Source of the DNA: Bacteroidota bacterium
GTDB taxonomy: Bacteria > Bacteroidota > Bacteroidia > Bacteroidales > CG2-30-32-10
NCBI GenBank assembly: GCA_013377115.1
Contig: JACAAW010000018.1
Coordinates: 1 to 36,293 of the forward strand
Direction: 5' to 3'
DNA length: 36,293 nt
The notes under the pieces are model-generated. The model searched no databases and was not told the DNA's origin. It saw only the letters and a program-made list of their open reading frames with translations. The translations under genes and the position numbers were made by a program. Positions 1 to 36,293 of the stretch are shown here, in pieces (the stretch's first letter is position 1; the number at the start of each line of letters is the position of its first letter).

Positions 1-4
1 TAAA

Positions 5-44
5 AAATAAAATGAATAACGAGTTTTCATTATTCATTTTATTT
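5..44 (-). terminator. AT-rich hairpin after tRNA-Leu
   Basis: A perfect 15-bp inverted repeat (arms 5-19 and 30-44, loop 20-29) lies one base beyond the 3' end of the minus-strand tRNA. Read on the minus strand it is followed by a short U-rich tail running to the window edge. The stem is almost all A/T, so it is a weak intrinsic terminator or a processing signal; position is the main argument. Confidence 0.45.
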
Positions 45-45
45 G

Positions 46-129
46 TGCCCAGGACAAGACTCGAACTTGCACATCCTTAAGGACACCAGCCCCTCAAGCT
101 GGCGTGTCTACCAATTTCACCACCTGGGC
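46..129 (-). tRNA. tRNA-Leu (anticodon GAG)
   Basis: Read on the minus strand, this 84-nt sequence folds as a class II tRNA. The acceptor stem pairs GCCCAGG with CCTGGGC and the discriminator is A at position 46. The D-arm contains TTGGTAGACACG, the long variable arm is typical of leucine tRNAs, and the T-arm contains GTTCGAGTC. The anticodon stem CCAGC/GCTGG encloses the loop TTGAGGG, giving anticodon GAG, which reads CUC/CUU leucine codons. No CCA is encoded; the bases after the discriminator are CAA, so CCA must be added by the tRNA nucleotidyltransferase. Confidence 0.95.
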
Positions 130-138
130 AATATTTGG

Positions 139-146
139 CAAATTTA
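139..146 (-). promoter_or_regulatory. -7 element for tRNA-Leu
   Basis: The minus strand reads TAAATTTG here, an exact match to the Bacteroidota -7 consensus TANNTTTG, 9 bases before the mature tRNA 5' end. No clear -33 TTG is seen at the usual 19-21 base spacing, so the call rests on the -7 element and its position. Confidence 0.5.
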
Positions 147-204
147 TAAAAAATTAATAGATGAACTTGATTATAAATTAAATTTTTTTTAATAATTTTC
201 CGTT

Positions 205-234
205 TTGAAATTTTACAAATTTCCTATAAATTTA
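205..234 (+). promoter_or_regulatory. Probable promoter of the YbjN-like/protease unit
   Basis: TTG at 205-207 is separated by exactly 19 bases from TAAATTTA at 227-234, which differs from the Bacteroidota -7 consensus TANNTTTG only in its last base. The predicted start near 241 would give a leader of about 60 nt before the ATG at 305. Confidence 0.4.
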
Positions 235-304
235 ACCTAGAATTTGATTTTATTTCGATGAGTAATTATTAAATGTAAATTATTATAAATTAAAAGTTTA
301 AACG

Positions 305-1639
305 ATGTCTTTTTTTTCAAAAATGTTTTCTGGTTCTTCTGAAACAGAAAATTCAAATCAATCGGAGCCTTTTGTGCAGTTTGGAAGATATACAGATTGT
401 AATAAAACAAAAGAGCAAATTCAAGCCTGGGATGATTCTGTTAAGCTATTCGGGGAAAAGAAATACCTTGATTCATTCGAAACCTTTTTTAAATATATTG
501 GCGATTCTGAACAGGAAAATGTTAAATGGACGCGAAATAGCGATCGCGTTGACTTTGAAATAACTCAAGGTTCGAAAATCATCAAAGGATATGCAGATGA
601 TACTAAAGTTGCCGCAGAAACAACAATCGCCAAATATGAAAAATTGAGTGTTGCTTTTATGAGGAGTTTAATGAACCTGAATTATACAAATCTTTATACC
701 AGGTTTGCCCTCAAAGATGACCTAATTTGCTTGAAATTTAATAGCAAACTCATCGATGCTTCACCAAATAAAATGTACTTTTCTCTAAAAGAACTCGCAA
801 CAAAAGCCGACAAGCAAGACGATATTCTTACTGCTGAATTTTCTTCATTAAAATCGGTAGATACTGATCATCTGCTTCAAATTTCTGATGCTGAAAAAGA
901 GGTAAAATACAAATATTTGGTAAAGTGGATCGAAGATGCCATGGCTAGAATAAAAGAACTTGATGAAGATAAATTTTCAGGGGCTATTTCGTTCATACTC
1001 TTGAAACTTTCTGTGAAAATTGATTATCTTATTTCTCCAGAAGGTGCATTGTTAGAAGATTTTTTAAAAATGCAACGAATTTATTTTGCTCATGATGAAA
1101 AATCTGGAATTGAAAAAAACAGAAATATCATTGAAGAATACGACAAAATAATTCAAAAACCTAAGGAAGAGATAACCAAGGATTTATATAATGTGAAAGC
1201 AACTTTTGCTGTTGTAGCTCCTTCCAATCATAAAGAGGTTTATGAGTTTATTTTGAATGAAATTGAAAATACCACCTGGTATATTAACAATAATTATCCT
1301 GATATTGTTCTGGTAATTTACGAATACATTACAGCTTATTGTTTATCAAATTTTGGTTTGTTTAAGCCTAGTAATCAATACTTTCATTTATTAATGAACG
1401 TATTAAACCCAGATTATTTTAATGAGCTAGGCTTTAAAACTGCTTATTATAATCAAGAAAACGGACAGTTAAACCAATCATTAATTGAGCAAAGAATTAA
1501 GGAAATTACCAACAAAGGAAAAGCTGTTTATGGCAAATTAGAATTTAATTTAACCAACCTTGATTATAGTTCCTTGCAGAAGTTTTCATTTTCATACCTT
1601 AATGAAATTACCTATTTAAATTTTAGTATTGAAGCATAA
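305..1639 (+). CDS. Cytoplasmic protein with YbjN-like domain
   Basis: This 444-residue protein has no signal peptide or membrane segment. Residues about 80-185 resemble the YbjN/type III secretion chaperone-like fold as found in environmental bacteria: an 'FEI..GS..I.GY.DD' strand pair, an 'AFMRSLMNLNYTNLYTRFAL' segment and a 'LKELATKADKQDD' helix. The C-terminal half (residues about 290-444) is mostly helical and I do not recognise it. The stop is 26 bases before the start of the next gene, a trypsin-like protease that also ends in a YbjN-like region, so the two are probably co-transcribed and may act together. By family analogy the domain would bind another protein. No catalytic motif is visible. 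The biological role is unknown. Confidence 0.75.
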   Translation: MSFFSKMFSGSSETENSNQSEPFVQFGRYTDCNKTKEQIQAWDDSVKLFGEKKYLDSFETFFKYIGDSEQENVKWTRNSDRVDFEITQGSKIIKGYADDTKVAAETTIAKYEKLSVAFMRSLMNLNYTNLYTRFALKDDLICLKFNSKLIDASPNKMYFSLKELATKADKQDDILTAEFSSLKSVDTDHLLQISDAEKEVKYKYLVKWIEDAMARIKELDEDKFSGAISFILLKLSVKIDYLISPEGALLEDFLKMQRIYFAHDEKSGIEKNRNIIEEYDKIIQKPKEEITKDLYNVKATFAVVAPSNHKEVYEFILNEIENTTWYINNNYPDIVLVIYEYITAYCLSNFGLFKPSNQYFHLLMNVLNPDYFNELGFKTAYYNQENGQLNQSLIEQRIKEITNKGKAVYGKLEFNLTNLDYSSLQKFSFSYLNEITYLNFSIEA

Positions 1640-1665
1640 TTTAAAATCAAAAAAAATATACAGAA

Positions 1666-2754
1666 ATGAGTGATATAACAGATTTATATAAAGATATAGT
1701 TATTCAAATAGCTACCCCTTATGGAACAGGGACTGGATTTTATTTAAAAAAGGACAATGTTTTCGTTACCAATAATCATGTTGTTAAAGGTTCCTCTGAA
1801 GTAATAATTAGTGGAAAAAGTTTTAGCAAAATGCTAACCGAAGTTCTTTTTAATGACCCAATTTACGATTTGGCTTTTCTGAAAGTTCCTGATAATATTA
1901 CACTTGCTGAAGTTGATTTGTCAAGTGTACCTTTAAACGATGGCGACCAAATTACTGCAATTGGACATCCTTATGGTTTGAAATATACATCAACAAGAGG
2001 AATTGTTTCAAAAGCAAGCCGATTGTACAATGACATCAATTATGTTCAGGTTGATGCTGCAATTAATCCTGGAAATAGCGGTGGACCGCTGGTGAATGGC
2101 AATGGCGAAATCGTTGGTGTGAACACTTTTATTATTGCTGATGGTAATAATCTTGGATTTTCATTACCAGCCAATTATGTGAGAGATGCCATTAACGATT
2201 ACAAAGCAATTTTCGGGAAAAAAGCATTTAGGTGCAATTCTTGCAAAAATATTTTAACCGAAGAAACTCTGGATGATAAATATTGTTCGTTCTGTGGTTC
2301 TAAAATTGAAATTACCGATTTTAAACCAAAACCTTATGTGCCATCGGGAGTTGGAATTAAAGTTGAAGAAATTATTGAAAAATTAGGCAAAAATGTGAGC
2401 CTTTCCAGAATTGGACCCGATTTATGGGAAATTGAAAATGGTAGTGCAATTGTAAAAATTACTTATTGGCAAAATTCCAGATTTGTAATTGGTGACGCGC
2501 ATTTGTGTAATTTGCCAAAAATGAACATTCTCGAAATTTACGAATACCTTTTAAGAGAAAATTATGATTTAGAAGGTTTGGTTTTTAGTGTAAATAATCA
2601 AGAAGTATTACTTTCGATGTTGGTTTATGATGAAGATTTATCTCTAGAAACCGGAGTTGAAATTTTCAGTAAACTATTTGATAAAGCTGATTATTATGAT
2701 ACCATTCTAATTGATAAATACGGTGCTGTGCCTCATTTAAAAGAGGATTTTTGA
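1666..2754 (+). CDS. Cytoplasmic trypsin-like serine protease with zinc ribbon and YbjN-like tail
   Basis: This 362-residue protein has three parts. Residues 8-180 form a trypsin-fold (S1C, DegP/HtrA-like) protease with a complete triad: His38 in TNNHVV, Asp68 in YDLAFLKV and Ser138 in GNSGGP. Residues 188-212 form a zinc ribbon with Cys190-X2-Cys193 and Cys207-X2-Cys210. Residues about 225-355 look like a YbjN/type III chaperone-like domain (a 'W.I.NGSA.VKI.Y' strand pair and a helix before 'L...Y.LEGL.FSV'). HtrA proteases usually carry a signal peptide and PDZ domains; both are absent here, so it should act in the cytoplasm. It follows the upstream YbjN-like gene by 26 bases and is probably in the same transcript. 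Protease activity is well supported; substrate and purpose are unknown. Confidence 0.85.
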   Translation: MSDITDLYKDIVIQIATPYGTGTGFYLKKDNVFVTNNHVVKGSSEVIISGKSFSKMLTEVLFNDPIYDLAFLKVPDNITLAEVDLSSVPLNDGDQITAIGHPYGLKYTSTRGIVSKASRLYNDINYVQVDAAINPGNSGGPLVNGNGEIVGVNTFIIADGNNLGFSLPANYVRDAINDYKAIFGKKAFRCNSCKNILTEETLDDKYCSFCGSKIEITDFKPKPYVPSGVGIKVEEIIEKLGKNVSLSRIGPDLWEIENGSAIVKITYWQNSRFVIGDAHLCNLPKMNILEIYEYLLRENYDLEGLVFSVNNQEVLLSMLVYDEDLSLETGVEIFSKLFDKADYYDTILIDKYGAVPHLKEDF

Positions 2755-2808
2755 TTTATGGTTTTTCGATTTATGATTTTTATTAATCGAAAATTGGGAA
2801 TTAATTTG

Positions 2809-2865
2809 CCACAACCTTTAGGTCGTGGTATAAAGATTAACAAAAAAATGATGGGCTTTAGCCCA
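2809..2865. repeat. Pair of REP-like palindromes
   Basis: Two short hairpins with TTTA loops lie 23 bases apart in the 175-bp gap before the DUF4301 gene. The first pairs CCACAACC (2809-2816) with GGTCGTGG (2821-2828), with one mismatch that becomes a G-U pair on the minus-strand RNA. The second pairs TGGGC (2852-2856) with GCCCA (2861-2865). Paired palindromes with a TTTA core in AT-rich surroundings look like the REP/BIME-type intergenic repeats dispersed in Bacteroidota genomes. Only one cluster of this kind is in the window, so dispersal cannot be shown here. Confidence 0.5.
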
Positions 2866-2929
2866 ACTATATGTATTGAAGAGAAATTCAAAGAATTACC
2901 AAGAAAAACACCCATTAAAATATCGAATT

Positions 2930-4486
2930 ATGTTTTCGCAAAAAGATTTAAAGCAAATTAAGGAAAAGAAAATTTCTGAAACCACCATCAATCATCAGGT
3001 GGAGAGTTTTAAAAATGGATTTCCTTTTATTAAACTAGTCGATGCCGCAACTCCAGTAGATGGAATTAAAGTTATTTCGAAGCAAGAACTAGATTTCTTA
3101 GCCAGAACTTTTGATGTGGAAATATCAAAACGAAATGTTATAAAATTTGTTCCAGCTAGTGGCGCCGCAAGCCGAATGTTTAAAAATCTCTTCACTTTTC
3201 GTGAAAAATACAATAATACAACTGAGAGTTTAGAAATTTTATTCAAGGACCAAAGTCCCGATTCTATTTTTCAGTTTTTTTATCAATTAAAGAGATTTGC
3301 TTTTTACGAGGATTTGAAAAATAAAATGTTTGCTGATGGAATCGATATCGAAACTGCCTTGCAATCAAAAGATTACAATCTCATTTTGGATTATTTACTT
3401 ACGGATAAAGGTTTGAATTATGGCGAACAGCCAAAAGCCTTGCTTAAATTTCATCAATATTCGAAATTTTCGAGAACCGCAATTGAAGAACATTTGGTAG
3501 AAGGTGCAATTTACTGCAAAGATTTTTATAATAATGTCAACATCCATTTTACAGTTTCACCTGAACATTTGAAAGAATTCGAATCTTTGGTAGAAAAGGT
3601 GAGGCGAAACTACGAAAACTTATTTGATGTAAAATTTAGTATTGGTTTTTCAGTTCAAAAATCATCAACCGACACCATTGCCGTTGATATGGAAAACAAT
3701 CCTTTTAGAGAAAAAGATGGAAGCTTGCTTTTCCGTCCGGGCGGACATGGAGCCTTGATTGAGAATTTGAACGATCTTCACGGCGATATTATTTTTATTA
3801 AGAATATTGATAATATTGTTCCAGACCAATACAAAGAAACAACTTCTATTTACAAAAAAGCCATTGGAAAGTATTTAATCGATTTGCAAGCCAAGACTTT
3901 TGACTATTTAAAACTCCTCGAAAACGAATATATCAAAGCAGAAGTTGTTGAAGAAATTATTCAATTTGCTGCCAATGAATTGTATGTGAGGGAACCCAGA
4001 ATCAATGAACTCTCCTTAAAGGAGAAAATTGTTTTTCTTTTCGATAAATTGAACCGCCCGATGCGAATTTGTGGAATGGTTAAAAATGAAGGCGAACCTG
4101 GCGGCGGACCATTTTGGGTGAAAAATGCTTATAACGAAATTTCTTTGCAAGTGGTTGAATCTTCCCAAGTGGATTTAAATAATCCAAAACAAAAAGAAAT
4201 TTTGACTTCATCAACCCATTTTAATCCCGTTGATTTGGTTTGCTGCGTAAGAGATTATAAAGGAATTTGCTTTAATTTACCCGAATTTGTTGACCACCAA
4301 ACAGGTTTTATCTCTGCAAAATCGAAAGACGGTAAAGATTTAAAGGCTTTAGAATTGCCAGGTTTGTGGAATGGCGCCATGGCCGACTGGATTACCGTTT
4401 TTGTGGAAGTGCCACTCATTACCTTTAATCCTGTGAAAACCGTAAATGATTTATTGAGAAAAGAACATCAAATTGTAATAATTTAA
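2930..4486 (+). CDS. DUF4301 family protein, possible nucleotidyltransferase fold
   Basis: This 518-residue protein matches the DUF4301 family of Bacteroidota, starting with the typical 'F...DLKQI..K.IS...I..Q...F..GFPF.KL'. I chose the ATG at 2930 because homologues begin there; the frame is open back to 2876, but that adds 18 residues with no family resemblance. Residues 74-83 (VPASGAASRM) resemble the nucleotide-binding loop of sugar nucleotidyltransferases. RPGGHGA (269-275) followed by KNIDNIVPD (291-299) resembles the 'PxGNGG...vDN' block of UDP-N-acetylglucosamine pyrophosphorylases. This suggests a diverged UTP-sugar transferase fold, but that is inference: the family has no assigned function that I know of. 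It is soluble, with no signal peptide. A membrane protein gene follows after 18 bases. Confidence 0.85.
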   Translation: MFSQKDLKQIKEKKISETTINHQVESFKNGFPFIKLVDAATPVDGIKVISKQELDFLARTFDVEISKRNVIKFVPASGAASRMFKNLFTFREKYNNTTESLEILFKDQSPDSIFQFFYQLKRFAFYEDLKNKMFADGIDIETALQSKDYNLILDYLLTDKGLNYGEQPKALLKFHQYSKFSRTAIEEHLVEGAIYCKDFYNNVNIHFTVSPEHLKEFESLVEKVRRNYENLFDVKFSIGFSVQKSSTDTIAVDMENNPFREKDGSLLFRPGGHGALIENLNDLHGDIIFIKNIDNIVPDQYKETTSIYKKAIGKYLIDLQAKTFDYLKLLENEYIKAEVVEEIIQFAANELYVREPRINELSLKEKIVFLFDKLNRPMRICGMVKNEGEPGGGPFWVKNAYNEISLQVVESSQVDLNNPKQKEILTSSTHFNPVDLVCCVRDYKGICFNLPEFVDHQTGFISAKSKDGKDLKALELPGLWNGAMADWITVFVEVPLITFNPVKTVNDLLRKEHQIVII

Positions 4487-4504
4487 TTTTAGAAAAAGCT
4501 AAAC

Positions 4505-4990
4505 TTGGAAATAGATATTGTTACATACAATCGCAATTTAATTAGAAGATACACTTATTTCAGTTATTTTGGTTTTCTAATTTTATTCCTTGAATTAGTT
4601 CCTGAAATATTGATGAATTATCATTTGTATGTGTTTATTCCTTCGATTGCCATTGTAATTGGAAGTTTTATTGCAATTGATTTCTATTCAAAAAAAACAA
4701 TAAAAATTGGACAAATTATTTTTCACAACGAAGTAACAACCATTACCAAAGATTTAGACGTTTTAGAACTTAATAATAATGATTATTATGTTGTGTTCTC
4801 CAATGACGGATTTAAAGGTATGTCTAACTATTTGCCATTTTTAACAATCGGTGCATTTACTAATAATCCTGGTATTAATACCATATGCTTTAAAAATGAA
4901 GAAACACAATTTAAATACGAGGTTTTAGTTAAGAGCGAAACCGAATATAATAAGCTTAAAGAAGTATTATTGAAAAATTTTAAAAAGTAA
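4505..4990 (+). CDS. Small two-helix membrane protein of unknown function
   Basis: This 161-residue protein starts at a TTG; the first in-frame ATG would be at residue 37, inside the hydrophobic region, and would remove the first membrane segment. Two hydrophobic segments (about residues 18-36 and 41-60) form a hairpin. They are followed by a roughly 100-residue, strand-rich cytoplasmic-looking domain ('IIFHNEVTTI', 'YYVVFSNDG', 'TICFKNEETQFKYEVLV') and a final helix. That architecture is reminiscent of small bacterial PH-like membrane proteins, but I see no decisive motif. The gene follows the DUF4301 gene by 18 bases and is probably co-transcribed with it. Confidence 0.6.
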   Translation: MEIDIVTYNRNLIRRYTYFSYFGFLILFLELVPEILMNYHLYVFIPSIAIVIGSFIAIDFYSKKTIKIGQIIFHNEVTTITKDLDVLELNNNDYYVVFSNDGFKGMSNYLPFLTIGAFTNNPGINTICFKNEETQFKYEVLVKSETEYNKLKEVLLKNFKK

Positions 4991-5000
4991 TTTAGGCAAC

Positions 5001-5015
5001 TGCCAAAAGTTGGCA
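5001..5015. terminator. Short hairpin between convergent genes
   Basis: TGCCAA (5001-5006) pairs perfectly with TTGGCA (5010-5015) around a 3-base loop, between the end of the small membrane protein (4990) and the end of the toxin gene (5038, opposite strand). There is no clear T-tract on either side, so this is at best a weak bidirectional terminator. Confidence 0.3.
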
Positions 5016-5037
5016 CTCGTTTGTAACCGTTGGTATG

Positions 5038-5289
5038 CTATTCGTAAATATCTTTTCTATGGCCAGCAGCAAGTATAAATACGGTAAGAATATGGTCGTT
5101 GATATCATAAACAATTCGATAGTTCCCTTGCCTAATTCTATAGCCAGGTCTTCCTTTTAATTTTTTATATCCTGTTGGGCGTGGGTTTTTGGATAAACCA
5201 ATAATAGCTGATTTTACAAGTTGGTAATCAGATGCAGGAATTTTTTCCAGTTGCTTTTGAACCTGTTTTTCAATTAGCAATTGGTACAT
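5038..5289 (-). CDS. RelE/ParE-family toxin
   Basis: This 83-residue protein has the RelE/ParE toxin layout: an N-terminal strand and two helices ('KQVQKQLEKIPASDYQLVKSAI'), then 'P...GYKKLKGRPGYRIRQGNYRIVYDI' with the conserved basic residues in the central strands, then 'ILTVFILAAGHRKDIY' as the last strands. RelE-branch members cleave mRNA on the ribosome and ParE-branch members poison DNA gyrase; the sequence alone does not separate these clearly, though the 'AAGHRKDIY' ending favours the RelE side. The start overlaps the antitoxin stop as TAATG, so translation of the two is coupled. Confidence 0.9.
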   Translation of the reverse strand: MYQLLIEKQVQKQLEKIPASDYQLVKSAIIGLSKNPRPTGYKKLKGRPGYRIRQGNYRIVYDINDHILTVFILAAGHRKDIYE

Positions 5290-5489
5290 TATGCGGTTTT
5301 TTGTTTTTGTTCAATTGCTTTAAAAACATCAGCAGCAGGAATAAACTCTTGTTTACGGGCTTTGGCTTTGTCGTATGCTTTAATACATTCCAACTCATCC
5401 AGTTCGTCCATCATTTTTTCAAAATCTTTTACAGGTAAAATCACGGCAACTTTTTTGCCATGGTCGTCTGTTATAAATTGTGTTTTCAT
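5289..5489 (-). CDS. Phd/YefM-like antitoxin
   Basis: This 66-residue protein precedes the toxin and overlaps it by one base (TAATG). It fits the Phd/YefM antitoxin pattern: an N-terminal strand and loop ('QFITDDHGKKVAVILPVKDFEKMMDEL') for dimerisation and DNA binding, then an acidic, probably unfolded C-terminal half ('ECIKAYDKAKARKQEFIPAADVFKAIEQ') of the kind that wraps around a RelE-type toxin. As in other modules of this type it should neutralise the toxin and repress its own promoter; a palindrome lies near the predicted start site upstream. Confidence 0.85.
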   Translation of the reverse strand: MKTQFITDDHGKKVAVILPVKDFEKMMDELDELECIKAYDKAKARKQEFIPAADVFKAIEQKQKTA

Positions 5490-5553
5490 AAAAAGATTTT
5501 TTTTATGCGATAATAATCAATTATTTCAATAAAATCGGTGAATATTAATCTTA

Positions 5554-5565
5554 ATCATAAATGAT
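5554..5565. promoter_or_regulatory. Possible antitoxin operator palindrome
   Basis: ATCAT and ATGAT are separated by two bases (5554-5565), just downstream of the minus-strand -7 element and so at about the expected transcription start of the toxin-antitoxin unit. This is a likely binding site for an autorepressing Phd-type antitoxin; the assignment is by position only. Confidence 0.35.
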
Positions 5566-5569
5566 ATTA

Positions 5570-5599
5570 CAAAGTTACAAATTTATCTATAAAAGTCAA
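5570..5599 (-). promoter_or_regulatory. Toxin-antitoxin promoter
   Basis: On the minus strand, TTG (5599-5597) is followed after exactly 19 bases by TAACTTTG (5577-5570), a full match to the Bacteroidota -33/-7 promoter pattern. The predicted start near 5563 leaves a leader of roughly 70 nt before the antitoxin ATG at 5489. Confidence 0.65.
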
Positions 5600-5652
5600 T
5601 ACAAAACAAAATCATAAAAGGTTAGGCGTTTTTGTTATCTTATGAATTTAAT

Positions 5653-5752
5653 GGGACACTGAGCGGAGTAGATTGCCCCAGTATGAATAATTTTGTGATG
5701 GCAGTTGATTTTATGGCCAACGCTCCTACACTTCGACTACGCTCAATGTCCC
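5653..5752. repeat. Imperfect inverted repeat of dispersed-repeat type
   Basis: The left arm starting at 5653 (GGGACACTGAGCGGAGTAGA) matches the reverse complement of the right arm ending at 5752 (GGGACATTGAGCGTAGTCGA) at 17 of 20 positions. The arms are separated by about 60 bases. Sequences of the form TGAGCGxAGTCGAAG recur as intergenic repeats in many Bacteroidota genomes, so this is probably a decayed dispersed element and not a regulator of either neighbour. Confidence 0.55.
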
Positions 5753-5846
5753 TCTTCGGCCTCCAGAATCTTCCATCTTTTCAAAGCATAAATTCTTATT
5801 TCTCGAAAAAAAAATATTTTAATTTCATTAATTTTTTCAAAATCAT

Positions 5847-5854
5847 TACTTTTG
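5847..5854 (+). promoter_or_regulatory. -7 element upstream of the secreted repeat protein
   Basis: TACTTTTG matches TANNTTTG exactly, 34 bases before the ATG at 5889. I see no TTG at the expected -33 position. Confidence 0.4.
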
Positions 5855-5888
5855 TGCATTACTCATCTCTAATACCGAGGGAAATTTA

Positions 5889-8576
5889 ATGCATTTGAAA
5901 AAAATATTTGTTCTAATTGTTTTATTTTCAGTTTTATATGCTAAAATTGGCTTTTCTCAAAATTTAATCGTTTTTGAACAAACTAAAAACGAATCTTACC
6001 TTTTTAAAAATAGCAATACCCCAACTCAAAGTCAGATTATCAGTAATTTCTTTATTCAGGAAATTGCCAAAAGCATTCCTAAAATCATTTCCTATACCCA
6101 GTACACCTATTCTTACGATCAATCATTGAGAATTATAAAAGAACAAAATGGCAATTATACCGCCACCGTTGAATTGAAAAATGGAATTTGTGCAGGCGAT
6201 ATCAATTTTAAAGGTTATAGCGTTGCCGAATGTTTAATTCCTTCGAAAATCGATTTTAAAGTTACCGTTCAGAATGATGCTGGACTTACAATTAAAACCT
6301 TTGTAATTAATCAGGTTCCTGTTAAAACCCAATACGCAAAAATTGCCGAATTTAAATTTAATGATACTGTTCAGAATCCAAAATATAAACTAATTGTCGA
6401 AAATAAAAATTTCTATTACGACAATGTGGCTAAAGAAGTTTTTGAAAAGAAAATCTCTTTAATCCACGATTATTATGCTTCTGATATGCAAATGGGTAAT
6501 GGTTTTGAGAAAATTCAGTCGATGAATTTGGATAATATCGATTTAATTCCACTTTATTCAATCAAAATAAAAGAAGTTCAGCAACTTATAGAAATGCTTA
6601 ACAGCAAACATTTTGCTCAAAACTTAAATCTGATTGCCTTCGATCCAATTAAGTTTCAGGATAAGTTCATGGATTTGAATCAGAAAACGAATAATTTGGC
6701 AGCGGTCATTAATCAATTAATGGCAACTCTTGATCAGGTTTATTATAAAAGAGGATTGGAATATTTGGTAAATGGCGATGTAGATAAATCTATTTATTAC
6801 TTTAATAAATCTATTGAAGTGAATCCATTTTTTGCGCCCTCGCATTTACAATTGGCCAAAATTGAGTTTAGCGAAGGGAATTTGGACAAGTCGGGAAAGA
6901 TTTTAAAGACTATTTTGGTTCAAATGAATCCCGATCCAACCACCTACAATCTGGTGATTCAGTTATGCAATAGTATTTATTTCTCATATATCGGGAATGG
7001 CGAAAAAATGATTGGATTAGAAAAATTCAACGAAGCCTTAACCGAATATGCCAAAGCAAAGGATTTTTGCAATACAACCCCTGGAATTGTTTGCAACGAT
7101 GCTTTAGGAAAAGGTATTGCCAGAGCCAAATATGGAATTTATAATTCGTTTTTAACGGTTGCTAAACGTTCTTTCGAAAGTAGCGAACTCGAATTGGCTG
7201 AGCATTACACCATGGAAGCCAAAAATTTCCAGAAAGCAAACAACAACGATATTTTTTCGTGCAGCGAAGCCGATGCATTATTATCGCAATTGGCTGATGC
7301 TTACACCACTAAAGGTTTGAATTTAAATAATCAAAATAATTTCGAAAAAGCTTTGACCAATTTCACCAAAGCTTTTGGCCTTTGTCAATCGTCTACAAAC
7401 CTTGTTTGCAGCGAAAAATTAAAGAACGGAAATAAGGTCGCAAAAATCGGTTATTTTAAAACCATGCTGGCCTCAGCAAAGGAATCATTACAGCAAAATA
7501 ATTTGTTGAAAGCCGAAGAGTTAATCAATAAAGCAAAAGCTTATCAAACTGCTAATAGCGAAGATATTACAAGTGTTTTAGATGCCAATGATATTTTGGC
7601 TCAAATAAAATATCAGTATTATTTGCAGTTTATTCATGAAGGAAGTCAGTTTGTTGCTTACCAGCAGTTCGAAACGGCTTTGGGCAAACTTGAATTGGCT
7701 CGCGATTTGGAAAATAATTACACTTTCAAAAAAGCAAAAAACTTGGATAGCCTTTTTCAAGTAGCCGCAAAACCAATCATCATAGAGAATATTAAAAAAG
7801 GAAACATCAAAGTTTGGGGTAAAGATATTGAAGGTGCGAAAACGATTTTAAACAATGCCATTTCTCAACAATCAAAATATGTGCTTACTGAAGATAAAGA
7901 TATTTCCAAAGCAATAACAGAGCTAAAAGGAAAGATTTTTTCTCAGGAATGCTTTATGGCGCAAGAAGATTATGATAAGTTTTATGCCAAAGCTCAGCAA
8001 GCGGTTAATATTAAGAAATTTATTGAAGCCGAAACCAATTACGATGCAGCCATTAAAGTTGCCAGCGACTTTGTTTCATGCAGTATTTCGGCTCAGAATT
8101 CAACGGATAATAAATTTAAATACATCACAGCAATCACTTATCAGAAGTTATTGTTAGAAACAGAAAAAGTGCTTAAAAATGAGAATTATTCTCAAACTTT
8201 AGAGAAGTTTAATGCTGCTGATAAGTATTATTATCAAAATGAAATTAAGAAATTCGAGATTGGCAATATTCAGTTGTTCGATTTTATTAAAGGTCAGAAT
8301 AACCAGAATTTTATTAGTTATTGTGTGAATTATTATACCGAAAATAAGAACTATAATGAGGCTTTAAGTTTATTGAAGATTTTAAAAGATAGGAATTATC
8401 CTCAAAATTATTCAAAAGGTTATCAGGAAAAACTTGGACAAGAAATGGCCATCAAAGACAAATCTGAAAATGCCTTAGCTGATCCAAAAGAGAATTTAAC
8501 ACGTTATATTTCAGGTGATAAATGGTTTAAATATTTTAATAAAGCGTATACCAAAGCCTGGAAAAGTAAAAAATAG
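5889..8576 (+). CDS. Large secreted TPR-like repeat protein
   Basis: This 895-residue protein begins with a signal peptide (lysines at 4-5, hydrophobic core, likely cleavage near the GFSQ at about residue 24). The N-terminal 250 residues are strand-rich and unrecognised. A clear TPR pair follows at about 284-345 ('YYKRGLEYLVNGDVDKSIYYFNKSIEVNP'-like segments). Then comes a series of units roughly 104 residues apart starting near 373, 476 and 580, and a more divergent one near 693, each with an 'F..AL..F.KA' helix pair. The first two units share a Cys pair ('FC...GIVC', 'LC...NLVC'). This looks like internal duplication of a TPR-derived module. It is probably exported to the periplasm; the small membrane-anchored protein gene downstream may be functionally linked. 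The function is unknown; scaffold or envelope-assembly roles are usual for such proteins. Confidence 0.75.
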   Translation: MHLKKIFVLIVLFSVLYAKIGFSQNLIVFEQTKNESYLFKNSNTPTQSQIISNFFIQEIAKSIPKIISYTQYTYSYDQSLRIIKEQNGNYTATVELKNGICAGDINFKGYSVAECLIPSKIDFKVTVQNDAGLTIKTFVINQVPVKTQYAKIAEFKFNDTVQNPKYKLIVENKNFYYDNVAKEVFEKKISLIHDYYASDMQMGNGFEKIQSMNLDNIDLIPLYSIKIKEVQQLIEMLNSKHFAQNLNLIAFDPIKFQDKFMDLNQKTNNLAAVINQLMATLDQVYYKRGLEYLVNGDVDKSIYYFNKSIEVNPFFAPSHLQLAKIEFSEGNLDKSGKILKTILVQMNPDPTTYNLVIQLCNSIYFSYIGNGEKMIGLEKFNEALTEYAKAKDFCNTTPGIVCNDALGKGIARAKYGIYNSFLTVAKRSFESSELELAEHYTMEAKNFQKANNNDIFSCSEADALLSQLADAYTTKGLNLNNQNNFEKALTNFTKAFGLCQSSTNLVCSEKLKNGNKVAKIGYFKTMLASAKESLQQNNLLKAEELINKAKAYQTANSEDITSVLDANDILAQIKYQYYLQFIHEGSQFVAYQQFETALGKLELARDLENNYTFKKAKNLDSLFQVAAKPIIIENIKKGNIKVWGKDIEGAKTILNNAISQQSKYVLTEDKDISKAITELKGKIFSQECFMAQEDYDKFYAKAQQAVNIKKFIEAETNYDAAIKVASDFVSCSISAQNSTDNKFKYITAITYQKLLLETEKVLKNENYSQTLEKFNAADKYYYQNEIKKFEIGNIQLFDFIKGQNNQNFISYCVNYYTENKNYNEALSLLKILKDRNYPQNYSKGYQEKLGQEMAIKDKSENALADPKENLTRYISGDKWFKYFNKAYTKAWKSKK

Positions 8577-8636
8577 CTGTTTATAATTTTATACAATAAT
8601 AGAATTATAGTATAACAAAAATTGAAATTTTAAGTA

Positions 8637-8644
8637 TAAATTTG
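8637..8644 (+). promoter_or_regulatory. -7 element upstream of the small anchored protein
   Basis: TAAATTTG matches TANNTTTG exactly, 31 bases before the TTG start at 8676. No -33 element is visible at the standard spacing. Confidence 0.4.
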
Positions 8645-8675
8645 TTGGCGTCACTAAAAATCAAGAAAAAAAAGA

Positions 8676-9251
8676 TTGAATAAGTTTATCAAATATATCA
8701 TCATCTTTGTTTTTGTGTTAATTCCACTGTTGATTTTTATTATAAAAAAGTCGAGCACCGATAATTTTGCCGACAATAAGGTAATTGTTGAAACAGAATC
8801 AAAAAACATTTCGAATTATTTTATTGAATTTGTTGACAATGCCAATACCCTGAAAACCCAGAAAACTCAAGAAGTTGTTAAAAAGGAATTGTACACCAAA
8901 TCATTTATTGCGGAAACTGTTGATAGTTTTAAAATCGTCGACAATCCTCGCGATATCGCTTTGAAATCAAAAGATGTTCATTCTTTTTGGGGTATTAATC
9001 AGGAAGAAGTATTTAAAAATTCTGATTATAAAGTGGTCCTCACTTTTAATGTCAATCCAAAAGATCAACCACAAATGGTTAATTTGAATATTCAGAAATT
9101 CACCAATAATAGATGGCTCAATTTTAAAAACGTTGGTGATTTTGATATCATTTTGGGAGACAGTCTAAAAGATAAAGCCAAATCAGAGAAGGCTGATGAA
9201 ATTTACGCTAAAAAAGTTTCGGATTTGGTGCTTCGCTCCACATTTAAATAA
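8676..9251 (+). CDS. Membrane-anchored protein of unknown function
   Basis: This 191-residue protein starts at a TTG immediately before 'NKFIKYIIIFVFVLIPLL'; there is no in-frame ATG until far into the protein, so the TTG is needed to keep the membrane anchor. One N-terminal hydrophobic helix (residues about 5-23) is followed by an extracytoplasmic domain of about 165 residues. The domain has alternating charged helices and strands ('KVVLTFNVNPKDQPQMVNLNIQKF', 'RWLNFKNVGDFDIILGD'). I do not recognise the domain. It sits 99 bases after the secreted repeat protein and 36 bases before dipeptidase E. Confidence 0.6.
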   Translation: MNKFIKYIIIFVFVLIPLLIFIIKKSSTDNFADNKVIVETESKNISNYFIEFVDNANTLKTQKTQEVVKKELYTKSFIAETVDSFKIVDNPRDIALKSKDVHSFWGINQEEVFKNSDYKVVLTFNVNPKDQPQMVNLNIQKFTNNRWLNFKNVGDFDIILGDSLKDKAKSEKADEIYAKKVSDLVLRSTFK

Positions 9252-9287
9252 TTTCCTTTTCTTCAATTTCTAAAAAATACCCAGCTT

Positions 9288-10001
9288 ATGAAAAAAATGT
9301 TATTGATCAGCAATTCAACTAATTATGGTGAAGAGTATTTAAGTTATACCAGACCAGAAATAAAGAAATTTCTAAATTCTACAGTAAAGGAAATTCTGTT
9401 TGTTCCTTTTGCCGGAGTTACCGTAACTTATGATGATTATACAGCAAAAGTCGAAAAGGTATTTAATGAATTGGGTTATCAGGTGAAATCTATTCATAAT
9501 TGCGAAAATATGATTGAAGCAGTAAATAATGCCGAATGTATTGTTGTTGGTGGCGGAAATACATTCCATTTAGTTCACATGCTTCACAAAACTGGAGCCA
9601 TGAAAGCCATAAAAGACAAAGTAAGTTCCGGAACACTTTTTATTGGCTGGAGTGCAGGATCGAATGTTGCTTGTCCTTCCTTAAAAACCACCAACGATAT
9701 GCCAATCATTGAACCTGCAAGTTTTGATTGTATGAATTTGGTGCCATTTCAAATTAACCCACATTATATGGATTATGTTCAGCCAAATCATGGTGGAGAA
9801 ACCAGAGAGCAAAGGTTAGCCGAATTCATGGCCGCCAATCCAGAGATGAAAGTAGTTGGTTTAAGAGAATCTTCAATGTTATTAATTGATGGCAAAACGG
9901 TAAAGCTAATTGGTTCGAACAATATGCGATATTTCCAGCACCAAAAACCAACTATAGATTTTACATCAAATGATAATTTGGATTTCTTGCTTTTGGATTA
10001 A
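9288..10001 (+). CDS. pepE: Peptidase E (alpha-aspartyl dipeptidase)
   Basis: This 237-residue cytoplasmic protein belongs to peptidase family S51, which hydrolyses dipeptides with an N-terminal aspartate. It has the glutamine-amidotransferase-like fold with the nucleophile elbow GWSAGSN (Ser122) and the preceding VVGGGNTFHL loop (about 86-95). The 'QINPHYMDY' segment carries the conserved active-site histidine. Length and motifs match the E. coli and Salmonella enzyme closely. It lies 36 bases after the small anchored protein gene and may share its transcript. Likely role: peptide turnover for aspartate recovery. Confidence 0.93.
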   Translation: MKKMLLISNSTNYGEEYLSYTRPEIKKFLNSTVKEILFVPFAGVTVTYDDYTAKVEKVFNELGYQVKSIHNCENMIEAVNNAECIVVGGGNTFHLVHMLHKTGAMKAIKDKVSSGTLFIGWSAGSNVACPSLKTTNDMPIIEPASFDCMNLVPFQINPHYMDYVQPNHGGETREQRLAEFMAANPEMKVVGLRESSMLLIDGKTVKLIGSNNMRYFQHQKPTIDFTSNDNLDFLLLD

Positions 10002-10116
10002 CCTTTTCAAAAAATCAAAATATATTTCTTTTTTGTTAGTTTATTAGTCTGCCAATGAGTTTAATTTAAAAGCATTTTAAATTGAGCAATTGCTTCAAAG
10101 TATTCGATAATTAATT

Positions 10117-10146
10117 TTGAAAAGATATTTGATTGTCTTAGATTTG
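10117..10146 (+). promoter_or_regulatory. Promoter of the 26-residue-repeat protein
   Basis: TTG at 10117-10119, within TTTTG, is followed after exactly 19 bases by TAGATTTG at 10139-10146, a full match to the Bacteroidota promoter consensus. The predicted start near 10153 gives a short leader to the ATG at 10181. With the toxin-antitoxin promoter this is the clearest promoter in the window. Confidence 0.7.
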
Positions 10147-10180
10147 AATAAATTATTGTGAAAATTAAAAATCTATCAAT

Positions 10181-10801
10181 ATGGAACTCAAAGGAAATCA
10201 ATTATTGGATTCTGAGAAAATTGAATCAGTAAAAAATACTTCAGATCAAAACATTCTTTTTGATTTTGCAATGAACGCAGAAGAAACCTATAATATTAGA
10301 AAGGAAGCAATCTTTCAAATTACCAATCAGGAAATCCTTTCAGAAATTGCACGAAATGTTGAAGATAAGGATATTAGAGGGTTTGCTATTGATAAATTAT
10401 CCGACCAAGGTAAATTATGTGATATTGCAAAGCATTCCAATGATTTCTATTTGAGAGCAGTTTCAATAAAAAAAATTGAGGATCAAAAAACACTGGAAAA
10501 TATTGCTCTTGAGGATACCGATTACTATGTTAGAGCCATGGCAGTTAAAAGAATCGATAATCAATCCGCATTAGAATATATCGCGTTTAACGATGGAGAT
10601 TATTATGTGAGGAAAGAAGCAGTTGCTAAAATAAACAGTGAAGAAATGCTTTCAAAGATTGTTTTTAATGATGAAGATTTTCAGGTAAGAAAAATTGCCT
10701 TAAAAGGAATTAAAGATGCCAACCTTCTGACCGAAATAGTCAAGAAAGTTGATGACCATTACATAAAAAACGCGGCCAATTTAAAACTGAAAACGACTTA
10801 A
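10181..10801 (+). CDS. 26-residue tandem-repeat (HEAT-like) protein
   Basis: This 206-residue soluble protein consists almost entirely of about seven tandem repeats of 26 residues from residue 32 onward. The pattern is 'ND.DYYVR..AV..I.DQ..L..IA', as in 'TDYYVRAMAVKRIDNQ' and 'GDYYVRKEAVAKINSE'. Two-helix repeats with a 'VR..A' core resemble HEAT/PBS-lyase or variant leucine-rich-repeat proteins, which bind other proteins or nucleic acid. There is no signal peptide, membrane segment or catalytic domain. It stands alone with its own clear promoter, separated by more than 100 bases from both neighbours. Its partner is unknown. Confidence 0.8.
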   Translation: MELKGNQLLDSEKIESVKNTSDQNILFDFAMNAEETYNIRKEAIFQITNQEILSEIARNVEDKDIRGFAIDKLSDQGKLCDIAKHSNDFYLRAVSIKKIEDQKTLENIALEDTDYYVRAMAVKRIDNQSALEYIAFNDGDYYVRKEAVAKINSEEMLSKIVFNDEDFQVRKIALKGIKDANLLTEIVKKVDDHYIKNAANLKLKTT

Positions 10802-10890
10802 CTTATTTGGCTAGATTTTTGAAAATCAATTGAATTACTTCTGGTTGATAATAATTTTCAGAACAAGTTCCCACTAAAAATAATAATTCC

Positions 10891-10898
10891 TAACTTTG
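10891..10898 (+). promoter_or_regulatory. -7 element upstream of mtgA
   Basis: TAACTTTG matches TANNTTTG exactly and lies 19 bases before the GTG start at 10918. It implies a very short leader. No clear -33 TTG is present. Confidence 0.45.
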
Positions 10899-10917
10899 CG
10901 CACTAAAAAATACTTGT

Positions 10918-11661
10918 GTGGCAGGAATAAAAAAATTGTTAAGCAGAGTTTCTAATAAAAAGAAAAAAACTTCAAGTCCGAAATCGGGAGGGAAGTTAAA
11001 ACGGTTTCTTCGAATCCTGAGAAATCTCATTATTTTTTTTCTGATTGTCACTATTTTACCTGTAATAATTTATAAATGGGTAAATCCTCCAATTACACCA
11101 TTGATGCTGATTAGAAAAACCGAGGGATATTCCATTAATAAAGATTGGAAATCCATGAAGGATTTATCTCCCAATCTTCCTTTGGCTGCTGTATCGGCAG
11201 AAGATGATAAATTTCTCACCCACCATGGTTTTGATTTTGATGCACTGAAACTTGCTTTTGAAACCAATCAAAAACAAGATAAAATGGTGAAAGGTGGCAG
11301 TACCATCAGTCAGCAAACCGCAAAAAATGTTTTTTTATGGCCACATCGTGATTATATCCGAAAGGGATTGGAAACCTATTTTACTTTTTTAATTGAATTA
11401 TTTTGGAGTAAAGAGCGGATAATGGAAGTTTATTTGAATATTGTTGAAATGGGTGAGGGAATTTATGGTTCTGAAGCTGCTTCGCAATATTATTTTAAAA
11501 AGCCAGCCAGCAAATTAAATAAGCAGGAAGCAGCAGCAATAATTGCTATTTTACCGAATCCAAGGATTTTCAAGGTGGTGAATCCTTCCCCAAGAACACA
11601 GAACTACAAAGGGGCAATTGTAAGAAGAATGCAAAAGCTTGGAAAAATTAATTTTAAGTAA
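10918..11661 (+). CDS. mtgA: Monofunctional peptidoglycan glycosyltransferase
   Basis: This 247-residue GT51 enzyme polymerises lipid II into glycan strands on the outer face of the inner membrane. It has a basic cytoplasmic N-terminus, one membrane helix (about residues 35-53), then the family motifs in order: AEDDKF..HHGFD with catalytic Glu95, GGSTISQQ, RKGLE, KERIMEVYLN and the GIYGSEAASQYYF region. No transpeptidase domain follows, so it is the MtgA type and not a bifunctional PBP. The start is a GTG at 10918, because no ATG lies between the -7 element and the membrane helix. It precedes a DedA-family gene after about 100 bases that include a hairpin. Confidence 0.93.
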   Translation: MAGIKKLLSRVSNKKKKTSSPKSGGKLKRFLRILRNLIIFFLIVTILPVIIYKWVNPPITPLMLIRKTEGYSINKDWKSMKDLSPNLPLAAVSAEDDKFLTHHGFDFDALKLAFETNQKQDKMVKGGSTISQQTAKNVFLWPHRDYIRKGLETYFTFLIELFWSKERIMEVYLNIVEMGEGIYGSEAASQYYFKKPASKLNKQEAAAIIAILPNPRIFKVVNPSPRTQNYKGAIVRRMQKLGKINFK

Positions 11662-11689
11662 ATTCTATTTTAAGTTTTTTTAACTTATT

Positions 11690-11712
11690 ATTACAGCAAT
11701 AATGGCTGTAAT
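11690..11712. terminator. Hairpin between mtgA and the DedA gene
   Basis: ATTACAGC (11690-11697) pairs perfectly with GCTGTAAT (11705-11712) around a 7-base loop, 28 bases after the mtgA stop and before the -7 element of the next gene. It lacks a strong T-tract, so it could be a weak terminator or a protein-binding palindrome. Confidence 0.4.
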
Positions 11713-11726
11713 TGAATTTATTACCT

Positions 11727-11734
11727 TAATTTTG
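11727..11734 (+). promoter_or_regulatory. -7 element upstream of the DedA-family gene
   Basis: TAATTTTG matches TANNTTTG exactly, 29 bases before the ATG at 11764. No TTG is found at the standard -33 spacing. Confidence 0.4.
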
Positions 11735-11763
11735 TTCTAATAATTCAAATTAATACGTTCCCA

Positions 11764-12402
11764 ATGCATGAAGTCTGGAGTTTTATTAAAGAACTGGTAA
11801 ATCCAGAAAGCATTATTAGCTACGGGGGCTTCTGGTTATTGCTTTTTGTTGTGTATTCTGAAACGGGATTATTTGTTGGTTTTTTCTTGCCAGGTGATTC
11901 TCTTTTGTTTACCGCAGGTTTGTTAACTGCAACTGGTATAATTGGTTATCCAATTTATTTTGTTGTTTTAGGTGTTTGTTTGGCTGCAATTCTTGGAAAT
12001 TCAACAGGTTATGCTTTCGGAAAAAAGGCCGGACAAACTTTATTTAAAAGAAAAAAATCATTTTTCTTCAGACCAACTCATTTAAAATCTGCTAAGGAAT
12101 TTTATGATAAGCATGGTGGGAAAGCAATTATTATGGGAAGTTTTTTACCAATAATTCGCACATTTGCCCCAATTGTTGCTGGTGCTGTGGAGCTTAAATA
12201 CTCAAAGTTTTTTTTATATAATTTAATTGGAGCAATTTTATGGTCTCATACCATGATACTAGCCGGATATTTTTCGGGCAAATACATTCCTGGAGTAAAA
12301 GAATATCTTCATTATATCATTATTTTTCTTGTCGTCATTACTGCCATTCCTGTTATTTCCACTTATTTAAAGGAGCGAAAACTGAGAAAATCTGGTAATT
12401 AA
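11764..12402 (+). CDS. DedA-family membrane protein
   Basis: This 212-residue integral membrane protein matches the DedA/VTT family, whose members flip or recycle lipid carriers such as undecaprenyl phosphate and phospholipids. Visible marks are 'FFLPGDSLLF' near residues 40-49, the glycine-rich 'ILGNSTGYAFGKKAG' re-entrant region, and the 'MGSFLPIIRTFAPIVAGA' motif with the conserved Arg and Pro residues, followed by two further membrane helices and a basic tail. Placement after mtgA, a lipid II-consuming enzyme, fits a role in lipid-carrier recycling, but that link is inference; it has its own -7 element. Confidence 0.9.
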   Translation: MHEVWSFIKELVNPESIISYGGFWLLLFVVYSETGLFVGFFLPGDSLLFTAGLLTATGIIGYPIYFVVLGVCLAAILGNSTGYAFGKKAGQTLFKRKKSFFFRPTHLKSAKEFYDKHGGKAIIMGSFLPIIRTFAPIVAGAVELKYSKFFLYNLIGAILWSHTMILAGYFSGKYIPGVKEYLHYIIIFLVVITAIPVISTYLKERKLRKSGN

Positions 12403-12531
12403 ATATTTTCCGAAAAACGGGTAAAAACACCTACGGTATTCTGAATTTATTAATTACCTTTATGGGCCTTTTGGTAGATAGATAATTAATTTTTTCTAAG
12501 AAAAAAATAAACTTTCTTCAAAATATTTTTC

Positions 12532-15500
12532 ATGAAACTTAAGTTTAAATTTATCTTATTATTCCTATTTTTAAGTGTAACTGTGTTTATTGCAGTGCAA
12601 TTAAATCAACTCCATTTTAAAAAGGATTACGAAAGAATTGCATTTGAGACAATAAAAAAGAATGTTGATTTATATGTTGAGCATGAAGAACAAGAATTAA
12701 ATTATTTATTGGATAACTATTCTGATATGCCAGAACTAACAATGGCAATTAAACAGAATAAAAACACTAAACCTATAATCCTACCATTTGTAAAAAATAG
12801 TGATATTTCAATTGTTTGGCTTTTTGATAATAATCAAAAATTAATATCATCTGTTAGCGATTTACCACATTATAAAATTAATACGAGTGATATTTGTCCA
12901 AAATCCTTTTATGAAATTGGCAGAGGTAAGAAATGTCTATATCATATTAGTAAAGGGTATGGATTTGTTGAAATACAGGGAATTAAGCTAAGAAATTCTG
13001 TTTATTCTGATAAGGGCGTATTAGAGGAAGATTATGGATACCTCTTTTTAGGTAGGTGTTTTGACGAATCTTTTATTCATGATTTTGAAAAATTTGTAGG
13101 ATCAAAGTTAATAGTAAGCAATTCAAATAAAAAGGTCATAGATGCGACCTATTCAAAACCATTTTTCGATAACAATCATAATCCTATTGGAGGGATTTCC
13201 ATATTTTCAAATGGCGATTCATTAGATTTAATTTTAAAAGAAGAATATAGAACCTCCTATTATATTTTAGGGATTATTTTTATTTATATTATTTGCTATA
13301 TTTTTATTTTTTCAAATTGGGTGATTAAACCATTGAGCCTATTGATTAACAGTTTGAAGAAAGATGATAAAACCGGAATCATTAAGCTTTCAAAAGCAGA
13401 TAATGAGATAGGGAAGTTGGCAATGGTGGTTATCGAGAATTCTGAAAATAATAAGAGATTAAAAGATTCTTTTGAAGAAATTAAAATTTTCGAAAAGGAA
13501 TTGCAATTATTTCGGTTTACTATGGATAAAGCTCAAGATTCAATTTCATGGGTTGATATTGATGGTCGTATTATTCAAGTAAATGATACCTATTGCAAGG
13601 AAATAGGCGTTTCTAGGGAAGAAGCTGTTGGAAGTTATTTTTGGGACAAAAATGAAATGGTAAAGCAAGAAGAATGGAATGGCTATTGGAATAGCATGAA
13701 ATTTCTTGGATCTTATACAAAAGATTATTGTCAGCAATGTTGCAATGCTAATGAATTAGTTTATTTTGAGAATAATTCAGTTTATATTGATTTTAAAGGT
13801 AAAGAATATATTGTAAATTACAGGAAGGATGTAACCGAAAGGAAAAAAGCGGAAAAGAAATTAGAGAAAGTGCTTCAAGACTTTGAAAATAAAAATTCAG
13901 AACTTAATTTGTTAAATAGCAATTTGGCTGTCGAAATAATTGAAAGAATGCATGCAGTTGATGCAATGAAGGAAAGCGAAGAGAAGTTTAAGTCAATTTT
14001 CGAGCAATCTGGAGATGGAATGCTTTTGATTGATAATTATAAAATTATTGATTGCAATAATTCAGCAATTAAATTATTTGGATTTAGTGAAAAAAATGAC
14101 CTTCTCAATAAGTCCCTCCAGGATTTCTCTCCAGAATTTCAAGAAAATGGAAAAAGTTCTATCTCAGAATCTGCAATTCACTTTATTTCAGCCAATAGAA
14201 AGGGATATGATAATTTTGAATGGTTACATAAAACATCAACAAATAAAATTATTACAGTTGAAGTAACATTAACTTCGATTCCAATTTTTGGGAAAAAAGT
14301 TCTTTTTGCGGTAATGCGTGATATTACTGAAAAAAAGAATGTTGTTGCTACCTTAAGAGCCAGTGAAGAAAAATATCGAACGCTTATTAATACATCTCCT
14401 GATGGAATTACAATTACTGATTTAGAAGGAAAGGTCGTTTATATTTCAATTAATTCATGTAAAATGTTTGGTTATGATGACCCAAAGGAAGTTGAGAATA
14501 AGAAAATGTTTGATTTTATTCATCCAGATGATCTTGAAAGGGTTCAGGATACTTTAGTTGATATGTTTAATGGAGTCTTTCGAGGTATTGGTGAATATAG
14601 AGGAATAAGGAAAGACGGTAGTGAATTCTTTTTTGAGGCAAATGGCGAATTTCTTAGGAATTCTGATGGCATCCCAACCGAAATTTTTTATATAAGTCGG
14701 GATATTACACATAGAAAGCAAACAGAGCAGGATTTAATAAATGCAAAGATAAAAGCCGAAGAATCCAATATTGCGAAATCAGAATTTTTTGCGAATATTA
14801 GTCATGAAGTTAGAACACCTTTAAATGCTATTTTAGGATTTAGTGAAGTGCTAATGGCAAAATTGCATAATTCTCCAGAATACCTGGATTATTTAAATGG
14901 AATTGCCATTAGTGGAAAAAATTTGCTAAATATTATCAATGATATTCTTGATTTATCGAAAATTGAGGCAGGTAAATTCGAAATTCATAATCATTTGGTA
15001 AATCTAAGATCTGTTTTCAGTGAGGTAAAACATATTTTTTCATTAAAAACAACAGAGAAAAATCTTGATTTTATTATCGAAATTGATAAAGACTTGCCCA
15101 AACTGATTGTTATTGACGAAATTCGTTTAAGGCAATTGTTGTTTAATTTTGTTGGCAATGCTGTTAAATTTACGCATAAAGGATTTATTAAAATTACAGC
15201 AAAAGGAATTGAAAACGCAAATCCTGAAAAAATAGGTTTGCAGATTGAAGTTGAAGATTCGGGAATAGGAATTGATAAATCACAATTTGAGCTAATTTTC
15301 AAGCCTTTTTTACAACATGAAAGACAAAATGATAGGAAATATGGTGGAACAGGATTGGGTTTAACAATTGCAAAAAGATTAATAGAAATGATGAATGGTG
15401 AAATTTCTGTTGAAAGCACTTTGGGCCTTGGGTCAAAATTTAACATCCGTTTTAGAGATATTGAAATTAGCAATGAAAATGAAATAGATATTATTGGAGG

Positions 15501-15831
15501 TAGTGTTCATATTTATTCGGAGAGACAAAAAACGTCAAATTTAATTGATGATGATGAATTCAATAATTTTAGTAAAAAATTATTAAAGGAACTTCGTTCA
15601 AAAGTAATCGAGGAAATATTTCCTTCATTCCTAATTGCAAAAAAGACCATGTCTATTACCAAAATACTTGATCTGGCTAATTTGCTTATCGAAGTTGGGG
15701 AAAAGCTGAAGGTGAAGTTTATTTTAAATTATGGGAATGAACTATTGCAAGGTGCAAATAATTTTAGAGTTGGAAAAATAATAAGTATCCTTGAACAACT
15801 TGAGTTAGACTTGGCAAAAATAATTAAGTGA
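12532..15831 (+). CDS. Membrane-bound PAS sensor histidine kinase with unusual C-terminal tail
   Basis: This 1099-residue kinase has a membrane helix (about 6-23), an extracytoplasmic sensor region (about 24-240), a second helix (about 242-262), a HAMP-like linker, and three PAS-like domains (about 325-445, 483-605 and 611-735). HisKA carries phosphoacceptor His758 in 'SHEVRTPLNAILGF', and HATPase has 'GNAVKFTH', DSGIGI (from Asp909) and GGTGLGL (from 938). The first PAS carries C400-X2-C403-C404. After the ATPase there is a linker and a helical tail of about 100 residues without histidine; no receiver is present. The stop overlaps the next gene, a receiver-kinase, by 4 bases, so the two are surely co-expressed and probably form one phosphorelay. 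The signal is unknown. Confidence 0.9.
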   Translation: MKLKFKFILLFLFLSVTVFIAVQLNQLHFKKDYERIAFETIKKNVDLYVEHEEQELNYLLDNYSDMPELTMAIKQNKNTKPIILPFVKNSDISIVWLFDNNQKLISSVSDLPHYKINTSDICPKSFYEIGRGKKCLYHISKGYGFVEIQGIKLRNSVYSDKGVLEEDYGYLFLGRCFDESFIHDFEKFVGSKLIVSNSNKKVIDATYSKPFFDNNHNPIGGISIFSNGDSLDLILKEEYRTSYYILGIIFIYIICYIFIFSNWVIKPLSLLINSLKKDDKTGIIKLSKADNEIGKLAMVVIENSENNKRLKDSFEEIKIFEKELQLFRFTMDKAQDSISWVDIDGRIIQVNDTYCKEIGVSREEAVGSYFWDKNEMVKQEEWNGYWNSMKFLGSYTKDYCQQCCNANELVYFENNSVYIDFKGKEYIVNYRKDVTERKKAEKKLEKVLQDFENKNSELNLLNSNLAVEIIERMHAVDAMKESEEKFKSIFEQSGDGMLLIDNYKIIDCNNSAIKLFGFSEKNDLLNKSLQDFSPEFQENGKSSISESAIHFISANRKGYDNFEWLHKTSTNKIITVEVTLTSIPIFGKKVLFAVMRDITEKKNVVATLRASEEKYRTLINTSPDGITITDLEGKVVYISINSCKMFGYDDPKEVENKKMFDFIHPDDLERVQDTLVDMFNGVFRGIGEYRGIRKDGSEFFFEANGEFLRNSDGIPTEIFYISRDITHRKQTEQDLINAKIKAEESNIAKSEFFANISHEVRTPLNAILGFSEVLMAKLHNSPEYLDYLNGIAISGKNLLNIINDILDLSKIEAGKFEIHNHLVNLRSVFSEVKHIFSLKTTEKNLDFIIEIDKDLPKLIVIDEIRLRQLLFNFVGNAVKFTHKGFIKITAKGIENANPEKIGLQIEVEDSGIGIDKSQFELIFKPFLQHERQNDRKYGGTGLGLTIAKRLIEMMNGEISVESTLGLGSKFNIRFRDIEISNENEIDIIGGSVHIYSERQKTSNLIDDDEFNNFSKKLLKELRSKVIEEIFPSFLIAKKTMSITKILDLANLLIEVGEKLKVKFILNYGNELLQGANNFRVGKIISILEQLELDLAKIIK

Positions 15832-16976
15832 AAAGTATGATAGAAGCTCAAAAAATCCAAGAAATTGTGAAAAAATCACGGCAAGTATTAATTGTGGATG
15901 ATATTCCTGAAAATTTACAGCTACTAAGTACTATTTTGAATCAAAATGGGATTGAAATTAGTTTTGCCACAAGTGGTAAACAAGCTCTGGAATTGTTAAG
16001 TTATAGCTTGCCTGATTTAATTCTTCTCGATGTTTCTATGCCTGAAATGGATGGTTTTGAAGTTTGTAAAAGAATAAAATTAAATGAGAATACCTCCCAT
16101 ATTCCTGTAATTTTTCTCACCGCCAAGAATCAATCGGCTGATATAATACAGGGGTTTGAGGTTGGTGCAGCCGATTATGTATCAAAACCATTTAATTCAA
16201 TGGAGCTTTTGGCTCGAGTATGTAATCATATTGAATTTAAGCAATCAAAAGAGTTAATTATTCAGAAAAACCTGCAGTTAAATGAGTTAAATGTGACCAA
16301 AGATAAATTCTTTTCAATAATCGCCCATGATTTGAAGAACCCTTTCGGCGCCATTTTAGGCTTGACAGAAATTTTGAAAATGGATTTGAATGAGATGTCG
16401 AAAGAAGAAATTGGGGAAAGTATTTCTCAATTAAATTCTGCATCTAAGCAAATATATTCACTTCTTGAAAATCTGCTAAATTGGGCAATGACCCAAACAG
16501 GCAAAATTATTTCAAATCCTGAGAAAATTGATTTGCACTTTCTTTTAAATGATTTGGTTAAATTAAATTCTACCATGGTTTCAGAAAAGAAATTAGTTGT
16601 CTTTAATCAAATTAAACAAAATACTTTTGTTTTTGCAGATACGGAAATGGTGAAAACCATTTTTAGAAATTTATTAAATAATGCAATAAAATATTCACAC
16701 GCAAAAGGAATCATTTCATTTTCTGCAAAATGGCAGCGTGATGGTTTTGTGGATATTGTTGTTGCTGATAATGGTATTGGTATTAGTGAGATAGATCAGC
16801 AGAATCTATTTAAAATCGGATTTAGTCATATTAAAACAGGAACCAACAATGAAATAGGAACAGGATTAGGCTTGATTTTGTGCAAAGAATTTGTAGAAAA
16901 AAATAATGGTAAAATTATTGTTGAAAGCGAGTTAGGAAAAGGCAGTAAATTCATTGTTTCCCTAAAAGAAAAATAA
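15828..16976 (+). CDS. Receiver-histidine kinase hybrid
   Basis: This 382-residue soluble protein has an N-terminal receiver domain (about 17-137) with Asp24/Asp25, phosphoacceptor Asp68 in 'LLDVSMPEMDGF', Thr98 and Lys120. A histidine kinase follows: His167 in 'IIAHDLKNPFGAILG', then 'NLLNNAIKYSH', DNGIGI and GTGLGL. The GTG at 15828 overlaps the upstream kinase stop (GTGA); an in-frame ATG at 15837 is an alternative start three codons later. The receiver is a natural phosphate acceptor for the upstream kinase, which lacks one. The output is unclear because there is no DNA-binding domain; it must signal to another protein. It ends one base from the convergent thioredoxin gene. Confidence 0.9.
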   Translation: MKSMIEAQKIQEIVKKSRQVLIVDDIPENLQLLSTILNQNGIEISFATSGKQALELLSYSLPDLILLDVSMPEMDGFEVCKRIKLNENTSHIPVIFLTAKNQSADIIQGFEVGAADYVSKPFNSMELLARVCNHIEFKQSKELIIQKNLQLNELNVTKDKFFSIIAHDLKNPFGAILGLTEILKMDLNEMSKEEIGESISQLNSASKQIYSLLENLLNWAMTQTGKIISNPEKIDLHFLLNDLVKLNSTMVSEKKLVVFNQIKQNTFVFADTEMVKTIFRNLLNNAIKYSHAKGIISFSAKWQRDGFVDIVVADNGIGISEIDQQNLFKIGFSHIKTGTNNEIGTGLGLILCKEFVEKNNGKIIVESELGKGSKFIVSLKEK

Positions 16977-16977
16977 T

Positions 16978-18396
16978 TTACTTTTTTTCTTGGTCCTTCT
17001 TCAATCTTTTATCAAGCATTTCCTCCAATTGTTCAACGCTTATTCGCTTCGCAAGAATGATTTTGTTCTCATCCAATAAAAAAACAACTGGAGTGCTATA
17101 AATATCGTAAAGATGTTTATATTTAGTGTTGTTTTTTGCATCAATAACGTTTATCCAGTTTAAATCGTGATCTTTAATATATTTTTCCCAAGGTTTAACA
17201 TCAGAAATAGATCCAACACCATAAACTTCAACCCCTTGCGATTTTACTTTTTTATAGTATTCTCCTAATTTAGGTGTTTCTTTTTGACAATGACCACAAT
17301 CTGGATCCCAGAAATAAAGAACTGTATATTTTGCTTTAATATCATGAAGCTGATATTCTTTCCACGATAAATCATACATTACCAAATTTGGCGCCTTTTG
17401 ACCTAATAATATCGGTTTTAGCTGCATTGCACGGTCGGTCATTTTTTGTAAAACGGTTGGTGTAACCCAATAAGCTCTGTTAGTCATGTAATAGGCTTCT
17501 ACCATGTGAACAAAAACAGCATCCATTCCCATTACTTTTGAACTTTCTGATTGGTTAGTAATATACCAAACAATGTATTTAAATACTTCGTTATTCCCTT
17601 TTACTTTTTCAATTAAGGAATCTGCATCTTTTATTAATGTATCTGGATGTTGAAGTACCACACTGTTATAATATTGAGCAATTTTTGGATGAAAAACTGG
17701 AGTTCTTAATAAACGTTCATCATTAAAATCAATATTGTCAAAAAAGTGAGCTTTATAATAACGATATACAAATGTTGAATCTTTTTTGCCATTTGGAAGT
17801 GTCGGAGGATCTGGTAAATCAATATCCTGTGAGCATTTAAATACCTTGGATAATAAAGCTTCAGGGTGATCTTTCATGAATTTTAGTTTGAAATCTTTCA
17901 CAGCTTTGTCAACATTATTTAACTTGTCCTGCACAATTTTTGCGGAATCTTTGTTGTCTTTGAATACTTTTTGTTTTTCCCGAAGTGGATCTGCAATTTT
18001 TTGTTGCGAAATGATAAATTTCATATAATCACAAAACAAAAGGTTTTCATTTGAACCCTTAATTTTCATTTTTAAATAATAATCAGAGGTATCCGTTTCT
18101 ATCGAAAAGAATTGCTCTTTATCAACAATAATTTCGAAATATTTTTTGCTTGGCAAAACAATTAAATAAATACCACCAGCTAGAGGTTCGTCTCCTTTAA
18201 ATTCAAATCGTCCATTTCCATCAACCTTTGCAGTGTCCTTAATGTATTGTTTTTCTCCATAATAATTTGCTAAATAGCAAGATGTATCTTTAAGACCATT
18301 AATTTTAATTTTAATTGAAAATCCACCTTTGCCAGCAAAAACAAAAAATGGTAGAAGAAATGCCAGAAAAATTGAAAGTTTTAAAGAGTTTTTCAT
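16978..18396 (-). CDS. Exported thioredoxin-like thiol-disulfide protein
   Basis: This 472-residue protein has a signal peptide (lysine at residue 2, hydrophobic core, cleavage near FAGKG at about 21). Next comes a DUF4369-like strand-rich domain (about 27-120), a helical middle resembling DUF5106 regions, and a C-terminal TlpA/AhpC-type thioredoxin fold (about 335-465). The active site is Cys367-Gly-His-Cys370 within 'YFWDPDCGHCQKE', with the cis-proline segment 'YSTPVVFLLDE'. This layout is common in Bacteroidota envelope oxidoreductases, which act on disulfides outside the cytoplasm. The substrate is unknown. It is divergent from the permease gene and convergent with the receiver-kinase, with only one base between the two stop codons. 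Confidence 0.88.
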   Translation of the reverse strand: MKNSLKLSIFLAFLLPFFVFAGKGGFSIKIKINGLKDTSCYLANYYGEKQYIKDTAKVDGNGRFEFKGDEPLAGGIYLIVLPSKKYFEIIVDKEQFFSIETDTSDYYLKMKIKGSNENLLFCDYMKFIISQQKIADPLREKQKVFKDNKDSAKIVQDKLNNVDKAVKDFKLKFMKDHPEALLSKVFKCSQDIDLPDPPTLPNGKKDSTFVYRYYKAHFFDNIDFNDERLLRTPVFHPKIAQYYNSVVLQHPDTLIKDADSLIEKVKGNNEVFKYIVWYITNQSESSKVMGMDAVFVHMVEAYYMTNRAYWVTPTVLQKMTDRAMQLKPILLGQKAPNLVMYDLSWKEYQLHDIKAKYTVLYFWDPDCGHCQKETPKLGEYYKKVKSQGVEVYGVGSISDVKPWEKYIKDHDLNWINVIDAKNNTKYKHLYDIYSTPVVFLLDENKIILAKRISVEQLEEMLDKRLKKDQEKK

Positions 18397-18436
18397 ATTT
18401 AAGAAATAATTTTATTTTGAAATTTATTATTATCAG

Positions 18437-18444
18437 CAAATTTA
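18437..18444 (-). promoter_or_regulatory. -7 element upstream of the thioredoxin-like gene
   Basis: The minus strand reads TAAATTTG, an exact TANNTTTG match, 40 bases before the ATG at 18396. No standard -33 TTG is visible. Confidence 0.4.
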
Positions 18445-18568
18445 ATAAATACTAAAGAAATTTTATATTTTATTTGAGAATAAAAATAATTGATTTAATA
18501 ATTTTTAACATAAACACTCATTATTAGGACAAATTCATTGAATTTATTTCCATCAATATGAATTTTTT

Positions 18569-18599
18569 TTGCAATTTTTTACAAAAAAAACTATATTTT
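18569..18599 (+). promoter_or_regulatory. Probable promoter of the amino-acid permease
   Basis: TTG at 18569-18571 is followed after 20 bases by TATATTTT at 18592-18599, one mismatch from TANNTTTG. The predicted start lies only about 10 bases before the GTG at 18616, so the leader would be very short. Confidence 0.4.
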
Positions 18600-18615
18600 T
18601 ACAGAAACTTTTTTT

Positions 18616-20337
18616 GTGATACGGAAAGATTTATTCAGACGAAAGTCTATTGATTCTATATTAAAACACGCTGAGGCAAATAATGCTGGGGAGTCCAAAA
18701 TGAAACGGACGCTTACGGTTCGTGATTTAACAGCGTTGGGAATTGCCGCAATTGTAGGAGCTGGAATATTTAGTACTATCGGAACCGCTGCTTCAGCTGG
18801 TGGACCAGCTGTTTCATTACTTTTTGTTTTTACAGCCATTGCCTGTGGTTTTTCAGCTCTTTGTTATGCGCAGTTTGCCGCTTCAATTCCAATTAGTGGC
18901 AGTGCTTATACTTATTCTTACGCCAGTTTTGGAGAATTGGTTGCTTGGATTATTGGCTGGGATTTAATAATGGAATATGCTGTTGGAAACATAGCCGTGG
19001 CAATTTCATGGTCAGATTATTTTACTGGATTATTAAGTGGGTTGGGAATTCACTTCCCCGAATTTTTTTCAACGGATTATTTAACAGCTTCTCGTGGGTT
19101 TCAAGCTGCATTGGTGCAAATAAATGATGGCATTCCTTTCAGCTCTTTGTCCAGATCTCTGCAAGAATCATACACAGCTTGGTCGAGTGCACCTGAATTA
19201 TTTGGATTGAAATTAATTGCTGATTTGCCTGCATTTTCCATTGTTGTTTTCATTACCTATTTGGTTTATGTTGGTATTCAGGAAACTAAAATTGCCGGAA
19301 ATATCATGGTTTTGTTAAAACTGGCTATTTTATTTGTAATAATTGGGGTTGGGGCATTTTATGTGAATCCAGATAATTGGAGCCCTTTTGCTCCCAATGG
19401 ATTGGGAGGAGTTCTTAAAGGAGTTTCTGGGGTTTTTTTCGCTTATATTGGGTTTGACGCCATTTCAACCACAGCCGAAGAATGCAAGAATCCTCAAAAG
19501 GATTTGCCGAAAGCCATGATTTATGCATTAATTATTTGCACAATTCTTTACATTTTAATCAGTTTGATTTTAACTGGAATGGTTAATTATTCCGAATTAG
19601 GAGTTGGCGATCCCCTGGCTTATGTTTTTGATAAATTGCATTTAACAAAACTATCAGGAATAATATCAATTAGCGCCGTAATTGCCATGGCAAGTGTCCT
19701 TTTAGTTTTTCAAGTTGGTCAGCCACGTATTTGGATGAGTATGAGTCGTGATGGATTATTGCCACCAAAATTTCACAAACTTCATAAAAAGTATAAAACT
19801 CCAGCTTTCTCAACAATTTTAACTGGAATTCTTGTTGCAATTCCAACTTTGTTTTTGAATCTTACTGAAGTGACAGACCTTACAAGTATCGGGACTTTAT
19901 TTGCCTTTGTGTTGGTATGCGGAGGAGTGCTGTTAATGGAAAAACCAAAACCAGGAGACACAAAGAGATTTCGGGTTCCTTATTATAATTCAAGATATTT
20001 TTTGCCTCCTATAATTTTAACAATTGCTACTATTTTATTTGTTTTATTAGGCGATTCTATTTCTGGTTTCTTTAAATGGTCTGACTTCGCAACTTGGGAA
20101 GTGGTAAAGCATAAAATACCAATGTTTGGGTTTATCGTCATTGGTTTAGTATTGATTTATTTTGCGATTTTAAAGAAACTTTCGCTGATACCTATTCTGG
20201 GATTGCTAATAAATCTTTATTTAATGACAGAATTAGGAATCACCAATTGGCTAAGGTTTTTGATTTGGCTGGCAATAGGTTTGGTTCTATATTTTACCTA
20301 TGGTTTTAAAAATAGTAAATTAAATTCCTCACGTTAA
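18616..20337 (+). CDS. APC-family amino-acid permease
   Basis: This 573-residue inner-membrane transporter has the APC (amino acid-polyamine-organocation) signature. The N-terminal 'FRRKSID...' helix is followed by 'RTLTVRDLTALGIAAIVGAGIF', where the broken first helix binds the substrate amino group, then 'SGSAYTYSYASFGELVAWIIGWDL', 'FFAYIGFDAISTTAEECKNPQKDLP' and 12 or more hydrophobic segments. The pattern is closest to bacterial cationic-amino-acid-type permeases. The loop at about residues 135-195 is longer than usual. The start is a GTG; the alternative ATG at 18700 would drop the N-terminal helix that is conserved in the family. Exact substrate cannot be read from sequence. Confidence 0.9.
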   Translation: MIRKDLFRRKSIDSILKHAEANNAGESKMKRTLTVRDLTALGIAAIVGAGIFSTIGTAASAGGPAVSLLFVFTAIACGFSALCYAQFAASIPISGSAYTYSYASFGELVAWIIGWDLIMEYAVGNIAVAISWSDYFTGLLSGLGIHFPEFFSTDYLTASRGFQAALVQINDGIPFSSLSRSLQESYTAWSSAPELFGLKLIADLPAFSIVVFITYLVYVGIQETKIAGNIMVLLKLAILFVIIGVGAFYVNPDNWSPFAPNGLGGVLKGVSGVFFAYIGFDAISTTAEECKNPQKDLPKAMIYALIICTILYILISLILTGMVNYSELGVGDPLAYVFDKLHLTKLSGIISISAVIAMASVLLVFQVGQPRIWMSMSRDGLLPPKFHKLHKKYKTPAFSTILTGILVAIPTLFLNLTEVTDLTSIGTLFAFVLVCGGVLLMEKPKPGDTKRFRVPYYNSRYFLPPIILTIATILFVLLGDSISGFFKWSDFATWEVVKHKIPMFGFIVIGLVLIYFAILKKLSLIPILGLLINLYLMTELGITNWLRFLIWLAIGLVLYFTYGFKNSKLNSSR

Positions 20338-20359
20338 TTTTTTTAGTCGAAAAATGCAA

Positions 20360-20367
20360 TAAATTTG
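20360..20367 (+). promoter_or_regulatory. -7 element upstream of porZ
   Basis: TAAATTTG matches TANNTTTG exactly, 52 bases before the porZ ATG. At the 19-base spacing upstream there is TTT in place of TTG. It probably drives porZ, recO and yfhO. Confidence 0.45.
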
Positions 20368-20419
20368 TGTTTTATTAGTTATGGATACAAAGTTTTAATT
20401 TTTTTGAAATGCGAAGAAT

Positions 20420-22738
20420 ATGAATGTCTTTTATAAATTTTTTAGTGTTCTGATTACCTTTGTAATATTAAATAATTCTAATGCACAGGGAGTTGCAATA
20501 GGTCAATGGCGAGATCACTTGTCATATAATACCGGAATTTCCCTTGCTGAAGCTGATTTGAAAATTTATTGTGCAAGTGCTTCAAATTTATTTTGTTATG
20601 ATAGAAATGAAAAAACAATCACCAGATTAACAAAGGATAATGGAATTTCCGATGTAGGAATAAGCAAGGTGGCTTTTAGTAAGCACAATAATATTTTAGT
20701 TGTTGGTTATACAAATGCCAATGTTGACTTAATCGAAAATAATACATTAATTAATATCTCCGATATAAAAAGGAAAAATATACCGGGGAATAAAACAATT
20801 AATAGCATTATGTTTATTGGAGATTATGCATATTTAGCATGTGGTTTTGGAATAGTAGTTTTAGATTTATCAAAAAAAGAAATAAAAGAAACCTATTATA
20901 TTGGTGTTAATGGAACACAGTTGAATATCAATGATTTGGCCAATGACGGAACAAAAATCTATGCAGCAACTGATGATGGAATTTATTACGCCAATTTAAG
21001 TAATAACAATTTAGCAGATTATAATTCTTGGAATAAGTTTTCAAATATTGGAAAACCAAATGCAAAATATAATTTGATTGAATGTTTCAATAATAAGATT
21101 TTTGTGAATAAACCTCTCTTAACATTTAATTCAGATTCAATTTTTGTTTATAACGGCACTAACTGGAGTTTGTTTGATTCGGTAAACCATTTTTCATGCA
21201 ATAGTATGAAGGTTTACTATAATAAACTCGTTATTGCATACGCTTATTCGGCCTTGGTTTTTAATACTGATCTGCAAGTTGAAAGGAATGTTTGGACTTA
21301 TTCTCCTGAAAGTCCTATGCCAAGAGATGCAATTTTAGATAGAGACATGCAAGTTTGGCTTGCTGATACTAGATATAGCTTAGTTCGTTATGTCTGGGAT
21401 GGCGATGTTCAAAAAATTTCACCAAATGGTCCTGGAACAAATAATGTTTTTTCGATGGCAGCTTTAGGGGGAAACCTTTGGGTTGCTCCTGGTGGTCGCG
21501 ACGATTCTTGGGGTCCAGTCTGGAATAATAACGGACTTTTTCATTTCTCAAATGAGAATTGGAAAACAATTAACGGCGCATTAGATACCATTACTGATTT
21601 TGTTTCCATCGCCATTGATCCGCTAAATAATAAAAGAGCTTTTGCTGGTTCATGGGCTAAAGGAATGGTTGAAATGATTGATGGTCAATTCGTAAAGCTA
21701 TATAACGAAACAAATAGTCCTTTAATTGTTCCTCCTCAAAATGGTTCCTATTATTGGATTGGAGTTGGAGGTGTGAAATTTGATAATGATGGCAATCTTT
21801 GGGTGACAAACTCCGGAGTTAATACTGCACTTTCAGTTATGAAAACTGATGGAACATGGAATTCATTTAATTTCTCAGGATTACTTTATCAAAATACTAT
21901 TGGAGATTTAGTAATTGATAAAATGAACCAAAAATGGGTGATTCTTGGACGAGGTGATGGCATTTTAGTTTTTAATGACAATAATACTATTTCCAATATT
22001 GGTGATGATAAGTCAAAACGATTAAATGCTATTGCAGGTAGCGGTGGACTGCCAAGCAATAATGTGTTGTGTATGGCATGTGATAAAGATGGTGAGATAT
22101 GGGTAGGCACTGATAAAGGAATTGCTGTTTTCTATAATCCAGAAAATGTATTTTCAACAACCAATTTCGATGCTCAGCAAATTATTGTAGAACTTGATAG
22201 TACCGCTCAACTTCTAATGGGTGCAGAAACTGTCACTTGCATCGCAGTTGATGGATCGAATAAAAAATGGATTGGAACAGAGTCTGGTGGCGTTTTTCAA
22301 GTCTCTGCAGATGGTGTTACTGAAATTCACCATTTCTTCACGGAAAATAGTCCTTTATTATCAAATTCAATAACCAGTATTGCAGTTGATGATATTTCTG
22401 GAGAGGTTTTCTTTGGAACTCAAAAGGGAATCGTTTCTTATAAAGGAAATGCTACAGAAGGAAACGAAGATTTTACCGATGTTTATGCTTACCCAAATCC
22501 TGTTAAGGAGAATTATAATGGTGTTATTGGAATAAAAGGATTGGTTTCTAATGTAGACGTGAAGATAACGGATATTAGTGGTAATTTAGTTTACTCAACA
22601 AAAGCTGAAGGTGGTCAGGCAATTTGGAATGGTAAGAATTTTAAAGGTGAAAGAGTAAAAGCTGGTGTTTATATGGTTTTTTGTGCAAATGAAGATGGTT
22701 CTAAAAAATACGTTACCAAAATAATGGTACTAAATTAA
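20420..22738 (+). CDS. porZ: Type IX secretion system attachment protein PorZ
   Basis: This 772-residue protein has a signal peptide (about 1-22, ending NSNA) and begins its mature part with 'GQWRDHLSYNTG', the hallmark of PorZ. Two beta-propeller regions follow, with repeats such as 'AYLACGFGIVVLDL', 'NLWVTNSG', 'EIWVGTDKGIAVFYNPENVF' and 'KKWIGTESGGVFQV'. From about residue 690 a type A sorting domain carries 'YAYPNPV', 'VKITDISGNLVYS' and 'GERVKAGVYMVF'. PorZ works at the cell surface with PorU, PorV and PorQ to attach A-LPS to T9SS cargo, and is itself T9SS-exported. Length matches the roughly 775 residues of P. gingivalis PorZ. recO follows after 18 bases. Confidence 0.9.
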   Translation: MNVFYKFFSVLITFVILNNSNAQGVAIGQWRDHLSYNTGISLAEADLKIYCASASNLFCYDRNEKTITRLTKDNGISDVGISKVAFSKHNNILVVGYTNANVDLIENNTLINISDIKRKNIPGNKTINSIMFIGDYAYLACGFGIVVLDLSKKEIKETYYIGVNGTQLNINDLANDGTKIYAATDDGIYYANLSNNNLADYNSWNKFSNIGKPNAKYNLIECFNNKIFVNKPLLTFNSDSIFVYNGTNWSLFDSVNHFSCNSMKVYYNKLVIAYAYSALVFNTDLQVERNVWTYSPESPMPRDAILDRDMQVWLADTRYSLVRYVWDGDVQKISPNGPGTNNVFSMAALGGNLWVAPGGRDDSWGPVWNNNGLFHFSNENWKTINGALDTITDFVSIAIDPLNNKRAFAGSWAKGMVEMIDGQFVKLYNETNSPLIVPPQNGSYYWIGVGGVKFDNDGNLWVTNSGVNTALSVMKTDGTWNSFNFSGLLYQNTIGDLVIDKMNQKWVILGRGDGILVFNDNNTISNIGDDKSKRLNAIAGSGGLPSNNVLCMACDKDGEIWVGTDKGIAVFYNPENVFSTTNFDAQQIIVELDSTAQLLMGAETVTCIAVDGSNKKWIGTESGGVFQVSADGVTEIHHFFTENSPLLSNSITSIAVDDISGEVFFGTQKGIVSYKGNATEGNEDFTDVYAYPNPVKENYNGVIGIKGLVSNVDVKITDISGNLVYSTKAEGGQAIWNGKNFKGERVKAGVYMVFCANEDGSKKYVTKIMVLN

Positions 22739-22756
22739 ATTCATTTTATTTCTTCA

Positions 22757-23482
22757 ATGATTTATCAAACTCGTGGAATTGTTTTTAGTCAAGTAAAATA
22801 TTCTGAAAGCAGTTTAATAGTAAAGATTTACACCGAGCTTTTTGGACTTCAAACCTATATGGTGAGAGGTGTTCGAAAAAACAAATCAAAAATCAAATTT
22901 GGGTATTTTCAACCATTGTCTTTAGTTGAATTGATAGCTTACCATAAAGAAAATGCAAGTATAAAAACTCTTAAGGAAATTAAGATTTCATACACTTTTT
23001 CGGATTTACCCTTTAATGTTCTAAAAAGCACAATTGCGTTGTTTTTAAGCGAAATACTTTCAAAATCAATAAAAGAAGAAGAAGTGAACCAGGGTTTATT
23101 CGATTTTATTGAGAACTCGATAAAGTTTTTGGATATTACTGATGAAAAAATTTCGGATTTCCATTTATTGTTTATGGCACAACTTACCAAATTTTTAGGT
23201 TTTTTTCCTCATGGAATTTTCTCTGATGAAAAAAAATGTTTTAATTTGAGAGAAGGTGTTTTTCAATCCAATATTCCAGATCATCCTTATTTTTCAGACG
23301 TTGATGTGAGTAAAAATATTCATTTGATGTGTTCTTCTTGTTATGAGGAATTAAGCAATTTCCAGGCAAGCAATGTGCTTAGAAAAAAAACATTACAAAA
23401 ATTGATTGAATATTATTCATTACATTTGCCTAGTATTAAGGAAATTAATGCTCATAAAATTCTCGAAGAAATTTTTAGCTAA
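22757..23482 (+). CDS. recO: DNA repair protein RecO
   Basis: This 241-residue cytoplasmic protein begins with the RecO OB-fold ('TRGIVFSQVKYSESSLIVKIYTELFG', then 'YMVRGVRKNKSK'), followed by the all-helical C-terminal domain ('LFLSEILSKSIKEEE', 'LLFMAQLTKFLGFFP'). A single Cys-X2-Cys (MCSSCYEE) remains where many RecO proteins have a four-cysteine zinc site. RecO loads RecA with RecR at gapped DNA. It is in tight series with porZ and the YfhO-family gene. Confidence 0.92.
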   Translation: MIYQTRGIVFSQVKYSESSLIVKIYTELFGLQTYMVRGVRKNKSKIKFGYFQPLSLVELIAYHKENASIKTLKEIKISYTFSDLPFNVLKSTIALFLSEILSKSIKEEEVNQGLFDFIENSIKFLDITDEKISDFHLLFMAQLTKFLGFFPHGIFSDEKKCFNLREGVFQSNIPDHPYFSDVDVSKNIHLMCSSCYEELSNFQASNVLRKKTLQKLIEYYSLHLPSIKEINAHKILEEIFS

Positions 23483-23490
23483 CCGACAGA

Positions 23491-25674
23491 ATGTTTAAAA
23501 GCCCAATTTTAAATAAAATTTCTCCCTATTTATTTTTGCTTATTTTATTAATAATAGCTTTTTGGCCTGTTTTCTCATTGCAGCATCCTTTAAAATGGGA
23601 TATGTTAGACTGTTCGTACCCTTGGCGATATTATGTTGGAGAGTGTTTGCAAAATAATTATTTACCACTATGGAATCCTTATCAGTCATTAGGCTATCCT
23701 GTTCATGCAGATCCACAAAGTTCAGCATGGTATCCATTGGTATGGATAATAGGATTCTTTAAAGGTTATAACATTTATTCAATTTCATTTGAATTTTTCT
23801 TTCACATTTATTTGGCGGGAGTTGGCATGTTTTTATTGCTAAAAGAATTGAAAAATAGGGTGTTTGTTAGTTTGTTTTTTGCCGCTTCATACATGCTTTC
23901 TGGTTTCTTTATTGGGAATGCTCAGCATTTATATTGGATTATCAGTGCAGCATGGATTCCTTTTATTTTCCTTTATTACATTAAATTCACGAAATCATTT
24001 TCTTATTTTCATTCTTTAACGGCGGGATTTTTTACATTTTTATTAATAACAGGAGGGTATCCAGGATTTACAATTGTGCTTGGCTATATTTTAGTCGCCT
24101 ATTTTTGTTTCAAATTGTATTTACTATTAAGAAATTCTCAAAAAACTGAAGTTTTTAAACTGATAAAATTAAACTTGGTTTTCCTTTTTTCAACACTCAT
24201 TTTCAGTTCGGTTTATATTATTTCAATTTATAATGTGCTTCCTTTTATGAATAGGGCAAGCTCTTTAAGCATCGAAATGACGCAATTTGGGCTTTTTTCT
24301 CCTCAATGTTCCCTTTCTTTTTTTACTCCATTTGCTATTACCAGCGTTTATAATTTTTTTGACACAGATCCATCAATGGCAAATGTTTATTTTGGAATAA
24401 CTTCTTTTGTGTTTTTTATCTTTTTCTTCTTCTGTAAAAAAACAAGAATCCATTATTTTATTCTTTTATGCTTGATTATTTGTCTATTAGCTTCTTTTGG
24501 AAGCTACACGCCATTTCGAGCATTTTTATATGAATATATTCCTTTTATGAATCTTTTCCGATTCCCTGCTTTGTTTCGGCTTTTTGTGATCATATTTGCA
24601 ATAATTCTTTCTGCTCATGCCATGAATACTTTTATGAAAGAGATTTTAATAAACAAAAAGAGAATTTCACGAATAATTGGCATTTTCATTTTGTTCTTTT
24701 TGGGACTTATCATTTGTTCTGCATTAAATAATTCTTTCAATATTTTGGAGGTATTAAAAAATACATCTTTCAAATACTCGGAAAAATCAAGTTTGTGGGA
24801 GCATATTGCATTTCAAAGTATTATCCAAATAATTTTATTGTCATTTTTATTTTTGGTTGTAATTAAGGCCAATAAAATTAGAGTTTTATTGATTTTATTT
24901 TCTTTAATCTTGGTAGTTGATTTGGTTGTAGCTTCCAGATTAAATGAACCATATTCAGTTTATATTGAGGAGTGCAAATCTTCCGAAGTGAAAAAATATT
25001 CAGAAGGGTTTCCGAAAGGTTTTCCTTTGCCAGATTCTACAAAAATTATCAATCATATCGATGCTGGAAATGGAAAAAGTCCATTATGGCGAAATATGAG
25101 TATTTTTCATAAACGGGTTGCTTGGGATGGCTTTACTTCTTTTTATTTAAAAAATTATAATTATCTAATAGATTCGATTCCTGATTTTCTGAAAATTGTT
25201 ACCAATAACCAATTTGCATATTTTTCTTCTTCAATTAATACTATGGATTCTGTAAAATTGAAACTAAAGATGGGGTCAATTAATAGCAAAGAAGTATTTT
25301 TCAAAAGTTCCGATTATCAGTCCGTAAAATCCATGAAGTTTGTAAGTCAAACTTCAGATAGTATTTATTATTCCTCATTTTCGCCCAACGGATTTACTAT
25401 TGTTTCCAAAAATGGGAATCAAGAATTGTTATGTATTTTGCAAAGTTATTTTCCTGGATGGACAGCAACCGTTAATAATGAAAAAGTCAAAGTTTATGAA
25501 ACCAATCAAAGTTTTATGACCATTATCTTGCCACCAGGCAGAAATGAAATAAAGTTTAAATACGATTCAAAATCAGTGAAAATTGGCTTCTATATTTCTT
25601 TGTTTTCTCTAATAATATTTTTTTTGGGATTAGCGATAAGATTTTTTATTGTAAAATTAAAATTCCAAAAATAA
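23491..25674 (+). CDS. YfhO-family multi-pass membrane protein
   Basis: This 727-residue protein starts 8 bases after recO. About a dozen hydrophobic segments spread over residues 10-480 and a last one near 695-720 flank a soluble C-terminal domain. The first loop has 'KWDMLDCSYPWRYYVGECLQNNYLPLWNP', and later 'YPVHADPQSSAWYP', typical of the YfhO family. The C-terminal part has the characteristic 'SYFPGWTATVNNEKVKVYETN....ILPPGRNEIKFKY'. YfhO proteins are GT-C-fold membrane glycosyltransferase-like proteins; the B. subtilis member is implicated in lipoteichoic acid glycosylation. Here the acceptor is unknown, with surface glycan or lipid modification the best guess. Confidence 0.85.
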   Translation: MFKSPILNKISPYLFLLILLIIAFWPVFSLQHPLKWDMLDCSYPWRYYVGECLQNNYLPLWNPYQSLGYPVHADPQSSAWYPLVWIIGFFKGYNIYSISFEFFFHIYLAGVGMFLLLKELKNRVFVSLFFAASYMLSGFFIGNAQHLYWIISAAWIPFIFLYYIKFTKSFSYFHSLTAGFFTFLLITGGYPGFTIVLGYILVAYFCFKLYLLLRNSQKTEVFKLIKLNLVFLFSTLIFSSVYIISIYNVLPFMNRASSLSIEMTQFGLFSPQCSLSFFTPFAITSVYNFFDTDPSMANVYFGITSFVFFIFFFFCKKTRIHYFILLCLIICLLASFGSYTPFRAFLYEYIPFMNLFRFPALFRLFVIIFAIILSAHAMNTFMKEILINKKRISRIIGIFILFFLGLIICSALNNSFNILEVLKNTSFKYSEKSSLWEHIAFQSIIQIILLSFLFLVVIKANKIRVLLILFSLILVVDLVVASRLNEPYSVYIEECKSSEVKKYSEGFPKGFPLPDSTKIINHIDAGNGKSPLWRNMSIFHKRVAWDGFTSFYLKNYNYLIDSIPDFLKIVTNNQFAYFSSSINTMDSVKLKLKMGSINSKEVFFKSSDYQSVKSMKFVSQTSDSIYYSSFSPNGFTIVSKNGNQELLCILQSYFPGWTATVNNEKVKVYETNQSFMTIILPPGRNEIKFKYDSKSVKIGFYISLFSLIIFFLGLAIRFFIVKLKFQK

Positions 25675-25712
25675 TTTTTGAAAAATTTTCTTTTTAAAAC
25701 TAATGGTATTAT

Positions 25713-25720
25713 TACCTTTG
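25713..25720 (+). promoter_or_regulatory. -7 element upstream of nadB
   Basis: TACCTTTG matches TANNTTTG exactly, 19 bases before the ATG at 25740, with no TTG at the standard -33 spacing. It suggests nadB and the carbonic anhydrase-like gene are transcribed separately from the porZ group. Confidence 0.5.
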
Positions 25721-25739
25721 GTTTCTTAATAAATAAAAA

Positions 25740-27305
25740 ATGAGAAAGAAAGTTGACTTCCTAATTTTGGGTTCTGGCATTGCAGGTTTAAGTTATGCAT
25801 TAAAAGTAGCACCTTATGGAAAAGTTTGTATTGTTACAAAAGCCAATGCTGATGAAGCAACCACAAAATATGCTCAAGGTGGAATAGCTGCTGTAATCAA
25901 TACTCCGGATACTTATGAAAAGCATATTCAAGATACTTTAATTGCTGGTGATGGCTTATGCGACGAAAAAGTTGTACGGTTTGCCATTTCTGAATCAACT
26001 GCTCGAATTGAAGAGTTGGTGGAGTGGGGCACTAATTTCGATAAAACTACTTCTGGAAAATTTGATTTGGCAAAAGAAGGTGGTCACTCAGAATATCGGG
26101 TTCTTCATCATAAAGATATTACTGGAAAAGAAATTGAAAGGGCACTATTAGAACAAGCTCGAAAACACAAAAATATTGAAATTTTAGAAAATCACTTCAC
26201 ATTAGATATTATTACCCAGCATCATTTGGGACAAATTGTCAAAAAAGACACCCCAAATATTACTTGTTATGGTGTTTATGTCCTGAAACCAAATTCCCAT
26301 GATGTATTGACAATTTTGGCCAAAACAACATTAATGGCAACTGGTGGTGCAGGAAATGTTTACAACACAACTACGAATCCACCAATTTCAACTGGGGATG
26401 GAATTGCAATGGTTTATCGAGCAAAAGGAAAAGTTGAAAATATGGAATTCATTCAGTTTCATCCAACTTCATTGTATAATCCCAACGAAAAACCATCTTA
26501 TTTAATCACAGAAGCAATGCGGGGTTTTGGTGGAATTTTGAAAACCATTTCTGGCAAAGAATTCATGCAAAAATATGATGAAAGAAAGTCGCTTGCTCCA
26601 CGTGATATTGTTGCAAGAGCAATTGACAGTGAAATGAAAATTTCGGGCGATGATTATGTTTGTTTAGATTGCCGTCATTTAAATAAAAATGAATTAATTA
26701 ATCATTTTCCTAATATTTATGCAAAATGTTTAAGTATAGGAATTGATTTATCAAAAGAAATGATTCCAGTGGTCCCTGCGGCTCATTATGTTTGCGGAGG
26801 AGTGCGAGTAGATGAATTTGGGTGTACTTCCATAAAAAATCTTTATGCATCAGGAGAGTGCTCCTGTACGGGTTTACATGGTGCAAACAGATTGGCATCC
26901 AATTCGCTTCTCGAAGCAATTGTTTTTTCTGAAAGAGCCAGCAAAGATGCCATTGCTAATTTCGAAAAGGTTTCTTTTTGTGATGAAATCCCAAATTGGA
27001 ATTCAGAAGGTACAGTTCTAAATGAAGAAATGGTTTTAATTACTCAAACCATGCGCGAACTTCAAAGCATAATGAGCAATTATGTAGGAATTGTTCGTTC
27101 TGATATTCGGTTAAAAAGAGCTTTCGATCGCATTGAAATAATTTACCATGAAACAGAAGATTTATATGAAAAATCTATTTTAACTGAGAAGATTTGCGAA
27201 TTAAGGAATTTAATACTAATTGCATATTTAATAATTAAAATGGCAATGGCAAGGAAAGAGAGTAGGGGATTGCATTTTTCAATTAATTATCCAAGAGTCA
27301 AATAA
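25740..27305 (+). CDS. nadB: L-aspartate oxidase
   Basis: This 521-residue FAD enzyme converts L-aspartate to iminoaspartate, the first step of de novo NAD synthesis; quinolinate synthase then uses the product. Visible are the FAD-binding GSGIAGLSYAL at about 11-21, 'TKYAQGGIAAV' (about 42-52), 'FDLAKEGGHSEYRVLHHKDITG', 'FIQFHPTSLY', 'LAPRDIVARAIDSE' and 'ASGECSCTGLHGANRLASNSLLEA', all typical of NadB and distinguishing it from succinate dehydrogenase flavoproteins. Length is normal. nadA is not in the window; nadK lies in the opposite-strand cluster about 7 kb away. Confidence 0.95.
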   Translation: MRKKVDFLILGSGIAGLSYALKVAPYGKVCIVTKANADEATTKYAQGGIAAVINTPDTYEKHIQDTLIAGDGLCDEKVVRFAISESTARIEELVEWGTNFDKTTSGKFDLAKEGGHSEYRVLHHKDITGKEIERALLEQARKHKNIEILENHFTLDIITQHHLGQIVKKDTPNITCYGVYVLKPNSHDVLTILAKTTLMATGGAGNVYNTTTNPPISTGDGIAMVYRAKGKVENMEFIQFHPTSLYNPNEKPSYLITEAMRGFGGILKTISGKEFMQKYDERKSLAPRDIVARAIDSEMKISGDDYVCLDCRHLNKNELINHFPNIYAKCLSIGIDLSKEMIPVVPAAHYVCGGVRVDEFGCTSIKNLYASGECSCTGLHGANRLASNSLLEAIVFSERASKDAIANFEKVSFCDEIPNWNSEGTVLNEEMVLITQTMRELQSIMSNYVGIVRSDIRLKRAFDRIEIIYHETEDLYEKSILTEKICELRNLILIAYLIIKMAMARKESRGLHFSINYPRVK

Positions 27306-27315
27306 AAAATTAGCT

Positions 27316-27834
27316 ATGGCATTAATTAAGACAATAAAAGGATTTACCCCAAAGCTTGGTGAGGGCTGTTTTCTTGCCGATAACGCCACCTTAATAGGAG
27401 ATGTGGTAATGGGAGATGGTTGCAGCGTATGGTTTAACACCGTTGTTAGAGGTGATGTTCATTATATTAGAATTGGTAACAATGTTAACATCCAAGATGG
27501 TGCAATAATTCATTGTACCTACCAAAAATCTCCAGTCAATATTGGAAATAATGTCTCAATTGCTCATAATGCAATTATTCATGGTTGTACGATTCATGAT
27601 AATGTATTGATTGGAATGGGTGCTATTGTTATGGATAATGCTGTAATAGAAAGTAATTCTATTGTTGCTGCTGGTGCCTTAATTCCTGAAAATACTATTG
27701 TTGAATCGGGTAGTGTTTATGCAGGAGTACCAGCGAAAAAAATAAAATCTATTGATAAGAAACTTTTAGAGGGGCAGGTTAATAGAATAGCAAATAGCTA
27801 TCAAATGTATGCTTCTTGGTTTAAAGAAGAATAA
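27316..27834 (+). CDS. Gamma carbonic anhydrase family protein
   Basis: This 172-residue protein has a left-handed beta-helix of hexapeptide repeats (about 14-130) in the YrdA/PaaY/CaiE branch. The family metal-site histidines are present: His66 in 'GAIIHCTY', and His84 and His89 in 'IAHNAIIHG'. Conserved Arg45 and Asp47 (VVRGD) and Gln60/Asp61 are also seen. The C-terminal helix completes the trimer. Some members hydrate CO2; many have unproven activity. It begins 10 bases after nadB, so the two are co-transcribed, and a strong terminator follows directly. Confidence 0.9.
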   Translation: MALIKTIKGFTPKLGEGCFLADNATLIGDVVMGDGCSVWFNTVVRGDVHYIRIGNNVNIQDGAIIHCTYQKSPVNIGNNVSIAHNAIIHGCTIHDNVLIGMGAIVMDNAVIESNSIVAAGALIPENTIVESGSVYAGVPAKKIKSIDKKLLEGQVNRIANSYQMYASWFKEE

Positions 27835-27866
27835 AAAAAAAACCGGCGATAGCCGGTTTTTTTTAT
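27833..27866. terminator. Bidirectional Rho-independent terminator
   Basis: AACCGGC (27841-27847) pairs with GCCGGTT (27852-27858) around a GATA loop. The stem is flanked by an A-run on the left and a T-run on the right, so it can end transcription on both strands. It sits exactly between the convergent carbonic anhydrase-like and second ompH genes and overlaps the stop of the former. Confidence 0.92.
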
Positions 27867-28388
27867 TTATTTAATACCAATTTTCTTTTTCACAAGTGGC
27901 AGAATATTTTCACTACCGTCATTATAAAGAAGGACGCCAACTCCAGCATCAAAAATATAAGTATAGCCGTTTTCTTTTGCCACATCTTCAATTGCTTTTT
28001 TAGCTTTATCAACAATTGGCTTTAGAACTTCTTGTTCTTTATTCTGTAGGTCTTGCTGAGCAGAAGTTTGAAAAGCTTCAATTCTTCCGTTTAAATCTTG
28101 CAATTCTTTTTGTTTAGTTTGTTTGATTAATTCAGACATTGTTGCTTGGTTGGCAGTAAAATCAGTATATTTTGTTTCTAATTCGTTTTGCATTGCTTTT
28201 AACTGATTCTCTAGAGATTTTTGATAATCTTGCATTTTTTGCATAGCAGAATCTCTTCCTGGCATCATTTTAAGTAATTCGTTTGAATCAACATGCCCTA
28301 GTTTTATTTTTGCTTGAGAAAAAACACTTGTTGAAATACATGCTAGAATTAAGAATACAGAAACTTTAAATAGATTTTTCATTGTCAT
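27867..28388 (-). CDS. OmpH/Skp-family periplasmic chaperone (second copy)
   Basis: This 173-residue protein has a signal peptide ending near VFSQ at about residue 25. After the first mature strand ('KIKLGHVDSNELLKMMPGRDSA') comes a long lysine/glutamine-rich coiled-coil hairpin ('MQKMQDYQKSLENQLKAMQNEL' to 'LQNKEQEVLKPIVDKAKKAIEDVA') and the closing strand 'YTYIFDAGVGVLLY'. This is the Skp/OmpH fold, a trimeric holder that keeps unfolded outer-membrane proteins soluble. Translation may start at Met1 or Met3. It is the last gene of the bamA cluster and has its own -7 element in the 67-bp gap upstream. Confidence 0.9.
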   Translation of the reverse strand: MTMKNLFKVSVFLILACISTSVFSQAKIKLGHVDSNELLKMMPGRDSAMQKMQDYQKSLENQLKAMQNELETKYTDFTANQATMSELIKQTKQKELQDLNGRIEAFQTSAQQDLQNKEQEVLKPIVDKAKKAIEDVAKENGYTYIFDAGVGVLLYNDGSENILPLVKKKIGIK

Positions 28389-28409
28389 TTTTTGGTTTAA
28401 TTATTTTTG

Positions 28410-28417
28410 CAAATTTA
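28410..28417 (-). promoter_or_regulatory. Internal -7 element before the second ompH gene
   Basis: The minus strand reads TAAATTTG, an exact TANNTTTG match, 21 bases before the ATG at 28388. A TTG occurs 17 bases upstream (28437-28435), shorter than the usual 19-21. It may let this chaperone be expressed independently of the cluster. Confidence 0.4.
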
Positions 28418-28455
28418 TAAAAAACATTTACAAACAAAAATTTTATTTGTAGGTG

Positions 28456-29019
28456 TTATTTGTTTTTAGGTTTATCTTTTTCAGTATTTGTTTTATAACC
28501 GCCTGGTTTATATCCAAGTTTTTGTAAAACATCATCACTTTTGTCAAATTTAGAACTAGAATAAACCATTGTTACACTACTACTGGTTTTATCAAATATT
28601 ATCGCATATCCACCATCAGTGGCAACTCCTTCAATAGCATTGTAAACTTTATCCTGAATAGGCTTAACCAATTCTTGGCGTTTTTTTGATAAATCACCTT
28701 CTTTTCCAAAACGTTGTTTTTGCAAATCTTTTGCTTCTTTTTCTTTTTTTACAATTTCGTCTTGTCTTTTTTTCTTCATTTCTTCTGGAAGAAGAACTGA
28801 TTCAGCTTGGAAGGCCTTATAAAGTTTATCAATTTCTGTAAATTTTGCTTCAATTTCTTTTTGCCAATCAACTGATAGTGAATTTAATTGATCTTGAGCA
28901 GTGTTGTATTCTGGAATATTTTCCAAAATATATTGAGTGTCAACAAATGCAATTTTTTGTGCAAATGTAAAATAACTTGTTACAAGTAAAATACTTGCAG
29001 TGATGATGAATTTTTTCAT
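28456..29019 (-). CDS. OmpH/Skp-family periplasmic chaperone (first copy)
   Basis: This 187-residue protein has a signal peptide ending near TFAQ at about residue 20, then 'KIAFVDTQYILENIPEYNTAQDQL' as the first strand and helix. A long charged coiled coil follows ('EEMKKKRQDEIVKKEKEAKDLQ') and then 'GGYAIIFDKTSSSVTMVYSS' as the closing strands. A Lys/Asn-rich tail of about 20 residues extends beyond the Skp core. Two adjacent ompH genes after bamA are the usual Bacteroidota arrangement. The paralogues differ clearly in sequence and may hold different clients. Confidence 0.92.
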   Translation of the reverse strand: MKKFIITASILLVTSYFTFAQKIAFVDTQYILENIPEYNTAQDQLNSLSVDWQKEIEAKFTEIDKLYKAFQAESVLLPEEMKKKRQDEIVKKEKEAKDLQKQRFGKEGDLSKKRQELVKPIQDKVYNAIEGVATDGGYAIIFDKTSSSVTMVYSSSKFDKSDDVLQKLGYKPGGYKTNTEKDKPKNK

Positions 29020-29027
29020 TTTAATGT

Positions 29028-29033
29028 CTCCTT
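29028..29033 (-). promoter_or_regulatory. Shine-Dalgarno site of the first ompH gene
   Basis: The minus strand reads AAGGAG eight bases before the ATG at 29019. A strong Shine-Dalgarno match is noteworthy because most starts I inspected in this window lack one, as is common in Bacteroidota. Confidence 0.55.
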
Positions 29034-29048
29034 TTTTAGTTAATTTCC

Positions 29049-31568
29049 TTAATCAATGGACTGGTTAATTGAAAAATGGAAATGACCTTTATTTGCTCCA
29101 GGGTTTCCTTCAATTGCATCAAAGCCATAGCCCCAATCCAATCCAAGCATTCCAAACATTGGTAAATAAATCCTTACTCCAACTCCAGCCGATCTTTTTA
29201 AGTCAAATGTGTTAAAATTTTTAAATTTCGACCAAGCATTTCCTGCTTCTCCAAAACCTAAAAGAAAAATTGTTGCCATAGGGTTTGTCGAAATAGGATA
29301 TCTTAATTCCACGGTGAATTTATCAAATATTGTACCACCAATATAACTGTTACTAGAATTGACCGGTGTAAGTGTGCTATTTTCGTATCCTCTCATGGCA
29401 ATAATCTCTCTTCCATCCATTGAGAAACCTGATAATCCATCGCCACCGAGGTAAAATCTCTCGAAGGGAGAAGTTCCAATTTTATCATTATATAAACCAA
29501 GGAATCCAAATTTTGCCTTGGTGTTTAACACTAATTTTCGTTCGCCATTACCAGCTAATTTTGTGAACCATGATAAATTCAATTTCCATTTGTGATATTC
29601 TATCCATCTATATTTTTCTTGATTATTTGCATTAGTATAATCAACATTATTAAATGAAGAAAAAGGTGGAGTTGCTTGAAGTGATAATGTTATTTCAGAA
29701 CCTGCGGTTGGATAAATTGGTGCATCAATTGAATTTCTTCCTAGGCTGATTAAATAGCTTAAATTATTTGATTTACCATCGCTAAATGTAAAAGTAGAAT
29801 AATAATTGTTTAAGGTATAATTCTGGTAACTAATTTCATTGTAAAGAGTAAAATAATCATCAGGCCATTTCAAGCGTTTGCTTAAACCAATAGACGCACC
29901 AATAATATTAATTGATTGTCGGGCTGGGTCTCCAGATGAAACTCCATTAGATTGTGATGAATAATAGGCAGAAACACTTAAACCATTTGGTTTCTTTCCT
30001 CCAAGCCAAGGTTCAATAAATGAGGCATTATATGATTGATAATAGGTTCCATTTGATTGAGCTCTTAAACTTAATTTTTGGCCACCACCAGAAGGTAGAG
30101 GCTGCCATGCTCCTTTTTTGAAGATATTTGCAGCTGAAAAATTGTTAAAAGAAACTCCTAGAGTTCCAACAATTCTTCCACCTCCCCAACCGCCGGAAAG
30201 TTCTAATTGGTCAGAGGATGTTTCTTCAACAACATATTCAATATCAACTGTTCCATCCACAGGATTAGGTTTTGGATTAACAGCCATTTTTTCTTGGTTG
30301 AAATACCTTAATTGAGCCAATTCACGCTGTGTTCTGATAATATCTGAACGGCTGAAAAGTTGACCAGGTTTTGTTCTTATTTCGCGAAGTACAACATTAT
30401 CATTAGTCTTTGTATTTCCCATTACAGTCACTTTGTTAATTGTAGCTTGCTTTCCTTCATAGATTCTAATTTCCAAGTCAATCGAATCCTTATCAACCAA
30501 AACTTCAACTGGAGTAATTGAGAAAAATAAATAACCATCATCCATATATAAAGATGTAACATCCTTTGCATCGGCATTCATCGAGAGATTTGCATCAAGA
30601 ACCTTTTGGTTATAAATATCACCTTTTTTCACTCTTAAAATTGCTGATAACTCTTCGGTAGGGTATTTTGTATTTCCAATCCAAGTGATGTTTCTGAAAA
30701 AATATTTTTTTCCTTCATCAATAGTCAAATCAACATTGATTCTCTTTTTTCCAATTTTGAACACTGTATCTTTTACAATTTTTGCATCTCTATAACCAAG
30801 TTCATTATATTTTTCAATCAATGCAATTTTATCCTTCTTATAATCATCTTCAATAAATTTTGAAGCTTTCCAAACTCTCCACAAAGCCATTTGCTTTGTT
30901 TCTTTCATTGATTTCCTGAGTTTTCTGCTAATGATACTATTGTTTCCTTTAAAGTTTAAACTGCTGATTTTTACTTTGCTATTTTTTTCAATATTGAAAA
31001 AAACTATCATGCTATTGCTAACAGAAGAATCTTTTTTTTGTGTTATTTTTACTTCAGTATTTAGAAATCCCTTATCTACAAAATATTTTACAATTTTACT
31101 TTTAGATTTAATTAACATATTTTCGGTAACAACATCGCCTCTTGTTAATTTTATTTCATCTCTCAATGAATTAGCTTCGCCTTTTCTAATCCCGTCAAAA
31201 GCAAATGCTGACAGGCGAGGCCTTTCTTTCAAATCTATATTTAAAAAAATTAAACTGCCTTGGATTTTTGAAGCAGTGATTTTGATAAATTCGAATAGTC
31301 CTTGTTTCCAAAGGTTATCAATTGCGCGGGTAATTTTATCTCCAGGAACTTTGATTTTGTCTCCAACAGTAAGCCCAGTAAGTGTTATCAATACATTATT
31401 GTCTAAGTATTGAACTCCAGAAATTGTAATGCCCCCAATTTCGTATTCTTTTGGGTTTGAATAATCTATACCTAAATCGTCACCTAAAGTAATTTGAGCG
31501 CTTATTGAATTTGATATTAGTATTAGTAATATAAATGTGGTAAAAAATTTAAAAAAGTATTTATTCAT
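29049..31568 (-). CDS. bamA: Outer membrane protein assembly factor BamA
   Basis: This is the 839-residue Omp85 protein that folds and inserts beta-barrels into the outer membrane. I chose the ATG at 31568 because it begins a normal signal peptide (hydrophobic core to about residue 20, cleavage near SISAQ at 24-25) and leaves a 19-base gap after uppS; the frame is open back to 31631, but that would overlap uppS and bury the signal peptide. Five POTRA-like segments occupy about 40-440, e.g. 'YEIGGITISGVQYLDNN' and 'ATINKVTVMGNTKTNDNVVLREI'. The rest is a 16-strand barrel with the 'MRGYEN' lid-loop motif (Arg726-Gly-Tyr), ending in '..FHFSINQSID'. Confidence 0.93.
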   Translation of the reverse strand: MNKYFFKFFTTFILLILISNSISAQITLGDDLGIDYSNPKEYEIGGITISGVQYLDNNVLITLTGLTVGDKIKVPGDKITRAIDNLWKQGLFEFIKITASKIQGSLIFLNIDLKERPRLSAFAFDGIRKGEANSLRDEIKLTRGDVVTENMLIKSKSKIVKYFVDKGFLNTEVKITQKKDSSVSNSMIVFFNIEKNSKVKISSLNFKGNNSIISRKLRKSMKETKQMALWRVWKASKFIEDDYKKDKIALIEKYNELGYRDAKIVKDTVFKIGKKRINVDLTIDEGKKYFFRNITWIGNTKYPTEELSAILRVKKGDIYNQKVLDANLSMNADAKDVTSLYMDDGYLFFSITPVEVLVDKDSIDLEIRIYEGKQATINKVTVMGNTKTNDNVVLREIRTKPGQLFSRSDIIRTQRELAQLRYFNQEKMAVNPKPNPVDGTVDIEYVVEETSSDQLELSGGWGGGRIVGTLGVSFNNFSAANIFKKGAWQPLPSGGGQKLSLRAQSNGTYYQSYNASFIEPWLGGKKPNGLSVSAYYSSQSNGVSSGDPARQSINIIGASIGLSKRLKWPDDYFTLYNEISYQNYTLNNYYSTFTFSDGKSNNLSYLISLGRNSIDAPIYPTAGSEITLSLQATPPFSSFNNVDYTNANNQEKYRWIEYHKWKLNLSWFTKLAGNGERKLVLNTKAKFGFLGLYNDKIGTSPFERFYLGGDGLSGFSMDGREIIAMRGYENSTLTPVNSSNSYIGGTIFDKFTVELRYPISTNPMATIFLLGFGEAGNAWSKFKNFNTFDLKRSAGVGVRIYLPMFGMLGLDWGYGFDAIEGNPGANKGHFHFSINQSID

Positions 31569-31587
31569 GTATTTAATTATTAACTTA

Positions 31588-32340
31588 TTAACTTGTTTTT
31601 CCGAATCTTCTTTCTCTACTTTGAAAATCAACTATAGCTTCGTATAAATCCTCTTTTCTAAAATCTGGCCATAATTTTTCTGTAAAGTACAATTCAGAGT
31701 ATGCAATTTGCCATAATAGAAAATTACTAATCCTGTATTCTCCACTTGTTCTAATTAGAAGTTCAGGATCAGGTATGGAAGAAGTATTCAGAAATGAAGA
31801 AAATAAATTTTGGTCAATATCATCTATAGAAATTTCGTTGTTTTTTACTTTTAATGAAATTTGTTTAACAGCATCAATAATTTCCCATTTGGAACTATAG
31901 CTGAGTGCCAAAACCAAAGTGGTTCTTGTGTTTTGAGAAGTACTGTTTATGGCTTCCATTAACTCTTTTTTGCAATTTTTTGGCAGACTTTCTAAATCTC
32001 CAATTGCAAGTAAACGTATATTATTCTTATTTAGTGTCTTTGTCTCCGAATTTATAGTTTTTACTAAAAGTTGCATTAAAGCATCAACCTCATATTTTGG
32101 TCTTGACCAATTTTCAGTAGAAAATGCATACAGGGTAACAAAATTGATTCCTAATTCAGCTGCAGCTTCTATTGTTTCTTTTACTGCTTTAACACCATTC
32201 TGGTGACCGAAAACTCTGACCTTTCCTTTTTGTTTCGCCCATCTTCCATTGCCATCCATAATAATAGCAATATGCTGAGGTAATTTTGCAATATCAATTT
32301 TCTCTTTTGAACTCATTTCAATCTTTCGCAAATTAGTCAT
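31588..32340 (-). CDS. uppS: Undecaprenyl diphosphate synthase
   Basis: This 250-residue cytoplasmic cis-prenyltransferase makes undecaprenyl diphosphate, the carrier lipid for peptidoglycan and surface glycans. Motifs are IAIIMDGNGRWA with the catalytic Asp29, 'GHQNGVKAVKE', 'LYAFSTENWSRP' and 'DPELLIRTSGEYRISNFLLWQIAYSELYF', ending 'FQSRERRFG'. Met9 (32316) is an alternative start that gives a more typical length. It lies 15 bases after the second PorG-like gene and 19 bases before bamA, inside one transcript. Confidence 0.95.
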   Translation of the reverse strand: MTNLRKIEMSSKEKIDIAKLPQHIAIIMDGNGRWAKQKGKVRVFGHQNGVKAVKETIEAAAELGINFVTLYAFSTENWSRPKYEVDALMQLLVKTINSETKTLNKNNIRLLAIGDLESLPKNCKKELMEAINSTSQNTRTTLVLALSYSSKWEIIDAVKQISLKVKNNEISIDDIDQNLFSSFLNTSSIPDPELLIRTSGEYRISNFLLWQIAYSELYFTEKLWPDFRKEDLYEAIVDFQSRERRFGKTS

Positions 32341-32355
32341 GGATAAGGCAAAGCC

Positions 32356-33213
32356 CTAATCAAGATAATAATCTTTATACTTTGAATGTTTAGGGTAAGC
32401 GGAGCAGGATTTTTCTTTTTGTCCTTTTATTCGATAAGTGATGAATACTCCTGCAAAAGAATACCAATCTTTTGTTGAAGAATTTCCTCTTTGAAATCCA
32501 GTTTTATCAGGATTTTCACCAGGGGTCAATGTGGATCTGTCAGCAAGAATAGGTGACATAGGACCATTTTCGGCTGCAAGAATTACAGGGTCTGCATATG
32601 TTTTACTTACATCGTCAAGGTAATCCGTAAAGGTTTTTCTCATTCCCCATTCCGCACCAATACAAATTCTGTCTCCTAGACTATATTTTAATCCAATTCC
32701 AAATGGAATTGCAAAGGAAGTTTGAGAATAAGGTTGTCTATCAGGATACATAGAAGTTCCTTGACCCTCTGTTCCTAAGGGCTGAAGATTATACCATTTG
32801 CTGTCATAAAAACTCTTTGGGGCAAACTTAAATACTGAAATCCCGACAAAAATATATGGAGAAAAATTCATTTTCTTTTTCCCAGTGACATATGGTAAAA
32901 AATTTAATTCTAATTGGGGGGATACTTCAAAAATATCTGATTTAAAATAAAGATTTCTATTTTTATTAAATCCAGAAGCTGCATCATCACCTTCAACAGA
33001 TCCATATAAAAAATCAATTTTAAATGTAAATCTCGGAGTCATATTATAGCGGTAAATTCCACCAAAAGCAGGTTTAGTAAGTAGAAATTGAATTGATGGA
33101 TTCAAATCCCCAATATAATATGAAGTTCCTCCAAAAATACCAATCTCAGACCTTTGACTGAACAAATGAAAAAAGGATAAAACAAAAACCGATATCAAGA
33201 AAAACTTTTTCAT
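32356..33213 (-). CDS. PorG-like outer-membrane barrel (DUF6089), copy 2
   Basis: This 285-residue protein has a signal peptide ending at LFSQ (about residue 20), then 'EIGIFGGTSYYIGDLNP', typical of DUF6089/PorG-like proteins. Alternating strands end with 'WYSFAGVFITYRIKGQ', suggesting an 8-strand barrel. The block 'WYNLQPLGTEGQG...YSQTSFAIPFGIGLKYSLG..ICIGAEWGMRKTFTDYLDDVS.TY' is shared with the gene immediately upstream. PorG anchors the PorK-PorN ring of the type IX secretion system to the outer membrane and in P. gingivalis sits next to uppS and the Omp85/OmpH genes, as here. The basic tail 'KHSKYKDYYLD' is extra. Which copy is the functional PorG cannot be decided from sequence alone. 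Confidence 0.75.
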   Translation of the reverse strand: MKKFFLISVFVLSFFHLFSQRSEIGIFGGTSYYIGDLNPSIQFLLTKPAFGGIYRYNMTPRFTFKIDFLYGSVEGDDAASGFNKNRNLYFKSDIFEVSPQLELNFLPYVTGKKKMNFSPYIFVGISVFKFAPKSFYDSKWYNLQPLGTEGQGTSMYPDRQPYSQTSFAIPFGIGLKYSLGDRICIGAEWGMRKTFTDYLDDVSKTYADPVILAAENGPMSPILADRSTLTPGENPDKTGFQRGNSSTKDWYSFAGVFITYRIKGQKEKSCSAYPKHSKYKDYYLD

Positions 33214-33227
33214 TTAGAACCTTGTCT

Positions 33228-34124
33228 TTAGAATTTAGGCAAATTGAATCCTTTTGGGATTTTATAAAAAACTGTAATTGTTCCAAACATATAGCCATCT
33301 TTGTCTCTAGGATCTCCTCTTTGTTGTCCAGGGGCTGTGACATTTGGTGAAAGAGTTCCATTGGTTGGGTTTGCACAATATGCAGATGCCGTTCCTGCAT
33401 TTTGAATAAGTTCATCAGGGTTATAGTAAGTTGTGCTAACGTCATCAATATAGTCTGTAAAAGTTTTCCTCATACCATATTCTATACCAACAGACCATTT
33501 TCTATCAATTGCAAATTTTACTCCCAGGCCGTAAGGAATACATATTTGGAAATTTGAGTAATCAGTTCTTGTTGGAGTGAGACCTTGTCCCTCAGTATGA
33601 AGTTTTTTTAAGTAATACCAATCTCCGTTGTATTTTGCCTTTGGATTGAAATAAAAACCACCAATACCAACAAAACCATAAAATTCAGTATGGATATTTT
33701 TCCATCCTTTTATTCCTTTTAGGTTGTACCTGTGACCTTCTCGGGCTTTAAAAAACAAATATTCAATCTGCCCAGAAAGTTCGACAACCATGCTGCTGAA
33801 ATTCAAATTTCTATTGTTTCTATATGGTTCTTGGGTAAGATTATCATTCCCACCAACATATCCAAAATACAAATTCCCTTTTGTTGCAACTTTTTTATAC
33901 AATTTATATCTATATCCAATTCCACCAACTAGTTTAGTGGACGGGAAATCTATATCCATAATATTGTTAACACCAATTTGATTCCTTCCACCTAATTCTC
34001 CAAGAAAATTAGTGGCACCAAGGGTAAAAACAAATTCTTTTCTATCTCTTTTCCATTTTTGAGAGTACACAGCTTCAAAAACTATCATTAGAAAGAACAA
34101 AATGCAAATAGATTTATATTTCAT
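33228..34124 (-). CDS. PorG-like outer-membrane barrel (DUF6089), copy 1
   Basis: This 298-residue protein has a signal peptide ('KYKSICILFFLMIVFEAVYSQ'-like, cleavage near residue 21), then 'KEFVFTLGATNFLGELGGRNQIG', a characteristic PorG/DUF6089 opening. It shares with copy 2 'LHTEGQG', 'YSNFQICIPYGLGVKF', 'GIEYGMRKTFTDYIDDVSTTYYNP' and a C-terminal strand 'GYMFGTITVFYKI'. I chose the ATG at 34124; the frame is open to 34184, but a perfect -7 element lies inside that extension. It is 14 bases from copy 2, so the two are co-transcribed. Likely part of, or diverged from, the type IX secretion outer-membrane anchor. Confidence 0.75.
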   Translation of the reverse strand: MKYKSICILFFLMIVFEAVYSQKWKRDRKEFVFTLGATNFLGELGGRNQIGVNNIMDIDFPSTKLVGGIGYRYKLYKKVATKGNLYFGYVGGNDNLTQEPYRNNRNLNFSSMVVELSGQIEYLFFKAREGHRYNLKGIKGWKNIHTEFYGFVGIGGFYFNPKAKYNGDWYYLKKLHTEGQGLTPTRTDYSNFQICIPYGLGVKFAIDRKWSVGIEYGMRKTFTDYIDDVSTTYYNPDELIQNAGTASAYCANPTNGTLSPNVTAPGQQRGDPRDKDGYMFGTITVFYKIPKGFNLPKF

Positions 34125-34163
34125 TTTAAAAAATTTTGTTAATATTTCACTTTCAAAATCACG

Positions 34164-34171
34164 CAAAAATA
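34164..34171 (-). promoter_or_regulatory. -7 element upstream of the PorG-like pair
   Basis: The minus strand reads TATTTTTG, an exact TANNTTTG match, 39 bases before the ATG at 34124. It probably drives PorG-like copy 1 through bamA and the first ompH gene. It also argues against the longer reading of the first PorG-like frame. No TTG is seen at the standard -33 spacing. Confidence 0.5.
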
Positions 34172-34211
34172 ATAAAAATTTCAAAAAAAAACTATGTATT
34201 TGCCAATAATT

Positions 34212-35093
34212 TTAGTTTCTCTTATCAATACCCCACATTAGCTTGTTTCTAATGGTGGAATAATATGTTTCGTTGAATATTTTTATTAAATTTATTTTAA
34301 AATCCTCTTTTTTTATTATTAATTCAATAGAACTTTTGTATGTTTCTGAACGTGAATCTAATCCGATAATAAAATTTTGCTCCCTTCCCTCAACTTTTAG
34401 TTTGATTATACTGCTATCAGGAATAACGATAGGACGTACAGTTAAATTGTGTGAAGCTATTGGAGTAATAATAAAGTTTTTAGAATCTGGAGTTAAAATA
34501 GGTCCTCCACAACTAAGTGAATATGCTGTTGAACCTGTTGGTGTGGCAACAATTATTCCATCAGCCCAATAAGTATTTAAGTAATCATCATTGATATAAG
34601 CTTTTATTGAAATCATTGATGTTGAAAAATTTTTTAAAATACTTAATTCATTTAGGGCATAATTATTTTTTCCGAATAAATTAATCGAGGTATTTACTTT
34701 CAACAAAGTTCTTGATTCTATTTTGTATTTCTTTCTTAAAATATCTTCTATTGACGAGTTAATCTCATCTTTCGAAATACTTGAAAGAAAACCAAGTCTA
34801 CCTGTGTTAATTCCTAAAATTGGGATTTCAGAATCTTCAACTAGCTTGATTGTGTCTAGAATAGTCCCATCTCCACCAATACTAATTAAAAAGTCCACCT
34901 TTTCTTTTAATAAATCTTCCTTTTCACTAAAACTTTCTATATCAGTATTGAAATCGATTTTCTGTTTTAAAAAATCGATAAATTGACTGTATACTAAAAG
35001 TTTGCAATTCTCGGATTCAAGTTTAATAATAAGATGTTGAATATAAATAGAAAATTCATCTGAAAAGAATCTACCAAAAATGGCTATTTTCAT
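34212..35093 (-). CDS. nadK: NAD kinase
   Basis: This 293-residue cytoplasmic enzyme phosphorylates NAD to NADP. The family motif GGDGT is at 73-77 with catalytic Asp76, within 'LISIGGDGTILDTIKLV'. It is followed by 'ILGINTGRLGFLSSI', the 'ALNELSI' motif, and 'WADGIIVATPTGSTAYSLSCGGPIL' near 176-200, all diagnostic. Length is normal. It is the second gene of the minus-strand envelope cluster and is separated from the PorG-like pair by 87 bases that contain a -7 element, so it may be expressed with the upstream outer-membrane gene. Confidence 0.95.
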   Translation of the reverse strand: MKIAIFGRFFSDEFSIYIQHLIIKLESENCKLLVYSQFIDFLKQKIDFNTDIESFSEKEDLLKEKVDFLISIGGDGTILDTIKLVEDSEIPILGINTGRLGFLSSISKDEINSSIEDILRKKYKIESRTLLKVNTSINLFGKNNYALNELSILKNFSTSMISIKAYINDDYLNTYWADGIIVATPTGSTAYSLSCGGPILTPDSKNFIITPIASHNLTVRPIVIPDSSIIKLKVEGREQNFIIGLDSRSETYKSSIELIIKKEDFKINLIKIFNETYYSTIRNKLMWGIDKRN

Positions 35094-35125
35094 ATATGGA
35101 AATAATAATTTTTATACAATTTTAC

Positions 35126-35147
35126 AAAAAAAAGCTCAAATTGGAGC
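35126..35147 (-). terminator. Weak intrinsic terminator after the BamA/TamA-like gene
   Basis: On the minus strand GCTC (35147-35144) can pair with GAGC (35137-35134), followed directly by eight T residues (35133-35126). The stem is only 4 bp and overlaps the stop codon, so termination would be partial. Confidence 0.3.
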
Positions 35148-36293
35148 AACAAAATTAATAAATATTCCTTTTTCGCCTATTTTATTGAAAGAGTATTCAA
35201 TTCTGAGAACTTTATCGTAGTAGGTTACAAAATCAAGGCCAATTCCATAACCAAATAAAAAAGTATTTGAAAGGTCGGTTTTATTATGATTTCTATTGTT
35301 ATACACATAGGCGGCATCACCAAGTAAATTCAAATAAAATGCATAATGAATGGTGTTAAACTTTTCCCAATTAAGAAATTTTAATTTAAGAATTCTGGCT
35401 GGTACCAAGGCAAACTTTAAATTATTTTTGCATAAAAAATAATTCTGTCCATCAATTACATAATATTCATAGCCTCTAACAAAAGTATTTCCATAGCCCA
35501 AACCTTTTTGAAGATAATATGGCTGGAAACCGGAGGCTGAAACTTTGGCGGTAAGTCCGGAAGCATAAAAAAACCGTTTGTTTAACTTCCAATATTTTCT
35601 GAAGGTCGTCCTTGCAAATAGAATGTCAATATTTTCGTCTTTTAATAAATGAAATCCGTTTTTTACCAATTCAAAGTCAAAATAATAACCATTAAGAGGA
35701 TATGAAACGTCATCTCTATGATCATTTTTAAAGAAATAAATTAAGCTAAAATATTCATTTTTAGTGCTTTTAGATTGTGAATATTCTGGATTCAGCTTAA
35801 TTATAGTATCTGCAAAATTATAGTAATTATAAGTAGCTTGAATTGAGTGAGATATGTGTATTTTGCTCCTTGAGGTAGCCTGTATCGAAAAATAATAATC
35901 TTTTTGGAGGTAGTTGGTTTTTGATTTTAAAAAGAGTAATTTGTTTTCTTCAGTTTTATAGGCTACTTCATGGTTTTGTGAAAATATTCCCACAACTCCA
36001 ATACCCAACCTTTGTTTTTTGTCGATAAATGGAATACTATAAGAAAAGCCATATTGTTCGTCGTAACCAGTTTTTAACAAAAGTTTAAATGTTTCTTTTT
36101 TTCCCCTGAAATTTTCCTGAGTTAGAAATAATCCGTAAGAAGCTCTTCGTAAATCTTTTGTCTCCCACCAAGTATTAAAATTTCTTTCGGCGATTTCGAA
36201 AAAAGGTATTGGCCAAAAATACCATCTTTCAATAAAGTCAATTTTAATATTTATTTTTTTTTCATTTAAGGACGAGAGTTCCTTTAATGTGTC
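35136..36293 (-). CDS. BamA/TamA-family outer-membrane protein (5' end cut by window)
   Basis: The frame stays open from the stop at 35136 to the window edge at 36293, giving at least 385 residues without the true start; the TTG at 36080 is internal. The visible part is a C-terminal barrel with POTRA remnants at its left end. 'ERWYFWPIPFFEIAERNFNTWW', 'LRRASYGLFLTQENFRG' and 'KLLLKTGYDEQYGFSYSIPFID' are typical of the Bacteroidota BamA-like surface-antigen proteins, followed by 'DHRDDVSYPLNGYYFDFEL' and 'GYGNTFVRGYEYYVIDG' (the VRGY lid-loop motif). It is distinct from the bona fide bamA downstream. Such proteins are thought to insert or translocate a specialised client; the client is unknown. 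Probably the first gene in view of the nadK transcript. Confidence 0.82.
   Translation of the reverse strand, partial: DTLKELSSLNEKKINIKIDFIERWYFWPIPFFEIAERNFNTWWETKDLRRASYGLFLTQENFRGKKETFKLLLKTGYDEQYGFSYSIPFIDKKQRLGIGVVGIFSQNHEVAYKTEENKLLFLKSKTNYLQKDYYFSIQATSRSKIHISHSIQATYNYYNFADTIIKLNPEYSQSKSTKNEYFSLIYFFKNDHRDDVSYPLNGYYFDFELVKNGFHLLKDENIDILFARTTFRKYWKLNKRFFYASGLTAKVSASGFQPYYLQKGLGYGNTFVRGYEYYVIDGQNYFLCKNNLKFALVPARILKLKFLNWEKFNTIHYAFYLNLLGDAAYVYNNRNHNKTDLSNTFLFGYGIGLDFVTYYDKVLRIEYSFNKIGEKGIFINFVAPI

Follow-up and report, generated by a model that had tools for sequence, protein, structure and literature searches.

The window analyzed here, the whole 36,293-nucleotide stretch of contig JACAAW010000018.1 from a Bacteroidota bacterium, encodes a protein of the DUF4301 family, and the question that this locus raises is what such a protein does. 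The family model PF14134 covers the protein at full length (744.7 bits, positions 2-507 of 507, Pfam scan), and the genome to which the window belongs has a single DUF4301 copy; an alternative TTG start at position 2876 would yield a 536-aa product. At E-values up to 1, the protein matches none of the NCBIfam families, and hence neither GlmU model (TIGR01173 or TIGR03991), and a single-sequence phmmer search for a solved homolog returned nothing believable. In our literature search, DUF4301 was named only in PMC7035244, where the protein is recorded as a table row among those detected in a rumen metaproteome; the accession PF14134 was not found in that search. The answer that we consider fairly probable is that DUF4301, which occurs mainly in Bacteroidota, forms a divergent sister family to UDPGP (PF01704) and would catalyze nucleotidyl transfer onto a sugar 1-phosphate, with UTP as the most likely donor.

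The earlier note on this DNA had singled out the strings VPASGAASRM, RPGGHGA and KNIDNIVPD, which the translation indeed contains at V74-M83, 269-275 and 291-299, respectively. Its reading of the first string as a nucleotide-binding loop agrees with the profile comparisons, in which this segment aligns with the UDPGP G-loop, and the parallel that it drew between the other two strings and the catalytic block of pyrophosphorylases is borne out by their alignment with the UDPGP GHG...DN blocks. The additional claim of about the right spacing and overall length has to be corrected: the total length is similar because the insertions offset the mostly missing C-terminal region, but H273 and D294 are 21 residues apart, compared with 30 in UDPGP (H213-D243 and H201-D231 in the UDPGP sequences used).

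The motifs belong to a strongly conserved framework. The window protein (P0001) and 42 relatives retrieved with the DUF4301 family model (29-54% identity) form an alignment with 63 invariant columns, among which are P75, A76, S77, G78, R82 and M83; P168 and K169; Q243; R269, P270, G272, H273 and G274; K291, N292, D294 and N295; E410; F431 and N432; and P501 and K503. In a deeper alignment, R82, K169, Q243, H273, N292, D294, E410 and N432 are identical in 117/117 members, and K503 is kept in 116, the remaining row being a truncated sequence with a gap there. The family-specific segment at residues 376-395 is invariant at P377, C381, G382, V384, G391, G392 and P394 in the same 117 members. The invariance of the motif residues in the 43-sequence alignment goes beyond chance.

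Profile comparisons connect this framework to the UDPGP family. Against the PDB, the 43-sequence DUF4301 profile matched the Entamoeba UDP-GlcNAc pyrophosphorylase 3oc9 over the GHG and DN blocks (E 0.0034), the other match being a helical ribosome-biogenesis fragment (E 0.19). In profile-profile alignments, where the E-values are those of single comparisons, residues 142-298 matched 9 bacterial UAP-like sequences (prob 57, E 1.1e-4) and residues 398-511 matched 6 UGP-like sequences (prob 54, E 1.3e-4); these partial matches fall on separate parts of the protein in the correct order, and the UAP and UGP profiles, taken as a yardstick, match each other with prob 99.6. The UAP-like alignment places the DUF4301 PKALL (168-172) on the UAP PKGTF and stops short of the G-loop, and the UGP-like alignment sets NPVKTVNDLL on PVKTTxDLL. 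Against 15 UDPGP sequences picked for a visible GHG/GNGG motif, the local hhalign E-value improves from 7.7e-5 for the whole profile to 1.7e-6 when residues 85-160, an excision picked after the alignment had been inspected, are removed; the match then becomes continuous (355 columns and E 4.7e-8 in global mode; prob 90-93 over the two modes), and in it VPASGAASRMF, joined to GLNYGEQPKALL, aligns against IVAGGQGSRLGFEGPKGTF. The reversed profile gives E 0.76, and 20 column shuffles and 17 unrelated families score 10-22 and 12-27, respectively, compared with 56.6. Excision of 23 other 76-residue segments gives E-values from 2.9e-6 to 2.3e-3; the gain from removing 85-160 is the largest but is not unique to that place, because excision of 381-456, the best of the others, is nearly as good. 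Profiles of the MurU/NTP_transferase type (E 0.06) and of alt-GlmU (E 0.42) do not match DUF4301, and therefore the tie is to UDPGP in particular.

The predicted fold points to the same relationship. The AlphaFold2 model built on the DUF4301 alignment (mean pLDDT 91.3, pTM 0.90) adopts the GT-A/UDPGP fold, with Z-scores of 18-23 to UGP, UAP and USP structures; the absence of a nucleotidyltransferase fold, which the earlier note had named as refuting its idea, is thus not what the model shows. All 47 Foldseek matches in the PDB with E<=0.001 are UGP, UAP/AGX or USP (best 7e-12), and glucose-1-phosphate thymidylyltransferase- and NeuA-like structures appear from rank 48 onward, starting at E 3e-3. 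A second look with VIA-align placed Ugp1p at the top (Z 22.7, rmsd 3.2 A, 322 residues aligned), along with the UAP AGX2 (Z 21.7), the L. major USP (19.4) and GlmU (16.9). That the motif blocks would share one pocket follows only from alignment to solved homologs. The features of the gene and its surroundings are collected in Table 1.

Table 1. Features of the DUF4301 gene and its upstream neighbors in the window (residue numbers are those of the 518-aa product)
Feature	Positions	Strand	Basis or remark
Protein of 444 aa	305-1639		No family match; precedes the peptidase, then DUF4301
Trypsin-like (HtrA/Deg-type) peptidase	1666..2754	+	Upstream of DUF4301; no evident functional tie
DUF4301 gene (PF14134)	2930..4486	+	518 aa; ATG at 2930, stop at 4486
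Predicted nucleotide-binding loop VPASGAASRM (aa 74-83)	3149..3178	+	R82 lines up with the arginine of the UAP loop
Predicted helical insertion (aa 85-160) between loop and PK	3182..3409	+	Profile match better without the segment; loop-PK spacing
P168-K169, putative equivalent of UDPGP PK (AtUGPase Lys99, alpha-phosphate)	3431..3436	+	Profile alignments
Q243, candidate uracil-binding Gln (AtUGPase Gln162)	3656..3658	+	Joint and UAP profiles, not UGP-only profile
RPGGHGA (aa 269-275), GHG block; H273 aligned with AtUGPase His192	3734..3754	+	Profile alignments
KNIDN (aa 291-295); N292 aligned with AtUGPase Asn220, D294-N295 with the DN block	3800..3814	+	Profile alignments
Mostly helical second segment (aa 300-375), exceeding its UDPGP counterpart in length	3827..4054	+	DSSP of the model; N295-R379 spacing 71-89 aa
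Family-specific RPxRxCGMVKNEGEPGGGPF (aa 376-395)	4055..4114	+	Sugar side by alignment
E410, aligned with AtUGPase Glu271 (sugar contact)	4157..4159	+	Profile alignments
F431-N432, aligned with UGP FN (AtUGPase Asn293)	4220..4225	+	Profile alignments
Family-specific PGLWNG (aa 477-482)	4358..4375	+	43-sequence alignment
PVKTVNDLL (aa 501-509) with K503, aligned with the third UDPGP block (PVKTTxDLL)	4430..4456	+	Profile alignments

DUF4301 retains the UDPGP GHG/GNGG-then-DN block and the PVK block with its conserved lysine, and departs from UDPGP at the loop and at the C-terminus. The distance from the loop to the PK pair (M83-P168) is 62-87 aa in 117/117 DUF4301 proteins, compared with 4 aa in 15/15 UDPGP sequences, and the contiguous signature GGxGT(R/S)(L/M)G...PK was found in none of the 117. 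By alignment, the G-loop signature is interrupted by an insertion, and its PK is P168-K169; the insertion, located beside the nucleotide loop, probably forms a lid or a partner surface specific to DUF4301. A catalytic signature loop broken by a helical insertion is a structural curiosity in its own right. The C-terminus extends 0-15 aa beyond K503, compared with 22-110 aa in UDPGP (105-110 in the UGP set); with 22 aa only after the lysine in one bacterial UAP (L154), a short C-terminus is not an absolute discriminator. The PF01704 cut-off (22 bits) is not reached: DUF4301 was the sole Pfam match for the window protein and two divergent members, and the best on-gene PF01704 match, on the DUF4301 gene of genome G009, scored 18.5 bits. 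Because the PF01704 score, the contiguous signature and the C-terminal domain all fail, we file DUF4301, within the scope of the profile and fold comparisons made here, as a predicted sister family of UDPGP and not as a member of PF01704.

The likeness is distributed unevenly over the relatives. With UGP (PF01704; Ugp1p, AtUGPase), DUF4301 shares the fold (Z 22.7), the order of the blocks, the K/H/D/E residues, the PVKTxxDLL block and the asparagines N292 and N432, but differs in having R82 in the loop, where the UGP set has S/T, as well as in the loop-PK insertion, the shorter GHG-DN spacing and the shorter C-terminus. With UAP/AGX (PF01704; 3oc9, 1jv1), it shares the fold (Z 21.7), the G-loop arginine, Q243 and the GHG/DN register, whereas the UAP-like set has Q and, mostly, W at the two sugar-side positions occupied in DUF4301 by N292 and N432, and lacks the insertion and the shortened C-terminus. 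The similarity to GlmU and other NTP_transferase proteins is confined to the GT-A core (GlmU Z 16.9), without a profile match and without the acetyltransferase domain.

The residues expected to line the active site can be transferred from AtUGPase. PMC5832301 assigns Gln162, Gly191 and Gly87 to uridine; Asn220, Gly258, Glu271, Asn293 and Leu85 to glucose; His192 and Lys256 to the beta-phosphate; and Lys99 to the alpha-phosphate. These contacts were carried to the bacterial UGP L159 by inference from constant offsets and identical letters, and from there to DUF4301 by profile alignment. Counted over ten of these positions, six are identical in register (Lys99-K169, Gly191-G272, His192-H273, Asn220-N292, Glu271-E410 and Asn293-N432), or seven if Q243 is counted; Leu85 and Gly87 are replaced by P75 and S77, and Lys256 and Gly258 have no placeable partner. 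The UAP-only profile does not set E410 and N432 on their partners. Q243 pairs with Gln162 in the joint and UAP profiles, and the case for uracil is weaker than that for the other contacts because the UGP-only profile puts Q243 on a non-conserved Gln. R82, D294 and K503 would have the roles of their counterparts in the UDPGP family.

The sugar side of the putative site resembles UGP more than UAP. Since the asparagine of UGP occupies both sugar positions, UTP and a hexose 1-phosphate would be the first candidate substrates. The reaction that we propose would convert UTP and the 1-phosphate of a sugar, probably of a hexose, into a UDP-sugar and pyrophosphate: the loop 74-83, with R82, and K169 would grip the triphosphate, uracil would be recognized by Q243 together with the GHG block, D294 would position the metal, and N292, E410 and N432 would hold the sugar. 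What the computations establish is the fold, the block order and the conservation of the active-site residues, and a fold with the right residues is by itself no proof of catalysis. On this combined sequence and model basis, DUF4301 most likely works like a UDP-sugar pyrophosphorylase. Its function is now directly testable because its build and active-site residues match those of enzymes that make UDP-sugars, and its placement beside UDP-sugar pyrophosphorylases provides a defined assay and a list of residues for mutation.

A specific version of this activity, in which DUF4301 is the GlcNAc-1-phosphate uridylyltransferase that takes the GlmU step in Bacteroides-type genomes, is unlikely. The top PDB sequence match is a UAP, and three DUF4301-positive genomes, G230, G238 and G299 (B. 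fragilis, which holds locus L105), fall below the cut-off for both TIGR01173 and TIGR03991; with GlmU recognized there by neither of the two models, DUF4301 is one candidate in these genomes. Alt-GlmU (TIGR03991) is above the cut-off in 69/72 genomes, the missing three being the same ones, and canonical GlmU (TIGR01173) in 0/23. Set against a GlmU role, however, alt-GlmU is also present in 49 of the 51 DUF4301-positive genomes, 18 DUF4301-negative genomes have no alt-GlmU, N292 and N432 match UGP and not UAP in residue type, and in G230 an AmgK-like kinase beside a MurU-like uridylyltransferase is an equal candidate.

The AmgK-like sugar kinase (APH family) is fused to a RapZ C-terminal domain in G230 (L187:643-2810) and in the window's own genome (L190:78-2266), and in both the fused gene directly precedes the MurU-like gene. 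Replacement of GlmU by DUF4301 as a general pattern was rejected, with no association across 296 genomes (alt-GlmU in 49/51 positives and 227/245 negatives). The role of sole UDP-glucose enzyme was likewise rejected: GalU is above the cut-off in 2/72 genomes, and there is no DUF4301-GalU pattern because the 20 DUF4301-negative genomes among them also have no GalU.

Another candidate function comes from gene order in one family of genomes, f6, which is probably Flavobacteriaceae, an assignment made because Flavo-1 RNAs occur in 4 of 10 loci; a search of these 10 loci for a riboswitch ahead of the operon found none, the Flavo-1 RNAs being the only matches. In all 26 DUF4301-positive f6 genomes, pnuC lies within 1.5 kb of DUF4301; 15 of them have an NR kinase (NRK) fused in frame to DUF4301, 8 have it as a separate, adjacent gene (11-32 bases between the matches) and 3 are counted as lacking it, of which G154 has a marginal NRK match elsewhere; loci of this type include L043, L062 and L064-L070. 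The kinase is a NadR-type NRK domain (TIGR01526 positions 162-320, E 2e-31), and the kinase half of that model alone, positions 164-319, matches the fusion; in the NRK-DUF4301 fusion, no NMN adenylyltransferase domain was detected, the only matches above Pfam cut-offs being AAA_28 and DUF4301. The Pfam scan found no NR kinase domain in the window protein. NadR itself, as described in PMC7221760, joins an NRK to an NMN adenylyltransferase. By analogy, the f6 arrangement looks like a vitamin-salvage unit recalling NadR, with the same NRK domain and pnuC fused to or beside DUF4301; unlike NadR, DUF4301 lacks the NadR adenylyltransferase domain and is built on the UDPGP fold, and most DUF4301 genes have no such link. 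The fusion raises the question whether the UDPGP fold also serves vitamin salvage.

Nevertheless, that DUF4301 acts on NMN supplied by the fused or adjacent kinase, so that NRK-DUF4301 would be NadR invented anew around an adenylyltransferase of UDPGP fold, is quite improbable: both NRK and PnuC are missing from 12/52 DUF4301-positive genomes, not one of the 13 non-f6 positives with PnuC (296-genome set) has it next to DUF4301, three f6 genomes (G029, G088 and G107) carry pnuC-NRK without DUF4301, two others (G084 and G289) have pnuC-DUF4301 without any NRK match, NadD is present in 71/71 genomes, and Q243 suggests uracil, not adenine. A role in NAD salvage in general is also disfavored by the window's own genome, where pnuC and NRK lie together on another contig. 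Confined to Flavobacteriaceae, a PnuC-NRK-DUF4301 system that would import nicotinamide riboside, phosphorylate it and nucleotidylate the NMN within a single fused protein, whether as a NadR that arose independently or as a way to make an unknown NMN-nucleotide, is very unlikely; if true, it would mean that the UDPGP fold was recruited to nicotinamide salvage. DUF4301 as an NMN adenylyltransferase replacing NadD was rejected because NadD is above the cut-off in all 71 genomes. Our literature searches on PnuC/ribosylnicotinamide kinase, GlmU in Bacteroides/Bacteroidetes and the residue roles of UAP found nothing on topic.

Finally, it is highly improbable that DUF4301 kept the fold, lost catalysis and became a sugar-nucleotide-binding regulator, as the altered loop glycines (GGxGT to SGAAS) and the largely missing C-terminal domain might suggest, since 116-117 of the 117 members retain R82, K169, H273, D294 and K503, which would be unusual for a dead enzyme.

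The preferred reading, a UDP-sugar pyrophosphorylase-like enzyme, concerns a family present in 51 of 296 sampled Bacteroidota genomes and also in gut genera such as Bacteroides, Parabacteroides and Prevotella. Its genomic neighbors, surveyed in 121 loci (117 with a clustered DUF4301 gene), point to no sugar substrate: a RelA/SpoT gene, always divergent from DUF4301, occurs in 25, KipA-like and PurT genes are found in 6 each, and other loci have pnuC and NRK. A release-factor-like gene adjoins DUF4301 in 13 of the 121 loci, and a TonB receptor is often next. The pair formed by the 444-aa gene and the peptidase recurs ahead of DUF4301 in L110 and L112.

Several minor observations concern the family and the window. 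Three assemblies named Deltaproteobacteria or Desulfobacteraceae carry DUF4301 (L083, L103 and L124). In one locus (L048, genome G140), an internal insertion leaves two DUF4301 matches within one open frame, and in another genome (G289:C54:1491357-1492843), DUF4301 is interrupted, with two matches and an internal TAA in the first. Farther along the window, without positional link to DUF4301, are an FAD_binding_2/Succ_DH_flav_C flavoprotein (25740-27305) and a NAD kinase (34212-35093); between these (27867-34184), two adjoining DUF6089 proteins lie beside a UppS-like prenyltransferase, a BamA-like Omp85 protein and two OmpH-like genes.
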